From Aestuariivirga litoralis (GTDB lineage Bacteria; Pseudomonadota; Alphaproteobacteria; Rhizobiales; Aestuariivirgaceae), in NCBI RefSeq assembly GCF_003234965.1, contig NZ_QKVK01000003.1, forward strand, positions 372,001 to 436,000: a stretch of DNA of 64,000 nucleotides, in the 5' to 3' direction. Under the pieces are notes generated by a model. It made no database searches. It was not told where the DNA came from and was given only the letters and a program-made list of their open reading frames with translations. The position numbers were made by a program, and so were the translations under genes. Positions 1 through 64,000 of this stretch are shown here, piece by piece (position 1 is the stretch's first letter; each line of letters opens with the position of its first letter).

Positions 1-342
1 TCGCGACTTGGCAACATTTGATGCTTCGGCACGGGAGTTTGCCTCCTGCAGAGCCCTGGCTGACGTCGCCAGCTCCCTGAGCCGCCTGTCCGTGCCTCTC
101 CGCCACATGATCTGGGTAATGACGAGGGTGAGGGAGATGGCGAGCCCTGCTGCAGCCATGGCTTCGAGTACCATAGGCGGCATATCAGTGCGCATTGCCA
201 GTGCACCGATCCCGGCAAAGAGCAACACGATGGCAGTCGAGGCGATCAATCCACCGCGGTCGGTTGGTGCCTCCGTGGCAAGGTGGATGGTCGAAGTGGC
301 CGAGGCGGTGGATGGCAGATCTTTGCGCATGTCTGAAAACAT
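1..342 (-). CDS. Sensor histidine kinase, N-terminal part (cut by window edge)
   Basis: Reading the minus strand from an ATG at 342 gives 114 residues running off the window. Two hydrophobic segments lie at about residues 28-48 and 58-78, followed by a basic helical stretch that ends ALQEANSRAEASNVAKSR. That ending is the usual lead into the H-box (FLA.MSHE) of membrane-bound and hybrid histidine kinases; the H-box itself would lie outside the window. A TTG at 360 is an alternative start. The gene follows comM in the same direction after a gap of about 65 bp. The kinase identity rests on this linker signature only; a GGDEF or other coiled-coil signalling output is less likely but possible. 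Confidence 0.6.
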   Translation of the reverse strand, partial: MFSDMRKDLPSTASATSTIHLATEAPTDRGGLIASTAIVLLFAGIGALAMRTDMPPMVLEAMAAAGLAISLTLVITQIMWRRGTDRRLRELATSARALQEANSRAEASNVAKSR

Positions 343-406
343 GCCACGCGCTTCTTTCAAATGACTTACGTGTGGAAGAACATGGTGAAACAGGAGTTAA
401 CAGGAC

Positions 407-1324
407 CTAAGCGACGGCTACGAAGGCAGAAAGCTTCTGCCGATAACTGAGTGCTTCTGCGATGTGTATGCGTGCAACCTCCTCGCGGCGATCCAGATCG
501 GCGAGGGTACGGGCCACGCGCAACACCCGGTGATAGCCGCGAGCCGATAACTTCATCGCGTCCGCTGCGTCCCTCAAGAGCGCGAGGCCTGCAGGATCCG
601 GCCGGGAAATTTCTTCGAGCAGTGCCCCGTCAGCCTCGGCATTCGTCCGAAGGTCAGGTTTTCCCAAGCTGGCAAAGCGGTTTAACTGGATCTGGCGGGC
701 AATCAGCACGCGCTTGGCAACGTCTTCGCTTGCCTCCTTCGGAGGTGGCAGGGCGAGATCGGAGGGCTTCACGGCCGCAAGCTCGATCTGGATGTCCATG
801 CGGTCGAGGAGCGGACCGGAAATGCGTGCCTGATAATCCGCAGCGCAGCGGGGGCCACTGCGACAGACATGCCCCGGCTGCCCCGCGTAGCCGCATTTGC
901 ATGGATTCATGGCTGCAACGAGTTGGAACCGCGCTGGATAGGTGACATGGTAGTTGACGCGTGCAACCACTGCTTCGCCCGTCTCCATTGGTTGGCGAAG
1001 GGATTCAAGAACGCGCGGCTGGAACTCTGGCAATTCGTCGAGAAAGAGCACGCCATGGTGCGCCAGGGCCATTTCCCCCGGCCTGGCACGAAGACCACCG
1101 CCCACAAGGGCTGGCATTGATGCGGAATGATGGGGCGCGCGGAACGGCCTGCGTCTGGACAACTGCCCGTTCGATAACTCTCCTGCCAGCGACGCCACCA
1201 TGCTGATGTCCAGCATCTCACGCGAATCCATCGGCGGCAGGATGGACGGCAGGCGCTGCGCCAGCATCGATTTTCCGGCGCCTGGCGGCCCCACCATCAG
1301 CATATGCGGAACAATAGGGACCAT
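407..1324 (-). pseudogene. comM: comM 3' part, displaced by mobile element
   Basis: C-terminal part of the Mg-chelatase-like AAA+ helicase ComM/YifB, which drives branch migration of the D-loop in natural transformation. The piece holds the Walker A loop (GPPGAGKS), the four-cysteine insert (MNPCKCGYAGQPGHVCRSG region) and the C-terminal domain ending near LSYRQKLSAFVAVA. Codons up to about 1300 are comM sequence; the ATG at 1324 and the next residues (MVPIVP) come from the inserted element. Joined to the 5' part at 11471-12115 through the shared CATCAG, the frame closes to 510 codons, the normal family length, without any frameshift. The gene is therefore interrupted, not decayed; excision would restore it. 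Without its N-terminal domain this fragment is unlikely to work alone. Confidence 0.93.
1295..1300. repeat. Left attachment core (attL), CATCAG
   Basis: The hexamer CATCAG occurs exactly where comM similarity ends on the left and again at 11471-11476 where it resumes. Flanking bases differ on both sides (C/C here, A/G at the right copy), so the direct repeat is exactly 6 bp. Large serine recombinases cross over at a central dinucleotide within a short identity of this size. Confidence 0.85.
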
Positions 1325-1448
1325 GAGGTTATTCGAGGAGACCTCAGCTCATCCTTCTAATTGTTATCTGCTGAGGTTCCGCGGGTTGCGCAATCCACTG
1401 TGGAACATTACTCTGGTTCCCCAAAGTAAGCTTTACGCAGGGTGACTC

Positions 1449-1904
1449 ATGACCGACGGAAACTCAAAGAGCTTGGCCACGCAGAACAGTTCGAAAGAGC
1501 TGGCTGATCCTGAGGCGATCAACCTAGGCCGCAGTGACATGCTCGATCTCTCTGGCCTCACGGATCAGCAAAAGGCTGAACTGAAGAAGCAATACGCTTC
1601 AAGCATGATAAGCATGAAGACGAAGGCCGAAGAACTAAAGATGGACGTTGGAGCACTAGATGCTGCCATTGGAAGCTTCACGGATCAGGCATCCAAGGCG
1701 GCACAATCGGGCATCAGTGCCACAATCTCCCACTCTCAGACCTCAACGATAGGTCGAACCGAGGTAATAGTTGGGAATACCGAAAAGGCTGCAGCTGGTA
1801 AGTTGACGAGAAGCGCACTCGGTGAGCAGGACAGAACGATCTGGATAGTCGCCATCATTGCTGTTGCAGTAATCGTAGTAGCGCTCCTAATCGTCAATCG
1901 CTGA
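1449..1904 (+). CDS. Tail-anchored membrane protein of unknown function (island operon, gene 1)
   Basis: 151 residues, not recognised. Most of the chain is polar, with a predicted helical middle (about 38-75, KAELKKQY...KTKAEELKMD) and a Ser/Thr-rich stretch before a single hydrophobic segment at about 131-149 followed by NR at the C-terminus. There is no N-terminal signal, so a cytoplasmic protein anchored by its tail is the likely topology. First gene of a coupled operon: its stop overlaps the next ATG as TGATG at 1902-1906. The third gene of the operon has the same tail-anchor design, which suggests that both sit together at the inner membrane. Function is unknown; context with two nucleases suggests a sensing or scaffolding role (inference). 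Confidence 0.7.
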   Translation: MTDGNSKSLATQNSSKELADPEAINLGRSDMLDLSGLTDQQKAELKKQYASSMISMKTKAEELKMDVGALDAAIGSFTDQASKAAQSGISATISHSQTSTIGRTEVIVGNTEKAAAGKLTRSALGEQDRTIWIVAIIAVAVIVVALLIVNR

Positions 1905-2206
1905 TGTGGAAAAAGACCATCAGAATATCCAGCCTCGAAGAAGCGCAGAACGCAATAGCAATATTGCCAAGGCTCGTCTCTGAAGCTGGACTTCCGACCG
2001 CTGAAGCCTCTCTTCTTGAAGATCAACTGGTTACAGTGTTGCACTTTGTGGAAACGCAGTTCCGCCGGGGTAGCACAAAGACGCTTCGTTTTAAGCGCCA
2101 ACTTGAAGGCGACAGGTATCATGTCACAGTTATGGCCGGGCCTCCCGCAGCGAACGGCGTGTGGGGGTTAATCTCCAAATTGATACCCGGCAATAGGAAC
2201 GGCTGA
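1904..2206 (+). CDS. Small soluble protein of unknown function (island operon, gene 2)
   Basis: 100 residues with no recognised domain, no signal and no strong hydrophobic segment. The N-terminal half looks helical (SLEEAQNAIAILPRLVSEAG), with a charged middle and a Gly/Pro-rich end. The start codon overlaps the preceding stop (TGATG), and the next gene starts with TTG one base after its stop, so translation is probably coupled on both sides. The tight packing argues that it is a real gene and that its product is made in proportion to its neighbours. It may be an adaptor or an immunity-like partner, but nothing in the sequence proves this. Confidence 0.6.
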   Translation: MWKKTIRISSLEEAQNAIAILPRLVSEAGLPTAEASLLEDQLVTVLHFVETQFRRGSTKTLRFKRQLEGDRYHVTVMAGPPAANGVWGLISKLIPGNRNG

Positions 2207-2207
2207 C

Positions 2208-3059
2208 TTGTCGCGTCGATCCTATCGTTCGCGCTATAGACCCGCGAGCAATCCCGGCTGGGAAGCCGCGAGAAAGCATATCGAAGAAGCCCAGGAGTTC
2301 TCTGAAGAACTTGGAGGCCACGACGAAGATGTGAAGGACTATTTTTTTGGCCTCCGCGGAGCGCAACTCGAAAGGGTCTTGACCGAGTACGGTCGGCAAT
2401 ACGGTTCCGATAAGGAAGCATACGCGCGAGCCACGATGTCTAAGTGGAAGTCGGGCAGAACGCAGATGTCTGGCCTTGTAGCAAAGAGGCTGTTCAGCTT
2501 GCTTCCGGAGTTGATGCCCTTAGACAAGAAGTTTGAACTCGCTGGCAATCTGTGGAGGTTCTTCGGCCCCCAATCCCAACACAGCTACGTAATTGGTCCC
2601 GAGACCAGCATCACTGAAATTGAAAGCATTGTAGCTGCGCGTCTCTCTCAAGTAGTCTTGCAGTATCAAGTGCCTGACAACCTGAAGAAGCGGTTCTCGT
2701 GGCTTGCGAAGGGAGATGTCACGCTAAGCGAAAGGATGCTCAACCACTTCCGCCAGCAAGAAAAGGAGTTGGTTCTTGATAAGCTTCGTTCAGAACTGCC
2801 CGTCCTGCAACGCCACATGAGGGAAAGTGCTAACTTTACGAAGTCTATGAAGCAGACACTGACTCTGCAGAAACATACTGTTGAGGTATGGCTTGATGCG
2901 AGCGGAGGGGCAACAGTTCGCGAAGGCTCGCTGAAGCCAGCCTTCTTTTTCCGTTCAGCTAAGAGTGGCACAGGTATCTCTGAGGGAGGTTGGGATAACC
3001 TCGGATTCTTTGGTATAGTGGGGATCATCATCCTCATTCTTGTCCTGATCAGCAGGTAG
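2208..3059 (+). CDS. Second tail-anchored membrane protein, unknown function (island operon, gene 3)
   Basis: 283 residues starting at TTG 2208; no ATG gives a better start and the TTG follows the previous stop by one base. The first ~120 residues are a charged helical domain with motifs such as GHDEDVKDYFFGLRG, an ATMSKWKSGRTQMSG stretch and a LLPELMPLDKK stretch. A second helical part follows (about 140-225). The C-terminus has a single hydrophobic segment at about 265-281 ending in SR. I do not recognise the family. The architecture (large cytoplasmic domain plus C-terminal anchor) mirrors gene 1 of the operon. It directly precedes a membrane-tethered nuclease gene, so a membrane complex is a reasonable guess. 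Confidence 0.68.
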   Translation: MSRRSYRSRYRPASNPGWEAARKHIEEAQEFSEELGGHDEDVKDYFFGLRGAQLERVLTEYGRQYGSDKEAYARATMSKWKSGRTQMSGLVAKRLFSLLPELMPLDKKFELAGNLWRFFGPQSQHSYVIGPETSITEIESIVAARLSQVVLQYQVPDNLKKRFSWLAKGDVTLSERMLNHFRQQEKELVLDKLRSELPVLQRHMRESANFTKSMKQTLTLQKHTVEVWLDASGGATVREGSLKPAFFFRSAKSGTGISEGGWDNLGFFGIVGIIILILVLISR

Positions 3060-3067
3060 AGACAGAG

Positions 3068-3658
3068 GTGAGATCATCCACAGTGCCACTCATGGCGTTT
3101 GGAGCCGTAGTAGGCGTTGGAATCATAGCACTCGCAATAGGTAGCGGGCATCGAAAGGATCAATCTCAATCGTCAATAAGCGATGTCACGACGAACACCA
3201 CTGGTGGAGTCGAGGATTCAACCGTATTCACCGGAAACAGTGGTAGTCCAAAAGGACGCGCGGTCGTAGTCGATGGTGATACCCTAGACATCGACGGCAA
3301 GAGGATTCGCTTAATTGGTATAGATGCAGTCGAGTCATCTCAGAGATGCAAGCTCGACAACGTTGAATGGGACTGCGGATCAGATGCAGCAGACGCTCTA
3401 CGGAATTGGATAGGCGACAGCTTGGTGTCCTGCAAGGGTGGTGAACATGATCGCTATTCTAGGCTGCTGGCCCATTGCTCTACCCGAGCGGACGACATTG
3501 GAGCGTGGATGGTATCCAATGGCTGGGCTGTAGCGTATCGGCGTTATAGCGACGAGTATGCTAATCTCGAGGACACCGCAAGAGAGGAGCGGCGAGGTAT
3601 CTGGCACTCCCAATTCGAGATGCCTTGGGATTGGCGACATAGGAGGAAGGCACAATGA
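3068..3658 (+). CDS. Membrane-tethered staphylococcal-nuclease-like protein (island operon, gene 4)
   Basis: 196 residues from GTG 3068. A hydrophobic segment at residues 7-25 acts as signal anchor, followed by a Ser/Thr-rich linker (30-60). Residues 64-180 are a thermonuclease (SNase) fold: VVDGDTLDIDG, then RIRLIGIDAVES with the expected catalytic Arg81, Asp86 and Glu89, and a DRYSRLLA segment (127-134) that supplies the second active-site arginine. All key residues are present, so a phosphodiesterase active on DNA or RNA is expected, facing the periplasm if the anchor inserts N-in. Four cysteines (94, 103, 122, 137) may form disulfides there. Overlaps the next gene by ATGA. Secreted SNases are often nutritional; here the operon context suggests attack on incoming nucleic acid (inference). 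Confidence 0.85.
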   Translation: MRSSTVPLMAFGAVVGVGIIALAIGSGHRKDQSQSSISDVTTNTTGGVEDSTVFTGNSGSPKGRAVVVDGDTLDIDGKRIRLIGIDAVESSQRCKLDNVEWDCGSDAADALRNWIGDSLVSCKGGEHDRYSRLLAHCSTRADDIGAWMVSNGWAVAYRRYSDEYANLEDTAREERRGIWHSQFEMPWDWRHRRKAQ

Positions 3659-4161
3659 TAGCTGAGCCACAGCTGGAAAGCCTATGCGCGTCTTTAGACG
3701 ATTCTGTATGCTTTGAAGCCTTAGTGACTGGTGATGTCCATTGGTTCGCCGACTGGCCCTGTGGCGATGTTCCGCGTTCTGGCTCTATCGTGTATTCGAT
3801 CTGGAATAGAAGCCTTGAGTTCATCTATGTCGGAATGTCCGGCAGAGGGCCTACGGTAGGTGGCGGTCAGAAGAAGGGGCCGTGGGGACGCATTAACAGC
3901 CATGCGAGCGGAAAGAGAAGTGGCGATCAGTTCTGCGTCTATGTTCATGACTTTCTAGTCATCCATTCACTTCACAATCGCCTCGAGGAGGTCAAGATGC
4001 GCACACTGAGCCTTGATCAAGCGACCCGATCCTACATTCGTGAAAACTTCGGGTTTCGATGGATGGCCGCCGCAAGCGGAACGGAGGCGTTAAGGATTGA
4101 GCGCCTCATCCAGCGTGGCAAATCTCCTTTAGGATTGCCGCTGCTCAATCCTCTACCTTGA
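3655..4161 (+). CDS. GIY-YIG-like nuclease (island operon, gene 5)
   Basis: 168 residues. The middle fits the GIY-YIG fold: IVYSI (45-49) for GIY, IYVG (57-60) for YIG, GRINSH with Arg79 and His83 on the first helix, Glu149 in ALRIERL as the metal ligand, and Asn165 in LLNP near the C-terminus. Lengths between motifs fit single-domain GIY-YIG enzymes. There is no signal peptide, so it is cytoplasmic. It overlaps the SNase gene by ATGA, making two structurally unrelated nucleases in one transcript. The family includes homing, restriction and repair nucleases; the target is unknown. No DNA-binding appendage is obvious apart from the N-terminal ~40 residues. Confidence 0.75.
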   Translation: MIAEPQLESLCASLDDSVCFEALVTGDVHWFADWPCGDVPRSGSIVYSIWNRSLEFIYVGMSGRGPTVGGGQKKGPWGRINSHASGKRSGDQFCVYVHDFLVIHSLHNRLEEVKMRTLSLDQATRSYIRENFGFRWMAAASGTEALRIERLIQRGKSPLGLPLLNPLP

Positions 4162-4227
4162 CTGTAGACAGCGACTACCAGAACGTCCTCGCCTGTTATT
4201 CAGTTTTCTGCGCCCGTTGGAGATCAC

Positions 4228-5379
4228 ATGAAGGACATGTTCGCAACTATTTCTGATTTGAGGCATCTGGTGTTTTCGAGAGTTTGTCGGATCGTTATTC
4301 TAGCCAGTGTGTCCCTGGCATTCGGATTGCAAACCGCTCTAGTTGTTCAGTGTGCAGAGTTTTCGGTCAAGGAGGTGCGGAATGTCCTCAGCAAATCCGC
4401 AAGTAAAATCGATCACTACATATATCTGGATGGGCGAATTGAAAGCGGTGACTTGGTGAAGTTTAACTCAGCAGTCAGAGATGTATTTTCACTGATCAAG
4501 AAGGAGCAGGACTTTTCGAGTGACGCCCCAATTCATGACGTCAACGAGGACAACTGGATTAAGCTTGTTCTTAACTCGGACGGTGGAGACGTTAGAGAAT
4601 CGATGGCCATTGGTCGCCGGGTTCGAGAATTGATGGGCGAGACCAATGTATACGGCACCTTGGTTTTGCTGAGGTCAGCACCATCATCCAAAAAAGAATT
4701 CGATCAGCAGTTAGAGTGGCCGGACTTCTTTCCCGCCATGGTCGACAACGCTCAGGAAGGACCCCCGCTATACAAGCACTGCTACAGCGCATGCATACTG
4801 ATCCTCGTTGCTGGTGTACAGCGTTTTGCTGCCAGCAATATAGATGAGACAGGTTGGAATGCAGAAGACGCTACTGGCGAAAAGAAGATTGTGCCGACAC
4901 TTGGTCTTCATCGCCCATACTTCGCGAAGGAGGAATTCGCGAAGCTAACAGTGAAGGACGCCGCGCAACAATTTCATGATCTAGAGCAAGACGTTTCTAA
5001 ATACCTAGTTGAAATGGGTGCATCTCAGTACATGATCGATCGAATGATGGCGACCAACTCAGAGAGCATCGACCTCGTCGAGGATGATGACATTAAGAAG
5101 CTATTTCCTTGGCGAGATCCATTTTACGAAGAATGGATCATTGCGAAGTGCCAGGGATATGAATTGAGTGCGGAGGACAAGGCCACGTGGGAATGGTTCA
5201 ATAAGGAATGGTCAAAGACTAGAGGAGAGGTTCCGATCGAGAACTTCATTCCAAAGGGTATGACCGCGGACGAAGCAAAGAGCATCCTTCAAAAGGAAGG
5301 AATTCGAAACACAGGCATGCAGGGCTGCGAGTTCCGTACGAGAACAGCTCAGCAGGAGTCGATCCTATCCGCTAATTGA
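4228..5379 (+). CDS. Secreted ClpP/crotonase-fold protein (COG3904-like)
   Basis: 383 residues with a hydrophobic segment at about 22-40 read as a signal peptide or anchor. The core resembles periplasmic ClpP-like proteins: YLDGRIESGD (66-75), LVLNSDGGDVRESMAIG (113-129) with the glycine pair of the oxyanion region, HCYSACILILVAG (184-196) with candidate nucleophile Ser187, and LGLHRPYF (225-232) with candidate base His228. The C-terminal 150 residues are acidic and helical, with lone Cys residues. It lies 66 bp after the nuclease operon on the same strand and may share its transcript. Proteolytic activity is inferred from fold and residues only. Similar proteins are common in alphaproteobacteria with no assigned role. 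Confidence 0.7.
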   Translation: MKDMFATISDLRHLVFSRVCRIVILASVSLAFGLQTALVVQCAEFSVKEVRNVLSKSASKIDHYIYLDGRIESGDLVKFNSAVRDVFSLIKKEQDFSSDAPIHDVNEDNWIKLVLNSDGGDVRESMAIGRRVRELMGETNVYGTLVLLRSAPSSKKEFDQQLEWPDFFPAMVDNAQEGPPLYKHCYSACILILVAGVQRFAASNIDETGWNAEDATGEKKIVPTLGLHRPYFAKEEFAKLTVKDAAQQFHDLEQDVSKYLVEMGASQYMIDRMMATNSESIDLVEDDDIKKLFPWRDPFYEEWIIAKCQGYELSAEDKATWEWFNKEWSKTRGEVPIENFIPKGMTADEAKSILQKEGIRNTGMQGCEFRTRTAQQESILSAN

Positions 5380-5465
5380 CATCGCAATCTCTACTCCCGC
5401 CTAACTGGTTGCAGGCCGTCAATAGCCAGTATTCGCGATGAGGAAGACCCACGCAGACAGACCTC

Positions 5466-7367
5466 TTAATGCTTAGTGAGATAGGTCTTTGCTGAGCGCC
5501 CTCGTCCTTCGGAGACGTAAGTCACGCCTATGGTTGAGAGCTGATCCACGAGTCCTCTGCCTTTCTTCAGTGCATCCTTGATTCTTGCTATCTCTTTTGG
5601 TTGCAACTCGAGAAGAGTGACAACGTCCGAGACAGAATAGCGGCCGGGTGGCTGACCTTTCAGGTAGCTCACCAACGCTGCGTTTGCATTTCTTGGTGTC
5701 CATTCAGTTGGCACCGCTGAGTCGATTGAATACTGCCAATGCTCCATATGTAATCCGGTAAACTCACTGCGGATATATGTCTCTATGGCTCGCCCAATAC
5801 TATCATCAGGAAGTGTTAGATACGCCGTAGTCGGCAAGCAGTTGCCCGCGCTGTCACAGACCTTCCGGCTCTGAGGACGGCCGAGGGCTTGGATGATCTG
5901 AGCGGCCATCGCCTTGCTTTCAAGATCACGCCGGATGCTCGCTCGCTCTCCGTCGAGCTGGTTTGCATCATACTCACTCCCGGCCAGTGCAGTGTGTAGG
6001 TTTAGCGCCCATGCGGGATCACGGTAACTCAGGCCGAACAGAACTACCTTGTTGCAGTCACGATAGTCGTTCAAACCGTCCAGTGCGCCCCAATGAGCGA
6101 TGGTGCAGCTGTGTGACGGGAGATGAAGCTGGGCCACTGCCTCAGTGTCCTTGTGGACAACGACAAGCCAGTGATCTCCTTCGGCAGTATCACTTCGAAT
6201 GAACTGACCGAGACGCTGCATACGAGCGGTGGCATTCTGCTTCATCGCCTCCTTACCAAGACCTGTCTGCCTGAGAACTCTGAGCGTGAGGTTTCGGTAG
6301 TTTCGCACTCTCGGAAGCGGCACCAAAGTGGCACCGAGGTAATCCAGAAGAATGTCTTGTCCAGCTGTGGCATTGAGAAGAACGGGACACCATAGACGAG
6401 GAAGCCTGACCTCGCCAGCAGCAGCACTGACTTCCCGGCCCTTCTTGACATAAGTAGCCCACCGCCGGAACAGAAGAACAATGGCATCGAGTATGTCTGC
6501 GACCTTCGCGATCTCCATCTTCCGCAATTGAGGATCGTTCCAATAGCTGTTGCTCTCGTTCCGCTTGATCTTCCTCAGGTCACTCACCAGTGTAGTGAAC
6601 AGATCCCTGATGCCTTCCGCTATCTGCTTGTCATGGGGACCCAGGCCTCGCCAGAGTGCTGCCATGCTATTCTGACTGCTAGACATAGCCACCAGACGAT
6701 CATGCAGTAGCTTGATGAACTCGTGAGCCTGTAAGTGCTTCGCCTTCAAGTCCGGGGGTATCTGGGACAGTACATACTGTAGCTTCTCCACGGTAACCGA
6801 TGCAACGGTTGTAGCGCTGACCAGAGCCTCATCTATGACAGTGAGTACGCGGTCACCGCCTTGCCATGTCAGGTATTCCTTCAGCAACCTGTTGCGAAAA
6901 CCGTCGTCGCCATTGGTGAGCGCGGCGTGAGTGATAACCAGCACCGGATGCCCATAGACATCGTCAACTGTGGCTTCGTTCTCAGAGTGTCGCGTGATTG
7001 CGGCGGTATATCCCGCATGACGGTTGATCGATGAGACTGCCTCCTCACACTGCCGGATAGTTCTGCAAGCGAACATGGCTCCTAACTGAAGCGGAGGAGG
7101 ATGCTTGCGTATCTCCCGCGCCATCATGCCAAGATAGAGACATGTTCCGAAGGTCTTCCCAACGCCCATCTCTGGCGACAGGACCAGCCATGGCGGTGGC
7201 TCCTGTATCAGCAGAGGATCGTGGGACATGCTGGCCTTGATGGCTTCAATGAAGGTGTCGGCCATCTTCGACCAGACCAGCCTGAAGCCGTCATTGCAGT
7301 GGTTACCAAGGTCTTGCGTCCACAGACGCGCCATCTCGGTCACAAAGTCGGCACTGGCTACAGGCAT
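5466..7367 (-). CDS. SF2-type helicase/ATPase with C-terminal winged-helix-like region
   Basis: 633 residues. Motif I PEMGVGKT at 65-72, motif II VIDEA at 177-181, a motif III-like LNATAG at 331-336, a motif V-like region VLFGLSYRDP (442-451) and motif VI QIIQALGRPQSR (490-501) identify a superfamily 2 helicase or translocase. The order and spacing are complete. The last ~90 residues (YSVSDVVTLLELQPKEIARIKDALKK...) resemble a winged-helix domain. The start ATG overlaps the upstream gene's stop as TGATG, so the two proteins are co-translated. No nuclease domain is visible in this chain. A role in element replication or in a restriction-like defence is possible; the sequence does not decide between them. 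Confidence 0.75.
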   Translation of the reverse strand: MPVASADFVTEMARLWTQDLGNHCNDGFRLVWSKMADTFIEAIKASMSHDPLLIQEPPPWLVLSPEMGVGKTFGTCLYLGMMAREIRKHPPPLQLGAMFACRTIRQCEEAVSSINRHAGYTAAITRHSENEATVDDVYGHPVLVITHAALTNGDDGFRNRLLKEYLTWQGGDRVLTVIDEALVSATTVASVTVEKLQYVLSQIPPDLKAKHLQAHEFIKLLHDRLVAMSSSQNSMAALWRGLGPHDKQIAEGIRDLFTTLVSDLRKIKRNESNSYWNDPQLRKMEIAKVADILDAIVLLFRRWATYVKKGREVSAAAGEVRLPRLWCPVLLNATAGQDILLDYLGATLVPLPRVRNYRNLTLRVLRQTGLGKEAMKQNATARMQRLGQFIRSDTAEGDHWLVVVHKDTEAVAQLHLPSHSCTIAHWGALDGLNDYRDCNKVVLFGLSYRDPAWALNLHTALAGSEYDANQLDGERASIRRDLESKAMAAQIIQALGRPQSRKVCDSAGNCLPTTAYLTLPDDSIGRAIETYIRSEFTGLHMEHWQYSIDSAVPTEWTPRNANAALVSYLKGQPPGRYSVSDVVTLLELQPKEIARIKDALKKGRGLVDQLSTIGVTYVSEGRGRSAKTYLTKH

Positions 7368-8143
7368 CAGCGGGAACCTTGCTTCACAGGGAATGGTAGC
7401 TTTTTCAGAATGCGCTTGGACTTGTCCTTCAGCCGCTGCTTGTGATGGGTCAGGAGCGCTTCCATGTGGTCGTGAATGACGAAATCAGCTGCGTCCTCGG
7501 CCTTCTTCCCTACCTCCCTCAACACAAGGCCCTCGCTGGCGACATACCAGCTGATGACCTTTTCCTGGGGGAGTGTGCAGTCAGTGTGGTGGGTAGGCCA
7601 CCGCTTCGTCTGACCACCGGCCATACGGCCCAAGACCTTGGCGATCTGGACCTGCCGATACTCCTTCTTGCGTGTGTCGCGGTCGGCAGCATTACACATG
7701 GCGGTGCCAATGATAGCGGCCAAAACCTTGCCGGGTGGCGCAGACTGTTCCCTGAGCCTTGCCCACATAGCGTTAGCCTTAGTGGCTGGCGTTGCACCCT
7801 TCAGGTCCCTGACTTCGATGTTCCGTCCCCCATTCCTCATCAGCCCCTCGACCTTCTGCAGGGCCAGCTTCACGTGGCGATGGTCAGCGTTGGCCTTCAG
7901 CCATGACGCTGCCGAGAGGCGGTAGGGATTGACCTCGGTGGCCTTGTAGGACGGTTTCTCCGGGTCCCCATGTCTGCGGTGGTGTTCTAGATGGCGGCGA
8001 CAGAAGCGACCCAATCCATCCCCAGATGCATTGCCGGGTGGGTTGCGGCACCCGAAGACCCAACAGTGGCGTCTTCCATCTTCCCTCGTGTTCTTGAGGC
8101 GATTGCGGAGGTCTTGCTTACGACGCTGTCGGTCTAGCGGCAT
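7367..8143 (-). CDS. Zinc-finger protein of phage/HNH-associated type, coupled to helicase
   Basis: 258 residues. The N-terminus shows a Cys/His cluster (CWVFGCRNPP at about 27-36, then GLGRFCRRHLEHHRRHGDP) with the C-x4-C ... C-x2-H plus GDP spacing common at the start of phage HNH-type or DNA-binding proteins. The rest is basic and helical with no recognised catalytic motif; an HNH core is not evident. It ends in the TGATG overlap with the helicase gene, so the pair is probably a functional unit. It may recruit the helicase to DNA. The start at 8143 is taken as annotated; the next Met is far inside. Confidence 0.6.
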   Translation of the reverse strand: MPLDRQRRKQDLRNRLKNTREDGRRHCWVFGCRNPPGNASGDGLGRFCRRHLEHHRRHGDPEKPSYKATEVNPYRLSAASWLKANADHRHVKLALQKVEGLMRNGGRNIEVRDLKGATPATKANAMWARLREQSAPPGKVLAAIIGTAMCNAADRDTRKKEYRQVQIAKVLGRMAGGQTKRWPTHHTDCTLPQEKVISWYVASEGLVLREVGKKAEDAADFVIHDHMEALLTHHKQRLKDKSKRILKKLPFPVKQGSR

Positions 8144-8232
8144 AGGTCTTTCTCAGGCACTGCGAATGTGTGACCACCGTCCTAGCAACGATCACGTAAG
8201 AATGGGAAGGGGGGGTCAGATTGGAAGTCTGG

Positions 8233-8280
8233 AATGGGGGCAAAGCCCTAACAGGAACCTTATAGAGGTCTGCCCCCATT
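8233..8280. terminator. 10-bp inverted repeat downstream of resolvase gene
   Basis: AATGGGGGCA at 8233-8242 and its exact reverse complement at 8271-8280 are separated by 28 bp, in the 151-bp gap between the resolvase stop (8295) and the zinc-finger gene start (8143). It could end resolvase transcription or be a protein-binding site for the downstream helicase operon. No U-run follows closely. Confidence 0.35.
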
Positions 8281-8294
8281 TACTTCGCCCGAGA

Positions 8295-8849
8295 TCAGAA
8301 GTTGGCCTCCTTGATGGCCTTGTAGACCCCCTGTCGCGTCACCCCGAAGTGGCTGGCGATCTCCGTCATGGTCTTGCCCTCAGTCTTGAGCTTCTCGACT
8401 GTAGCGAGGTCAATCTTCGCCTTCCCGCCCTTATACACACCCTTGGCCTTCGCGGCCTCAATACCAACCTTCTGGCGCTCCTTGATAAACTGGCGCTCCA
8501 TCTGAGCTACCATGCCAAGAACGGTCAGTATGATCTCGCCCGTGGGTCCTGAGGTATCGATGGCAGGAGAGAGGACCCTGAGGCTGGCTCCCTTCTGCTT
8601 TAGCTCATGGACGATGTTGAGGACGTCGCGCGTGTCGCGGCCAAGCCTGTCGAGCCGCACTACGACAACCTGGTCCCCGGGCCTCAGAAAGTCGAGGATG
8701 GTCTGAAGCTCGGTGCGCCCTTCCCTGCTGGCACCGCTCACCTTCTCTGCGCGGATGACTGTGCAGCCCGCAGTCTTCAACTCAGCCTTCTGAGTGGCGA
8801 GGTCTTGATCAGCGGTGGAGACGCGAGCGTAGCCGATGACGGTAGACAT
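8295..8849 (-). CDS. Small serine recombinase (resolvase/invertase family)
   Basis: 184 residues, the classic Tn3-resolvase/invertase size. YARVSTADQD carries catalytic Ser11; VVVRLDRLGRDTRDV carries the active-site arginines; the E-helix (ILTVLGMVAQMERQFIKERQ) is present. A C-terminal helix-turn-helix (MTEIASHFGVTRQGVYKAI) binds DNA. It cuts and rejoins short recombination sites by a Ser-phosphodiester intermediate. The 110 bp upstream hold six copies of a hexamer that could be its res site. It is distinct from the large recombinase at the island's right end and could be a resolution or inversion module from an older transposon or plasmid, or a multimer resolver for an excised circle. Confidence 0.93.
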   Translation of the reverse strand: MSTVIGYARVSTADQDLATQKAELKTAGCTVIRAEKVSGASREGRTELQTILDFLRPGDQVVVVRLDRLGRDTRDVLNIVHELKQKGASLRVLSPAIDTSGPTGEIILTVLGMVAQMERQFIKERQKVGIEAAKAKGVYKGGKAKIDLATVEKLKTEGKTMTEIASHFGVTRQGVYKAIKEANF

Positions 8850-8852
8850 CTA

Positions 8853-8962
8853 GTTGACCTCCTGTTGTCAACCCAGCCTCTAAAACCTCTGACATTGCTT
8901 GTCAACTCGAATTGAAACTGACCCTGAGTTGACGGTCTAAGCGTCAACTACGAAGCGTCAAC
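8853..8962. promoter_or_regulatory. Cluster of six GTTGAC/GTCAAC hexamers: candidate res site and operator
   Basis: Copies start at 8853 (GTTGAC), 8867, 8901 (GTCAAC), 8928 (GTTGAC), 8943 and 8957 (GTCAAC). The first pair forms an inverted repeat, the 8901/8928 pair another in the opposite sense, and the last two are direct repeats 14 bp apart, each in the context GCGTCAACT. Position directly upstream of a resolvase gene and a three-pair layout match the general design of res sites (subsites I-III), which also act as the resolvase operator. The region is also the divergent promoter zone for the Abi-like gene. Confidence 0.6.
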
Positions 8963-9046
8963 TGAAGTATACCCCGTGTTTACAACACGAACTCACTTCC
9001 TCTACGGAAGGAACAATCTATTCTAAATTTTAAATGGAGATTTGGA

Positions 9047-9856
9047 ATGTCTGACCAACCACTTCCCGGTAGGCTATTCAGCAGAAACTACCTCATTCCC
9101 GATAAAAAGGCTTCCGACAGCAAGAGAGCCAGGACACGGTTCGGCGCCTTATTGAGCGAAAGCCCCTTGGGTGACAAGTTTGCGAACCTGGTGACAAGGG
9201 AGTTGGGTGTCCGCTACCCCTACGGGTACGGCTGGAATCACACCAAGTTCTTTGATGAGTGTGAGCTGAGGGACTTCTTGGATGCGATCACGCTGTTCAT
9301 TCAGTTAACGAAAGCCGAAGGTCGATCTAGCATACTTCCACAAGCCACTCGAATACTAGCCGAAGAGCATCTGCGATATGCCCTAGATAGTGAGGGTGGC
9401 GTTCATTATCTGGTAGATGAGGTATTTGAACGTAGTGTGATCACCACACTTCAAGGCCTTGGCGAAACTCGATTTGGAGCTGCTCTTCATGACCTCCAAG
9501 CCGCTCTATCTGAGTTTAGTGGTCCAACTCCTAGCGGGAAGGCGCTAATCCATAAGATGTTCCAAGCGGTGGAGTCCACATTCCTAGTTATCGCCAACGA
9601 CCCATCCATAAACAGGATCAGCGACTCAAACCTTGATAAATACCTGAAGCCATTGCTCCTCGCTCGCTACAAGGATTATCCTGAGCGAGCAGATAAGACA
9701 GATAGAATACTCAAACTCTTCGGAGCGTGGATTCACACGGCGCATCCCTTTCGACATGGAGCTCCGCTCGACCAGGTGCATGAAGCTCCGATCGACTATG
9801 CAGTATCGATTGCTGATCAGGGAATGGCCTTCATACGCCTAATGGTTTCGAAGTAG
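9047..9856 (+). CDS. Putative abortive-infection (HEPN/Abi C-like) protein
   Basis: 269 residues, largely helical, no signal peptide. The C-terminal part (LFGAWIHTAHPFRHGAPL, then about 25 helical residues to the end) resembles Abi C-terminal/HEPN-like domains, in which an arginine-histidine pair in a helix is the RNase active site; here the candidate pair is in FRHG. The N-terminal part has a YPYGYGWNHTKFF segment before a helical bundle. The gene stands alone between two recombinase genes, divergent from the resolvase, a usual position for defence or addiction cargo. Similarity was judged by eye and is weak, so the RNase assignment is tentative. A purely structural DNA-binding role cannot be excluded. 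Confidence 0.45.
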   Translation: MSDQPLPGRLFSRNYLIPDKKASDSKRARTRFGALLSESPLGDKFANLVTRELGVRYPYGYGWNHTKFFDECELRDFLDAITLFIQLTKAEGRSSILPQATRILAEEHLRYALDSEGGVHYLVDEVFERSVITTLQGLGETRFGAALHDLQAALSEFSGPTPSGKALIHKMFQAVESTFLVIANDPSINRISDSNLDKYLKPLLLARYKDYPERADKTDRILKLFGAWIHTAHPFRHGAPLDQVHEAPIDYAVSIADQGMAFIRLMVSK

Positions 9857-9870
9857 GGCACGGGGGAACA

Positions 9871-9905
9871 ATCCCGACGACATTCTATCGATGCTTCTTC
9901 GGGAT
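9871..9905. terminator. Possible bidirectional terminator between convergent genes
   Basis: ATCCCGA at 9871-9877 pairs with TCGGGAT at 9899-9905 across a 21-bp loop, in the 73-bp gap between the Abi-like gene and the convergent large recombinase gene. Stem is short and lacks a clear U-run, so the call is weak. Confidence 0.3.
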
Positions 9906-9929
9906 TTCGCACCAAACATTGGGCCCCCC

Positions 9930-11435
9930 TCATTCCTCCTCAGGCCACCTGAACATCACTTCCGTCCTGCCTCCGTTCTTCCAGTGGAACTCAAGCTCTC
10001 CAGTATTCTGTCGCAAGATCACCTTCTCCAGTAACTGCCGAAGTAGCCTGTTCACCTTTGGCCTATCGAGTGGCTGTTCCGTCAGCGCATCTCCTAGGAG
10101 GTCTATCCGGGCCATCATCAAGGCCGGTTCCTGTTCTTCGATCTTCCTCTGAATCTGGTCTCGTCTTGTCTCAGCATCAACCAGAGCAATGTCTAGTTCA
10201 GCCAGAGTGGTTCTTAACGTCGAACTCTTGGTTTCTCGGAGATTGTCCAGCATGTCAGCAATACCTGTAATCTCTGCCTCAACTTTTGCAAGTTCACTAC
10301 CGAGGCGATCATCACTGGCGAAGCGTTCAAGCTGAGCGAATGGATTCAGGTGAGCGACAATAACATCTTCAACCGGCTGGTAGCGAACAGCGCGGTACTG
10401 ACATCCAGCCGAGTTCTTTGCTCTCTGGCAGATCAGATAACGGTCCTTATCGGACTTCTTGATGTAGACCATCGGTCCATCACAAAGATCGCACTTACAG
10501 AGGCCACTGAGGACGTTCTGAAGATCGCCTGATCCCGCAGCTCTCCCCCTTATCGCGGCACCTTTCGCTGTCGCTAGTCGTACTTCTTGCCAGAGCTTCT
10601 GCGAGACGATGGCAGGATAGTAGTTCTCTACTGGTTCTTGAGGTCTTCTAATCCTCTTGCCGTTCACATGCTCGATCAGGTGAGGTACATAGGTTCCGAT
10701 AGGTGCATCTGAGCGCAGCAACTTCGCGACTGTGGACTTGTGCCAATGTGCAGCGTCGTTGAGGGTAGTGACGTTCTCTCTATTCAAGACCTTAACGACT
10801 TGGTTCTGTCCCATACCCTGGGCCGTCATCTCGTAGATGCGCCTCACGATCTGAGCCTTGTCATCGATGATCTCAAACGACTTTCGGTCTTCATTCAGTC
10901 TCAGCCAAGATGGGCATCGCTTGGTGAGCTTCATCTCTCTTGCTTTGGCTCTCTTGTTTGACCAAGCGGCTCTGACTCTCCTGCCCTTGGTTAGGCTCTC
11001 CTCATGTGCTCGGACGGCCACCATGAACGCGACCATGAAGCTGATAGGGTCCTCATCGATGTCTTGAATGGTATAACGCTTGCCATCGTTCAGAGTGACT
11101 ACCGTGATGTCCATCTCACAGATCCGCTCCAACAATCTCACGGCTTGCCGAGGCTTTGCTCGGCTGAGCCTGTCCAAGCTCTCAATGAGAAGGAAGGAGC
11201 CTCTGGGGATTACGCCAAGTTTCACGGCGTCTATAAACTCGGCAAGGTGCCCTGTCTCTGCGTTCGCTCCGCGATAGGCCGAGACACCAAGGTCCTGATA
11301 GCTGACATCTTGGAGATTGAGGCCATTCCGTGCGGCATAGTCCACTGCGAGGGAGTACTGTCTCCGGAGGCTGTCTCCCTTGGACTGTTCGGGAGTGGAG
11401 AAGCGTTGGTAGGAGTAGGCGTGGGTCTTGCTCAT
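9930..11435 (-). CDS. Large serine recombinase (integrase of the island)
   Basis: 501 residues with the full domain order: N-terminal catalytic domain with Ser13 in QRFSTPEQS and LIESLDRLSR arginines; recombinase domain (about 170-290); zinc ribbon with Cys315, Cys318, Cys336 and Cys345; then a coiled coil (about 375-445, ELAKVEAEITGIADML...) and C-terminal tail. Such enzymes integrate DNA between attP and attB and need a directionality factor to excise. The gene starts at 11435, about 35 bp from the right-hand core at 11471-11476, so it almost certainly catalysed insertion into comM. No recognisable directionality factor was identified; those are small and very diverse. Confidence 0.95.
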   Translation of the reverse strand: MSKTHAYSYQRFSTPEQSKGDSLRRQYSLAVDYAARNGLNLQDVSYQDLGVSAYRGANAETGHLAEFIDAVKLGVIPRGSFLLIESLDRLSRAKPRQAVRLLERICEMDITVVTLNDGKRYTIQDIDEDPISFMVAFMVAVRAHEESLTKGRRVRAAWSNKRAKAREMKLTKRCPSWLRLNEDRKSFEIIDDKAQIVRRIYEMTAQGMGQNQVVKVLNRENVTTLNDAAHWHKSTVAKLLRSDAPIGTYVPHLIEHVNGKRIRRPQEPVENYYPAIVSQKLWQEVRLATAKGAAIRGRAAGSGDLQNVLSGLCKCDLCDGPMVYIKKSDKDRYLICQRAKNSAGCQYRAVRYQPVEDVIVAHLNPFAQLERFASDDRLGSELAKVEAEITGIADMLDNLRETKSSTLRTTLAELDIALVDAETRRDQIQRKIEEQEPALMMARIDLLGDALTEQPLDRPKVNRLLRQLLEKVILRQNTGELEFHWKNGGRTEVMFRWPEEE

Positions 11436-11464
11436 GGGACAATTTTAATTGAGGTCCCTACACA

Positions 11465-12115
11465 CTACAACATCAGGAGGTGGTGACCTCCCGCTGCCGC
11501 TACTTCCAGCGCACGCTTGCCCATTTCCTGGCCCTTGATATCCCTGAGATCCGGAAGTTGCTCGGCTTCGGTCGCAACCACAGGCTTGGGACGGGTGAGA
11601 ACCTGCGTGCCGCGCACATGGTTGATTAGCTGGATGAGGTTTTCCGGCGCCAGTATATCCGCATCTTCGGCGGCCCAAGCCGCCTCCGGACCCGACACTC
11701 TGGGGCAAATCAGACCCATGTCCCGCATGTTGGCTGCTATTGCCGCCGGCAATACCCCTGAAATGCCCATCAATGCGCCGTCGAGTGCCAGTTCACCCAT
11801 GGCGACATAACGGGTCAGGAAGTCCTGTGGGATGATTCCCAGCGCTGCCAGCACCGCGAGCGTGATGGGAAGATCGAAGTGGCTCCCTTCCTTCGGGAGA
11901 TCAGCGGGGGACAGGTTGACGACAAGGCGCTTTCCCGGAAGCGCCAGACCGATGGCATGGAGCGCCGCACGTACCCTTTCACGGCTTTCCGCTACGGCCT
12001 TGTCGCCAAGTCCTACGACGTTGAAGGCCACCATGCCCGACAGGAACTGTGCCTGCACATCGACCGGCACGGCTTCAATTCCCTGAAAAGCTACCGTCGC
12101 TGCTCGTGACGTCAT
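11465..12115 (-). pseudogene. comM: comM 5' part, truncated by mobile element
   Basis: Encodes the first ~215 residues of ComM: N-terminal Lon-like domain (FNVVGLGDKAVAESRERVRAAL, LPGKRLVVNLSPADLPKEGS) and linker up to GQEMGKRALEVAAAGGHHLLM, the point just before Walker A. The reading frame then meets island DNA and stops at TAG (11465-11467) after one extra codon. Start chosen at ATG 12115, preceded by AGGAGG at a 7-base spacing; an upstream ATG at 12154 lacks this. The fragment lacks all ATPase motifs. If ComM is needed for transformation in this host, recombination during natural transformation should be reduced while the island is in place. Confidence 0.93.
11471..11476. repeat. Right attachment core (attR), CATCAG
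   Basis: Second copy of the 6-bp core. It sits beside a perfect imperfect-free stem GGAGGT/ACCTCC (11476-11491, 4-bp loop) that is part of comM and would form one arm of attB. The codons involved specify HHLLM just before the Walker A motif, a strongly conserved protein segment. Confidence 0.85.
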
Positions 12116-12174
12116 CTGAAATCCTCCTGAACCTGACGTTACAGGAGGTTGCAAATTCCGTCAAAATGTCAGAA

Positions 12175-13197
12175 TCATCCCGACGCGCTGTCGGTAGTGG
12201 GATCGGCACTCGGGCGGTTAACGTTCCGGGAATTGATCCTGACCCGTTTCACCCGGCGGGGATCGGAATCGAGTATCTCGAACTCCAGGCCGCTCTCATG
12301 GCGAATGACTTCGCCACGGGCAGGCACGCGGCCGGCGATCTTGAAAATCAACCCTGCGAGAGTGTCCGCTTCCTCTTCCTCGTCTTCTGGCAACAGGTCA
12401 ACGGCCAGCAGGGCTTCGAGCGACGCCAAGTCCACTCGCCCGTCGGCGAGGTATATTCCATCTTCCACCGGCTTTATCTCGAGGTCTTCCTCCGTGTCAT
12501 GCTCGTCAGCAATGTCGCCGACGATGACCTCCACCAGGTCCTCGATCGAAACGAGCCCCTCGGTGCCCCCATACTCGTCGATGACGATCGCAAGATGGGT
12601 TCGGCTTGCTTGCATCCTGACAAGGAGATCGGTCGCCGGCATTGATGGCGGCACGAACAGCACCTCGCGATTGAGACCTGCCTGCTTGACGCTTGTAGAC
12701 AAGGCAGTCGCGGCAATGCTCAAGCCAGGTGGTGACGCCTTTTCGGTCTTCTCAGGCTTCTCGGCCTTCGCCGAGCGGCGCTTGCGTGTACCGCGGGCAG
12801 CCATCCAGCGCAGGAAGTCCTTGACGTGGATCATGCCGGTGATGCCGTCGAGCGTCTCGCGATAGACGGGCATGCGGGAATGATTGGCGTCGATGAACTT
12901 GGCGAGAAGCTCCTGCATCGAATCCGCTTCGTCGATCGCTACGATGTCAACCCGCGGAACCATCACATCGTCGACACGCAGGCCGGAAAACTCGATGATG
13001 TTGAGCATCATCGATCTGGCTTCCTGACCAACGGTTTCGCCTGGATTCTGAGCTTCGTGGCTTTCGATTGCACCCTCGAGGCTCTCGCGCAATCCGACAT
13101 CCCGGCCTCGGCCAAATCGGCTCCTCAGCCGCTGCCAGAGGCTCTCGCGCATGATGTCGGCAGGCGGCGAGCCGCCCGTATGGTCAGTCTCGCTCAT
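12175..13197 (-). CDS. CorC/HlyC-type CBS-domain protein
   Basis: 340 residues. After a charged N-terminus come a CBS pair (VMVPRVDIVAIDEADSM...SRMPVYRETLDGITGMIHVKDFL, and ATDLLVRMQASRTHLAIVIDEYGGTEGLVSIEDLVEVIVGDI) and a C-terminal CorC_HlyC domain with GRVPARGEVIRHESGLEFEILD. A basic insert (KRRSAKAEKPEKTEKA) separates the CBS repeats. No membrane segment, so it belongs to the soluble CorC-like class linked to Mg/Co resistance rather than the DUF21 membrane class. Start taken at ATG 13197 (MSETDHTGG); it overlaps ybeY by 14 bp. Last gene of the miaB-phoH-ybeY-corC series, an order widespread in alphaproteobacteria. Confidence 0.88.
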   Translation of the reverse strand: MSETDHTGGSPPADIMRESLWQRLRSRFGRGRDVGLRESLEGAIESHEAQNPGETVGQEARSMMLNIIEFSGLRVDDVMVPRVDIVAIDEADSMQELLAKFIDANHSRMPVYRETLDGITGMIHVKDFLRWMAARGTRKRRSAKAEKPEKTEKASPPGLSIAATALSTSVKQAGLNREVLFVPPSMPATDLLVRMQASRTHLAIVIDEYGGTEGLVSIEDLVEVIVGDIADEHDTEEDLEIKPVEDGIYLADGRVDLASLEALLAVDLLPEDEEEEADTLAGLIFKIAGRVPARGEVIRHESGLEFEILDSDPRRVKRVRINSRNVNRPSADPTTDSASG

Positions 13198-13657
13198 AGG
13201 GATCAGAAATGCCAAGGCCTTTCAGGACGCGTATCTCCAGGGCTTCCATCTTGTCGGCCTCATCGTCGTCTTCATGGTCATAGCCGATGAGATGAAGAGT
13301 TCCGTGGACAATAAGGTGCGCAGTGTGGTCACGCAATGTCTTGCCTTGCTCCGCAGCCTCGCGCATGACCACGCCATGCGCCAGCACCACATCGCCCAGC
13401 GGACGCGGCTCTCCTGCTGGCACCGGCATGTCATGGGATGTTGGAAATGACAGAACGTTGGTCGGCTTGGGCTTGCCGCGCCACTCACCGTTCAACGCCG
13501 CAATCGTGTCATCGTCGGTGAACAACACTGCGATGTCGCAGTCCAGATCCTGCCCGGCTGCCTCCGACAAAACGGCCTTCACTGTCGCCTGCACAAGCTC
13601 TTCCAGTCCCGAAAGGCTTTTCCAAGCGGGATCTTCAACCTCGATCGAAACGCTCAT
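13184..13657 (-). CDS. ybeY: Endoribonuclease YbeY (16S rRNA maturation, ribosome quality control)
   Basis: 157 residues with the family's metal site H-x3-H-x5-H in HGTLHLIGYDH and the preceding conserved strand (FTDDDTIAALNGEWRGKPKPTNVLSFP). YbeY is a single-strand RNase that helps form the 16S rRNA 3' end and removes defective ribosomes together with RNase R. Its start overlaps the phoH stop (ATGA), so translation is coupled. Cytoplasmic; length is typical of the family. Confidence 0.96.
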   Translation of the reverse strand: MSVSIEVEDPAWKSLSGLEELVQATVKAVLSEAAGQDLDCDIAVLFTDDDTIAALNGEWRGKPKPTNVLSFPTSHDMPVPAGEPRPLGDVVLAHGVVMREAAEQGKTLRDHTAHLIVHGTLHLIGYDHEDDDEADKMEALEIRVLKGLGISDPYERD

Positions 13658-14661
13658 TTCTTCGGCTTCGGAGCCTTCTTGTCATAGGCCGCCACAATCC
13701 GTCCGACCAATGCATGGCGTACGATATCGGAGTTGTTGAAGCCTACCGAAGCCACCCCGGAAACGCCATGCAGGACCGATACAGCGTCGGAGAGCCCAGA
13801 GGAAACTCCAGACGGAAGGTCGACCTGCGTTGGGTCGCCCGTTACCACCATGCGGCTTCCCTCGCCAAGGCGGGTGAGGAACATCTTCATCTGCTGAGGC
13901 GTCGTGTTCTGTGCCTCGTCCAGGATAATGAAAGCGGAAGACAGCGTACGGCCGCGCATGAAGGCCAGTGGCGCAATCTCGATCTGGTTCTCGGCAATGC
14001 CCTTGGCCACGAGGCTGGCTGGCATCATGTCGTAAAGAGCGTCGTATAGCGGGCGGAGATAGGGATCGACCTTCTCCTTCATGTCGCCCGGCAGGAAGCC
14101 GAGCCTTTCGCCAGCCTCGACAGCGGGCCGCGACAACACGATCCTGTCGACCTCGCCATTCATCAGCGCTTCTGCTGCACAGGCGACGGCCAGGTAAGTC
14201 TTGCCTGTGCCAGCAGGGCCGATGCCGAAGACCAGTTCATGCTTGCGGATGGCTTCGATATAGGAACTCTGCGTGGGCGTGCGCGGCATCACCAGTTTGC
14301 GGCGGGTGCGAATGGCGCCCCCAGGCACGTTCGTTTCCTGGGCCTCCCGCATGCGAATGGCTCCTTCAACCTCACCCTTGGTGATGTCCAGCCCTCTGCG
14401 GGCGCGGTTGTAGAGCGCCATCAACACGTCACGGGCCGCATTGCGCCCCGAATCACCTCCGCGTACGGCCAGACGGTTGCCGCGCGGCGTGATATCGACG
14501 TTGAGCCGGTGCTCAAGCACGGCGAGATTCTCATCATGCTCGCCGCAGAGCAATGATAACAATCGGTTATCGTCGAATGACAGGGTGAGAATGTCCGAAT
14601 TTTCTTGCCGGGAGCCGGGGGTGTGGCTTCCGATCTGGGCCGCAGTGACGGGCGGATTCAA
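13654..14661 (-). CDS. phoH: PhoH-family ATPase
   Basis: 335 residues. Walker A is GPAGTGKTYLA, Walker B is IILDEAQN, and the TGDPTQVDLP sensor motif follows; an N-terminal KH-like region (LAVRGGDSGRNAARDVLMALYNRARRG) precedes the ATPase. PhoH proteins are SF1-like ATPases tied to RNA metabolism, and the physical link with ybeY is conserved in many bacteria. Overlaps ybeY by 4 bp and lies 18 bp after miaB, so it is part of one operon. The start could also be an internal Met, but the N-terminal RNA-binding-like segment supports the full length. Confidence 0.93.
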   Translation of the reverse strand: MNPPVTAAQIGSHTPGSRQENSDILTLSFDDNRLLSLLCGEHDENLAVLEHRLNVDITPRGNRLAVRGGDSGRNAARDVLMALYNRARRGLDITKGEVEGAIRMREAQETNVPGGAIRTRRKLVMPRTPTQSSYIEAIRKHELVFGIGPAGTGKTYLAVACAAEALMNGEVDRIVLSRPAVEAGERLGFLPGDMKEKVDPYLRPLYDALYDMMPASLVAKGIAENQIEIAPLAFMRGRTLSSAFIILDEAQNTTPQQMKMFLTRLGEGSRMVVTGDPTQVDLPSGVSSGLSDAVSVLHGVSGVASVGFNNSDIVRHALVGRIVAAYDKKAPKPKK

Positions 14662-14679
14662 GGAATCGATTCTCCGTAT

Positions 14680-16032
14680 TTAGACTGCGTGAGGATAATG
14701 GCCTGAAAGACTGTTGGTTCCAACCCCTGATATATGGGTATCCACGATCGTTCCGATAAGGCTGAGATCGGCCTGTAGGTGAACGGACTGCAGGTAGGGC
14801 GAGCGTCCGACCAATTGCCCGGGGTCACGACCGGGCTTTTCCAGCAACACTGGCACGCTGCGCCCGACCATCGCTTCGTTGAAGGCCGTCTGCTGGGCAT
14901 GAATGAGTGCTTGCAGGTCCTGCAGCCGGGCAGACTTCTCCTTTTCGGAGATCTGCTTGTTGCTTTCAGCGGCCGGCGTACCGGGCCTGGAAGAGTATTT
15001 GAACGAGAAGGCGCTGGCGTAACCGACTTCTCTGACCAAATTGAGTGTCGACTCGAAATCATCGTCAGTTTCCCCGGGAAAGCCAACAATAAAATCACCT
15101 GAAAGCGCAATATCCGGCCTCGCGGCACGGATCTCTTCGACCAGACGAATATAAAATTCAGTTGTGTGGCCCCGGTTCATCGATTTAAGTATCGAGTCAC
15201 TACCTGACTGCACAGGCAGATGCAGATATGGCATCAGCTTGGAGTTTTCAGCATGGGCCGCAATCAGGTCGTCCGTCATGTCCCGCGGATGGCTGGTGGT
15301 GTAGCGAAGTCTTTCGATACCGTCGATGCGTGACAGTTCCGCGACGAGCCCGGCGAGGCCGATGCTGCGCCCCTGCCCGTCCAGTCCATGGTATGCATTG
15401 ACGTTCTGGCCCAGCAGGGTGAGTTCCTTCACCCCCCGTGTGGCCAGCCGGCGTGCCTCTGCAACCACCTGCTCGACGGGCCGGGAAAACTCTGATCCGC
15501 GGGTATAGGGCACCACGCAAAAGCTGCAGAACTTGTCACAACCCTCCTGCACGGTCAGGAAGGCGGCGACGCTTTTCCGGGGCAGGACATTGTCATCGAG
15601 TCTTTCGAACTTGTCCTCGGCGGGGAACTCGGTCTCGACCACCGCCCTTCCCCCCTCCTTCCGCCGTGCAAGAAGTTGTGGCAGGCGATGATAAGTCTGC
15701 GGCCCGAAGACCAGGTCCACGGCCGGTGCCCGGCGGACGATTTCCTCGCCCTCCGCCTGGGCCACGCAACCTGCGACGGCGATCAGCATCTCCGCCCCAA
15801 GCTCCGCCCGCTCCCGCTTCATGCGCCGGATCTTGCCGAGTTCGGAATAGACCTTTTCCGCCGCCTTCTCGCGAATATGGCAGGTGTTGAGGATGACGAG
15901 GTCCGCCTCCTCCGGAACTGCGGTTTCGGCATAACCCAGGGGCCCGAGCACGTCACGCATGCGCTCGCTGTCGTAAACGTTCATCTGGCAGCCATAGGTC
16001 CTGACGAAGACCTTCTTCGGAGCGGTGTCCAT
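14680..16032 (-). CDS. miaB: tRNA-2-methylthio-N6-dimethylallyladenosine synthase MiaB
   Basis: 450 residues. N-terminal UPF0004 domain binds one 4Fe-4S cluster ([31 protein letters not shown]), the radical SAM core carries CxxxCxxC in [17 protein letters not shown], and a TRAM domain ends the chain. It adds the methylthio group to i6A37 of tRNAs reading UNN codons. Length and domain order are normal. It leads the miaB-phoH-ybeY-corC run and lies 12 bp from the plsC-like gene upstream, so the operon probably starts further up at tsaB-rimI. Confidence 0.97.
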
Positions 16033-16044
16033 GGGACAAGGCCT

Positions 16045-16821
16045 CTAGCGGATTTTGGAGGTGCGGTGAAGCGCCTGCACGAGGCCGGTCCGCACCTCCG
16101 CCTCGGCATGGCGCGCCAGCGCCTTGCGGCTCAGCTCGCCACCGAGTGACAGTGGCAGATGACAGATGACGGTGACCTCGATCGGGCCCGACCGCAAGGC
16201 GCCCAGCAGATGGGGAACGAGGTCCATGTCGCCATACCAGGCATAGGTCGGTAGCGTGCGGCGGTTCATGGGCAGGTTCCGGTGGCCGCGATAGGCGATC
16301 GTCACCGGTTGCACGACGACACCGGGCGTGTCGGCCGCGCCGAAGAACGAACTCTTGAACGGAAGCACGCTGCGGCCGTCGCCCGACGTTCCTTCTGCGA
16401 AGAGGACAAGGGTGTCACCAGCCTTCAGCCGCTCCCTCATTTCATCACGGCCGTCAGCCGTCGCATGCCGGCGGTCGCGGTCCACGAACACGGTGCGCTG
16501 CAACCGTGCCAGAGTTCCGAAGAAGGGCCACTTGGCCACCTCCTTCTTGGCGATGAAGGAAACAGGTGCCACCGCACTCAGCACCACGATGTCGAGCCAG
16601 CTCACGTGATTGGCAGCGATCAGCAGGGGTCCATGAGGACGCGCTGCACCAGTCACCTCCAACCTCACGCCCAGGATGCGGCAAACGAGGCGGTGGTAAT
16701 GCATTGGAAAGGTGCGCGCCTGCCGTGGCCAGAACCACACGAAGAGCTGTTGCAGCGGCATCAGCGGCAGGGTGAGCGCGCAGAACAAGATCAGCACCCA
16801 TCCTGGCCGCAACCAGCTCAC
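16045..16821 (-). CDS. plsC: 1-acyl-sn-glycerol-3-phosphate acyltransferase
   Basis: 258 residues with one N-terminal membrane segment (WVLILFCALTLPLMPLQQLFVWF). The H-x4-D motif is in NHVSWLDIVVL and the acceptor-binding motif in FAEGTSGDGRSV. The enzyme acylates lysophosphatidate to phosphatidate at the inner membrane. Its start overlaps the preceding tsaB-rimI stop by 4 bp. Some alphaproteobacteria have paralogues in this position (OlsA-like) that acylate lyso-ornithine lipids; no OlsB is adjacent, so the general PlsC role is favoured. Confidence 0.88.
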   Translation of the reverse strand: MSWLRPGWVLILFCALTLPLMPLQQLFVWFWPRQARTFPMHYHRLVCRILGVRLEVTGAARPHGPLLIAANHVSWLDIVVLSAVAPVSFIAKKEVAKWPFFGTLARLQRTVFVDRDRRHATADGRDEMRERLKAGDTLVLFAEGTSGDGRSVLPFKSSFFGAADTPGVVVQPVTIAYRGHRNLPMNRRTLPTYAWYGDMDLVPHLLGALRSGPIEVTVICHLPLSLGGELSRKALARHAEAEVRTGLVQALHRTSKIR

Positions 16822-17927
16822 GGGTGAAGCTCGCGGCGCATCACGATGGCGTCATCCGCGCCGTCGGGCCGCTTGTAATAGCCCTTGCGCCGCCCGGCTT
16901 CGACAAAACCGCAGGCAGCGTAAAGCGCCTGCGCGGCGCTGTTCGAAGCGGCGACTTCAAGAAAGAGACGACGCACACCGGCTTGTGTGAGTTCGGTGAT
17001 CCGGCGATCCAGCAACTGCCGTGCTGCGCCGCGGCGCTGCACCGCCGGCCGCGAACCGATGGTGATGATCTCCGCCTCATCGGCGGCCTGCCGGGTGACA
17101 ATGAATGACAATGGCTCGCCACCCCGGCTGGCAATGACGGCTTGTGTTCCGGGCGCCGCCAGCATGGCCGCAAACGCCTCTGCACTCCATTGATCCTCGA
17201 AGGCTTCGCCATGCAGCTCAGAAAGTAGCGGTGCTGCGGCAGCATCCACGGTTTGAACGTCAAGGGCACCGATGTTTCGCAACGAATTCGGTTGGGGCCT
17301 GGCGTCCGGCGATCGCAGATAAAGCGGTGTGGGCGCCCTCCTCGGTGTCGCCGCCACAGCCAACAGGGCAAAATGCGCTGCGATCGGCAGCGGACATGCC
17401 TTTGAGAGCAGCAGATCCGTCCGGCCGCTGGCAGTGAGCACCGCGGGTGCAGCCGTCCCGAGAACCATTGCTTCACTCGGCAACGCCGTCGCCGCCGTTG
17501 CCGCCGTTGTGACATGCGGGTCGCAAATGAACCTGCGATCTGCGTCGAATACTGCGGCGTAGACCTCGTCATTGCGCGCATCCGACACGACGAGGAGCGG
17601 TCGTTTCGCCGCTTCGTTGGCGGCGATGGCCGAGAGGCTGTCGATGCCGATGACTGGAATGCCGCGCGCCAGCCCCAGCCCTCTTGCGAAGGAAAGCCCG
17701 ATGCGCACGCCGGTAAACGTCCCTGGACCGGTCGTCACGACAATCCGGTCGACATCTGACAAGCTGATTTCCGAAGCTCTCATAACCTCGGCCACCATGG
17801 GCGGCAGCGCCTCGGCATGGCCCCGCTCCATCGCCACAAAGGCAGCTGCCAGCGGCAGCGGCGTTTCCGTGTCGATCACGGCGGCCGAGCAGGCCGCCAT
17901 CGCCGTGTCGAGGCTGAGGATCTTCAT
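16818..17927 (-). CDS. tsaB-rimI: TsaB-RimI fusion: t6A37 synthesis subunit joined to ribosomal-protein N-acetyltransferase
   Basis: 369 residues. Residues 1-210 are TsaB (MKILSLDTA..., GPGTFTGVRIGLSFARGL, DARNDEVYAAVFD), the dimer partner of TsaD in N6-threonylcarbamoyladenosine synthesis on tRNAs. After a short linker, residues about 225-369 are a GNAT domain of RimI type (QRRGAARQLLDRRI, FLEVAASNSAAQALYAACGFVEAGRRKGYY), which acetylates the N-terminus of ribosomal protein S18. In most bacteria the two are adjacent genes; here no stop or frame change separates them over the whole read. The fusion would give fixed 1:1 expression. TsaB is complete, and the GNAT acetyl-CoA loop is intact. Confidence 0.92.
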   Translation of the reverse strand: MKILSLDTAMAACSAAVIDTETPLPLAAAFVAMERGHAEALPPMVAEVMRASEISLSDVDRIVVTTGPGTFTGVRIGLSFARGLGLARGIPVIGIDSLSAIAANEAAKRPLLVVSDARNDEVYAAVFDADRRFICDPHVTTAATAATALPSEAMVLGTAAPAVLTASGRTDLLLSKACPLPIAAHFALLAVAATPRRAPTPLYLRSPDARPQPNSLRNIGALDVQTVDAAAAPLLSELHGEAFEDQWSAEAFAAMLAAPGTQAVIASRGGEPLSFIVTRQAADEAEIITIGSRPAVQRRGAARQLLDRRITELTQAGVRRLFLEVAASNSAAQALYAACGFVEAGRRKGYYKRPDGADDAIVMRRELHP

Positions 17928-17961
17928 GGGCCGGCGTGATAAGCCGACCGAGGGGCCGAGG

Positions 17962-18522
17962 TCAAACGGCGCGCACTTCGCTGACTTCCGGCACGAAGTG
18001 GCGCAGCAGGTTCTCGATGCCGTGCTTCAGAGTGGCGGTGGAGGACGGGCATCCGGCGCAGGACCCCTTCATGTTGAGATAGACGACGCCCTCTCGGAAG
18101 CCGTGGAAGGTGATGTCGCCGCCGTCCTGCGCTACGGCCGGTCGTACACGCGTGTCGAGCAGCTGCTTGATGGTGCCAACAACCTCGGCGTCGCCCTCTT
18201 CGAAGAATTCCTCGCCCTTGGCCTCCGCTTTCGGGGCCTCACCCAGCAGCACCGGCGCGCCCGACAGATAATGGTCCATGATGAGGCCAAGGATCGCAGG
18301 CTTCATGTGCTGCCATTCGGCACCGGACCGGGTGACGGTGATGAAATCCTGGCCGAGAAACACGCCAGCGACGCCATTCACTGAAAACAGCTTCTGGGCC
18401 AACGGCGACTCGGAAGCGGCTGCGGCGTCCCGGTAGTCGCGGGTCCCGCCGGGCAGCACGGGCTTGCCGGGCAGGAACTTGAGCGTTGCAGGGTTTGGCG
18501 TGGCTTCCGTCTGGATGAACAT
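17962..18522 (-). CDS. nfuA: NfuA/NifU-type Fe-S cluster carrier
   Basis: 186 residues. The N-terminal Nfu_N domain (FIQTEATPNPATLKFLPG) is followed by a NifU-like C-terminal domain with the cluster-binding CxxC in GSCAGCPSS. The protein carries a 4Fe-4S cluster between two subunits and delivers it to apo-enzymes, a client in this same region being the radical-SAM protein MiaB. It precedes tsaB-rimI by 34 bp on the same strand and probably opens that transcript. Confidence 0.93.
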   Translation of the reverse strand: MFIQTEATPNPATLKFLPGKPVLPGGTRDYRDAAAASESPLAQKLFSVNGVAGVFLGQDFITVTRSGAEWQHMKPAILGLIMDHYLSGAPVLLGEAPKAEAKGEEFFEEGDAEVVGTIKQLLDTRVRPAVAQDGGDITFHGFREGVVYLNMKGSCAGCPSSTATLKHGIENLLRHFVPEVSEVRAV

Positions 18523-18605
18523 GTCCGATTCCTCTACTCGGGAATTATATAGCCCGAGTTTAGAATCATTTCAAACTGTTCAGTCGCGGCAAGGCGTTCA
18601 TTTCT

Positions 18606-19646
18606 TCAGGAAACAATGAAACCGACGATCTCACGAGCCTTCCGCATGATCGGTGCAGCAATGGCCCGGGCCCTTTCGGAACCGTCCTTCAGCACGCTTT
18701 CAACGTAGCCGCGGTCTGCCTGCAACCTCTTGGTTTCCTCACCGACCGGTCCGAGCCTGGCCACCGCCAGATCGGCAAGGGCATTCTTGAAAACCGAAAA
18801 CTGCCCGCCGCCATATTGGCCCAGCACCTTCTCGAGGCTCTCTCCCGACAGCGCAGCATAGATGCCGGTGAGGTTGTCGGCTTCCGGGCGGCCCTTCAGG
18901 CCATCTTTCTCGGTCGGCAGCGGCTCGGTATCTGTCTTTGCCTTTCGGATCTTTCTCGCAATGGTGTCAGCGTCATCCGTCAGGTTCAGGCGCGAGAGGT
19001 CGGAAGGGTCCGACTTCGACATTTTCTTGGTGCCGTCCCTCAGGCTCATGACGCGCGTCGCGGGGCCGGTGATATAGGGTTCGGGCGGCACAAAGAACAC
19101 ACCGTCGGCAAAACCAGACGCTTCGATTGCATCCTTGTAGTCGATGTTGAACTTGTTGGCGATGTCGCGTGCCAGCTCAAGGTGCTGCTTCTGGTCCTCG
19201 CCCACCGGAACATGCGTGGCATGGTAGCCCAGAATGTCCGCCGCCATCAGCACCGGATAGGTATAGAGGCCGACGGAAGCGGCCTCCTTGTCCTTGCCCG
19301 CCTTTTCCTTGAACTGGGTCATCCGGTTGAGCCATCCGATGCGCCCCGTGCAGCCGAGAATCCAGGCAAGCTCGGCGTGCTCGGCCACTTGCGACTGGTT
19401 GAAGATGATGCTCTTCTTCGGATCGAGCCCGCAGGCAAGATAGGCCGCCGTCACATCGACGATGGCCCGCCGCAGCTCCTTGGGGTCCTGCCAGACGGTA
19501 ATGGCGTGCATGTCCACCACACAGTAGATGCACTCATGGGTATCCTGCATGTGAATCCAATTCAGCATGGCGCCCAGGTAATTGCCGAGATGCAGGTTGC
19601 CGGTCGGCTGCATGCCGGAAAAGACGCGCGGAACGAACTTGGACAT
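18606..19646 (-). CDS. trpS: Tryptophanyl-tRNA synthetase
   Basis: 346 residues, class I synthetase: HIGH-type signature [13 protein letters not shown] near the N-terminus and KMSKS at [12 protein letters not shown]. The tryptophan pocket region ([19 protein letters not shown]) is present. Charges tRNA-Trp in the cytoplasm; length is typical of bacterial enzymes. Divergent from mutM across a 109-bp gap that must hold both promoters. Confidence 0.97.
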
Positions 19647-19755
19647 GAGGATCCCTCTTGATCGGAAGCGGGCCGCTTATGCCTGTAATCGCCAGTTCTG
19701 AAAAGACCTTCGCACGCGGCTTGCCTTCCCCCATCCGGCAGGCTCTAAACGGACC

Positions 19756-20640
19756 ATGCCAGAGCTTCCGGAAGTCGAAACCGTCATGCGGGGATTGAAG
19801 CCCGTGCTGGAGGGTCGCCGCATCGCGGGGGTCACCCTCCGCCGGGCGGGCTTGCGCTTTCCCTTCCCGGCGGATTTCGCGGAACGTTTGACAGAACGAC
19901 GGGTGACCGGGCTGACGCGCCGGGCCAAATATATCCTGGCGAGCCTTGACTCGGGTGATGTCCTCCTGATCCATCTTGGAATGACAGGGCGGTTTACCGT
20001 TTTCACCGGGCAGCATGCTCGGAATCTCGGCGAATTCTACTTCGAGTCCGGGGCCGGAGAGGCGGGGCAGGGGCCTCATGACCACGTGGTGCTGGCGCTG
20101 GAAGATGGTTCGCGCCTCGTCTACACCGACCCCCGCCGCTTTGGCATCATGGACCTCTTCCCCGCGTCCGAGGCGCCTACCCACAAGCTCCTGGGCAATA
20201 TCGGCGTCGAACCGCTCGGCAATGAATTCAACGCGGCTTATCTGGCCCAACGCTTCCGCGGCAAGGCTGCGCCTCTCAAGGCGGCTCTGCTCGATCAGCA
20301 CATCATTGCAGGACTCGGCAACATCTATGTCTGCGAGGCACTGTTTCGCGCTGGTCTTTCGCCCCGCCGCAAGGCCCGGACACTGGTGAAGAAGAAGGGC
20401 CACGACCCGCGTCTCGACCAACTGGTGCGTCACGTGCGGGACGTGTTGGCCGAGGCGATCACCGCGGGCGGTTCCACGCTTCAGGATTTCGCCCATACCG
20501 ACGGCACAGCCGGGGCCTTCCAGCAAGGCTTCCTCGTCTATGACAGGGAGGGCGAGCCCTGCCTGACCTGTGGAGCGCCCATCCAGAGGCTTGTGCAATC
20601 GGGCCGCTCCACTTTCTACTGCCGTCACTGCCAGACATAG
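19756..20640 (+). CDS. mutM: Formamidopyrimidine-DNA glycosylase
   Basis: 294 residues. Starts MPELPEVETV, giving catalytic Pro1 and Glu2 after Met removal; the H2TH region contains GLGNIYVCEALFRAGLSP, and a C-terminal zinc finger has CLTCG and CRHCQ. It excises 8-oxoguanine and ring-opened purines with beta,delta-elimination. The slightly long length (usual ~270) comes from an insert near residues 95-105. An enoyl-CoA hydratase follows after 10 bp, the usual rhizobial order. Confidence 0.97.
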   Translation: MPELPEVETVMRGLKPVLEGRRIAGVTLRRAGLRFPFPADFAERLTERRVTGLTRRAKYILASLDSGDVLLIHLGMTGRFTVFTGQHARNLGEFYFESGAGEAGQGPHDHVVLALEDGSRLVYTDPRRFGIMDLFPASEAPTHKLLGNIGVEPLGNEFNAAYLAQRFRGKAAPLKAALLDQHIIAGLGNIYVCEALFRAGLSPRRKARTLVKKKGHDPRLDQLVRHVRDVLAEAITAGGSTLQDFAHTDGTAGAFQQGFLVYDREGEPCLTCGAPIQRLVQSGRSTFYCRHCQT

Positions 20641-20650
20641 GATTACTGCC

Positions 20651-21424
20651 ATGGCCTTTCAGAACATCATCGTCGAAACCCGCGGCAAGGTGGGCCTGGT
20701 GACCCTCAACCGGCCACAGGCTCTCAACGCGCTCAATGAGGCACTGATCGCCGAGCTGAACGAGGCCCTGACAAGTTTCGAGTCGAATCCAGGGGTGGGC
20801 TGTGCTGTTCTCACGGGCAGCGAAAAGGCCTTTGCAGCAGGCGCCGATGTGAAGGAGATGGCGGAGAAGGGTTATATCGAATCCTATCTCGGCAAGTTCC
20901 TCGATGGCTGGACCCGTGTCGCCGAGACCCGCAAGCCGGTCATCGCGGCGGTCTCCGGCTTCTGCCTGGGGGGAGGGTTGGAGCTTGCCATGATGTGCGA
21001 TTTGATCATCGCGTCCGAAACGGCGCGTTTTGCGCTCCCAGAAATCACCCTCGGCATCATGCCCGGCGCTGGTGGCACCCAGCGGCTGCCGCGCTTCATC
21101 GGCAAGGCGAAGGCCATGGACCTGATCCTCACCGGCCGGATGATGGACGCCACGGAGGGTGAACGCTGCGGACTGGTCGCCCGCGTGGTCACAGCGGACA
21201 AGCTCCTGGACGAAGCCCTGACGGCGGCCGCGAAGATTGCCGGCTATTCGCAGCCTATCGTCATGATGGCCAAGGAAACCGTCAACCGCGCACAGGAAAT
21301 GTCGCTCTCGGAAGGAGTCCGCTTCGAGCGACGCCTGTTCCTCTCGATGTTTGCGACCGAGGACCAAAAGGAAGGCATGCAGGCCTTCATCGAGAAACGG
21401 AAACCCCGCTTCCAGGACCGCTGA
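20651..21424 (+). CDS. Enoyl-CoA hydratase
   Basis: 257 residues from ATG 20651 (MAFQNIIVETRGKVGLVTLN). Crotonase fold with oxyanion-hole motifs (GADVKEMAEKG; GFCLGGGLELAMMCD) and both catalytic glutamates, the second in PEITLGIMPGAGGTQRLPR. It hydrates trans-2-enoyl-CoA to L-3-hydroxyacyl-CoA in beta-oxidation and may feed PHB metabolism. Ten bases after mutM and thus co-transcribed. In many Rhizobiales mutM-ech is followed by rpsT and dnaA; neither is found here. Confidence 0.94.
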   Translation: MAFQNIIVETRGKVGLVTLNRPQALNALNEALIAELNEALTSFESNPGVGCAVLTGSEKAFAAGADVKEMAEKGYIESYLGKFLDGWTRVAETRKPVIAAVSGFCLGGGLELAMMCDLIIASETARFALPEITLGIMPGAGGTQRLPRFIGKAKAMDLILTGRMMDATEGERCGLVARVVTADKLLDEALTAAAKIAGYSQPIVMMAKETVNRAQEMSLSEGVRFERRLFLSMFATEDQKEGMQAFIEKRKPRFQDR

Positions 21425-22018
21425 GCGGCTCCAAGCATCGATCATCGGGCGAGACGCGCCCAGGTGTGTACTTGCATGCGCGAAGAGCAAGCGCCCGGAA
21501 CATCGCCGACATCCACTGCAACACCTTCTCGGTAAACAGCACATGACGGGCAGGGGTGCGAATTGCACCTCCTTGAGAGGGTGTTCTTAATACTGAATCG
21601 CACCAAAGCGGAGGATTATACACGCTCAGCTTGAGACTGGAAATCTCCCGTGTTAGGAGACTCTCTGAGGTTGTATAAGGTTCCAATTATGAAAATCATT
21701 GCTGGATGGTGCCCAGATCGAAACCCCGATACCAAGGCGAGGGGTCTCATCCACGCGCGTCAAGCTTGGTCCTAGAACATGAAGCCGCATCGGTATGGGA
21801 AATGGGCGGGTCCCAGCCTGCGGCCCTTACCTCGCCGAATTGAAACAAGGCAGCGGCGATTTCTTGCAGTGAGCGTCCCGGCTCGATCAGGAAGATCAAC
21901 CTCTACCAGAGGTCGTTCATTCCAATCATTCATCCAATCCCTCCAGTATATACACGTATAGCTTGTATTCAGTCCAAGATCATGTTAATGACTCGTTAAG
22001 GTTGAAGAGGGTTCCAAA
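21425..22018 (+). other. 594-bp stretch without a recognisable gene
   Basis: No frame gives a convincing protein; the short open frames have mixed composition and no family resemblance. Base composition drops to a more AT-rich level towards 21950. TTATACACG at 21616 is one mismatch from the DnaA-box consensus TTATNCACA and TATACACG recurs around 21949-21956, but two loose matches are not enough for an origin. The segment lies where rpsT-dnaA would be expected after mutM-ech and before a DUF1800/DUF1501 pair, so it may be a rearrangement scar. Confidence 0.5.
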
Positions 22019-23497
22019 ATGGCAGCAGCAGTCGCCGGGGGTTATGAAAAGCTGGATGAAGACACCAAGGCACGCGTAGCCTTCATGCGGTTTGGTTTCG
22101 GGCCGAAACCAGGCGGGAGACTTTCTATCGGAACCGGTGAAGATGCCGCTTACAATGCCTGCTTGGCTGAGCTTAAAGACGAGCAGGCCGCCCTCATTCC
22201 AGACGAGAATGTCAGGGTCGTCTATGGCGATTGGCCGGATTACGACGGAACGCTCGAGGGCTGTTACAAAGTAGCTTGCTCTCCCGGAGAGCGGCCACGA
22301 ACGGCTTGGACAAAGGAATCTACGGAACGATACGTTCAATTCTTGCGCCCTCGCGTGGGCTTCGTTGAGCGCCTCGTACAGTTCTGGCAAAACCATTTCT
22401 CGGTCTGGACGTCCAAAGCCTCGTGCTTCAGTGGCCACATGGATCGTCACGCGATCCGCCAGAATGTGCTCGGCAACTTCAGCGACATGCTGCTCGCCGT
22501 CGAGAAGCATCCCGCGATGATCCGCTATCTCGACAACCATCTGTCTATTGGTCCCAACAGCCCCTATGTCGGCAGGTGGAAAAAATCGGCGTGGGTGAAG
22601 AGACAAGGCTCCGATTACGCGATCAAGAACCGTCCCACTTACACCGAAAACCTGGCCCGGGAGATCCTTGAGCTCCATACCCTCGGCGAGGACGGGGGAT
22701 ACACGCAGGCAGACGTCACGGCCTTTGCCAAAATGCTGACGGGCTGGACTGCCAACAGTCCGAACACGTTCTACAATGCCGACGTGCACCAGCCCGGTGC
22801 ATATACTGTGATGGGCACAACCTATGGCCAGGCCGACGTGGTGCGGCAGGTCAGCGCGTGCCTGAAAGACTTGGCTCTCCATCCGAACACGGCGAAACAC
22901 ATCGCGACCAAGCTCGTGCGTCATTTCATCAGGGATGCTCCAGATCCCAACAATGAGAAAGCGATGAGTCAGGACACCGCTGATATCAGAAGGCTGGCTG
23001 ATGTTTTTAGCGATGAGGCCGGAAACCTCTACGAGGTCTCCAAGGCACTGCTGGAATTACCTTCAGCCTGGACCACACCTTTCAACAGGATCAAGCAGCC
23101 TCTGCCCTGGGCGGTGTCGGTCATACGCGGAATCGGCACCACGGAGGTTGAGGCGCGCGGGTTTGCGTGGCGCTATAAACTGTACCTTGATCTGATGGGC
23201 TGGGCCTTCTGGGGCCGTGAAACGCCTGATGGTTATCCGGACGACAACGCATTCTGGCTCACAGGCGATGCCCTTGTTGTCCGCCGAAACATGGCGTTCA
23301 GACTTGTCGAAACGCGAATGCAATTCCTCAAAACCATGGCGGACTCCAAATTGGGCCACTCCACGCCCGCCTCTCTCGCTGAGGACTTGCTGGGAGACTG
23401 CGCGACGCCAGCCCTGACGAAGCTTCTCAAGAGGAGTGTCGATTTTCGTCACCTCGTTCCACTCATCTTCCTCTCTCCCGAATACATCCGGAGTTAA
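22019..23497 (+). CDS. DUF1800 family protein
   Basis: 492 residues. Contains the family's hallmark stretches: RVGFVERLVQFWQNHFSVW, DNHLSIGPNSP, YTENLAREILELHTLGEDGGYTQADV and AKMLTGWT. No clear signal peptide from this start. Molecular function is not established; the family occurs widely as a pair with DUF1501 proteins, here four bases downstream, and is thought to act in the cell envelope. The N-terminal ~50 residues match the family's usual start (FMRFGFGPKP), so the ATG at 22019 is credible. Confidence 0.85.
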   Translation: MAAAVAGGYEKLDEDTKARVAFMRFGFGPKPGGRLSIGTGEDAAYNACLAELKDEQAALIPDENVRVVYGDWPDYDGTLEGCYKVACSPGERPRTAWTKESTERYVQFLRPRVGFVERLVQFWQNHFSVWTSKASCFSGHMDRHAIRQNVLGNFSDMLLAVEKHPAMIRYLDNHLSIGPNSPYVGRWKKSAWVKRQGSDYAIKNRPTYTENLAREILELHTLGEDGGYTQADVTAFAKMLTGWTANSPNTFYNADVHQPGAYTVMGTTYGQADVVRQVSACLKDLALHPNTAKHIATKLVRHFIRDAPDPNNEKAMSQDTADIRRLADVFSDEAGNLYEVSKALLELPSAWTTPFNRIKQPLPWAVSVIRGIGTTEVEARGFAWRYKLYLDLMGWAFWGRETPDGYPDDNAFWLTGDALVVRRNMAFRLVETRMQFLKTMADSKLGHSTPASLAEDLLGDCATPALTKLLKRSVDFRHLVPLIFLSPEYIRS

Positions 23498-23501
23498 TGC
23501 T

Positions 23502-24818
23502 ATGCAGGACCATGATCACGGCCACGACATCATTGATCCGCGGATTGAGGCAGCAGCCGCTGAAGGCTGCAGCGAATCGCGTCTTTACCTGAACCGCCGC
23601 GCCCTGTTGGGTGCGACCGCCAGTCTCAGCGCCTGGGCATTCATGCCGCGCAGTTCCAGTGCCACCGGCAACAATGACCGTGAGAAGCGCCTGTTGGTCG
23701 TCTTGCTGCAGGGCGGCCTCGATGGTCTGCACTTGGTCGCTCCGCTGGGTGACCCTGACTATGGCGTTTGGCGGAATGGCCTTCGTCAGTCCGCCACCGA
23801 TATGGCGGACCTCGATGGATTCTTCTACCTCAACAAGGCCATGACGAACTTCCACGCCTGGTACGAGGCCGGAGATGCGGCGATTGTCCATGCCATCGCG
23901 CCCCCTTTGCGGGTGCGTTCACACTTCCACTGCATGTACAACCTCGAAGCAGGTACCAATGGACAGGCGGGAGCAAGAACAGCGAGGAACGGATGGATGA
24001 ACCGCCTCCTGGCATATCTTCCGCAAGGCGACGCTATCGCGGGCGTTACACCGGAGATCCGGTTACCGAGGGGACTTGCGCTCGGGGGCGCGCCCTTCAT
24101 TCTGAAAGGTGAGAGGCCTGTACTGACATGGACCCCGGACAGATGGCCGTGGTACAGCGGGGACGTCCAGACGCTCTACAATGCGAGTAATGGCGGTGAC
24201 ATGGAATTGGCCACATATCTGGCGCTTGGTGACGGGGTTCGCACAGTCGCGAGAAGCAATCCTTCTGCTGCTACGGGGAGTGTAAATTCAACTTTTTATG
24301 GTGCCGGCAAACTGATGGGAGCTGCCACGGGGCCGCGTGTGGCGGCCATCCAGATCGTCGGTTTCGACGCCCACAGGAGTGAAAAGAGCGGCATGGCCTA
24401 CATGCTCAACTATCTCGACACATGCCTCAAGAGTTTCAGGGATGGACTGGGCGAAGGCGCAGAGGGGGAAGCTGCGTGGAGAAACACTGTTGTGGCCTGT
24501 GTCAGCGAGTTCGGGCGCACGGTGTGGGACAATGGCCAGGACGGCACGGACCACGGCACCGGGACGGCGGCATTGCTTGTGGGCGGTGCTGTCGCCGGCC
24601 GCAAGGTGACCACCGACTGGCCGTGGCTCAAGGATTTGCAGGATAAGCGTGATCTCAAGGCCCCCTACTGCACCCGCATGCTCTTCAAGGGGATTCTCAA
24701 GGACCATCTGGGTATCAGCGAGGACGAGCTCGAGCGTGGTACCGATGGACGTGAGGCCGTGTTCCCGGACAGCGCCGACGCTAAGGCATTGACAGGACTG
24801 ATCAAGAGCCAAGGGTGA
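23502..24818 (+). CDS. DUF1501 family exported protein (Tat signal)
   Basis: 438 residues from ATG 23502, four bases after the DUF1800 stop; the longer frame back to 23436 overlaps that gene and is rejected. An N-terminal RRALLGATASLSAWAF stretch with a twin arginine and a following hydrophobic core reads as a Tat signal, preceded by a His/Asp-rich leader. The mature part has the family's LVVLLQGGLDGLHLVAPLGD start, and motifs shared with the alkaline phosphatase/sulfatase fold (NTVVACVSEFGRTVWDN, TDHGTGTAALLVGGAV). A secreted hydrolase-like partner of DUF1800 is the likely role; substrate unknown. Confidence 0.85.
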   Translation: MQDHDHGHDIIDPRIEAAAAEGCSESRLYLNRRALLGATASLSAWAFMPRSSSATGNNDREKRLLVVLLQGGLDGLHLVAPLGDPDYGVWRNGLRQSATDMADLDGFFYLNKAMTNFHAWYEAGDAAIVHAIAPPLRVRSHFHCMYNLEAGTNGQAGARTARNGWMNRLLAYLPQGDAIAGVTPEIRLPRGLALGGAPFILKGERPVLTWTPDRWPWYSGDVQTLYNASNGGDMELATYLALGDGVRTVARSNPSAATGSVNSTFYGAGKLMGAATGPRVAAIQIVGFDAHRSEKSGMAYMLNYLDTCLKSFRDGLGEGAEGEAAWRNTVVACVSEFGRTVWDNGQDGTDHGTGTAALLVGGAVAGRKVTTDWPWLKDLQDKRDLKAPYCTRMLFKGILKDHLGISEDELERGTDGREAVFPDSADAKALTGLIKSQG

Positions 24819-24949
24819 TCTACCCGGGGGCGTTCTATCGCGCCTGGTCAGTCTTCCGGCCAAGCCAGCCAGTCTTCGGTGATGCCATGACACCCCGCAA
24901 CATGCAGGATGTAGCGAACGCGGGGTCGCCAGCCTTCGGACCCGACACT

Positions 24950-25381
24950 TCAGGTTGGATAGATCACGCCCTTTTTCACGATGATGTTGCCATAGAGCCG
25001 CGGCTCACTGGACGCGACTATGGCGAAACATGACTTCACCTTGTTGTAGAAGGCATCGCCCACCAGCGGGACGATCCTGTGTTTCGGTTCGTGCTTGAGC
25101 AGCACCGCTGCGAAGTCCTCGAACACCGGTTCCATGCGGGTGGGATCCATATACGCAGCAGGGCGCCACACCGCATCCGGCACCATGTCATCCACCGGCA
25201 TGACGGAGAGTATGGCATCAAGGATGCGCGGTGCACCGTGGCCATCGAGGCGGACCACGCGCTTGCCGTGTTCCTCGGCGGGATAATTGCCATCGACGAT
25301 GGCGATCTCGTCGCCATGTCCCATCGCCCGCAGCACGCGGAGGAGATCCGGGCTCAGCAACGGATCGAGTCCCTTGAGCAT
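24950..25381 (-). CDS. RbsD/FucU family sugar mutarotase
   Basis: 143 residues matching the FucU branch: MLKGLDPLLSPDLLRVLRAMGHGDEIAIVDGNYPAE at the start (conserved His in GHGD) and YGNIIVKKGVIYP at the end. These enzymes speed up interconversion of sugar anomers (L-fucose; RbsD acts on ribose pyranose/furanose). The start overlaps the stop of the ROK regulator gene (single base at 25381), so the two are one operon divergent from the sugar ABC transporter, which is the likely source of the substrate. The exact sugar cannot be read from sequence. Confidence 0.88.
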   Translation of the reverse strand: MLKGLDPLLSPDLLRVLRAMGHGDEIAIVDGNYPAEEHGKRVVRLDGHGAPRILDAILSVMPVDDMVPDAVWRPAAYMDPTRMEPVFEDFAAVLLKHEPKHRIVPLVGDAFYNKVKSCFAIVASSEPRLYGNIIVKKGVIYPT

Positions 25382-26607
25382 CAGGCCTTCTCCTTGAACA
25401 GCACATTGCGGTTGATGATGAAGTTGTCGAAAAGCGGCAGGCTGGCCGCCCCTAGCGCGCGGGCGTCTGCCCCGATCGTGCCTTCGAGCACCGGAAATTC
25501 CGCCAGGCCCTGCCGGTCGACGCCGTTCAGGGCACGGTTCACGGCTTCCACGAAGCGGGCCCTCACCTGAAGCGGTATCGCCCCATCAACGACGATGGCG
25601 GAGCAGTCCAGGACTGCCATGATGCCGGCCGCCGCCGTTGCAACGTCGTGCGCCGCGCGCACGAGCCAGCGGTCGAGCGCGGGTCCAGCGCCTCGCCATT
25701 CGCCAAGATCTCTCCACAGCAGCTCCGGGTCACCACCGTCGCGGAGGATGTCGCGCTCCAGCGCCGCCAGCGAGGTCGAATGCACCAACTGTTCTGACTC
25801 ACCGCGTGCCGATGTTACGGGAAAGGAAGCAAGCGCCCCTGCATTGCCATGATGACCCAGATAGAGGCTTCCGTTCAGCACTACGCCGCCGCCGATGAAG
25901 TAGCCGAGGTAGAAATAGGCGAAGTCCTGCAGGTCGCGGCCATGGCCGAACAGCAGCTCAGCCGCGCAAGCCGCAGATGCGTCATTGCAGAAATGTATGG
26001 GCCAGGGAAAAAGCCTGGAGATTTCCGCCTGCAGGTCAAAGTCCTTCCATGCCAAGAGCACGTCAGCCGGTGCGCCAACGTCATCGGCCCAGTTCCAGAG
26101 CTGGAAAGGAGCGGCAATTCCCATGCCGCTGATACGCGCGCGCTGCTCCGTCGCCAAACCAGAAATCAACTCCTCGACCCCCGTGGTGACGAAGCTCATC
26201 ATCTCGGCCGGGGAAGGGAAGGTGTAAGGGCGGTGAATGGTGTGACGCACATTGCCGGCAAGGTCCAGGAGCATCAGGTCACCGGATCGGCGGCCCACCT
26301 TGAGCCCAATCGAGAAAGCGCCATTGGTGTCGAGCTCGAATGGAACCAGCGGCTGGCCGACCTTGCCCCGGCGCGGTGTCCGCCTCCGCAGCAGTCCGTC
26401 ACCCTCAAGCTGCCGAACGATGACCGAGACCGTCTGGGCCGAGAGGCCTGTCAATCTTGCCATTTCAGCCTTCGGCAGCTGTCCATGTAGCCGCACCAGC
26501 GACAGGATCAGCCGCTCGTTATAGAGCCTCACCCCCGTCTGGGTGGTGCCGCGCGAAAGCTCGGGGTAGGTGTCCCCGCGCGTGCCGCTGGCCCATTCGA
26601 TCGACAT
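25381..26607 (-). CDS. ROK-family transcriptional regulator
   Basis: 408 residues from ATG 26607; the longer frame from 26667 adds an atypical leader. N-terminal winged helix (AEMARLTGLSAQTVSVIVRQLEGDGLLRRR) then a ROK domain (SIGLKVGRRSGDLMLLDLAGNV; FIGGGVVLNGSLYLGHHGNAGALASFPV). The usual ROK zinc motif with clustered cysteines after this point is absent, as in several sugar repressors. Divergent from frcBCA with an inverted repeat between them at 26660-26700; by analogy with rhizobial FrcR it probably represses the transporter and responds to the imported sugar. Confidence 0.88.
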   Translation of the reverse strand: MSIEWASGTRGDTYPELSRGTTQTGVRLYNERLILSLVRLHGQLPKAEMARLTGLSAQTVSVIVRQLEGDGLLRRRTPRRGKVGQPLVPFELDTNGAFSIGLKVGRRSGDLMLLDLAGNVRHTIHRPYTFPSPAEMMSFVTTGVEELISGLATEQRARISGMGIAAPFQLWNWADDVGAPADVLLAWKDFDLQAEISRLFPWPIHFCNDASAACAAELLFGHGRDLQDFAYFYLGYFIGGGVVLNGSLYLGHHGNAGALASFPVTSARGESEQLVHSTSLAALERDILRDGGDPELLWRDLGEWRGAGPALDRWLVRAAHDVATAAAGIMAVLDCSAIVVDGAIPLQVRARFVEAVNRALNGVDRQGLAEFPVLEGTIGADARALGAASLPLFDNFIINRNVLFKEKA

Positions 26608-26659
26608 GCCAATCCCGTTCCCTGAGCAGAAGGCGCACAGATTTCCAGCAGCCCGGCAA

Positions 26660-26700
26660 CCTGTCAATCAATAAATCATTCCGGTTTACTTATTGACAGG
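26660..26700. promoter_or_regulatory. Inverted repeat: probable operator of the ROK regulator
   Basis: CCTGTCAAT (26660-26668) and its exact reverse complement ATTGACAGG (26692-26700) are separated by 23 bp with further AATAAAT/ACTTATT partial symmetry. The right arm contains TTGACA (26694-26699), a consensus -35 box pointing towards frcB. The -10 is weak (TGAGAT, 16 bp on). Binding here would block the frcB promoter and autoregulate the ROK gene. Confidence 0.6.
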
Positions 26701-26827
26701 GGTGATTTTTTGAGTTGAGATTGCGCCATGTGCAGGAGTGTGGAGTCACGTGCCCCTCTCGCACCGGTAGCAATTGATTGTCATCTAACCCCTTGATTGG
26801 GGACAACAAACTGATGGGAGGCCTACG

Positions 26828-27847
26828 TTGAAGACCCTTTTCAAAGCTGCTCTGCTCGGCGCCGCGGCGACCGTTGCTTTTGCCGTCACCCCCGCTCTCG
26901 CGGCTGACAGCGTCTGCCTGATCACCAAGAACAACACCAATCCCTTCTTCGTGAAGATGAAGGAAGGTGCAGAGGCCAAGGCCAAGGAACTCGGCATCGA
27001 GATCCAGGCCTTCGCCGGCAAGGTCGACGGTGACGCCGGCCCGCAGATCGAAGCCATCGAGAACTGCGTCGCCTCCGGCGCCAAGGGTATCCTGATCACC
27101 GCGTCGAACGACTCGGTCATTCCCGCCCTCAAGGAAGCCCGCGCCAAGGGCCTGCTGGTCATCGCCCTCGACACGCCGATCGGCGACGCCGAAGCCGCCG
27201 ACTCGACCTTCGCCACCGACAACTTCCAGGCCGGCGTGCTCATCGGCAAGTGGGCCAAGGCCCAGCTCGGCGACAAGGCCGCCACCGCGAAGATCGGCAT
27301 GCTGGACATCAACAAGGACAACATCTCGGTCGACGTGCTGCGTGACACCGGCTTCCTCACCGGCTTCGGCATCGAGGTTCCGGACGGCAAGGTGCTGGGC
27401 TCCGAGAAGGATCCCCGCGTGATCGGCCACGAAACCTCGAACGCCAACCCCGAGGGCGGCCTCAAGGCGGTGGAGAACCTCCTCGCCAAGGACCCGGACA
27501 TGAACGTGATCTACACGATCAACGAGCCGGCCGCCGAGGGCGCCTACCAGGCCATGAAGGCCGCGGGCAAGGAGAACCAGGCGATCATCGTGTCGGTCGA
27601 CGGCGGCTGCCCGGGCGTGCAGAACGTCAAGGCCGGCGTCATCGGCGCCACCTCCATGCAGTTCCCGCTGCTGATGGCCTCGAAGGGCGTGGAAGCCATC
27701 GCCGCCTTCGCCAAGGACGGCACCAAGCCGGCCAACTCCGAAGGCCTGACCTTCTTCAACACGGGCGTGCAGCTGATCACCGACAAGCCGGTGGATGGCC
27801 TCGACTCCAAGACCTCGGAAGAAGGCCTGAAGCTCTGCTGGGGCTGA
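26828..27847 (+). CDS. frcB: Sugar ABC transporter, periplasmic binding protein (FrcB-like)
   Basis: 339 residues from TTG 26828, preceded by GGGAGG; the codons after it encode a standard signal peptide (KTLFKAALLGAAATVAFAVTPALAA). Mature part is a type-1 periplasmic binding protein: VCLITKNNTNPFFVKMKEGAEAKAKELG, ITASNDSVIPALKEARAKGLLVIALDTP and VSVDGGCPGVQNVK. It closely resembles the rhizobial fructose/mannose/ribose-type FrcB group. First gene of frcBCA; its strong codon bias towards C/G-ending codons and heavy lysine use are typical of abundant binding proteins. Exact sugar uncertain: fructose is likely, though the adjacent FucU points to a sugar with slow mutarotation. Confidence 0.88.
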   Translation: MKTLFKAALLGAAATVAFAVTPALAADSVCLITKNNTNPFFVKMKEGAEAKAKELGIEIQAFAGKVDGDAGPQIEAIENCVASGAKGILITASNDSVIPALKEARAKGLLVIALDTPIGDAEAADSTFATDNFQAGVLIGKWAKAQLGDKAATAKIGMLDINKDNISVDVLRDTGFLTGFGIEVPDGKVLGSEKDPRVIGHETSNANPEGGLKAVENLLAKDPDMNVIYTINEPAAEGAYQAMKAAGKENQAIIVSVDGGCPGVQNVKAGVIGATSMQFPLLMASKGVEAIAAFAKDGTKPANSEGLTFFNTGVQLITDKPVDGLDSKTSEEGLKLCWG

Positions 27848-27956
27848 TCCCGAAGCAGATTTTCTGAGTTGAACAGCGTGGGGGGCGGCCTTAACGTCGC
27901 CCCTCAAACAAGATGCGGGAAAACACCCGCACATGACTCGTACTGGGGTAGGGAAC

Positions 27957-29042
27957 ATGAGCGACACCGGTCAGCCGACGAAAACCGTTTCTGATTTTGA
28001 GGCGACGCTCACCAAGGCCGATACCTCGGTTGCGTCCTTTGAAACCGAACACCTGACAGGGCTGCAGAAGCTGCGTATCTTCCTGCAGGCCTATCCGGTT
28101 GCCGTGCCGGTGTTCGTGCTCATTCTTTCGCTGTTTCTGTTCTCCTTCACCACGGACGGCCGGATCGTACAGCCCGGCAACCTTTCCACCATCCTGAAGC
28201 AGATCACGCCGATCGGCATCGTCGCCATCGCACAAACCATCATCATCCTCACCGCCGGCATCGACCTGTCGATCGGGGCCATCATGGTGCTGGCATCGAT
28301 TATCATGGGCAAGCTTGCGGTGCAGGCTGGCGTACCTGCTCCTGCCGCCATTGCCATCGGCGCCTTCGCGGGTGGTCTCATGGGCTACTTCAACGGATTC
28401 CTCGTCACCCGCCTGCGCCTGCCACCCTTCATCGTGACGCTCGGTACGCTCTACATCTACCAGGCGCTCAAACTCTGGTATTCGAATTCGGAGTCGATCC
28501 GCAATGTCGATACGGAGGCGGCTGCTCCGTTGCTCATCTGGTTTGGCAAGGTCATCTCGATCGCAGGCTTCCAGATCCTCTACGGCACCGTTGCCTTCCT
28601 GCTGCTCGCCTGGCTGATGACCTATGTGCTGAAGCACACTGCCTGGGGACGCCACGTCTATGCTGTCGGTGACGATCTCAGCGGCGCCATGCTCTCCGGT
28701 GTCCAGACGGACAAGGTGCTGCGTTCGGTCTATGCAGTCGCTGGCGTCATCGCTGCCTTTGCCGGCCTGGTTCTCATCGGCCGCGTCGGCGGAACGGTCA
28801 CGCCCCTCGCAGGCGAAACCGCCAATCTCGACTCCATCACCGCCGTCGTGATCGGCGGCACGTCGCTGTTCGGCGGCCGCGGCACCATCGTCGGATCGGT
28901 CCTCGGCGCCATCATCGTCGGCGTGTTTCGCTTCGGCCTGTCGCTCTCGAAGGTCGATGTGCTGTGGCAGGATTTCACCGTCGGCATCCTGATCATTGCG
29001 GCTGTCGCCATCGACCAGTGGATCCGCAAGGCATCGACCTGA
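27957..29042 (+). CDS. frcC: Sugar ABC transporter permease (FrcC-like)
   Basis: 361 residues from ATG 27957 (MSDTGQPTKT). A polar N-terminal tail of about 45 residues precedes eight to ten membrane segments; the family signature GIDLSIGAIMVLASIIMG and the GTSLFGGRGTIVGSVLGA motif for the ATPase contact are present. It forms the membrane channel for the FrcB ligand and fits the RbsC/FrcC class. Follows frcB by 110 bp and precedes frcA by 31 bp. Confidence 0.9.
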   Translation: MSDTGQPTKTVSDFEATLTKADTSVASFETEHLTGLQKLRIFLQAYPVAVPVFVLILSLFLFSFTTDGRIVQPGNLSTILKQITPIGIVAIAQTIIILTAGIDLSIGAIMVLASIIMGKLAVQAGVPAPAAIAIGAFAGGLMGYFNGFLVTRLRLPPFIVTLGTLYIYQALKLWYSNSESIRNVDTEAAAPLLIWFGKVISIAGFQILYGTVAFLLLAWLMTYVLKHTAWGRHVYAVGDDLSGAMLSGVQTDKVLRSVYAVAGVIAAFAGLVLIGRVGGTVTPLAGETANLDSITAVVIGGTSLFGGRGTIVGSVLGAIIVGVFRFGLSLSKVDVLWQDFTVGILIIAAVAIDQWIRKAST

Positions 29043-29073
29043 CACTTCAACGCTTCAAGCACGGGCACCCGTC

Positions 29074-29862
29074 ATGACCACATCCGTCACGCCGATCCTC
29101 ACGACCCACAACCTGGTGAAGCGCTATGGCCGCGTCACGGCCCTCGATCATTGCAACTTTGATCTCTATCCCAATGAGATACTGGCGGTGATCGGCGACA
29201 ATGGCGCAGGAAAGTCGACTCTCATCAAGGCCATTTGCGGCGCCGTGACACCCGACGAGGGCGAGATCAGGCTCGAGGGCAAGCCAGTACACTTCAAGTC
29301 GCCGCTGGATGCGCGCAATGCCGGCATCGAGACGGTATACCAGAACCTTGCCTTGTCTCCCGCGCTGTCGATCGCCGACAACATGTTCATGGGCCGCGAG
29401 ATCCGCAAGCCTGGCTTCCTCGGCTCCGTGCTGAAGAAGCTCGATCACAAGGCCATGGAGAAAATCGCCCGCGACAAGCTGAGCGAGCTCGGCCTCATGA
29501 CCATCCAGAACATCGGTCAGGCGGTGGAGACGCTCTCGGGCGGCCAACGCCAAGGCGTCGCCGTCGCGCGTGCTGCCGCTTTCGGCTCGAAGGTCGTGAT
29601 CATGGACGAGCCGACCGCCGCGTTGGGGGTCAAGGAATCGCGCCGCGTGCTGGAACTGATCCTCGACGTGAAGCGCCGCGGCCTTCCCATCGTCCTCATC
29701 TCGCACAACATGCCGCACGTCTTCGAAGTGGCGGACCGGATCCATATCCACCGCCTCGGCAAGCGCCTCTGTGTCATCAATCCGAAGGACTTCACCATGT
29801 CGGACGCAGTGGCCTTCATGACGGGTGCAAAGGCGCCGCCCCCCGAGTTGATGGCCGCCTGA
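29074..29862 (+). CDS. frcA: Sugar ABC transporter ATPase (FrcA-like, single domain)
   Basis: 262 residues from ATG 29074. Walker A GDNGAGKST, signature LSGGQRQGVAVARA, Walker B VVIMDEPTAALG and H-loop LISHNMPHV are all intact. One nucleotide-binding domain only, unlike the double-domain RbsA/XylG, which matches FrcA of rhizobia. Closes the transporter operon before a bidirectional terminator. A sugar kinase (frcK) follows frcA in Sinorhizobium; none is present here. Confidence 0.92.
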   Translation: MTTSVTPILTTHNLVKRYGRVTALDHCNFDLYPNEILAVIGDNGAGKSTLIKAICGAVTPDEGEIRLEGKPVHFKSPLDARNAGIETVYQNLALSPALSIADNMFMGREIRKPGFLGSVLKKLDHKAMEKIARDKLSELGLMTIQNIGQAVETLSGGQRQGVAVARAAAFGSKVVIMDEPTAALGVKESRRVLELILDVKRRGLPIVLISHNMPHVFEVADRIHIHRLGKRLCVINPKDFTMSDAVAFMTGAKAPPPELMAA

Positions 29863-29867
29863 GCGGG

Positions 29868-29894
29868 AAAAGCGCCGCCTCAGTGCGGCGTTTT
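29868..29894. terminator. Bidirectional rho-independent terminator
   Basis: AAAA-gCGCCGC / GCGGCG-TTTT: arms at 29873-29878 and 29885-29890, six-base loop, A-run on the left and T-run on the right. It sits just after frcA and overlaps the last codons of the convergent dehydrogenase gene, so it can serve both strands. Confidence 0.8.
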
Positions 29895-30818
29895 CCTTTC
29901 CTGGGCGCGTTTGTGGGCGGCAAGTGCCATCATCCGCCGGTCACGCCACTGGGTGGCATCGCCGAGCTTCTCGCGCGGCACAGCTGCGCGGCGTTCGGCA
30001 TCGAGCCGTGCTCCCATGTCTTCGGGCCAGGGCTCCGCGGCGGACTGGCTGTGCCCCACCCGACGGATGGTAGGTCCATAGCGCTCGAGATAGTCGGCCA
30101 CCCCATCGGGTGCGTTGAGGTCAATGGTCTCGATCGGTCCCATGAAGCTCCAGCGCAGTGCGAGCCCGTCCTTGATGGTCTTGTCGAGGTCTTCGGCACT
30201 TACATAGTCGTCGGCGATCAACCGAAACGCCTCGTTCAGCACCGCAAGCTGCAACCGGTTCAGGATGAAGCCCTCGATCTCGCGTTTCACGATGATGGGC
30301 GACATGCCACAACCTGCCATGAAATCGCGGGCACGCGAAATCACGTCCGGCTGGGTGAAGTCGGCCCCGCACAGTTCGACGATGGGGGCGAGATGCGGCG
30401 GGTTGAGCGGATGCGACACGAGGCAGCGCCTCCGTGTCGCAAGTTCGCCGAAGATGATGGACGGCATGATGGCCGACGTTGAGCTCGAGATGATGGCATT
30501 CGGTGGAGCCAGCCGCTCAACCTCGGTGAACAGGGCCTTCTTTGGTTCGGCGCGCTCGACGATGTTCTCCTGGATGAAGTCAACTCCCGCCAATGCTTGC
30601 GCAAGATCTGCCGCTCCGCTGATGCGTCGGAACGTACTTTCGGCATCCTCCAACAGTCCTGCCGACTGCATCTCGGGCAAGGTGCGCGCGATGTGGCCCT
30701 TGGCCTTCTCGACTTGGGCAGGGTCCTGGTCCCACAACACAACATCGTGCCCGCCGCGGGCGAAGACCATGGCCCATGAGCGGCCGATGAGGCCCGAACC
30801 GAGGATCGCCGCCCTCAC
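29880..30818 (-). CDS. 3-hydroxyacyl-CoA dehydrogenase-family NAD(P) oxidoreductase (lambda-crystallin/gulonate dehydrogenase-like)
   Basis: 312 residues from GTG 30818 (VRAAILGSGLIGRSWAM), which overlaps the aldo/keto reductase stop as GTGA; the longer upstream frame is only the shadow of that gene. Rossmann motif LGSGLIG, catalytic region SHPLNPPHLAPIVELCG with the active His, and C-terminal helical domain. The absence of a second CoA-binding domain and the length fit the lambda-crystallin/L-gulonate 3-dehydrogenase and carnitine-dehydrogenase-like group rather than beta-oxidation enzymes. In this cluster oxidation of a sugar-acid hydroxyl is the more likely job (inference). Confidence 0.82.
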   Translation of the reverse strand: MRAAILGSGLIGRSWAMVFARGGHDVVLWDQDPAQVEKAKGHIARTLPEMQSAGLLEDAESTFRRISGAADLAQALAGVDFIQENIVERAEPKKALFTEVERLAPPNAIISSSTSAIMPSIIFGELATRRRCLVSHPLNPPHLAPIVELCGADFTQPDVISRARDFMAGCGMSPIIVKREIEGFILNRLQLAVLNEAFRLIADDYVSAEDLDKTIKDGLALRWSFMGPIETIDLNAPDGVADYLERYGPTIRRVGHSQSAAEPWPEDMGARLDAERRAAVPREKLGDATQWRDRRMMALAAHKRAQERKTPH

Positions 30819-31840
30819 CGCGGCACCGGCGCGTCGGCGTGCAGCAGCCCCTCGGCCTTGAGGTCCTTCCACAGAGTCTTGGGAAGCTTCGCATCCATCG
30901 TGGCCACGTTCAGCGCCACTTCCTTCGGACTCACGCCTCCGGGGATCACGCTCACCACGTTCCGGTGGTGCAATGGAAAGCGCAGTGCAGCCTGGGCGAG
31001 CTTCACCTTGTGCCGCTTGCACACGGCCTCGATCTTCGCCACGCGCTCCAGGATCGCCTTGGGCGCGGGATCATAATTATACCAGGCGCCAGGCTTCGGA
31101 CCAGTGGCAAGAATGCCTGAGTTATAGGGGCCGCCCAGCACGATGCCGATGCCGCGTTCCTCGCACAGGGGCAGGAAGGAGTTGAGAGAGTCCTGCTCCA
31201 GCAGCGTGTAGCGGCCCGCCAGCAGGAAAATGTCGACATCGGAATTGCGTGTCAGGATCTCGCATACTTCCCACTCGTTGACGCCGGCGCCGAATGCCTT
31301 GATCACCTTCTCGCTGCGGAGCTTCTCCAGGGCCTTGATGCCACTGTTGAGAATCGTCTTCACATGCGCATCGCGCGCCGCCACGGTCTTGTGGTTGAAG
31401 ACGTCCACATCGTGAATGAAGATGACGTCGATCGAGTCGACGCCCAACCGCTCCAGCGAGAACTCGATCGACCGCATGAAGCCGTCATAGCTGTAGTCGT
31501 AGATTTCACGGCGTGACGGTGTGTCGAAGAACTTGCCTATCCCGGTACGCTGCTTGGGATCACACACTTCGAGGAGGCGCCCCACCTTGGTCGAAAGCAC
31601 ATAGTCCTTGCGCTTCTTGCCGAACAAGAATCGGTTGAGGCGCGTCTCCGACAGGCCGAGCCCATAGAGTGGCGCCGTGTCATAGTAGCGGATTCCCGCT
31701 TTCCATGCCGCGTCCAGCGTCCTTTGTGCCTCTTCCGGATCAACCGCCCTGTAAAGATTGCCGATTGGCGCCGTGCCGAAGCCCAACTCGGTGAAGGAGA
31801 TGGTTTCTCCGGACGGCGCCCTAAAGTTGCGCTTCTTCAT
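30815..31840 (-). CDS. Aldo/keto reductase, L-fucose (D-threo-aldose) dehydrogenase-like
   Basis: 341 residues from ATG 31840, coupled by ATGA to the GntR gene. AKR barrel with the catalytic set: Asp in YYDTAPLYG with its Tyr, Lys in LSTKVGRLL, and His in IFIHDVD. The sequence style (ELGFGTAPIGNLYRAVDPEEAQRTLDAAW; VIPGGVSPKEVALNV) matches D-threo-aldose 1-dehydrogenase/pyridoxal 4-dehydrogenase enzymes, which oxidise L-fucose to its lactone with NAD. With the FucU gene 6 kb away and the dehydratase next door, oxidative (non-phosphorylating) breakdown of L-fucose or a similar sugar is a good hypothesis. Pyridoxal as substrate cannot be ruled out. Confidence 0.85.
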   Translation of the reverse strand: MKKRNFRAPSGETISFTELGFGTAPIGNLYRAVDPEEAQRTLDAAWKAGIRYYDTAPLYGLGLSETRLNRFLFGKKRKDYVLSTKVGRLLEVCDPKQRTGIGKFFDTPSRREIYDYSYDGFMRSIEFSLERLGVDSIDVIFIHDVDVFNHKTVAARDAHVKTILNSGIKALEKLRSEKVIKAFGAGVNEWEVCEILTRNSDVDIFLLAGRYTLLEQDSLNSFLPLCEERGIGIVLGGPYNSGILATGPKPGAWYNYDPAPKAILERVAKIEAVCKRHKVKLAQAALRFPLHHRNVVSVIPGGVSPKEVALNVATMDAKLPKTLWKDLKAEGLLHADAPVPR

Positions 31841-32568
31841 GTCGCAAGTCCTCCCGCGGTGTTGAGATCGGCGAAAAGCTCTGGCCTCTCGCGCGCGAAT
31901 GTTTCCAGCTCTGTCATGACTGCATCGAGGTGCATGTACATGGCGCGCGCTGCGGCGTCGCCGTCGCGGGCCTCCAGCGCCGTCACGATGGCCCGGTGTT
32001 CGGCGAGGGTGAGTTCGACGCGGCGCCGGGTGTTCAGAAGCTGTCTGACGCGGTCGAGCCCCAGCCGTGCCGTTTCCGTTGCAGTCCGCACCCGTTCGAA
32101 ACCGAGGTGATCTTGCAGCAGAGCATGAAAGGCCAGGTCGAAGCCATGGAAGCCCTTCAGGTCCTGTGCATCGATCGCGGCCCGCTGATAGCGCAGGTTG
32201 CTGGCCAGCTGTTGCAGAAGGCTGGGTCCGCTGTGGGGAGCAAGCCACCTTACCGTTTCCACTTCCAGGGCGCGGCGGAGAAACATGTTCTCGCGTGCAT
32301 CGGATATCTTGATGAGCGCGACGCGGGAGCCGCTTTGCGGAATGATGTCGACCAGTCCTTCCGCCGCGAGACGGTTCATAGCCTCGCCAACGGGGAAGCG
32401 TGAAACGCCCATGCGGGCCGCAATTGCAGGTTTATCCAGGACTTCGCCGGGTTTCAGATCCAGCTGGACGATGGCTTCCCGAAGTGCCGCGTGGACGCGC
32501 GCTGTTGCACCCTTTGTCGAAGGTCGTCCCGGACTCAAGAATTCATAGGTGACGTCATCGACTGGCAT
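31837..32568 (-). CDS. GntR-family regulator (FadR/FCD type)
   Basis: 243 residues. N-terminal winged helix (LDKPAIAARMGVSRFPVGEAMNRLAAEGLVDI) and C-terminal all-helical FCD ligand domain (FLRRALEVETVRWLAP; FDLAFHALLQDHLGFERV; EHRAIVTALEARDGDAAARAMYMHLDAV) with the histidines that bind a metal in many FCD proteins. First gene of the regulator-reductase-dehydrogenase operon and divergent from the UxaA-like dehydratase gene across 59 bp, so it probably controls both sides in response to a sugar acid. The sequence CTAACATGTTAGC at the start region (32569-32582) is a palindrome and a candidate operator. Confidence 0.9.
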   Translation of the reverse strand: MPVDDVTYEFLSPGRPSTKGATARVHAALREAIVQLDLKPGEVLDKPAIAARMGVSRFPVGEAMNRLAAEGLVDIIPQSGSRVALIKISDARENMFLRRALEVETVRWLAPHSGPSLLQQLASNLRYQRAAIDAQDLKGFHGFDLAFHALLQDHLGFERVRTATETARLGLDRVRQLLNTRRRVELTLAEHRAIVTALEARDGDAAARAMYMHLDAVMTELETFARERPELFADLNTAGGLAT

Positions 32569-32569
32569 G

Positions 32570-32582
32570 CTAACATGTTAGC
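32570..32582. promoter_or_regulatory. Palindrome TAACATGTTA: candidate GntR operator
   Basis: The gap between the GntR gene and the dehydratase gene contains GCTAACATGTTAGC (about 32569-32582), a perfect 14-bp palindrome directly abutting the regulator's start codon. GntR/FCD regulators bind short palindromes of this kind, and the position suits autorepression and control of the divergent gene. Confidence 0.55.
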
Positions 32583-32627
32583 GATATTCCACCAGCGGGC
32601 AAGCCCCGCAACACGCAAGCGAGTCCC

Positions 32628-34166
32628 ATGATGATTGCAACCGTGCCGAAACAACCCCGCATGCTTCGCCTGTCTGCTGCGGACAACGTCCTCGTTGCCA
32701 TCGACACGGTTGACAAGGGGTCGGATGCCCCGGAGGGCATCACGGCATTGGACCGCATCGGCAAGGGCCATAAGATGGCCTCAGCCGCGATCCGATCCGG
32801 GGATGCGGTCCGCAAGTTCGGGCAGATCATCGGCTTCGCGAAACAGGACATCCCCAAGGGCGCCTGGGTTCATGAACACAATACGGGCATGCAGGACTTC
32901 GACCGCGACTACGCCTTTGCGCAGGATGCAAGATCGGAGGACATACTGCCGCTGGCGCAGCAGGCGACCTTCCTGGGCTATCGCCGCGCCAACGGCAAGG
33001 TGGGCACGCGCAACTACATCGGCGTGCTCACCTCGGTCAATTGCTCTGCCACCGTCGCGGGGTTCATTGCGGAGGAGGTGAAGCGATCCGGAATGCTGAA
33101 CGATTATCCGAACATAGATGGTATCGTCGCACTCAAGATGGACAATGGCTGCGTCGTCGACTACCGCGGCGTGATCTTCGATATCCTGAAGCGTACGGCC
33201 TGGGGCTACGCCACCAACCCCAACATGGGTGGCGTGCTGATGGTCGGACTGGGCTGCGAAGGGTTCCAGATTCCGCGCTTCAAGGAAGCCTATGGGGTGG
33301 TCGAGAACGAAACCTTCCGGACCATGACCATCCAGGAGACGGGAGGCACGAAAAAGACGGTTGCAGCAGGGGTCGCGGCCATTCGCGAGATGCTGCCCCA
33401 CGTCAACAACGTGCACCGCGAAACCTGCCATGCCTCGGAGCTGATCGTGGCCCTTCAGTGTGGCGGATCGGATGGTTACTCGGGCATTACCGCCAACCCG
33501 GCGCTCGGTGCGGCGGTGGACATCCTGGTGCGGCACGGCGGCACCGGCATCCTGTCGGAAACACCGGAAATCTATGGCGCGGAACACCTGCTCACCCGCC
33601 GCGCGGCCAACCGCGAGGTCGGCGAGAGGCTCGTCGAGATCATCAAGTGGTGGGAGGACTACACGAAGCGTAACAATATGGAAATGAACAACAATCCCTC
33701 ACCGGGCAACAAGCTGGGCGGGTTGACGACCATCCTAGAGAAGTCGCTGGGCGCGGCCGCCAAGGGCGGTTCGACGACGTTGCGCCACGTCTATCGCTAT
33801 GCTGAGCCGGTGACGGGGCGTGGTTTCGTTTTCATGGATACGCCGGGATATGACCCCGTGGCGGCAACGGGCCAGGTGGCGGGCGGTGCAAACCTGCTTT
33901 GCTTCACCACGGGGCGTGGTTCCGCCTATGGCTGCAAGCCCGTTCCGTCTATCAAACTGGCAACGAATACAGATATTTACACGCGCATGATCGACGACAT
34001 GGACATCAACTGCGGCGACATCCTCGACGGTGTGTCGATCGAGGCGAAGGGCCAGCAGATCTTCGAACTCATGCTGAAGGTGGCCTCGGGGCAGAAGACC
34101 AAGTCGGAAGAACTCGGCTATGGCGACAACGAGTATGTTCCCTGGCATGTCGGCGCGATGATGTAG
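32628..34166 (+). CDS. UxaA/GarD-family sugar-acid dehydratase (altronate dehydratase-like)
   Basis: 512 residues. N-terminal SAF domain (about 12-95, DNVLVAIDTVDKGSDAPEGI), then the UxaA core (YRRANGKVGTRNYIGVLTSVNCSATVA; CHASELIVALQCGGSDGYSGITANPALG) and the C-terminal part with NPSPGNKLGGLTTILEKSLGA. The family removes water from altronate, galactarate and related aldonic/aldaric acids using a metal bound by conserved Cys/His. Full two-domain length matches UxaA. Divergent from the GntR operon. Substrate assignment needs activity data; L-fuconate or altronate fits the neighbours. Confidence 0.88.
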   Translation: MMIATVPKQPRMLRLSAADNVLVAIDTVDKGSDAPEGITALDRIGKGHKMASAAIRSGDAVRKFGQIIGFAKQDIPKGAWVHEHNTGMQDFDRDYAFAQDARSEDILPLAQQATFLGYRRANGKVGTRNYIGVLTSVNCSATVAGFIAEEVKRSGMLNDYPNIDGIVALKMDNGCVVDYRGVIFDILKRTAWGYATNPNMGGVLMVGLGCEGFQIPRFKEAYGVVENETFRTMTIQETGGTKKTVAAGVAAIREMLPHVNNVHRETCHASELIVALQCGGSDGYSGITANPALGAAVDILVRHGGTGILSETPEIYGAEHLLTRRAANREVGERLVEIIKWWEDYTKRNNMEMNNNPSPGNKLGGLTTILEKSLGAAAKGGSTTLRHVYRYAEPVTGRGFVFMDTPGYDPVAATGQVAGGANLLCFTTGRGSAYGCKPVPSIKLATNTDIYTRMIDDMDINCGDILDGVSIEAKGQQIFELMLKVASGQKTKSEELGYGDNEYVPWHVGAMM

Positions 34167-34185
34167 ATGCATTCTGGGCGTCTTG

Positions 34186-34220
34186 CGGATGCATTTCGGA
34201 TGCATTCCGGATGCCGTCCG
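34186..34220. repeat. Short tandem repeat with unit CGGATGCATTY
   Basis: CGGATGCATTT, CGGATGCATTC and CGGATGCCGTC lie head to tail, and a fourth relative (GATGCATTCTGGG) sits 20 bp upstream. The array occupies the 173-bp gap between the dehydratase and the PBP1A gene. It may be a regulatory site or a slippage product. Confidence 0.4.
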
Positions 34221-34339
34221 GGTCATCATTGCACCATGTTTGCGAACCATTGCTTTTCCCCGGCGGCGGATGCCGGGTTCACGGCACGTAAAGCCGTCAC
34301 CCGCTAGTCTTGCCCCTTGTCCGGGGTGCCGGGGGAGTG

Positions 34340-36457
34340 ATGGGTCGGTCGGTCAGGAAAGATCGGGGAGGGCAACGGGCGGAGCCTCAGCTGTTCTCCG
34401 CTGCGAAGGGCGGCAAGGGCCGGGCCGGCAAGGAGGCCTCTCCACCGCCGCGCGGGTCGCGCCGCCGCAGGCGCTCCCTGCTGTGGCCCGTCATCCGCTT
34501 CGGCCTGACACTGGCGGTGATCGGCACCCTCGGGCTCGCGGGCATGTTCGGTTACGTCTGGATGACGCTGGACAAGCAGGGGCTGCTGCAGATCCCGGAC
34601 CGGGACCCCGGCATCATGATCCTCGCCAATGACGGCTCGGTGCTGGCCGAGCAGGGCTCGTTCAACGGCGACGAGGTGCGCATCGCCGACCTGCCGGACT
34701 ATGTGCCCAACGCCTTCATCGCCATCGAGGACCGCCGCTTCCGCAGCCACTATGGCGTCGACCCCATCGGGCTGGCCCGCGCCATCTATACCAACTACCG
34801 CTCGGGCCGCGTCGTGCAGGGTGGCTCGACGCTGAGCCAGCAGCTGGCCAAGAACCTGTTCCTCTCCCCCGACCGTACGCTGCAGCGCAAGCTGCAGGAA
34901 CTGGTTCTGGCCCTGTGGCTGGAGAAGCACTATTCGAAGGACGACATCCTGCAGCTCTATCTCAACCGGGTCTATTTCGGCTCCGGTGCCACCGGGATCG
35001 AGAAGGCGGCGCAGGTCTATTATCGCAAGTCCGCCGCAGAACTCTCGCTGGCCGAGGCTGCGACGCTGGCCGGCGTCGTCAAGGCGCCGAGCGCCGCAAA
35101 CCCGATCTCCAATCCCAGGGCTGCGAGCGATCGCGCCGGGCTGGTGCTGGAAAGCATGGCCGACGCAGGCTTCATCACGCCCGAGGAAGCGGCCGCGGCA
35201 ATCAGCAATCCAGCCGCCGCCAAAACTGACAGCTACATGTCGGCCAAGAATTTCGTCATCGACTGGATCGGCGAGCAGCTGCCGGAATTCGTGCGGGACT
35301 ACCAGCAGTCGCTGGTGGTGGAGACCACCATCGACCCGGCGCTGCAGAACAGTGCCGAACTGGCGGTCGCCAAGGAGCTGGGCGCGCAGGGCACGAAGCT
35401 GAAGGTCAGCCAGGGCGCCATGGTGGTGATGGATGGCTCGGGTGCGGTTCTCGCCATGGTGGGCGGCAAGTCCTACAAGAAGAGCCAGTTCAACCGCGCC
35501 ACCAAGGCCAAGCGCCAGCCCGGCTCGGCGTTCAAGCCATTCGTCTATCTTGCCGCGCTCGAACATGGCTTCACGCCGGACACGGTGGAGGTCGACGAGC
35601 CCATCCGGGTGGGCAACTGGCAGCCGGAAAACTATCGCAAGAAATACCTGGGGCCGGTGGCACTGGAAACCGCGCTGGCCCTGTCGCTCAACACCATCTC
35701 GGTGAAGCTCGTGCTGCAGCTGGGCCCGCAGGCGGTGGTGGCCGTGGCCCACCGGCTCGGCATCGTCTCGCCGCTGAAGGACGATGCCTCGATCGCACTT
35801 GGCACCTCCGAGGTGACGCCGCTGGAACTGACCGCCGCCTTCGTGCCCTTCTCGAATGGCGGCTATCCGGTGACGGCCTATGCGGTGACGCGCGTCAAGA
35901 CGCGCGATGGGCGGGTGATCTACGAGCGCAATGGCTCCGGCTTTCCGCGCACCGTGGGCGACAACGAGCTCTGGGGCATGAACCGCATGATGCGCCTCGT
36001 GGTGACCGATGGCACCGGCACCCGCGCCGGCTTTCCCGGCTTCGACATCGCCGGCAAGACCGGCACCAGCCAGGACTATCGTGATGCCTGGTTCATCGGC
36101 TACACCAGCGATCTCATCGCCGGCGTGTGGGTCGGCAACGATGATAATTCACCGACCGGCAAAGTCACCGGTGGCCTGCTGCCGGCCATGATCTGGCGCG
36201 ACGTGATGGAGCCCGCCCATCGCGGCCTCACGCCCCGCCCCCTGCCCGGGACGCCGCAGGTGGCGATGAGCGGGCCTGCCACGGTGACCGATGCACAATA
36301 TGACATGGGCGCTGCCGAGGAACCGGCGCCGCCCGGCATCAATGCCGGCAACTTTCTCGAACGGCTGTTCGGCGGTGGCCAGGGCAGCGGCAACCCGAAG
36401 AAGAAGCACAACAGCGCACGCGAGCGGGCGATGCGCGACAAGCTCGATGAACCCTAG
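34340..36457 (+). CDS. Penicillin-binding protein 1A family, bifunctional transglycosylase/transpeptidase
   Basis: 705 residues from ATG 34340 (MGRSVRKDRGG), with a GGGGGAG ribosome site; the frame opens 30 bp earlier without a good signal. A basic N-terminus and one membrane segment (LTLAVIGTLGLAGMFGYVW) are followed by the GT51 domain (IEDRRFRSHYGVDPIGLARAI, GGSTLSQQLAKNL) and the transpeptidase with SxxK (GSAFKP), SxN (SLNT) and KTGT (AGKTGTSQD). It polymerises and cross-links peptidoglycan in the periplasm. A Pro/Gly-rich tail ends the protein. No operon partner. Confidence 0.95.
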   Translation: MGRSVRKDRGGQRAEPQLFSAAKGGKGRAGKEASPPPRGSRRRRRSLLWPVIRFGLTLAVIGTLGLAGMFGYVWMTLDKQGLLQIPDRDPGIMILANDGSVLAEQGSFNGDEVRIADLPDYVPNAFIAIEDRRFRSHYGVDPIGLARAIYTNYRSGRVVQGGSTLSQQLAKNLFLSPDRTLQRKLQELVLALWLEKHYSKDDILQLYLNRVYFGSGATGIEKAAQVYYRKSAAELSLAEAATLAGVVKAPSAANPISNPRAASDRAGLVLESMADAGFITPEEAAAAISNPAAAKTDSYMSAKNFVIDWIGEQLPEFVRDYQQSLVVETTIDPALQNSAELAVAKELGAQGTKLKVSQGAMVVMDGSGAVLAMVGGKSYKKSQFNRATKAKRQPGSAFKPFVYLAALEHGFTPDTVEVDEPIRVGNWQPENYRKKYLGPVALETALALSLNTISVKLVLQLGPQAVVAVAHRLGIVSPLKDDASIALGTSEVTPLELTAAFVPFSNGGYPVTAYAVTRVKTRDGRVIYERNGSGFPRTVGDNELWGMNRMMRLVVTDGTGTRAGFPGFDIAGKTGTSQDYRDAWFIGYTSDLIAGVWVGNDDNSPTGKVTGGLLPAMIWRDVMEPAHRGLTPRPLPGTPQVAMSGPATVTDAQYDMGAAEEPAPPGINAGNFLERLFGGGQGSGNPKKKHNSARERAMRDKLDEP

Positions 36458-36607
36458 CAGCCGATCATGGCAATCACCGCTTCCAACATGCGCGGGGGGC
36501 TTGTCCGGCGCATCCTGAAAAAGGATCGCGGCGTCTGAACATCTGCCCCGGCGATGATGGAACGTTTGCTCAGGGGTGTGCGCTGCAGACAGCGAGGCGC
36601 GGGGCTT

Positions 36608-37357
36608 TCATACCACCACCCGGTGCACGTCCTGGCCGTGGCTGCGCAGCCAGTTCTTGGCGCGGGCGGCATTGGGGCAATGGGTGAGGACGAGACGCCA
36701 GAAGCGCGGGCTATGGTCGAGGTGGCGCAGGTGGGCGACTTCATGCGCCGCCACATAGTCGAGCACATAGTCGGGCGCCAGGATGAGGCGCCAGGAATAG
36801 GACAGGTCGCCCCCTGCCGAGCACGAGCCCCAGCGGCTGCGCTGGTCGCGGATGGTGATGCGCCGGAACTTCACGCCCATCAGCGCAGCGTATTTCAGCG
36901 AGGCGCGGGTGAGATCGGCACGCGCCTCCGCCTTGAGGAAGTCGTGGACGCGGCGCGGCAGATGCGCCGGGTCGCCCGGAACGTCGATGTAGAGGCGGTC
37001 ACGATCGGCCCGCACGATGCCGCGGCGCCCGGGAACGTGGCGAATGTCGTGCTCGATGCCGCGCAGCGGAAGGGCCGCGCCGTCCGCAAGGTGAATGAGG
37101 CCGCCCCGCGCGCGAACCCTGTCCTCGATCCAGGCGCGCGAGCGTTCGGTGAATTCAAGCGCCCGGGCGCGCGAAACGCCGCGCGGCACAGTCACCAGCA
37201 CGCCGGTGCCAGTGGCATTCAGTCTGAGAACGAGGCGGCGCGCCTGCGCATGGCGGCGGAAGGTGACGTCCAGCACCTCGTCACCGACGAGGAGCCGGGT
37301 CGGTTCAAGCGGTCTTGGCGCGACCGTTCGCTGAAGGCTTCTGAGCAGTCCGATCAT
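36608..37357 (-). CDS. YgjP-type metal-dependent hydrolase (DUF45)
   Basis: 249 residues. C-terminal WGSCSAGGDLSYSWRL and AAHEVAHLRHLDHSPRFW give the zinc-binding HExxH-like site (HEVAH) plus a third His (HLDHS), typical of the YgjP/M48-like group. N-terminal half is basic beta-structure common to the family. Physiological role is not established. Its start lies within the last 53 bp of phaZ on the same strand, so the two are co-transcribed; an internal Met would reduce the overlap but cut the conserved N-terminus. Confidence 0.85.
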   Translation of the reverse strand: MIGLLRSLQRTVAPRPLEPTRLLVGDEVLDVTFRRHAQARRLVLRLNATGTGVLVTVPRGVSRARALEFTERSRAWIEDRVRARGGLIHLADGAALPLRGIEHDIRHVPGRRGIVRADRDRLYIDVPGDPAHLPRRVHDFLKAEARADLTRASLKYAALMGVKFRRITIRDQRSRWGSCSAGGDLSYSWRLILAPDYVLDYVAAHEVAHLRHLDHSPRFWRLVLTHCPNAARAKNWLRSHGQDVHRVVV

Positions 37358-38579
37358 CAGCGTTCTTATTCACGAAGGCGACGATTCGCGGAACGATTTC
37401 CTTGCGGAACCGCGAGCCGTTGAACACGCCATAATGACCGACGCCCGGTTGCAGGTGGTGGAGCTTCTTCTCGGGAGCGAGGTTCGAGCACAGGTCATGG
37501 GCCGCCTCGGTCTGGCCGACGCCGGAAATGTCGTCACGCTCGCCCTCGATGGTCATCAGCGCGGTGCGCGTGATCTTCGAGCAGTCGACCAGCGAATTGC
37601 GATGGGTCAGGGTACCCTTGGGCAGGTCGTGGTTGACGAAGACCTTCTCCACCGTCTGCAGGTAGAACTCGGCGGTGAGATCCATCACCGACATGTATTC
37701 ATCGTAGAAGTCGCGGTGCTTTTCGGCAGAGTCGCCATCACCGTCGACGAGGTGCCAGAACAGTTCGCGATGGGCATCGAGATGGCGATCGAGGTTCATG
37801 GTCATGAAGCCGCCGAGCTGCAGGAAGCCCGGATAGACGTCGCGCATCATGCCGGCATGGGGCGCGGGCACCTTCATGATGACATTCTTGCGGAACCAGT
37901 CGACGCCCTTTTCCTGCGCCAGGTTGTTGACCGCCGTCGGGTTGCGGCGGGTGTCGATGGGGCCGCCCATGAGGATCATGGTGCGGGGCGCGCAGGGATC
38001 TTTCGCGGCATTCATCAGCGCCGCCGCCGCCATGACCGGCACGGACGGCTGGCACACCGCCATGACGCTGGTGTCGGGACCCAGAAACTGCAGGAAGTCG
38101 GTGACGTAGTCGACATAGTCGTCGAGGTCGAATCCGCCTTCCATCAGCGGCACGCTGCGCGCATCCACCCAGTCCGTGATGTAGGTGTCATAATGCGGGA
38201 GCATGGATTCGACAGTGCCGCGCAGCAGCGTGGCATAGTGCCCGGACATGGGGGCGACGATCAGCAGCTTGTGCTGCTTCCTCGGCTTCTCCCACTGCTT
38301 CTCGAAGTTGAGCAGCTTGCAGAAGGGCTTGTTGTGGACGACCCGCTCTTCGACGGGGACGATGTCATCGCCGATGATGACGTCCTGGATCTCGAAGCCC
38401 GGCTTGCCGTAGCGGCGGGTGGTGCGTTCGAAGAGTTCGAGCGAAGCCGCGAGTGAACGGCCGAGCTGCGTATCCTTGAAGGGATTTGCGGGGCTTCGCC
38501 AGAAGCTGATGCCCGCATCGGCGGCCGCACGCCACGGCGCGAGCGCCGCATGATTCATCTCGTACAGGTAATACAGCAC
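37305..38579 (-). CDS. phaZ: Intracellular polyhydroxybutyrate depolymerase
   Basis: 424 residues matching the PhaZ family of PHB-storing proteobacteria: MLYYLYEMNHAALAPWR start, PHYDTYITDWVDAR, the nucleophile box MAVCQPSVPVMA with the characteristic cysteine in place of serine, GGPIDTRRNPT and C-terminal HHLQPGVGHYGVFNG with the catalytic His. It mobilises stored PHB granules in the cytoplasm. A C-terminal basic, Ala-rich tail ends the chain. No PHB synthase gene is in the window. Confidence 0.95.
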   Translation of the reverse strand: MLYYLYEMNHAALAPWRAAADAGISFWRSPANPFKDTQLGRSLAASLELFERTTRRYGKPGFEIQDVIIGDDIVPVEERVVHNKPFCKLLNFEKQWEKPRKQHKLLIVAPMSGHYATLLRGTVESMLPHYDTYITDWVDARSVPLMEGGFDLDDYVDYVTDFLQFLGPDTSVMAVCQPSVPVMAAAALMNAAKDPCAPRTMILMGGPIDTRRNPTAVNNLAQEKGVDWFRKNVIMKVPAPHAGMMRDVYPGFLQLGGFMTMNLDRHLDAHRELFWHLVDGDGDSAEKHRDFYDEYMSVMDLTAEFYLQTVEKVFVNHDLPKGTLTHRNSLVDCSKITRTALMTIEGERDDISGVGQTEAAHDLCSNLAPEKKLHHLQPGVGHYGVFNGSRFRKEIVPRIVAFVNKNADDRTAQKPSANGRAKTA

Positions 38580-38652
38580 AACCGGGAAACCCCTCGTTAA
38601 CGCTCGACGGTAGCAACTCCCCCGACTCGGGGCAACCCGTCATTTCTAGACT

Positions 38653-39261
38653 TTAGGGGGAAAGTCTAAGTGTTTCCTTCAGTTCCATCGCGAGTTTTGC
38701 GGCGTCCGTGGTGTAGGCCATGTGCCGGACGAAGCGGCCGTCAGGCCCCATCAGATAGATGATGCTCGAATGGTCCATCAGATAGTCCGTGGACGAACTG
38801 CCACCCGCCGCCTTCGTGTAATAGACGCGGTAGGCCCTGGCGATGGCGGCAACCTCCTCCGGCGTTCCGGTGAGGCCCATGAGGCGCGGGCCGAAATTGC
38901 CGACATAGGCCTTCAGCACCTCCGGCGTGTCGCGCGCCGGGTCGATCGACACGAAGACCGGCTGGATGCGGCTGGCGTCCGGCCCCAGCTGGTCCAGCGC
39001 CGCGCTCATCACCTGCAATTCGGTAGGGCAGACATCCGGGCAATAGGTATAGCCGAAGAACACCAGCATGTACTTGCCGAGGAAGTCCCTCTCGGTGACG
39101 CGCCGGCCATCCTGGTCGATGAGCGAGAAGGGGCCACCCACCAGCGCCGTGCCGGAACCCTGCGGGGCGTGCGTGCCGCGGCCGAGATAGGCATAGCTGC
39201 CAAGGCCCGCCGCGATCAGCAGCACGACGGCGGCGAAGATGAGGACGGGGCGGCGGGGCAT
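38653..39261 (-). CDS. SCO1/SenC family copper chaperone for cytochrome oxidase
   Basis: 202 residues from ATG 39261 (MPRRPVLIFAAVVLLIAAGLG), giving a signal anchor. Thioredoxin fold with CxxxC in YTYCPDVCPTE and the distal His in MDHSSIIYLM, the copper ligands. It loads copper into CuA of cytochrome c oxidase from the periplasmic face and may act in redox signalling. Divergent from regB, matching the known regB-senC-regA association in Rhodobacter, but here oriented away from the two-component genes. Confidence 0.93.
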   Translation of the reverse strand: MPRRPVLIFAAVVLLIAAGLGSYAYLGRGTHAPQGSGTALVGGPFSLIDQDGRRVTERDFLGKYMLVFFGYTYCPDVCPTELQVMSAALDQLGPDASRIQPVFVSIDPARDTPEVLKAYVGNFGPRLMGLTGTPEEVAAIARAYRVYYTKAAGGSSSTDYLMDHSSIIYLMGPDGRFVRHMAYTTDAAKLAMELKETLRLSP

Positions 39262-39344
39262 GGGTGTTCTTCCTTCAATCCCCCAGCACATATGTCTAGA
39301 CTGGCCCGGACTCAACCCTGGCCGAACTCACACCACCGGAGCCC

Positions 39345-40694
39345 ATGCCACAGGACCTCGCCCTCGACCCACGGCCCGTCGCCACTGGCGCCGAGATCGG
39401 CATGCTGCGCCTGAGGACCCTTGTACGGTTGCGCTGGCTCGCCATCGTCGGCCAGGCGGGCGCCGTGCTGGGCGTGCATTTCGTGCTTGGTTTTCCTTTG
39501 CCTCTGGGCTTCTGCCTCGGTGTGGTGGCGCTTTCGGCGTGGCTCAACATCTTCCTGACCATCCGCTGGCGCAAGAGCGTGAGGTTGCATGAAACCCATT
39601 CCGGGCTGCTGCTGGTCTATGACGTGATCCAGCTTGCCGTGCTGCTGTTCCTGACCGGCGGGCTGGAGAATCCCTTCTCCTTCCTGTTCCTCGTTCCCGT
39701 CACCATCTCGGCCACCTCGCTTCCCAACCGCTGGACGCTGTGGCTGGGGCTGCTGGCCTTTGCCTGCGCCACCTTCCTTGCCTTCCGCCATTTTCCGCTG
39801 CCCTGGCTGCCGGGCGAGACGCTGGAGCTTCCCGATGTCTATATCGGCGGCATGTGGGCGGCCATCGTTTGCGGCGTGGTGTTCTCGGCGATCTATGCTC
39901 GGCGCATTGCCGACGAGGCGCGGCAGATGTCGGCGGCCCTTTCGGCGACCGAGCTGGTGCTGGCGCGCGAGCAGCGGCTGTCCGCGCTGGATGGCATGGC
40001 CGCCGCCGCCGCCCATGAGCTGGGAACCCCGTTGGCCACCATCGCGCTCGTCGCCAAGGAGCTGAAGCGCGAGATGCCGGCGGATGCTCCGCATACGGAG
40101 GACATCGACCTCCTCATCAGCCAGACGGCGCGCTGCCGTGAGATCCTGGCGAGGCTCGCCAACCGCGAGGCGCAGACCGACGAGATGTATCAGCGCACCG
40201 CCATCCTCGCCATGATCGAGGACCTGGTGGCGCCGCTGCGCGGGCCTGACGCCGTGATCGCAGTCACGAGCTCGGCCGATCTCGACGACAAGGCGCTGGG
40301 CAGCGAGCCGGTGTTCCAGCGCAACCCTGCCATTACCTACGGGCTTGGCAACCTGCTGGAGAACGCCGTCGATTTCGCCGAGAGCCGGGTGGAGGTCGAT
40401 GCCCGCTGGACGCCTGCCCAGGTGTCGATCACCGTCCGGGACGACGGGCCGGGCTTCCACGAGAACGTGTTCGACCGGCTGGGCGACCCCTTCGTGACAA
40501 CGCGGCCCGGCTATGGCGAGGACACGGGAGAGGCCGGCCAGCACGAGGGCATGGGGCTTGGTTTCTTCATTGCCAAGACGCTGCTGGAGCGCTCGGGCGC
40601 CACCGTGTCGCTCGCCAACAGGCCGCCACCGGAACACGGTGCGGTGGTGCATGTTGTCTGGCCGCGCAGCGTCGTTGATCTCGGGCGCGCCTGA
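39345..40694 (+). CDS. regB: Redox-sensing histidine kinase RegB/ActS/PrrB
   Basis: 449 residues. Six membrane segments (about 30-195) include the conserved quinone-sensing loop GGLENPFSF. H-box is AAAAHELGTPLATIAL with phospho-His, followed by the redox-active cysteine in QTARCREIL that can form a disulfide or sulfenate. The ATPase domain has N-box NLLENAVDFA, DDGPGFHE and GMGLGFFIAK. Under low oxygen it phosphorylates RegA. Followed 86 bp later by regA. All signal residues are intact. Confidence 0.96.
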   Translation: MPQDLALDPRPVATGAEIGMLRLRTLVRLRWLAIVGQAGAVLGVHFVLGFPLPLGFCLGVVALSAWLNIFLTIRWRKSVRLHETHSGLLLVYDVIQLAVLLFLTGGLENPFSFLFLVPVTISATSLPNRWTLWLGLLAFACATFLAFRHFPLPWLPGETLELPDVYIGGMWAAIVCGVVFSAIYARRIADEARQMSAALSATELVLAREQRLSALDGMAAAAAHELGTPLATIALVAKELKREMPADAPHTEDIDLLISQTARCREILARLANREAQTDEMYQRTAILAMIEDLVAPLRGPDAVIAVTSSADLDDKALGSEPVFQRNPAITYGLGNLLENAVDFAESRVEVDARWTPAQVSITVRDDGPGFHENVFDRLGDPFVTTRPGYGEDTGEAGQHEGMGLGFFIAKTLLERSGATVSLANRPPPEHGAVVHVVWPRSVVDLGRA

Positions 40695-40780
40695 CTGCGT
40701 AACGGGAAGTGTTTGAACCCGCGCTCGCGAGGGGCTAGAGAGCGCATTGGACCCGAGAAACGAGACCAGGCCGCGCCTGC

Positions 40781-41326
40781 ATGACCAACGCCGTGATCCC
40801 GACCGAAAAGACCCTGCTGCTCGTCGACGACGACAAGCCCTTCCTGACGCGGCTTGCCCGCGCCATGGAAACGCGCGGCTTCGAGGTGCTGATGGCGGAA
40901 TCGGTCGCCGAGGGCGTGGCCCACGTGAAGCGTTCGGCCCCTTCCTTCGCCGTGGTCGATCTGAGGCTCGCCGATGGCAACGGGCTCGACGTGATCGAGG
41001 CGCTGCACCAGGCGCGGCCCGAGGCGCGCGCCGTGGTGCTCACGGGCTATGGCAACATTGCAACCGCGGTGACGGCGGTGAAGCTCGGTGCCATCGACTA
41101 TCTCGCCAAGCCCGCCGATGCCGATGCCGTTTATGGCGCGCTGGTGGGCGACAGCGAAACGCGCGCTGCCCTTCCCGACAACCCGATGTCGGCCGATCGC
41201 GTGCGCTGGGAGCATATCCAGCGCGTCTACGAACTGTGCAACCGCAATGTTTCCGAGACGGCGCGCCGCCTCAACATGCACCGCCGCACGCTGCAGCGCA
41301 TCCTGGCCAAGCGCGCGCCGAAATAG
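40781..41326 (+). CDS. regA: Response regulator RegA/ActR/PrrA
   Basis: 181 residues. Receiver with acidic pair (LLVDDDKPF), phospho-Asp in FAVVDLRLADGNGLDV and Lys in DYLAKPADAD. C-terminal Fis-type helix-turn-helix NVSETARRLNMHRRTLQRIL is nearly identical across alphaproteobacteria. It controls respiratory, carbon- and nitrogen-fixation genes in response to redox state. An alternating Pro-rich linker is replaced by a Pro-poor one here. Convergent with mmcB with no gap. Confidence 0.97.
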   Translation: MTNAVIPTEKTLLLVDDDKPFLTRLARAMETRGFEVLMAESVAEGVAHVKRSAPSFAVVDLRLADGNGLDVIEALHQARPEARAVVLTGYGNIATAVTAVKLGAIDYLAKPADADAVYGALVGDSETRAALPDNPMSADRVRWEHIQRVYELCNRNVSETARRLNMHRRTLQRILAKRAPK

Positions 41327-41818
41327 TCAGAGCGTTTCCGCCAACGGGTCATGGAGCCCGTGCAGGCGAAGGGCGGCGGCGCGGGCGAAGGCCAGCGTCA
41401 CGGCCTTGCGGCGCGACGCATGCAGGTTCGACGCCTCCATCCGGCGGATGATGTCGGCCCCCCAGCTGTCGGCGATGATGAGGCCGGTGTCCGCCGGCAT
41501 CATGTCCGGCTCCATGGCGGTCGGGATGGCGAAGAACAGGCGGTCGCACCAGTCACGGTATTCGGGCCACTTCGAATCGCTGCGGAAGTCCTCCGGCGAC
41601 GACTTGATCTCGACGATCCAGATCTCGCCCGCGTCCGAGATGGCCATGACGTCGGCGCGGCGGCCCGAGGCCAGCGTGAACTCCGGCAGCACCGCGAAGC
41701 CCGAGGCGCGCAGCAGGCGGCACACCCCGCGCTGGATCATCAGCGCGGTGGCGGACTGGCGGCCGTCTGGCCGGGGTGCCGGTTGGGTTCGATCCATATT
41801 TTCCACCGGGGAGAGCAT
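41327..41818 (-). CDS. mmcB: MmcB-family DNA repair nuclease-like protein
   Basis: 163 residues. PD-(D/E)xK-type core: GRRADVMAISDAGEIWIVEIKSS gives Asp and the E-x-K pair, and WPEYRDWCDRLFFAIP follows. In Caulobacter MmcB acts with the ImuABC mutasome-independent repair of DNA damage; the exact nuclease role is inferred. The reading frame starts at an ATG 41818. Tail-to-tail with regA. Confidence 0.85.
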   Translation of the reverse strand: MLSPVENMDRTQPAPRPDGRQSATALMIQRGVCRLLRASGFAVLPEFTLASGRRADVMAISDAGEIWIVEIKSSPEDFRSDSKWPEYRDWCDRLFFAIPTAMEPDMMPADTGLIIADSWGADIIRRMEASNLHASRRKAVTLAFARAAALRLHGLHDPLAETL

Positions 41819-41918
41819 TGCGCCGATTTCAGGGGCGGTAAGCCCGGTTCCATCCTATGCTCGGATTATAGGCAATCACAATGTCCCGGCAACGGGCAAC
41901 GGCGAAATGGGAGAACTG

Positions 41919-43315
<1,397 letters not shown>

Positions 43316-43319
<4 letters not shown>

Positions 43320-44299
43320 AGGCCCCAGCGCAGCGCCGGGGTGTGCACCGGTGCATCCCAGCCTTTCGTGATCTCGTCATCGAGCATGGTCACGGTGATG
43401 GAGCAGCCCGCCATGTCGAGCGAGGTGACATAGCTGCCGACGAGCGAGCGCACCGGCGTGATGCCGTGCTTGGCGAGCTGTGCCGCGGCGGCATTGTACA
43501 TCAGGTAGAGCTCCATCGCCGGGGTGCCGCCGAAACCGTTGACGAAGAACAGGGCATTGCCCTTTGCCTTCAGGTCGCCCGCGATGGCCGCCACCATTTC
43601 CTCGGCAATCTCGTCGGCCGAGCGCAGCGCCACCCGGCGGCGGCCGGGCTCGCCATGGATGCCGACACCCATTTCCATCTCGGTGGGGCCCATGTCGAAG
43701 GTCGGCTTGCCGGCGGCGGGAACGGTGCAGCTGGTCAGCGCCACGCCCATCGAGCGCGTCGCACGGTTCACCCTGTCACCCAGCTGCTTCAGCGCCCTGA
43801 GGTCGGCACCCTGCTCGGCGGCGGCCCCCACGACCTTTTCGACGACGAGCGTGCCGGCAACGCCGCGACGGCCGGTGGTGTAGAGCGAGTTCTCGACCGC
43901 CACGTCATCGTCCGTGATGACCGTCTCGATGTCGCGCCCCGCCATCTCGCGCGCCATGTCGAAGTTCATGACGTCGCCCTCGTAGTTCTTGACGATGAAC
44001 AGCACGCCCGCGCCCGTGTCGACTGCCTCCGCCGCCGCGATCATCTGGTCCGGCGTGGGAGAGGTGAAGACCTGTCCGGGACAGGCGGCATCGAGCATGC
44101 CGTGGCCGACGAAGCCTGCATGCAGCGGCTCGTGGCCGGAGCCTCCGCCCGAGAGCAGCGCCACCTTGCCCGGCTTCAGCACTCGGCGCTGCACGAACTT
44201 GTGCTCGGCCCCGAGCGTGATGATGTCGCCATGCGCCGCCACGAAGCCGTCAAGGCTTTCGGTCAGCACGTTCGACACGTCGTTGATGAGCTTCTTCAT
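43316..44299 (-). CDS. dhaK: Dihydroxyacetone kinase subunit DhaK (substrate binding)
   Basis: 327 residues. Dha-binding residues lie in LLSGGGSGHEPLHAGFVGHGML, and the histidine that forms the covalent hemiaminal is in GVGIHGEPGRR. ADP is not used directly; the phosphate comes from DhaL-ADP, recharged by DhaM. It is the last gene of the operon, separated from dhaL by the PTS genes and an HTH gene, an unusual order. Convergent overlap of 4 bp with aspA. Confidence 0.95.
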
Positions 44300-44727
44300 C
44301 GCCGTTTCCCTTTCTCCCGTTCGTCATCGATCAGCCTCGTGATGTCCCGCACGAAGGCGCTGACCAGCCCGTGCAGTTTTCGGTTCTTCGCATCGTCGCC
44401 GAGGTCCGGCAGTTCGACTGCCGCGGCGCGCTGCGGCTTCTCCGCCAGCATCTTCCTGGGATGGGCGCGGGCATAGAGCCTTGTGAATTCCTGCCGTTCG
44501 GCGGAGGAGAAATGGCACAGCTCGAAGATCTGCGCGAGGTGGCTCGCGGGGATCGGTGTGGGGTAGGCGGGATTGCTGATCTGGCTCACGAAGCTGCGGT
44601 TCTTGGCCAGCGCCGTGGCGAGGCGCTGCCGGGTGCCGGAGGGGCGCCTGTCGAGAATCGCCGCCAGCAGCCGTTTGTAGGCGGCAACGGCATCCTGCGG
44701 GGTGTGGTTCGTGGCAGGCTCGGCCAT
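44296..44727 (-). CDS. Small HTH-like protein embedded in the dha operon
   Basis: 143 residues, no signal. The segment RQRLATALAKNRSFVSQISNPAYPTPIPASHLAQIFELCHFS reads like a Cro/CI-type helix-turn-helix with an unusual proline-rich turn; the C-terminal half is basic and helical, ending EREKGKRR. It overlaps dhaK by ATGA and follows the enzyme I gene by 2 bp, so it is made with the kinase. It could be the operon's own regulator, sensing kinase state by protein contact as E. coli DhaR does through DhaL and DhaK, but it has no similarity to DhaR. Function inferred from position only. Confidence 0.7.
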   Translation of the reverse strand: MAEPATNHTPQDAVAAYKRLLAAILDRRPSGTRQRLATALAKNRSFVSQISNPAYPTPIPASHLAQIFELCHFSSAERQEFTRLYARAHPRKMLAEKPQRAAAVELPDLGDDAKNRKLHGLVSAFVRDITRLIDDEREKGKRR

Positions 44728-44729
44728 GT

Positions 44730-46299
<1,570 letters not shown>

Positions 46300-46310
<11 letters not shown>

Positions 46311-46593
46311 CGCCCGCTTCGTCGAAGTCGCGGCGCACAAGGTCGACCACCGCCGCGACGGCGGCCTCGGCATCGACCCCGGCGGCGCGCACGAAGAGGG
46401 TCGAGTGCTGTTTCGCCTTCAGCGCCATCACCTTCACGATGCTCTTCGCATCGATCCACGGGCCTTCGGCAGCGCCAGCGATTTCGAGGCTGGACGTGAA
46501 GCCCTTGGCGAGCTTCGTCAGCTTCACCGAGGGCCGCGCATGGAGCCCCACGTCGTGGGTGATGACAACCGAGCCTTCTGCAGTCTCGCTCAT
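46300..46593 (-). CDS. HPr-family phosphocarrier of the dha operon
   Basis: 97 residues. Active-site His in HDVGLHARPSVKLTKLAKGF, and the KSIVKVMALKAK segment of the HPr fold. Transfers phosphate from the enzyme I-like protein to DhaM. Separate gene rather than a DhaM domain. Overlaps DhaM EIIA by 4 bp and the enzyme I gene by 11 bp, so expression is tightly coupled. Confidence 0.95.
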
Positions 46594-46976
46594 TGCGGGG
46601 ACAGCTCCTCTGCGGTGCGCTTCACATCGGCCAGCGAGCCGCCGCCCCAGGCCTCGGTCGCGGCCATCACCGCGCCCTCGACCACCGGGGCATTGCAGAT
46701 GACGATTTTCTGCCGGCGCTCCTCGGGCAGCATCTCGATGGCCATTTCGCTGTTGGTTTCGGCCCCGCCCAGATCGACGAGGATCGCGATGCCGTCTTCC
46801 GACCAGGCCGCATCGATGGCAGCGAGGATCTTCTCGACGCTGGTGCCGAGCCCGCCATCGGGGTTGCCGCCGCAGAAGCCGAGCGGCACCTCATTGCCCA
46901 CCATCTGGCGCACCATGTCGGCGGCACCCTTGGCCACATCGGGCGAATGAGAGACGATGACGATGCCCACCGTCAT
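46590..46976 (-). CDS. dhaM: Dihydroxyacetone kinase phosphotransfer subunit DhaM (EIIA domain only)
   Basis: 128 residues of mannose-type EIIA: MTVGIVIVSHSPDVAKGA with phospho-His9, and ILVDLGGAETNSEM and NAPVVEGAVMAA. It relays phosphate from HPr to the ADP on DhaL. The gene carries only the EIIA part; HPr and enzyme I follow as separate genes. Overlaps dhaL by 4 bp. Confidence 0.95.
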   Translation of the reverse strand: MTVGIVIVSHSPDVAKGAADMVRQMVGNEVPLGFCGGNPDGGLGTSVEKILAAIDAAWSEDGIAILVDLGGAETNSEMAIEMLPEERRQKIVICNAPVVEGAVMAATEAWGGGSLADVKRTAEELSPQ

Positions 46977-47575
46977 GGCTTGCCTTCCAGAACGTCGCAG
47001 ACGGCGGTGATCATGATCTCGCTCGACCGTGCGCCGGGGTCCATGTGGCCGATGGAGCGATCACCGAGGAAGGAGGCGCGGCCGCGGATCGCCTTCATCG
47101 GGATCGTGGCCTTCGCGCTCTCGGTTGCCAAGGCGCGGACGCTCTCGATGGAAGCACTGCCGGATTCGAGATGCGCGGCGACAGGGCCCAGCACGTCCAG
47201 CATGGTCTTGTTGCCGATGTCGGCCTTGCCGCGCGCCTTGAGGGCGGTGACCGAGGCCTGCAGGGCGCGGCCGAGATCGGCCACAGACGGATTCTCGGGC
47301 AGTTCCTTCCCGAGAGTCATGAACAGCGTGCCGTAGAGCGGACCGGAGGCGCCGCCCACCTTCATCACCAGTGTCATGCCCACGGCCTTCAGCGCCTCGC
47401 CCGGAGGCTTTGCGAAGATGCCGGCCTTGTCGGCCTGCACTGCCTCGAAGCCGCGCTTCATGTTGAGGCCGTGGTCGGCATCGCCGATGGCCGAGTCGAG
47501 TGCCGTCAGTTCGTCCGCCGCGGAAATGATGCGCGCCGACACGGTGTCGAGCAGGGTTTCGAGGGGAAGCGCCAT
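46973..47575 (-). CDS. dhaL: Dihydroxyacetone kinase subunit DhaL (ADP binding)
   Basis: 200 residues. Mg-ADP site in DSAIGDADHGLNMKRGF, with the glycine-rich KVGGASGPLYGTLF loop and a DPGARSSEIMI end. DhaL keeps ADP as a cofactor and passes phosphate to Dha on DhaK. First gene of the operon, 17 bp from the palindromic operator. Product is dihydroxyacetone phosphate, which enters central metabolism; in a methylotroph Dha may also come from formaldehyde metabolism or glycerol (inference). Confidence 0.95.
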   Translation of the reverse strand: MALPLETLLDTVSARIISAADELTALDSAIGDADHGLNMKRGFEAVQADKAGIFAKPPGEALKAVGMTLVMKVGGASGPLYGTLFMTLGKELPENPSVADLGRALQASVTALKARGKADIGNKTMLDVLGPVAAHLESGSASIESVRALATESAKATIPMKAIRGRASFLGDRSIGHMDPGARSSEIMITAVCDVLEGKP

Positions 47576-47591
47576 GGGCGATGGGTCCTCT

Positions 47592-47630
47592 GTTTAGTGA
47601 ATGTGTTTAGTGAACAACAGTTCACTAAAC
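47592..47630. promoter_or_regulatory. Perfect palindrome plus half-site: operator of the dha operon
   Basis: GTTTAGTGAAC (47605-47615) and its exact reverse complement (47620-47630) flank a 4-bp AACA loop; a further half-site GTTTAGTGA lies at 47592-47600, 13 bp before the left arm. The block is 17-55 bp upstream of dhaL and would overlap its promoter. A 26-bp perfect dyad is much better than chance and indicates a dedicated repressor or activator; it is not near a transcript end, so a terminator is unlikely. Confidence 0.85.
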
Positions 47631-47742
47631 AGGGCAAGATGGCCGTCTCGCGTCTGCGAAGCGCCTGGGACCGGCGGGTGGCCCTCACCTTTTCCGCGAA
47701 ATCCCGGTAGACTGTGCGGCGAGTGATTCTCCCGGATGCCGG

Positions 47743-48339
47743 ATGAAAAAGCTGTTCGCCGTGATTGCCCTGTTCCTGTGGTTCCAGCCCGCCGCCGCGG
47801 GGGAGCTGTCGCAGGGCATTTCGGCCTATCGGGCGCGCAATTACGAAACGGCGGTGGCGCTGATCATGCCGCTGGCCAAGCGGGGCGACCCCTATGCCGC
47901 CTTCACCCTTGCGGCCATGTATGACAACGGGATCGGCGTGCCGCGCAACTTCGACCTCGCCCTGACCTGGTACAAGCGGGCAGGGGCGCAGGGCCTGGCC
48001 GACGGGCAATACATGGCCGGCCGCTTCTATGGCGGCGGCCGCGGGGTGAAGCAGGACATTGCCAAGGCGCTGTTCTGGCTGGAACTGGCAGCGGCCGGTG
48101 GCCACCCGCTGGCACCGCTGCTGCGCGACCAGCACTACAACCAGCTCAAGGACAAGGTGCGCCAGCGGGTGATGGCGGATGCCACCGAGTGGCAGGCCCA
48201 GCACCCGGTTCAGCTGCGCTGCAACGTCAACCGCTGCATCTATCCCACCTGGACGCGCCGGCCGGGGTGGACGCCTTTCGACCAGCAGTTCTTCTATCCG
48301 GGCTACACCCAGCAGTTCTTCTACCAGGGCTACAACTGA
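47743..48339 (+). CDS. SEL1-repeat exported protein
   Basis: 198 residues. Signal peptide MKKLFAVIALFLWFQPAAAG, then three Sel1/TPR-like repeats (AKRGDPYAAFTLAAMYDNGIGVPRNFDLALTWYKRA; AQGLADGQYMAGRFYGGGRGVKQDIAKALFWLELA). The C-terminus is distinctive: two Cys (RCNVNRCIYP) and a Phe/Tyr-Gln tail (QQFFYPGYTQQFFYQGYN) with a duplicated QFFY-x-GY unit. A periplasmic or outer-membrane adaptor is likely. Stands alone, convergent with the betI-like gene 6 bp away. Confidence 0.8.
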   Translation: MKKLFAVIALFLWFQPAAAGELSQGISAYRARNYETAVALIMPLAKRGDPYAAFTLAAMYDNGIGVPRNFDLALTWYKRAGAQGLADGQYMAGRFYGGGRGVKQDIAKALFWLELAAAGGHPLAPLLRDQHYNQLKDKVRQRVMADATEWQAQHPVQLRCNVNRCIYPTWTRRPGWTPFDQQFFYPGYTQQFFYQGYN

Positions 48340-48345
48340 GGCGCT

Positions 48346-49008
48346 TCAGCGGGCTGCGGCGAGCGGCCCGTCCGGCCCGAAATGGCGCGGATAGAGCAGG
48401 CTGGCACAGGTCCACACCGTGCACTTCGCTTCCTGCTGGTCATAGGGATTGAGAAGCGTCATCATTTCCAGCCAGGTGCCTTCGATGGTGATGCGGATCA
48501 GCCGGGCGGCGCGTGCCGGATCCGTCGCATAGCCATGTGACGCATTCATTCCGGCGCAGACATCTTCCAGCATGCGGATGTAGAGCGCGTCGTTTTCACC
48601 GCATTTCGAGAGGTAGAGCGGGCGGCTCTGGCTTTCGCCCCAATAGGCAGACCAGGCATTGACCCGGCTGGGCTGGCACACCTGCGGGGCAAAGTCCGCC
48701 TCGACGAGCGCTGCGAGCTTCTCTTCGGGCGCCGGCCCCGAAGCGTCGAGTGCGGCCTGCCAGTTGGCCTTGTATTCGTCCGAGAGATAGTCGAGCGTTT
48801 CGACCAGCAGCCTCTCCTTGGTGTCGAAGTGGAACAGCACCAGTCCGTGTGACAGGCCGGCCCTCCGGGCCACTTCGGTGAGCGTGGTGCGCGAGAAGCC
48901 GCATTCTGCTATGGTGGCCAGCGTCGCCTCGAACAACTGGGTCCGGCGTTCTTCGCGGCTCAGGGTGCGCGGGGTACGGAGGGGAGGGGCAGAGACGGAG
49001 TTTGACAC
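48346..49008 (-). CDS. betI: TetR-family repressor, BetI-like
   Basis: 220 residues. N-terminal helix-turn-helix GFSRTTLTEVARRAGLSHGLVLFHFDTKERLL matches BetI, the choline-responsive repressor, and the C-terminal domain retains the helix pattern with EEKLAALVEADF and WSAYWGESQSRP, close to the choline/betaine-sensing TetR group. It is divergent from the Rieske oxygenase-transporter operon and probably represses it, with a quaternary amine as ligand. Whether it senses choline or another compound cannot be read from sequence; it lacks adjacent betA/betB. Confidence 0.85.
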   Translation of the reverse strand: MSNSVSAPPLRTPRTLSREERRTQLFEATLATIAECGFSRTTLTEVARRAGLSHGLVLFHFDTKERLLVETLDYLSDEYKANWQAALDASGPAPEEKLAALVEADFAPQVCQPSRVNAWSAYWGESQSRPLYLSKCGENDALYIRMLEDVCAGMNASHGYATDPARAARLIRITIEGTWLEMMTLLNPYDQQEAKCTVWTCASLLYPRHFGPDGPLAAAR

Positions 49009-49086
49009 GGCGGCCTCGGTTCACTTCCTTATTTCCTAGCGGAACGAGGGAGAACGGCAAACGTGAAATCGTGGGGAATAACTTGA

Positions 49087-49098
49087 TTGACAGTTCAA
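49087..49098. promoter_or_regulatory. TTGACAGTTCAA near-palindrome: candidate BetI-type operator
   Basis: TTGA-CAGT-TCAA at 49087-49098 lies in the 158-bp divergent gap between the repressor and the first oxygenase gene. TTGA/TCAA arms of this kind occur in BetI boxes. The left arm also reads as TTGACA, a -35 box. Short, so only moderate support. Confidence 0.45.
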
Positions 49099-49166
49099 CC
49101 AGTGAAATGGCAGCCTAGGCTTGTCCGGCCCGCAGATCGACAGCTGAGGCGGCCGGGGAGTTAGTC

Positions 49167-50306
49167 ATGGGACAGGAACGCCACCCGCTTTCCCCGCGCC
49201 TTGCAGCCTGCCCGGAAGGCCTGCCGCGCGAGGCCTATCTCGATGCGGCCTGGTTCGGCCGCGAGATGGCAACGCTGTTCGCACGGCAATGGGTGATGGC
49301 CGGCCGCCTGGCCGATGTCCTGCCCGGCCGCATGCGGCGGGTGCAGGTCGGTGCAGCCCCCGTGATCGTGGTGCGCGCCGCGGATGGCGGCGTTTCGGCC
49401 TTCCACAATTCCTGCCCGCATCGCGGTTCCGAGCTCTGCCGGACGGCAGAGGAGCCGGTCGGCAAGCTGATCCGCTGCCCCTATCACGCCTTTGCATTCT
49501 CCGCGTCCGACGGCGCGCTGGTGGCCACCGGGCATGCCGTGCCGACGACCGACTTCGACCGTGCGGCGCACGGCCTCAAACCTGTGGCCTGCCGGGTGTG
49601 GAACGGCTTCCTGTTTCTCAACCTCGCTGCAGCACCGGGTGGTCTCTTTGCCGACGTAGGGCTCGATACGCTCGGCAACTGGCCCATGGCCGGGCTCGTG
49701 ACCGGCCACCACTGGGAGACCGAAATCGCCTGCAACTGGAAGACCTTCTGGGAGAATTACTCCGAGTGCCTGCATTGCCCCGGCATCCACCCCGAACTGT
49801 GCGACATGGTGCCGGTCTATGGCAGGGGCATCATGGGCCCGTCGGAGGCGCTCGGCTGGGCGCCGGGTGCCCCGCAAGCCCCCAACCTGCGCGCCGGCGC
49901 GAAGAGCTGGACACTGGACGGCGAACCCTGCGGGCCGGAGTTTCCGAATCTCTCCGAGGCCGAGCGGCTGGCGGGCTACAGCTTCGTCACGCTGTGGCCG
50001 TCGACCTACGTCGTGGCGCATGTCGACTATGTGCGTTCGGTGCGCATCGAGCCCCTGGCGCCCGAGCGCACAAGGCTGGTGGCCGAATGGCACTTCACCC
50101 CGGAGACGATGGCCCAGCCCGGCTTCGATGCGGCCCGCGTCGCTGCCTTCGCCAAGATCGTCATGGAACAGGATGGCGAGGCCTCGGAGATGAACCAGCG
50201 CGGCATGCGCTCGCCCGCCTTCCGCGCCGCCCGGCTGATGCCGGAAGAGTATGAGATTCACCGCTTTCACCGCTGGGTGCTGAACGAGATGGAGACGCAC
50301 GCATGA
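49167..50306 (+). CDS. Rieske aromatic-ring/quaternary-amine oxygenase alpha subunit 1
   Basis: 379 residues. Rieske cluster ligands in NSCPHRGSEL (Cys, His) and RCPYHAFAF (Cys, His); mononuclear iron site in NWKTFWENYSECLHCPGIHPEL with the His-x4-His pair and a distal Asp expected later. The sequence style (MGQERHPLSPRL, no beta subunit, FLFLNLAAAPGG) resembles the choline monooxygenase/carnitine and glycine-betaine (GbcA) class rather than benzene dioxygenases. Starts the operon downstream of the BetI-like repressor and overlaps the second oxygenase by ATGA. A reductase partner is not in the window. Confidence 0.9.
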   Translation: MGQERHPLSPRLAACPEGLPREAYLDAAWFGREMATLFARQWVMAGRLADVLPGRMRRVQVGAAPVIVVRAADGGVSAFHNSCPHRGSELCRTAEEPVGKLIRCPYHAFAFSASDGALVATGHAVPTTDFDRAAHGLKPVACRVWNGFLFLNLAAAPGGLFADVGLDTLGNWPMAGLVTGHHWETEIACNWKTFWENYSECLHCPGIHPELCDMVPVYGRGIMGPSEALGWAPGAPQAPNLRAGAKSWTLDGEPCGPEFPNLSEAERLAGYSFVTLWPSTYVVAHVDYVRSVRIEPLAPERTRLVAEWHFTPETMAQPGFDAARVAAFAKIVMEQDGEASEMNQRGMRSPAFRAARLMPEEYEIHRFHRWVLNEMETHA

Positions 50307-51520
50307 CCGAGCTGCCCTATGACACCATCCCCGTGCCGAATGACTGGAACCGTGGCGGCCTGCCGGCCTGGACCTATCATTCCCCCGCGCTGTTCGACCT
50401 CGAGCGTGACCGGCTGTTCCTCACCCATTGGCAGGTGGTGGGCCATGTCGGCGACATTCCCGCCGCAGGCGACTGGCTGGCCTTCGACCTGCTGGGCGAA
50501 CGCGCCGTGGTCATGCGCGGGCAGGACGGCGTGGTGCGCGCCTTCCACAATCTCTGCCGCCATCGCGGGGCGCGCGTCGTCGACGGGGCGAAGGGCCACT
50601 GCAAGGGGTCCATCGTCTGCCCGTTCCATGGCTGGGTCTATAATCTCGACGGCTCGCTGCGCGGCGCCGCGAGGCCTTCGAGCTTCGGTGAGCTGAAGCG
50701 CGAGGAGTTCGGGCTGAAGCCGATCGAGATGGAAATTTTCCACGGCTTCATCTTCCTGCGCTTCAAGGATGGGCCGCAGCCGGCGGTGGCCGAACTCCTG
50801 GCACCCTATGCTGAAGACTTCGCCGCCTATGGGATGGACAAGCTCATGCCCGTCCGCAACCTCGACTGGACCTCGGAACTGCCGGTGAACTGGAAGTCGG
50901 TGCGCGACGTCGACAATGAGGGCTACCACGTGGCGCTGGCCCATCCGAGCCTTCAGGAACTCTATGGCCGCACCTACCGTGACCTCCACCTCGACAAAGG
51001 CCTCTCGGTATCGATCGGCTGGTTCGACGAGGGCATGGCGCGCGGCTGGTCGGTCAGGAATTATGTGAAGATCTCGCCGCCACGTCCTGAACTTCCCGCG
51101 CATCTGCAAAAGGCCTGGACCTATTACGGGCTGTTCCCCAACGCGGTCTTCGCCGTGACGCCGGAAGGCGCCCAGTTCTACCAGGAAATTCCTATCGGCC
51201 CGGGGCGTACCCGGCTCGCCGGCCGCATGTATCGCTGGCCCAATGAAAGCCGCGAGACGAGGCTCGCGCGCTACCTCGCCTTCCGCATCGACCGCTTCAC
51301 CTCCGCCGAGGACCAGCAGCTCTCCATCTGGTCGAACGAGTCGATGAAATCGGAGGCCTTCGAGGGCTTCCATCTCTCCGACCTCGAATATGGCCTGCGC
51401 CGCCACCATGACGGGCTGCGCCGCCTGATGCCGGTGATGACCCTGCCCGAGGAACCAGCGGGAAAACCCCTGCCGCGTGCCAATGAAGATTTAATTTGCC
51501 AGCCGTCCAACTCGCTCTAG
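50303..51520 (+). CDS. Rieske oxygenase alpha subunit 2
   Basis: 405 residues. Rieske ligands in LCRHRGARV and CPFHGWVYN; iron site in NWKSVRDVDNEGYHVALAHPSL with His-x4-His. Clearly related to, but not a copy of, the first oxygenase; the two probably form sequential or hetero-oligomeric demethylases, since duplicated alpha subunits are frequent in betaine/stachydrine catabolic loci. Coupled to the first gene by ATGA and followed 34 bp later by the binding-protein gene. The acting electron-transfer protein must be encoded elsewhere. Confidence 0.9.
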   Translation: MTELPYDTIPVPNDWNRGGLPAWTYHSPALFDLERDRLFLTHWQVVGHVGDIPAAGDWLAFDLLGERAVVMRGQDGVVRAFHNLCRHRGARVVDGAKGHCKGSIVCPFHGWVYNLDGSLRGAARPSSFGELKREEFGLKPIEMEIFHGFIFLRFKDGPQPAVAELLAPYAEDFAAYGMDKLMPVRNLDWTSELPVNWKSVRDVDNEGYHVALAHPSLQELYGRTYRDLHLDKGLSVSIGWFDEGMARGWSVRNYVKISPPRPELPAHLQKAWTYYGLFPNAVFAVTPEGAQFYQEIPIGPGRTRLAGRMYRWPNESRETRLARYLAFRIDRFTSAEDQQLSIWSNESMKSEAFEGFHLSDLEYGLRRHHDGLRRLMPVMTLPEEPAGKPLPRANEDLICQPSNSL

Positions 51521-51554
51521 GCTGGCCAAAACGATTGCATTCCGGGAGGATCAG

Positions 51555-52664
51555 ATGAAGCTCAACCGCCGCCACGCCCTCGCCATGATGGGCGCCGCAG
51601 CCGGGCTGGCCATGCCCCACATACGCCGCGCCCGCGCCGATGCCGGAACGCTGAACGTCTATAACTGGGCGGACTACATCGGCGAGAACACCATTGCCGA
51701 TTTCACCAAGGAGACCGGCATCAAGGTCGTCTACGACATGTATGCCAGCGCCGAGGAGATGGAGGCCAAGATGCTGGCCGGCTCGTCGGGCTATGACGTG
51801 GTGCTGCAGTCGGGCCTGGGCCTGCCGCGCATGGTGAAGGCCAATGTCTACCAGAAGCTCGACAAGGCGAAGCTCACGAACTGGGGCAACCTCGACCCCG
51901 AGATCCTCGCCATCCTGCAGGGCTTCGACCCCGGCAACGACTACGGCGTGCCCTATACCTGGGGCTCGGTGGGCTTCACCTACAACATGGACCTGGTGAA
52001 GCAGCAGCTGCCCGGCGTCGAACTCGATAGCCTCGACGTCATCTTCAATCCGGAAAATGCCCAGAAGCTTGCCTCCTGCGGCCTCTCCATCCTCGACAGC
52101 CCGACCGACATCGGCCCCATCGTGCTGAAGTGGCTCGGCATCGATCCCAACAAGGCTGGCCCCGACGACTACAAGAAGATGGCCGAGGCATTCGCCAAGA
52201 TCAGGCCCTACATCACCACCTTCGACAACACCAACTACCTGACCACGCTGCCCTATGGCGAGGTCTGCGCCGTCAACAGCTGGTCGGGTGACTATGGTGT
52301 GGCGAAGAAGCGCGCGGCCGACGCAGGCATCAAGCTCGACCTCGAATATTTCGTGCCGAAGACCGGCGCCCCCGCCTGGTTCGACGTCTGGGCCATTCCG
52401 TCCGACGCCAAGAACCTCGACAACGCCTACACCTTCCTCAATTACATGCTGCGGCCCGAGGTGATTGCGGCGGCCACCAACTTCATCGGCTACGCCAACG
52501 CCAACAAGCTGGCGACCCCGCTGGTGGACAAGACGATCTCCAGCGATCCCGCCGTCTATCCCGATGCCGCAACCAAGGAACGCCTGTTCACCCTCGCACC
52601 GCCGACGCCGGAACAGGAAGAGGCGCTGACCCGCACCTGGACCGAGATCAAGACGGGCGGCTGA
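51555..52664 (+). CDS. Polyamine/quaternary-amine ABC transporter binding protein (PotF/PotD-like)
   Basis: 369 residues. Tat-type leader KLNRRHALAMMGAAAGLAMP with an export cleavage before DAGTLNVYNWADYIGENTIADFTKETGIKV, the family's mature start. Cluster PotD/PotF motifs are present (MLAGSSGYDVVLQSG, YGVPYTWGSVGFTYN, SWSGDYGVA). Catches the substrate in the periplasm for the downstream permeases. Placement behind two Rieske oxygenases suggests a methylated amine or related osmolyte rather than putrescine. Confidence 0.88.
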   Translation: MKLNRRHALAMMGAAAGLAMPHIRRARADAGTLNVYNWADYIGENTIADFTKETGIKVVYDMYASAEEMEAKMLAGSSGYDVVLQSGLGLPRMVKANVYQKLDKAKLTNWGNLDPEILAILQGFDPGNDYGVPYTWGSVGFTYNMDLVKQQLPGVELDSLDVIFNPENAQKLASCGLSILDSPTDIGPIVLKWLGIDPNKAGPDDYKKMAEAFAKIRPYITTFDNTNYLTTLPYGEVCAVNSWSGDYGVAKKRAADAGIKLDLEYFVPKTGAPAWFDVWAIPSDAKNLDNAYTFLNYMLRPEVIAAATNFIGYANANKLATPLVDKTISSDPAVYPDAATKERLFTLAPPTPEQEEALTRTWTEIKTGG

Positions 52665-52668
52665 CATC

Positions 52669-53772
52669 ATGACGGCGGCGGGGGAGCCGTTCCTCAGGAT
52701 CGAGAACATCTCGAAGTTCTTCGGTCCCTTCCAGGCGGTGAAGGATGTCTCGCTCGACGTGGCGAAGGGCGAGATCTTCTCGCTGCTCGGCGGCTCGGGC
52801 TGTGGCAAGACCACGCTGCTCCGCATGCTGGCCGGCTTCGAGGAGCCGACCTCGGGCAGGATCTTTCTCGACGGGCGCGACATGACCGGCGTTGCGCCAT
52901 GGGACCGCCCGGTCCACATGATGTTCCAGTCCTATGCCCTGTTCCCGCACATGAGTGTCGAGAAGAACGTCGGCTATGGCCTGAAGCATGAGCGGATGAG
53001 CGCGGATGAAAAAGCCGCGCGCGTGCGCGAGATGCTGGAACTGGTGCAGCTTCTGCCCTTCGCCACGCGCAAGCCGCACCAGATTTCCGGCGGCCAGCGC
53101 CAGCGCGTGGCGCTGGCCCGCGCGCTGGCCCGCCAGCCCAAGCTGCTGCTGCTCGACGAGCCGCTGGCGGCGCTGGACAAGAAGCTGCGCGAGCGCACCC
53201 AGTTCGAGCTGATGTCGATCCAGCAGCGCACCGGCGTCACCTTCATCGTCGTCACCCATGACCAGGAAGAGGCGATGACATTGTCCGACCGCATCGCGGT
53301 GATGGACAAGGGCGAGGTGAAGCAGATCGGCAGCCCGGGCGATGTCTATGAGTTCCCCAACAGCAGGTTCGTGGCGGACTTCATCGGCTCCATCACCTCC
53401 TTCCCCGCGACCATCCTTGCCCGGCAGGATGCGCAGCTGCGGCTCTCGGTGCCCGCCCTCGGCGGCGAGGTTCTGGCGCGTGACGTGCCGGGGTTGAACG
53501 AGGGACAGGACGCGACCCTCGCCATCCGCCCCGAGAAGCTGCTCATCTCGAAGGACAGGCCCGACGAGGTCAATGCCTTCGAAGGCACGGTCAAGGACCT
53601 CGCCTATTTCGGCAAGGACAGTCTCTACCGTGTCATCCTGCGCTCGGGCGCGCTGGTCCAGGCCCATGCGGTGAATGCCAGGCGCGGTGGCGAGGCGGCG
53701 CGTGCCGCCGACTGGGACGACAAGGTGTGGATTTCCTTCGCGCCGTCCTCGGCCATCGTGCTGGCGGAGTAG
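52669..53772 (+). CDS. ABC transporter ATPase (PotG/PotA-like)
   Basis: 367 residues. Walker A LGGSGCGKTTLLR, signature ISGGQRQRVALARAL, Walker B LLLDEPLAALDKK and H-loop VVTHDQEEAM, followed by a TOBE-type C-terminal domain (about 280-367) typical of PotA/PotG. Starts four bases after the binding-protein gene, and the permease genes follow directly, so the four transporter genes form one transcript with the oxygenases. Confidence 0.92.
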   Translation: MTAAGEPFLRIENISKFFGPFQAVKDVSLDVAKGEIFSLLGGSGCGKTTLLRMLAGFEEPTSGRIFLDGRDMTGVAPWDRPVHMMFQSYALFPHMSVEKNVGYGLKHERMSADEKAARVREMLELVQLLPFATRKPHQISGGQRQRVALARALARQPKLLLLDEPLAALDKKLRERTQFELMSIQQRTGVTFIVVTHDQEEAMTLSDRIAVMDKGEVKQIGSPGDVYEFPNSRFVADFIGSITSFPATILARQDAQLRLSVPALGGEVLARDVPGLNEGQDATLAIRPEKLLISKDRPDEVNAFEGTVKDLAYFGKDSLYRVILRSGALVQAHAVNARRGGEAARAADWDDKVWISFAPSSAIVLAE

Positions 53773-53776
53773 GTCG

Positions 53777-54691
53777 ATGCGGGCGAAGCGGCTGGCACGC
53801 TGGTTCGACACCAAGGGCTGGTCCGACCTGCTGATCGCCGCGCCCTATGTCTGGCTGGTGATCTTCTTCCTCCTGCCCTTCCTCATCGTGGTGGCGATGA
53901 GCGTCGGCACCAAGACCCCCACGGCGCCACCCATTTCCTTCGGCGGCGAACATCCCTGGGTCAGCCTGCAGGGCTATGTCCGGGCGGTGACCGACACGCT
54001 CTATTTCCGCGCCTTCATCACCTCGCTGGTGAGTGCCGGGATCGCAACGGTGCTTTGCCTGCTCATCGGCTATCCCATGGCGCTGGGGCTCACGCGCGTG
54101 TCGAAGAGCTGGCGCAACATCCTGCTGATGCTGGTGATCCTGCCGTTCTGGACGTCCTTCCTGCTGCGCGTTTATGCCTGGATGGGGCTGATGGGCCGTT
54201 CGAGCTGGTTCAACGAAGGCGTCACCAGGATCTGGAATGCCATCGTGCCGCAAGGCTGGGCCGTCGACTTCATGCCGATGATGCATTCGAACTTCGCCGT
54301 CGTGCTGGTGATGGTCTATACCTACCTGCCCTTCATGATCCTGCCGCTCTACGCCAGCCTCGAGCGTCTGGACCCGACGCTCGACGAGGCCGCACTCGAC
54401 CTCGGTTCCAGGCCCTGGCAGGTGTTCCTGGACGTGACCCTGCCGCAGAGCATTCCCGGCATCGTGGCCGGCGGCATGCTGGTCTTCATTCCGGCCGCGG
54501 GCGAACTGGTGATCCCCACGCTCGTCGGCAATGCCGCGAGCCCGATGATCGGGCGGGTGATCTCGGACCAGTTCTCGTCGGCGCGCGACTGGCCCATGGC
54601 GTCTGCCATCGCGGTGGTGCTGCTGGTGCTGATGGTGGGCCCCGCCATGCTCTACAGCCATTTCCAGGCCAAGGCGGAGGGTGCCAAGTGA
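53777..54691 (+). CDS. ABC transporter permease (PotH-like)
   Basis: 304 residues from ATG 53777; an upstream frame overlapping potG is not used. Six membrane segments with the EAA loop in LDPTLDEAALDLGSRPWQVF and a MALGLTRVSKSWRNILLMLVILPFWTSFLLR stretch typical of PotH/PotB. Gene 4 bp after the ATPase. Overlaps the next permease by GTGA. Confidence 0.9.
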   Translation: MRAKRLARWFDTKGWSDLLIAAPYVWLVIFFLLPFLIVVAMSVGTKTPTAPPISFGGEHPWVSLQGYVRAVTDTLYFRAFITSLVSAGIATVLCLLIGYPMALGLTRVSKSWRNILLMLVILPFWTSFLLRVYAWMGLMGRSSWFNEGVTRIWNAIVPQGWAVDFMPMMHSNFAVVLVMVYTYLPFMILPLYASLERLDPTLDEAALDLGSRPWQVFLDVTLPQSIPGIVAGGMLVFIPAAGELVIPTLVGNAASPMIGRVISDQFSSARDWPMASAIAVVLLVLMVGPAMLYSHFQAKAEGAK

Positions 54692-55527
54692 AGCGGCGCC
54701 ACACCTTCCTGATCACCATGCTGTGTTTTGGCTTTGCCTTCTTCTACATCCCCATCCTGTCGATGATCGTCTATTCGTTCAACGCCTCGCGGCTGGCGAG
54801 CGTGTGGGGTGGCTTCTCGACCAAATGGTATGTCTCGCTGTTCTCCAACAAGCAGGTGATCGACGCACTCATCCTGTCGCTCGAGATCGCGCTCGTCTCA
54901 GCCACCCTTGCCACGATCCTCGGCACAATGGCCGGCATCGCGCTGGCGCGCTTCCCGGTGTTCCGCGGCAGGCTGCTGTTCTCCGGGCTCGTCACCGCGC
55001 CGCTGATCATGCCCGAGGTGATCACCGGCATCTCGTCGCTGATGTTCTTCATTCTCATGGCGCAATGGATCGGCTGGCCAGGGCAGCGCGGCTTCACCAC
55101 CGTGACGCTCGCCCACATCACCTTTTCCATGGTGTTCGTGACCACGATCGTGCAGGCGCGCATGCTGCAGTCCGACCGCTCCATCGAGGAAGCGGCGATG
55201 GACCTCGGTTCGAAGCCCTGGCAGGTGCTGCGCGACGTGACCATTCCGGTGATCTTCCCGGCCGTGCTCTCGGGCTGGCTGCTGGCCTTCACCATTTCCC
55301 TCGACGACGTGGTCATCACCTCCTTCACCACCGGGCCCGGCAGCACGACCCTGCCGCTGCTGATCTGGTCCAAGGTGAAGCTCGGCGTGACGCCGGACAT
55401 CAATGCGCTGGCGACCCTCATGGTCAGCGTCGTGGCGGTTGGCGTGGTGATCGCCGGCATCGTGATGAACCGGGCCGAGCACCGTCGCCAGCGCGACGAG
55501 CAGATGGCGTTCCGTGCCAATGGATGA
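54688..55527 (+). CDS. ABC transporter permease (PotI-like)
   Basis: 279 residues from GTG 54688, overlapping the PotH-like stop by four bases. About six membrane segments and the EAA loop IEEAAMDLGSKPWQVLRDVTIPVIFP. Fits PotC/PotI. Its stop overlaps the start of the cupin gene by 8 bp, so the cupin is translated from the same mRNA. Confidence 0.9.
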   Translation: MKRRHTFLITMLCFGFAFFYIPILSMIVYSFNASRLASVWGGFSTKWYVSLFSNKQVIDALILSLEIALVSATLATILGTMAGIALARFPVFRGRLLFSGLVTAPLIMPEVITGISSLMFFILMAQWIGWPGQRGFTTVTLAHITFSMVFVTTIVQARMLQSDRSIEEAAMDLGSKPWQVLRDVTIPVIFPAVLSGWLLAFTISLDDVVITSFTTGPGSTTLPLLIWSKVKLGVTPDINALATLMVSVVAVGVVIAGIVMNRAEHRRQRDEQMAFRANG

Positions 55528-56419
55528 GACGCTGCAGCTGCTGCACACCCCGCCTGGCCTCCATGGCTCGGGGCGCGTCCGCTATGGCGCGGCGATGGAG
55601 CTGTTCCGGCAGGGCCTGCTGAGCGAGGCGCAGCTTGATGCCTATCGCGAGGCCTCGCCCTTCGATTCCCGCGATCCTGCGGTGCTGCTCCGCGACCGCG
55701 GCCTGCCGCCGCCACCGCCCTGGGCAGCAACGCCACGAGCCCGCCTGCAGGCACTCTTCGTGGCGGCGCGCGACTACCTCGACACGCTGGCGCATCCTGG
55801 CGCGGCGGATGTCTCGGCCTGCTTCTCGCGCTGCGCGGCCCCGGGTGAGCTTCCTGCCGCGCGCAGCCACCCCGTGGCGGACCGCTGGCTGGAGCCTGCC
55901 CTCACTGCGGCCCGGGCGCTTCAGCCACACCTCGCCCAAGCCATTGCCAATGCCGCGCCGCATCTGGCCTGGGGGATCTACGATCCCTACCCGCGCTCCG
56001 AGATCGGCGATGGTTTCGCCGAGGGCCATGCCTTCGCCTCCATCGCAGGCGAAGATGCCCCGTTCCTGGCGGAGGACCTGGAGATCGGCCTGCTCCTCAT
56101 GGCGCCGCATCTTGTCTACCGCGATCATTGCCACGCGGCACCGGAGCTCTATGCGCCGCTCACCGGCCCCCACGGCTGGCGCTTCGGCCCCGGGCGGTCG
56201 CTGATCGTCAAGGCGGCGGGCGAACCGGTGTGGAACCCCGCCCTGCAGCCGCACCTGACGAAGGTGGGTCAGGTTCCCTTCCTCTGCCTCTTCGTCTGGA
56301 CGCGCGACGTGAAGGAACCCGCGAGGGTCATACCTGCGGGAGACTGGGCGGCGCTGGAGACAGCCGCATTGCCGATCCCGGTACAGCAAGACCTGCGACC
56401 TGCTGATCGTTCATGGTGA
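55520..56419 (+). CDS. Cupin of the DMSP-lyase-like superfamily, last gene of the oxygenase-transporter operon
   Basis: 299 residues. A helical N-terminal region (1-150) precedes a cupin with all expected metal ligands: HLVYRDHCHAAPELYAPLTG gives His203, His205, Glu209 and Tyr211 (HxHxxxExY) and His245 in LQPHLTKVG closes the site; FLCLFVWTRDV ends the fold as in DddL/DddQ/DddW/DddK. In those enzymes this set binds a metal and cleaves dimethylsulfoniopropionate. GTG 55514 and ATG 55520 are both possible starts. The gene overlaps the PotI-like gene, so it works on what the transporter imports. Lyase activity on DMSP itself is not proven; non-DMSP cupins of this superfamily exist. Confidence 0.8.
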   Translation: MDETLQLLHTPPGLHGSGRVRYGAAMELFRQGLLSEAQLDAYREASPFDSRDPAVLLRDRGLPPPPPWAATPRARLQALFVAARDYLDTLAHPGAADVSACFSRCAAPGELPAARSHPVADRWLEPALTAARALQPHLAQAIANAAPHLAWGIYDPYPRSEIGDGFAEGHAFASIAGEDAPFLAEDLEIGLLLMAPHLVYRDHCHAAPELYAPLTGPHGWRFGPGRSLIVKAAGEPVWNPALQPHLTKVGQVPFLCLFVWTRDVKEPARVIPAGDWAALETAALPIPVQQDLRPADRSW

Positions 56420-58438
56420 TGGCGGATCGGGCGTTGCCCCATGTCCCGTCGCATGGCTCTGAAGAACATCGTCACAACGGTAGAAGAAGTACTCGCTGAT
56501 TCGTTGAACGACGATGTTTGCCCGCTCCTGCGCGGCGTCCGGAGGCAGATAGGCCCTCACGAATTCATGGGGAGAACGCCATGACTTGCGTTCCGTTCCC
56601 GGAATGTGCTGATCGAGCACTACCACGTCGGGGTGAAGCGGCCGTGAGCAGAGTCCCACGAGATCCTCGAGTTCATGTGGTGCATCGAGGTTGGACCAGA
56701 AATACTTCTTGTCGAGCAACGTACCGGTTTCGGATGCCGGTGGTTCGAACATGGCCACCATTTTCAACCGCTCCAGATAGTCCAATGCCGTTTGCCTGTT
56801 GAAGACCACTCCTGCACCCTGCACATTGGAATAGAAGCTCGGGTTCCGCAGCACGCCCCATAGCATCATGACATCGCCCGGCCAGTAGACTTGTTCTGTG
56901 GGGGCGATCGAGATGGGTAGATCCCGGCTGATGTCGGGGACCGAATCCAGGTAGCTCCGCCAGACTCCGCGCTGGTCCCATTGAAGTGCCATGCCGGCGA
57001 GTGCGATCATCGCAAGGGACGCCAACACCTTTCGCTGCCTGGCCATCACCGGTGTCAGCAGCAGTACGCTGCCGAGAGCGGTGACAAGAGCAGCCAGTGT
57101 AAAGCGCAGCAGAGGATCCCTCAGTCCCGAGAGAAGCGGATTGATGTCGATGGCCACCAACAAGATGGTCCTGGCGGCAATGACGACCATCAGTGTGCCG
57201 AAGGCCAGCCAGATCAGACGCCGTTCGCGTGAAGTCCATTCCCGGTTCAACATCACGGAGAGATAGGTGACGGCGAGCAGGACCCCGAGCGAGAGGCCAA
57301 GCGATGACAGGTACGCGGCGAAGCAAAGTGGCATTGCCGCGGCCATTCCGCAGCCGAGGACCAGCAGCATTGATCGCTCTTCCGACCGCACCCCGCTTGC
57401 TTCCTGCACGACCAGTGCGAGGCTGACGGGCGCCAACACATGAAGCATCCAGACGGCACGCCACACCTGTGTCTTGCCCACCAGCAGGTCATTGAGCAGG
57501 TCGAAGGCCACGAAGGAAACGAGCAAGGACGCGAGTGCCACCGCAACGACAGCCACCAGAAACCGGCGTAGCTCAGGGGAAGCCTTGATGCAGGCGAGCG
57601 ACACGAGGAGAACGTCACACAGGATCTGCAGCCAGTCCTCGACTGCCCAGTTCACGAGCATGGCCTGCTGGGTGCGGTTCTCGACGATGAATTTCCACGC
57701 GGGATCGATCACCGGGAGTGCAGCAACCCCGGAAAGGTGGCCAGCAGCCAGCACTGCCAGGATCAGTGCTGTTGCCGCCCCGGCGACCGGAAGAGCCATC
57801 CACCACGGTTGCCGGCGCAGCAAGACCAGCGTTGCGATGACGCCGGCAGGTCCTGCAATCATCAGCGGGTGCAGCACACCACCAAGGATCAGCAGCAGGA
57901 AGCAGACTCCGAAACGGCGGCTCAGGAAGGCGGCAAGAGCGGCAAGCGCCAGCGCTTCGGCGAGCAGCCGCGGCGAAAGAAACCCTTCGCCAATGCTGAA
58001 AATCTTATCCCCCCCGTAATAGGGCGGGTATGCTGCGAGGAACAGCAAGGCAAGCCAGCTGAAGCGCGGAGACAGCAGGGACCGGATGAGTGCAAAGGCG
58101 CCCAGGATCCATAATGCCTGCCCAACGCCCACCAGCATGCGGTTGCTCGCGTCCAACCCAAGGAGGCTGATCCACCACGCATAAAAAGGTGAGAACAGCG
58201 TGAAGCTGTCCTGCGAGCCATGCTTCAGGAAGAGGTCTTCTCCCATTCCCCTGGCATCATTGAAGTTGAGTGCAAGCAGGGCGTAGATGCGGTTGTCGTG
58301 GACGATGCCGCGATACGGGTGACATAGGATCCAAACGACCACTGCAAGACATGCCAGGGCGAGGCTGTCCCAGTCCCAGTTCCACCTCCCCGGGCGCTCG
58401 GCCGAGCGAAGTTGGTCTTCACTGTGCGATGTCATCAC
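56411..58438 (-). CDS. Large polytopic membrane protein of unknown function
   Basis: 675 residues (GTG 58438 or ATG 58435 start). About 12 hydrophobic segments between residues 25 and 480, with a conserved-looking luminal loop after the first (NRIYALLALNFNDARGMGEDLFLKHGSQDSFTLFSPFYAWW) reminiscent of GT-C-fold glycosyltransferases and related DUF families, then a soluble C-terminal domain (about 520-675). I cannot name the family. Convergent with the cupin gene, overlapping by 9 bp. A lipid-linked-sugar transferase or a transporter are both possible. Confidence 0.6.
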   Translation of the reverse strand: MMTSHSEDQLRSAERPGRWNWDWDSLALACLAVVVWILCHPYRGIVHDNRIYALLALNFNDARGMGEDLFLKHGSQDSFTLFSPFYAWWISLLGLDASNRMLVGVGQALWILGAFALIRSLLSPRFSWLALLFLAAYPPYYGGDKIFSIGEGFLSPRLLAEALALAALAAFLSRRFGVCFLLLILGGVLHPLMIAGPAGVIATLVLLRRQPWWMALPVAGAATALILAVLAAGHLSGVAALPVIDPAWKFIVENRTQQAMLVNWAVEDWLQILCDVLLVSLACIKASPELRRFLVAVVAVALASLLVSFVAFDLLNDLLVGKTQVWRAVWMLHVLAPVSLALVVQEASGVRSEERSMLLVLGCGMAAAMPLCFAAYLSSLGLSLGVLLAVTYLSVMLNREWTSRERRLIWLAFGTLMVVIAARTILLVAIDINPLLSGLRDPLLRFTLAALVTALGSVLLLTPVMARQRKVLASLAMIALAGMALQWDQRGVWRSYLDSVPDISRDLPISIAPTEQVYWPGDVMMLWGVLRNPSFYSNVQGAGVVFNRQTALDYLERLKMVAMFEPPASETGTLLDKKYFWSNLDAPHELEDLVGLCSRPLHPDVVVLDQHIPGTERKSWRSPHEFVRAYLPPDAAQERANIVVQRISEYFFYRCDDVLQSHATGHGATPDPPSP

Positions 58439-58746
58439 GGACGATCTCCTGCGACCGCCTCCGATGCCGCATGGCCCCGAGGGCCATGCGAAAACTGCGG
58501 GGCATGAGTCGTTGGCTTCAGGTTGTGCTCTTGCCCCTGCGAGCTCGGCTTGGCGAATACTGCAGCGGCTCTGCGAAAAACGTCAAGTTTCTTTCGTCTG
58601 CATTGCACTATTCCGTATCGCGTATACGTTTGCTAAGAGGCCACTGTGAGTGGCAAGGCGGCAAATTCGGCTGCTCCCTTCTCCAGCAAGCGAACCTGGC
58701 CGAAGGAAACTCACAATCGTCTCACCACGAATTCGGGAGGTTTTGG
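58439..58746. other. 308-bp region without a gene, promoter region of the CcoQ-like peptide
   Basis: No frame codes convincingly. A short dyad CGTAT/ATACG (about 58615-58629) and AT-rich patches precede the CcoQ-like gene, whose ribosome site GGGAGG lies at 58735-58740. Promoters for both divergent neighbours must be here. Confidence 0.45.
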
Positions 58747-58896
58747 ATGGCCAGCGAAATTCTGTCGGCATGGTGGCTGTGGGCCGTGCCAGTCGCCTTC
58801 GTGGCGGTGCTGATCTACGCGCTGAACCCCAAGCGCAAGAAGCAGTTCGAGGAAGAGGCGCGCGTGCCGCTGGAAGATGACCCGCCCAAGCCGTGA
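58747..58896 (+). CDS. Stand-alone CcoQ/FixQ-like membrane peptide
   Basis: 49 residues from ATG 58747 with GGGAGG six bases upstream; a longer open frame starting at 58270 lacks such support. One membrane span (WWLWAVPVAFVAVLIYAL) followed by NPKRKKQFEEEARVPLEDD, the same plan as CcoQ of cbb3 oxidase (span, basic cluster, acidic tail with a PL/PF-x-D pattern). No ccoN, ccoO or ccoP is adjacent, so this is an orphan copy or a look-alike small membrane protein. Too short for a firm name. Confidence 0.6.
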   Translation: MASEILSAWWLWAVPVAFVAVLIYALNPKRKKQFEEEARVPLEDDPPKP

Positions 58897-58985
58897 ATTC
58901 ACCCCGCCTGGACAGTTGTCGTTCTGAAATTGACTTTGTTCATGGCCGGACCCACACTCCTCCGCACAACAGCCGGTGGGGTCAC

Positions 58986-59335
58986 GCCGCTGAAGACGGG
59001 CGGAGGGGTTCGAGCCTGGGCACGACCGATGTGTCCGAGGGCACCAGGACCCGCGTCGCCTGGCTTCATTGCGTCGAGGGGCATGACGCAGGAGGAGATC
59101 GCGTCACCCTCACCGGGCTCGGCGGGTCGCGTGTGCTGCGCGCCCTTACGCCGGAACGGCGGTGCACCCGATCGATCTGTGGGGCGCCCGCCAGGTGATC
59201 CTCGTCTCCCGCGGGCACCACAAGCAGCAGATCATCAGCACGTCGCTGAAACGCGTGAAGCCGAGTGTGCTGATCACCAACCAGGACGTGGCCGACTTCC
59301 TGGCCCCAGCGGACTGGTGCGTCTGCCCTGCTTGA
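58986..59335 (+). pseudogene. Frameshifted coding remnant
   Basis: Two stretches read like protein in different frames: SSLGTTDVSEGTRTRVAWLH...VTLTGLGGSRVLRALTP ending about 59150, and after a shift WGARQVILVSRGHHKQQIISTSLKRVKPSVLITNQDVADFLAPADWC ending at TGA 59333-59335. Base composition and codon use of both halves match the chromosome. One frameshift near 59150-59160 would join them. I recognise no family; a sequencing error or a real broken gene are both possible. The following gene has its own ribosome site (AGGAGG 59338-59343). Confidence 0.5.
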
Positions 59336-59351
59336 CAGGAGGAGCGCGCGA

Positions 59352-61049
59352 GTGTCTTCCTCCGGGCGGGACATGGAGCGCCTCACTTTGGGAAAACTTG
59401 GCACTGCAATCTATCATCGTCTTGCCGGGCCCTTCTCGGCCGCTGGGCTGATTCTTGGCGCGCTGTTCTGGTGGGCGGCGCTGACGCCGAGCCTCATCCC
59501 GCGTGACGGGCTGCTGCAGGGGGCAATCGGCGGGCTGTGCTTCAGCGCGGGCTATGCCCTGGCGGTGGCGCTCATTGCCGTGTGGGCATGGCTGGGCTTT
59601 CCGGTGCTCCCCCGGCTGCTGCTCAAGCCGATCCGCGTCGTGTCGGCCATCGCGGCCATTGCCATCATGCTGGTTGCCGCCTTCAAGGGCGATGGCTGGC
59701 AGGACGAGGTGCGGGCAGCGCTGGACATGCCGCCCAACGGCGGCAGCTGGCCTTTCATCCTGATCACCGTGGGTGTGGTGCTGATCGTGGTGCTGATGCT
59801 GGCGGGGCGCATCTTCGCGGCGCTGCGCGACATGGTCAGCGCTCCCTTGCGCCGCGTCCTGCCGCCGCGGGTCGCGGTGCTCATCGCGGTGGCCGCAGCG
59901 TCATGGATCTTCTGGTCGGTCGGCAATGGCGTGCTTCTGGATGCGCTGCTGCGCGGCCTCGATTCCTCCTACCGCCGCATCGATGCGCTGATCCCGCCGG
60001 AGGAGGCCCAGCCCACCGACCCGATGAAGGCGGGAAGCCCCGCCTCTCTCGTCCAGTGGGACGACCTCGGCCGGCAAGGACGCCTGCGCGTGCTGTCACA
60101 GCCCACCCCGGCCGAGATCACGGCCATCACCGGCCGCGAGGCGAAGGATCCGCTGCAGATCTATGTCGGACTCAACTCCGCGGAAACGCCGCAGGAGCGC
60201 GCTGACCTGGCGCTGGCCGAGCTGAAGCGCACCAATGCCTTCAGCCGCAAGTTCCTGGTGATCGCGACCCCCACCGGCACTGGCTGGGTCGACCCTGCCT
60301 CGATGCTGCCTCTCGAAGTGATGACGGGCGGCGACATTGCCTCCGTCTCGGTGCAGTATTCCTACCTGCCGAGCTGGCTCACGCTGTTCGTCGATCCGCA
60401 GTATGGCGAGGAGACGGCGGAAAAAGTGTTCGACACGGTCTATGGCTACTGGCGCAGCCTGCCGCGCGCGCAGCGGCCGCGGCTGTTCCTGTTCGGCCTG
60501 TCGCTGGGCTCGCTCAATTCCGATCTCGCCACCGATGCCTATGCGCTGCTGGGCGATCCCTTCGAAGGCGCGCTGTGGGTCGGCCCGCCCTTTGCCAGCC
60601 GCACCTGGAACCAGGTGACAGCGACCCGGCTGAAGGAGTCACCCGCCTGGTTGCCGCAGGCGCGCACACCGGCCGTGTTCCGCTTCTTCAATGCGGGCGA
60701 CCGCGGGCAGATCACGTCGCCGGGCTGGGGCCCGGTGAAGATCGCCTATCTGCAGTATCCCTCCGATGCGATCACCTTCTTCGAGACCGGCATGTGGCGC
60801 CGCGAACCCGACTGGATGAAGGCACCGCGCGGAGTGGGCGTGTCGCCGGCACTCACCTGGTATCCCGGCATCAGCTTCATCCAGCTCGCCTTTGACATGA
60901 TGACGGCGACGACCGTGCCCAAGGGCCGCGGCCACGTCTATGCCGCGCGCGACTATGGCGCCGGCTGGCGGGCGCTGATCCAGCCGGAGGGTTTCGGCGA
61001 GGCCGAGATGCAGAAGCTGGATGACTGGATGGAGGGGAAAGGGCTCTAG
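59352..61049 (+). CDS. Membrane-anchored alpha/beta-hydrolase (Abhydrolase_9 type)
   Basis: 565 residues from GTG 59352, preceded by AGGAGG with eight-base spacing; ATG 59373 is the alternative. Four or five membrane segments in the first ~180 residues (WAALTPSLIPRDGLLQGAIGG is the family mark), then a soluble alpha/beta-hydrolase part with nucleophile motif LFGLSLGSLN and WVGPPFASRTW. This two-part architecture (N-terminal membrane domain plus C-terminal hydrolase) is common in actinobacteria and alphaproteobacteria; substrate unknown, lipid ester likely. Confidence 0.88.
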   Translation: MSSSGRDMERLTLGKLGTAIYHRLAGPFSAAGLILGALFWWAALTPSLIPRDGLLQGAIGGLCFSAGYALAVALIAVWAWLGFPVLPRLLLKPIRVVSAIAAIAIMLVAAFKGDGWQDEVRAALDMPPNGGSWPFILITVGVVLIVVLMLAGRIFAALRDMVSAPLRRVLPPRVAVLIAVAAASWIFWSVGNGVLLDALLRGLDSSYRRIDALIPPEEAQPTDPMKAGSPASLVQWDDLGRQGRLRVLSQPTPAEITAITGREAKDPLQIYVGLNSAETPQERADLALAELKRTNAFSRKFLVIATPTGTGWVDPASMLPLEVMTGGDIASVSVQYSYLPSWLTLFVDPQYGEETAEKVFDTVYGYWRSLPRAQRPRLFLFGLSLGSLNSDLATDAYALLGDPFEGALWVGPPFASRTWNQVTATRLKESPAWLPQARTPAVFRFFNAGDRGQITSPGWGPVKIAYLQYPSDAITFFETGMWRREPDWMKAPRGVGVSPALTWYPGISFIQLAFDMMTATTVPKGRGHVYAARDYGAGWRALIQPEGFGEAEMQKLDDWMEGKGL

Positions 61050-61361
61050 CCTCACCCTCCCCAGTTCCATCATCCGGTCGAAAGCCGGGGACCCGTTTTC
61101 TGACCGTTCACGAGAATGAGTTTGTAACGATTGCTTTTGGGCGTTTTGGTCAACGGCTAGCCCCCTAGCGCGGGGAAGGGCATGGCCATCCAGCGGGCTC
61201 CTTGGGGCCTTCTCGCTCCACTCTCTGCCGTTATCCCGGCGAAGGCCGGGATCCAGCTGTCAACACGTTCCACCGCCCGAAGCGGGACCCCGGCCTTCGC
61301 CGGGGTGACGGCCGGAGGGGAGGCTCGGGTGACGGTTAGAAGGGGGTGGGGCCGGGCTAGG
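61050..61361. other. 312-bp intergenic region with palindromic repeats
   Basis: Holds a GCTAG-CCCC-CTAGC hairpin at 61156-61169 (possible end of the hydrolase transcript) and the inverted pair of REP-like palindromes at 61235-61306. No gene seen; the open frame crossing it on the plus strand is the antisense of the regulator gene. Confidence 0.6.
61235..61306. repeat. Inverted pair of REP-like palindromes (CCCGGCGAAGGCCGGG)
   Basis: First element CCCGGC-GAAG-GCCGGG at 61235-61250; second ACCCCGGC-CTTC-GCCGGGGT at 61287-61306 is the same core in reverse orientation, 36 bp further. The sequence context TTATCCCGGCGAAGGCCGGGATCCAG is the familiar intergenic repeat of alphaproteobacterial genomes. 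Each folds into a stable 4-base-loop hairpin; the pair may also fold into one cruciform. Confidence 0.85.
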
Positions 61362-61976
61362 TCACGCCCCCGCATTCGCATAAAAGAACGCGATCGCCTG
61401 CGAGCGATTGTTGAGGCCGAGCTTCTCGTAGAGGTTCCTGAGGTGGAACTTCACGGTGTTGATCGAGATGTCGAGCTCCGCCGCCAGCTCGGTGTTGGTG
61501 CGGCCCTTGGCGAGTGCGGCGAGGAGGGTCTTCTCGCGCTCGGTGAGGCTGTCGCGCGGGTCGCGCTTGAGGCTCCTCACATCCATGAAGGGAAACACCA
61601 TGCGGCCCGCAGCCACGGAGGCGGCGACGTCGAGCAATTGCTGCTCCGGCGCATCGCGGGCGAGGAAGGCCGCGGCCCCCGCTGCCATGGCGCGGCGTGG
61701 CACGTCAGGGTCGCCGGAAGCGGAGTAGACGATAATTCTGGGCGCGTCCGGCCGGTCGCGCAGGATTCCCAGCAGCCGCTCGGCACCGAGCTGCGGAATG
61801 GTCCAGTCGACGATGCCGATGTCGACCGGCACGCGCAGGCACGATTCGAGGAAGCCCTCGGCCGTCTTCGATGTTGCAACCAGGCTGAAGCGCCGGTCAC
61901 GCTCGAACAACTCAGAGAGGGCCTGAAGCATGATGGTGTTCGGATCGGCGACGATGACGCTGCGGATATCTGTCAT
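61362..61976 (-). CDS. LuxR/NarL-family response regulator, atypical receiver
   Basis: 204 residues. N-terminal receiver-like domain (DIRSVIVADPNTIMLQAL; VDIGIVDWTIPQLGAERLL with candidate phospho-Asp) and C-terminal LuxR HTH (LTEREKTLLAALAKGRTNTELAAELDISINTVKFHLRNLYEKL). The acidic pocket has one Asp (VADP) instead of the usual pair and the conserved Lys is replaced by Arg (AAFLARDAPE), so phosphorylation may be weak or absent and another signal may be used. Divergent from the serine-cycle genes across 172 bp with a palindrome beginning 4 bp before its start codon; a local regulator of sgaA-mtkA is likely. Confidence 0.85.
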   Translation of the reverse strand: MTDIRSVIVADPNTIMLQALSELFERDRRFSLVATSKTAEGFLESCLRVPVDIGIVDWTIPQLGAERLLGILRDRPDAPRIIVYSASGDPDVPRRAMAAGAAAFLARDAPEQQLLDVAASVAAGRMVFPFMDVRSLKRDPRDSLTEREKTLLAALAKGRTNTELAAELDISINTVKFHLRNLYEKLGLNNRSQAIAFFYANAGA

Positions 61977-61979
61977 AAA

Positions 61980-61997
61980 CCTACCCTATCGGGTAGG
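61980..61997. promoter_or_regulatory. Perfect palindrome CCTACCC-TATC-GGGTAGG, plus half-site at 62046
   Basis: CCTACCC (61980-61986) and GGGTAGG (61991-61997) flank TATC; a third CCTACCC at 62046-62052 lies 66 bp on, nearer sgaA. Position in the divergent gap, four bases from the regulator's start codon, suggests autoregulation and control of the serine-cycle genes, probably by the adjacent LuxR protein. Confidence 0.7.
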
Positions 61998-62148
61998 GCT
62001 AATCCCTGACAAGCGGAATTTACAGCCAGAAAGGATGGTAAAAATCCTACCCTAATGGATGCCAAATGGCTGGTTTTCCGGGTGTTTTCAAACTGCACCC
62101 ACCCGCCCATGGTGAATACAACACAACAGAACACATGGGAGAAACTCG

Positions 62149-63342
62149 ATGCCAGGACAACGCGGCCTCTTCATTCCGGGCCCGACCAACGTGCCGCAGG
62201 CGGTCCGCCTCGCGATGGACATTTCCATGGAAGACCAGCGCGCGCCGGATCTTCCCTCCTTCACCCTGCCGCTCTTTGCCGACGTGAAGAAGGTGTTCAA
62301 GACCGACACGGCCCAGGTCTTCCTGTTCCCGGCGTCCGGAACCGGCGGCTGGGAAGCCGCGATGACCAACACGCTGTCGCCCGGCGACAAGGTGCTGATC
62401 GCCCGCTTCGGCCAGTTCTCGCTGCTCTGGGCCGACATGTGCACCCGCATGGGCCTCGAGGTCGACGTGGTCGACGTGCCGTGGGGCGAGGGCGTGCCGG
62501 TCGAGATCTTCGCCGAGAAGCTCAAGGCCGACAAGGCGCATGCCTACAAGGCCGTGCTCGTCACCCACAATGAAACCGCAACGGGTGTGACCAGCGATGT
62601 CGCCGGTGTGCGCAAGGCGATGGACGATGCGCATCACCCGGCACTCCTCTTCGTCGACGCGGTGAGCTCGCTCGCCTCGATCGACTTCCACATGGACGAG
62701 TGGAAGGTCGACATCTGCGTGTCGGGCTCGCAGAAGGGCTTCATGATGCCCGCCGGCCTCGCGATCCTCGCCGTCTCCGAGAAGGCGCTGGCCGCACGCA
62801 AGGCCGCCGGCATGCGCCGCTGCTACTTCGATTTCGAAGACATGATGAAGACCAACAAGGACGGCTTCTTCCCCTATACCCCGCCGCTCCACATGCTCCG
62901 TGCACTGAGGGCCGCGACGGACCTCCTTCTCTCCGAGGGCCTGGAGAATGTCTTCGCCCGCCACCACCGCCTCGCCGAGGGCGTGCGCCAGGCGGTTTCC
63001 GCCTGGGGCCTCAGGCTCTGCGCCGCGGCGCCGAAGTGGCATTCCGACACGGTCAGCGCCATCCTGCTGCCCGAGGGCTTCGACAGCGCGGCACTCGTGC
63101 GCCATGCCTATACCAAGTATCACATGTCGCTCGGCATGGGCCTCAACAAGGTGGCCGGCAAGGTGTTCCGCATCGGTCACTTAGGCGACCTCAACGAGAT
63201 CATGTGCCTCCAGGCGCTCGCTGGCGCCGAGATGGCGATGCGCGATCTGGGCGTTCCGGTGACGGCGGGCTCGGGCGTGGGTGCAGCCATCGAATATTAT
63301 CGCGGTGCAACGGCCTCCTCGGCCCTCAAGAACGCCGCATAA
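62149..63342 (+). CDS. sgaA: Serine-glyoxylate aminotransferase
   Basis: 397 residues. Class-V aminotransferase of the serine cycle: [24 protein letters not shown] start, [20 protein letters not shown], and the PLP lysine in [13 protein letters not shown]. It transfers the amino group from serine to glyoxylate, giving hydroxypyruvate and glycine, a core serine-cycle step for C1 assimilation. It lies 11 bp before the malate thiokinase gene, the same order as in methylotrophic alphaproteobacteria, where hprA and mtd genes may also be near (none inside the window). Confidence 0.95.
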
Positions 63343-63353
63343 GGGAGGACCAA

Positions 63354-64000
63354 ATGGATATTCACGAGTACCAGGCCAAGGAAATCCTTGCCCGCTTCGG
63401 CGTAGCAACACCCAAGGGTGCGCTGGCCTACAGCCCCGAGCAGGCGGCCTACCGCGCCCGCGAGATCGGCGGCAAGCTCTGGGTCGTCAAGGCCCAGGTC
63501 CACACCGGCGGTCGCGGCAAGGCCGGGGGCGTGAAGCTGTGCCGGTCGGAAGACGAGGTGATGGATGCGGCTGACGAGCTGCTCGGCAAGAAGCTCGTTA
63601 CCCACCAGTCCGGGCCCGCGGGCAAGATCGTCGGCCGCCTCTACATCGAGGGCGGTGTCGCCATCGCCAAGGAACTCTATCTGGGCTTCGTTCTGGACCG
63701 GAAGTCCGAGCGCGTGATGGTCGTCGCCTCCTCCGAAGGCGGCATGGAGATCGAGGAGATCGCGGCGGAAAAGCCCGACTCGATCGTCAAGGTGAGCGTG
63801 GAGCCGGCGGTGGGCATGCAGGCCTTCCAGGCCCGCGAGATCGCCTTCGCCTTGGGCCTCAAGCCCTCGCAGATCCAGTCGGCGGTCAACGCCCTGATGG
63901 GCTGCTACCGCGCCTTCGAGGAACTTGATGCGACGATGCTGGAGATCAACCCGCTGATCGTCACCGAGGACGATCACGTCATGGCGCTCGACGCCAAGAT
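63354..64000 (+). CDS. mtkA: Malate thiokinase large subunit / succinyl-CoA synthetase beta (cut by window edge)
   Basis: Starts at ATG 63354 behind GGGAGG and runs off the window after 215 codons. The N-terminus ([40 protein letters not shown]) and the ATP-grasp segment [20 protein letters not shown] match both SucC and MtkA. Directly after sgaA, the malate thiokinase identity is favoured: it forms malyl-CoA in the serine cycle. The distinguishing C-terminal half is outside the window, so sucC cannot be excluded by sequence alone. Confidence 0.85.

Follow-up and report, generated by a model that had tools for sequence, protein, structure and literature searches.

The conserved unit in the operon described here is a set of three adjacent genes, ORF1-ORF2-ORF3, accompanied in about half of the loci by one nuclease gene. 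The operon lies in the window, a stretch of 64,000 nucleotides from Aestuariivirga litoralis. Its gene content suggests an undescribed defence that would act on foreign DNA as it enters the cell. In our judgment the evidence is evenly poised on whether the operon encodes a mobile system for defence or superinfection exclusion that pairs a membrane core with an exported, exchangeable nuclease against entering DNA. Conservation of the trio, linkage of a staphylococcal-type nuclease (SNase) gene to it, and its occurrence in mobile and defence-gene settings were established computationally.

The five-gene operon (positions 1449–4161, Table 1) is real, and its genes and spacings are those of the preliminary description, which had noted overlaps or gaps of 1–8 bp. 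ORF1 and ORF2 overlap by 1 bp, ORF2 and ORF3 are separated by 1 bp and ORF3 and the SNase gene by 8 bp, and the SNase gene and the fifth gene share a 4-bp ATGA overlap. The earlier reading of two tail-anchored proteins, a soluble ORF2 and a membrane-anchored SNase agrees with the hydropathy peaks, found at residues 131–149 of ORF1, 264–282 of ORF3 and 6–24 of the SNase; there was no peak in ORF2 or the 168-aa product of the fifth gene. A promoter and terminator scan gave values inside the shuffle range.

Table 1. Features of the operon and of the island that carries it (positions in the window).
Feature	Position	Strand	Remarks
ORF1	1449..1904	+	151 aa, tail-anchored, core of the module
ORF2	1904..2206	+	100 aa, soluble, amphipathic-looking C-terminal end, fast-evolving core member
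ORF3	2208..3059	+	283 aa, TTG start, tail-anchored, conserved helical N-terminal domain, core
SNase	3068..3658	+	196 aa, GTG start, N-terminal membrane anchor
Putative GIY-YIG nuclease	3655..4161	+	168 aa, without membrane segment; local add-on, not core
Large serine recombinase, presumed island integrase	9930..11435	-	501 aa, PHROG 95 integrase, E = 8e-77
CATCAG, presumed left island end	1295..1300	+	by eye
CATCAG, presumed right island end	11471..11476	+	by eye
comM (YifB-type Mg-chelatase), 3' part	407..1324	-	Pfam Mg_chelatase, E = 1.3e-79
comM, 5' part	11465..12154	-	ORF list; translation ends ...GGHHLLML at the junction

Profile searches of the three core proteins, which the preliminary description had proposed, assigned them to no named family: there was no match above cut-off in Pfam, NCBIfam, PADLOC or PDB, and in PADLOC neither the trio nor the 168-aa protein had a match at E ≤ 1. 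Homologues of ORF1 adjoin ORF2 and ORF3 at every locus where the contig runs on, and share the conserved motif GRTE-[VI]-[IV]-[MV]-GNT directly ahead of the membrane segment. That segment is C-terminal in 14/14 ORF1 sequences tested (a tally without L012, L018 and L060, and with an L023 row that is ORF1-like by layout only). The AF2 model of ORF1, of low confidence (mean pLDDT 62.3), consists of two helices, a hairpin and a tail helix. ORF2 keeps its position and a similar size across loci, with a membrane segment in 0/13 sequences; its relative in L006 was found by BLASTP at E = 4e-6, and the match to the Vibrio harveyi counterpart was not significant (E = 2.0). In ORF3, 22 residues are invariant in 14 sequences; median pairwise identity, likewise in 14 sequences, is 38% (maximum 68%). 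A membrane segment is present in 14 of 15 ORF3 proteins, C-terminal in 13 and internal in L015, with L023 lacking one. The ORF3 model (mean pLDDT 79.6, pTM 0.65) had no Foldseek match in PDB or BFVD at E ≤ 0.001. We do not claim a hairpin domain shared by ORF1, ORF2 and ORF3, because hhalign probabilities among the trio were low (2 to 20%; pairwise E 0.001 to 0.02).

The trio is contiguous and in the same order in 15/15 loci with readable flanks, with gaps of -8 to +55 bp in 14 loci and L060 read separately; in L012 and L018 only a C-terminal piece of ORF1 is present. Besides genomes of several bacterial phyla, these loci include a conjugative plasmid and phage-like contigs, and since the trio recurs in such distant genomes the observation is more than chance. 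Within the lineage it is rare and patchy (1/69 genomes of the family, 2/367 of the order and 2/385 of the class, own genome counted). The preliminary description had placed the anchored proteins on a mobile element, and other genomes bear this out: beside the serine-integrase island described below, the trio is found on a V. harveyi plasmid (L003) and in contigs with phage packaging genes (L018, L019 and L020, the portal of L020 being just below cut-off). An ORF3 relative lies on a Thioalkalivibrio plasmid that, like L003, is typed as conjugative. Searches of plasmids with four ORF3 sequences returned these same two records each time, and ORF2 had no plasmid match. In viral contigs, ORF3 alone and alignments A2 and A1 gave no match, alignments A4, A9, A7 and A14 matched the L006 contig, and A14 also matched L019 and L020; neither the window's ORF3 nor that of L020 had a match among the phage records. 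In L023, the protein at 9110–9406 resembles ORF1 in its layout alone (BLASTP E = 0.024), and the frame at 10234–10470, matched to ORF1 by phmmer at E = 1.5e-4, looks like an antitoxin-type protein unrelated to it.

The fourth gene encodes a SNase (PF00565, E = 2.7e-14, 53.9 bits against a cut-off of 21), in which D69, D71, R81, D86, E89 and R132 are invariant in seven sequences. By reference to the nuclease of Staphylococcus aureus we take these six residues to be the catalytic ones, in keeping with the earlier statement that all were present. Its sole PADLOC match was to the SNc+LTD model (E = 3.4e-8). A SNase gene lies ≤26 bp from the trio in 7/15 loci, or 6/14 without the window, before ORF1 in four loci and after ORF3 in three; in L060, ORF3 and the SNase gene share an ATGA overlap. 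The probability of such adjacency by chance is approximately 1e-14 for 6/14 and 3e-17 for 7/15, given that 41 genomes of the order yielded 99 SNase matches (with at least one in 40 of them) and on the assumption of 4,000 genes. The SNase is non-adjacent in 8/15 loci, and no nuclease partner was recognized in the flanks examined of L003, L011, L015, L017 and L018. Linked SNases cluster on a poorly supported tree (3 changes versus 6.6 when shuffled; 1/500 shuffles as low) and do not form a single clade. By reading, N-terminal anchors and four cysteines are also common in the unlinked SNases of the order; because the cysteines are shared in this way, they were dropped as proof of a periplasmic site. 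The neighbourhood survey proposed in the preliminary description divides its two nucleases, with a SNase adjacent in 6/14 other loci and no relative of the 168-aa protein found beside the module elsewhere.

The identification of the fifth gene as a GIY-YIG nuclease is not upheld by Pfam, where the matches were sub-threshold (PF20815, E = 0.098, 13.1 bits against a cut-off of 22.4; PF01541, E = 0.39, 11.5 bits against 22.6); the motif (residues VY, YVG, R, E and N) was read by eye. Sequence comparison of the 168-aa protein gave no relevant relative in PDB, none in the other trio loci at E ≤ 1, and none in plasmids, viral contigs or phages. Of 385 genomes, two gave a match: one is that of the window, and the other match is a stretch of 42 residues in a stop-containing frame. 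The earlier proposal that two nuclease folds characterize the system is not supported. L020 has a different nuclease, a PLD protein (PF13091, E = 2.3e-28) encoded 48 bp after ORF3 on the opposite strand and with an export-type N-terminus. Counting the putative nuclease of L023, 9/10 adjacent or nearby nucleases have an N-terminal hydrophobic segment. Assignment of that L023 protein (9402–9938) to the PD-(D/E)XK nucleases found no support in Pfam or PDB and remains a lead.

The operon lies within a serine-integrase island of approximately 10.2 kb that interrupts comM, a gene with a role in natural transformation. A mobile island had been proposed, and the split comM, the recombinase and a shift in G + C (0.531 in the island versus 0.637 downstream) all agree with it. 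As expected of such an island, an integrase gene is present and comM is unsplit in relatives, as judged by frame length: the 3' part here has its own frame of 313 aa, versus 510–531 aa in 22 of 32 matching genus relatives. The 5' part matches that of L061 (E = 9.8e-132), and a different island occupies the same comM site in G035, with a homologue of the recombinase (E = 5.4e-132). CATCAG is also found at the comM junction of L061, and six bases alone could be chance. A scan for end repeats found no shared word >6 bp; it started at position 1300, which left the left CATCAG outside.

Known defence genes were found among the neighbours of the trio. Matches listed include PD-T4-5 (E = 6.5e-68) and SIR2 with HerA, and a PADLOC rescan of ten neighbours added Ppl (4.7e-45) and PDC-S64 (8.9e-51), with six lacking a match at 1e-5 and one reaching only 1.8e-7. 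The scan used 150 of 157 proteins, omitting seven of L011 as well as locus L060; three of the 150 are nucleases encoded near the trio in L016, L019 and L020. Of the 98 families matched, 25 are listed, and a HEC-09 match is not tied to a member. PADLOC also includes candidate systems. Control proteins gave 0/42 matches, in a small control from one genome. The scanned genes outside the operon in the window's own island gave no convincing defence match.

In the model that we propose, the C-terminal tails of ORF1 and ORF3 would anchor both proteins in the inner membrane and leave their main domains cytoplasmic; ORF2, as a peripheral protein, would join them in a complex there. The N-terminal anchors and signal-like sequences suggest that the nuclease is periplasmic and that the core faces the cytoplasm. 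The exported, membrane-tethered nuclease, mostly a SNase, would thus act on the opposite membrane face, where it would meet the calcium that SNases need. The target would be foreign DNA, most likely that of a phage on its way through the envelope. The core would detect or hold this DNA, and the nuclease would cut it before or during entry; the chromosome would be spared because the nuclease sits outside the cytoplasm. The 168-aa GIY-YIG-like protein may be an additional cytosolic nuclease of this island. Complex formation, topology, target and order of events are what we infer here. Against the model, the core domains and the nuclease appear to lie on opposite faces of the membrane, which leaves their coupling unexplained.

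The nuclease might not belong to the system at all. If the trio were complete by itself, the SNase, PLD and GIY-YIG-like genes would be unrelated nearby cargo, in line with the non-adjacent SNases and the lack of a single clade among linked ones. We give this little probability in view of the overlapping or near-zero SNase spacing in two gene orders, the chance estimate without the window and the ATGA overlap in L060. That mobile elements captured a housekeeping complex of the envelope or for nucleotide scavenging is very improbable: SNases are common enough in the order to fit, and the trio itself is rare and patchy.

Two further explanations concern what the module does. The trio could be an infection-triggered membrane-damaging or signalling complex, with the nuclease as a killing or clean-up effector. 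The conserved stretch of ORF1 beside its membrane segment, with a modelled hairpin of low confidence, would suit such an abortive or toxic function, as would the defence genes among the neighbours and a nuclease that differs between loci or is absent; we nevertheless consider it unlikely, as the nucleases linked to the trio seem to be exported or anchored, and thus ill placed to cut the cell's own chromosome, and the core lacks a toxin family match above cut-off. A barrier to conjugation or DNA uptake, by which a plasmid or island excludes competing elements and not phages, would explain the two conjugative plasmids and the disruption of comM, given its role in transformation. It is distinctly unlikely in our view, with the trio also present in contigs carrying phage packaging genes and anti-phage systems among the named neighbours.

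A more far-reaching form of the proposed defence module is possible, and we offer it tentatively as rather doubtful: the tail-anchored, cytoplasm-facing trio would command an exchangeable nuclease across the inner membrane, with a SNase, PLD or other exported nuclease as plug-in, invading DNA would be shredded in the periplasm in transit, and self would be told from non-self by compartment alone, making this an undescribed class of immunity. If true, it would be a second route to self/non-self discrimination by place, one that is modular, mobile and multi-protein and uses an exported nuclease. The three unannotated protein families are directly testable as a four-gene cassette.

The preliminary description did not recognize the combination as a named system, and this view stands: the core lacks a named family above cut-off, and a text search of the literature, judged at the level of search results, found no recognized description of the gene combination. 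A worked-out case of nuclease attack on phage DNA at entry is SNIPE (PD-lambda-1), a single cytoplasm-facing polypeptide with an N-terminal transmembrane segment, DUF4041 and GIY-YIG; one third of its homologues are reported to lack a predicted membrane segment (PMC13190303). The likeness is a membrane-localized nuclease, here presumably acting at the entry stage, whose anchor keeps it off the chromosome; the difference is that the present system comprises four or five individual proteins, with an exported-looking SNase as its main nuclease. None of the five proteins matched DUF4041 in Pfam at E ≤ 1, and the 168-aa protein lacks a membrane segment and has GIY-YIG matches below threshold only; membership in SNIPE was rejected. 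The mode of action may resemble that of SNIPE, although the module is a different system.

In Zorya, too, the inner-membrane core is conserved and the effectors, nucleases among them, are exchangeable; unlike it, ORF1, ORF2 and ORF3 have no match in PADLOC, a library that presumably includes ZorA and ZorB models, with ZorD among the models shown in the neighbour rescan. Kiwa resembles the module as a membrane complex, located at phage attachment sites, but is not known to include a nuclease, and, apart from the SNase, no protein of the operon had a PADLOC match. The fourth gene is by sequence a member of the exported SNase family PF00565, from which it differs in that the SNase here is linked to a conserved membrane core of three genes.

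ORF1, ORF2 and ORF3 of the window (the trio) make up a module that is real, mobile and recurrent and comprises three unannotated families; in about half of its loci the trio is linked to an apparently exported nuclease. The five-gene operon was found as first read, with ORF1, ORF2, ORF3, the SNase gene and the gene for a 168-aa protein consecutive and separated by a 1-bp overlap, a 1-bp gap, an 8-bp gap and a 4-bp overlap, in this order. SNase is the sole operon protein above the Pfam cut-off (2.7e-14). The GIY-YIG label of the 168-aa protein derives from sub-threshold Pfam matches and residues read by eye.

Coordinates of features in the window and in related loci
Locus	Feature	Coordinates
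Window	comM pieces split by the island	407-1324 and 11465-12154
Window	Presumed island ends, CATCAG	1295-1300 and 11471-11476
Window	ORF1 (151 aa)	1449-1904
Window	ORF2 (100 aa)	1904-2206
Window	ORF3 (283 aa)	2208-3059
Window	SNase (196 aa)	3068-3658
Window	168-aa protein	3655-4161
Window	383-aa protein	4228-5379
Window	Island gene pair	5466-7367 and 7367-8143
Window	Neighbor in PADLOC rescan	9047-9856
L012	Reduced ORF1	3456-5185
L018	Reduced ORF1	9600-10207
L015	ORF3 with extension	3226-5007
L016	SIR2-HerA pair	3255-6541
L023	Divergent layout	8294-10885

The trio gave no match to a named family above cut-off: ORF1, ORF2 and ORF3 matched neither PADLOC (E ≤ 1) nor NCBIfam (0.1), PHROGs gave a single match, to ORF3 (E = 0.04), and a PDB sequence search with profiles of the three found no credible relative. 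When the ORF3 and ORF1 families, each represented by 12 members, were compared to Pfam, matches were confined to single members, the best no lower than 0.005. The AlphaFold2 model of ORF3 (mean pLDDT 79.6) predicts a mostly high-confidence helical domain along with a tail helix and a strand region of lower certainty, and no structure in PDB or BFVD matched it at 0.001; the model of ORF1, of low confidence (62.3), suggests two helices, a hairpin and a tail. Starting 66 bp past the operon, a 383-aa protein with a signal-like start weakly resembles ClpP-related proteins (below the NCBIfam cut-off, E = 0.0022 to head maturation protease), and has no relative in the 13 related loci surveyed. The following gene pair has no family match of weight in Pfam, NCBIfam or PHROGs; its larger product appears helicase-like by eye.

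The operon forms one end of an island; the island named in the preliminary description is confirmed by a 501-aa serine recombinase, a split comM and a deviating G + C content (0.531, against 0.637 downstream). Among 37 genomes of the genus, including the own one, 33 show a comM match; of the 32 besides the own genome, 22 have open frames of 510–531 residues, and alignments with the window piece mostly start at its residue 7. Two genomes, G006 and G020, have comM frames of just 304 and 311 residues. Genome G035 carries a different island at the same comM site; its integrase is homologous (5.4e-132) and it lacks the operon, so the site is reused, with cargo that changes. In the window and in L061, the comM locus of G035, two different islands with homologous serine integrases thus cut comM at the identical place in two genomes of the genus.

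Relatives of the trio are rare and widely scattered. A motif scan for ORF1 in 84,980 species genomes gave 38 pattern matches, of which 11 were confirmed (a lower bound, as this was a pattern scan), and profile searches added genomes G655 and G938. Going by record titles, the hosts are Roseovarius, Leucothrix, Granulosicoccus, Immundisolibacterales, Planctomicrobium, Sphingomonas, Oceanibacterium, an unplaced bacterium, a Pelagibacteraceae cell, and MAGs of Thermodesulfobacteriota and Anaerolineaceae. In overlapping samples that include the own genome where it belongs, ORF3 occurred in 1 of 69 genomes of the family and the ORF1 pair in 1 of 299 of the phylum; further samples gave 2 of 385 (class), 1 of 398 (phylum) and 2 of 367 (order). 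Among 6 genomes of the family of G655, it was again the only positive. By tblastn, a conjugative Vibrio harveyi plasmid carries ORF3 and ORF1 relatives that flank a gene of the size of ORF2, and no nuclease was recognized beside the three; a Thioalkalivibrio plasmid carries an ORF3 relative without ORF1 or ORF2. Scans of viral contigs yielded L006/L007 (one contig), L019 and L020. The proteins listed for L009 and L010 are identical in two MAGs labeled Leucothrix and Granulosicoccus, which reflects a transfer in the recent past or else an error in binning.

Fifteen loci had readable flanks (the window, L003, L006, all eleven of L010–L020, and L060); not counted were L004 (which has just ORF3), L008 (contig stops after ORF1), L009 (the L010 proteins again, from a second MAG) and the divergent L023. 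The order ORF1-ORF2-ORF3 is kept in all 15; in L012 and L018, just the C-terminal portion of ORF1 is left. The truncated copy of L012 follows a frame that resembles an integrase by eye, and that of L018 lies downstream of a terminase gene. ORF2 was recognized chiefly from position, size and layout, and one of two pairwise tests was significant (L006; not V. harveyi). All 14 ORF1 proteins tested carry a membrane segment at the C-terminus. Such a segment is also present in 14 of 15 ORF3 proteins, at the C-terminus of 13 and internally in L015, with L023 as the exception; none of 13 ORF2 proteins has one. ORF3 of L015 runs approximately 315 residues past its membrane segment; this extension, expected to lie outside the cytoplasm, has no Pfam match and seemingly contains three copies of a small repeat rich in beta structure.

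In other loci, the anchored proteins recur beside SNase (6 of 14 non-window loci), and no relative of the 168-aa protein was recognized next to the trio in the loci searched. SNase overlaps the trio or lies within 26 bp in 7 of 15 loci, before ORF1 in L006, L010, L013 and L014 and after ORF3 in the window, L012 and L060. The binomial chance of this adjacency is approximately 1e-14 for 6 of 14 (without the window) and 3e-17 for 7 of 15, a crude estimate that assumes 4,000 genes per genome and random gene order and takes its background (99 matches in 41 genomes) from one order only. In a tree of 7 linked or same-island SNases and 31 others, the linked rows cluster (3 changes against a shuffled mean of 6.6; 1 of 500 equally low), with weak support and not as a single clade. 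Elsewhere, SNase lies approximately 7.4 kb upstream (L016) or 2.5 kb downstream (L019) of the trio; in L016 a SIR2-HerA pair stands between. The neighbor of ORF3 in L020, on the opposite strand, encodes a PLD protein whose start is of the export type. L023 has an ORF3 relative (2.1e-26), a tail-anchored protein ORF1-like in layout only, and a 178-aa N-anchored protein, PD-(D/E)XK-like by eye and without a match in Pfam or PDB. This divergent locus, whose ORF3 relative lacks a membrane segment, continues with a VapBC-like pair (by eye). No nuclease partner was recognized in the flanks of L003, L011, L015, L017 and L018. The 168-aa protein has no relative in 13 surveyed loci, L019, L020, L023 and L060, nor in plasmids, viral contigs or phages; against 385 genomes it matched the window and a 42-residue stretch in a frame with a stop.

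Defense and phage genes lie near the trio in several loci. At 1e-8, a scan of 150 neighboring ORFs from 14 loci (of 157 from 15) gave matches to 98 PADLOC families, and the 25 listed include PD-T4-5 (L003, 6.5e-68), HerA (2.9e-303) and SIR2 (2e-222), the latter two in L016 according to Pfam. A rescan of ten neighbors found Ppl in L019, PDC-S64 in L018, a Mrr-type nuclease in L010 (PADLOC 2.9e-15; Pfam Mrr_cat 2e-23; apparently membrane-anchored by eye) and, at 1.8e-7 only, a NACHT protein in L014; the other six, including one in the window, had no match. The control, a small set of 42 ORFs from one chromosome (window 12.2–64 kb), gave no PADLOC match. Terminase or portal genes occur in L018, L019 and L020 (the L020 portal just under the cut-off).

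As ORF1 and ORF3 combine a C-terminal anchor with the lack of an N-terminal hydrophobic segment, their main parts should be cytoplasmic. An N-terminal hydrophobic segment exceeds the limit in 9 of 10 adjacent or nearby nucleases, that of L023 included, and falls just under it in L016; the window 168-aa protein has none. Such anchors or signal-like starts (e.g., L060, by reading) place the nuclease domains probably outside the cytoplasm, and this compartment would account for the tolerance of an unspecific nuclease. The core may hold, sense or slow entering DNA or its carrier proteins. The best reading is defense against DNA as it enters, to which we give an even chance; some role in the conflict of mobile elements or phages with their hosts is more likely still.

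No description of this combination was recognized in the literature covered on nuclease-linked, SNase, tail-anchor, periplasmic-nuclease and superinfection-exclusion systems; the claim of novelty is limited to that literature because subscription papers and preprints fall largely outside it. "SNase" and "anti-phage" as whole words co-occur in none of its papers, and the terms looked for are absent from DefensePredictor (PMC13092281). Compared with the membrane-localized anti-phage nuclease SNIPE, as described in its report (PMC13190303), the module is a different system.
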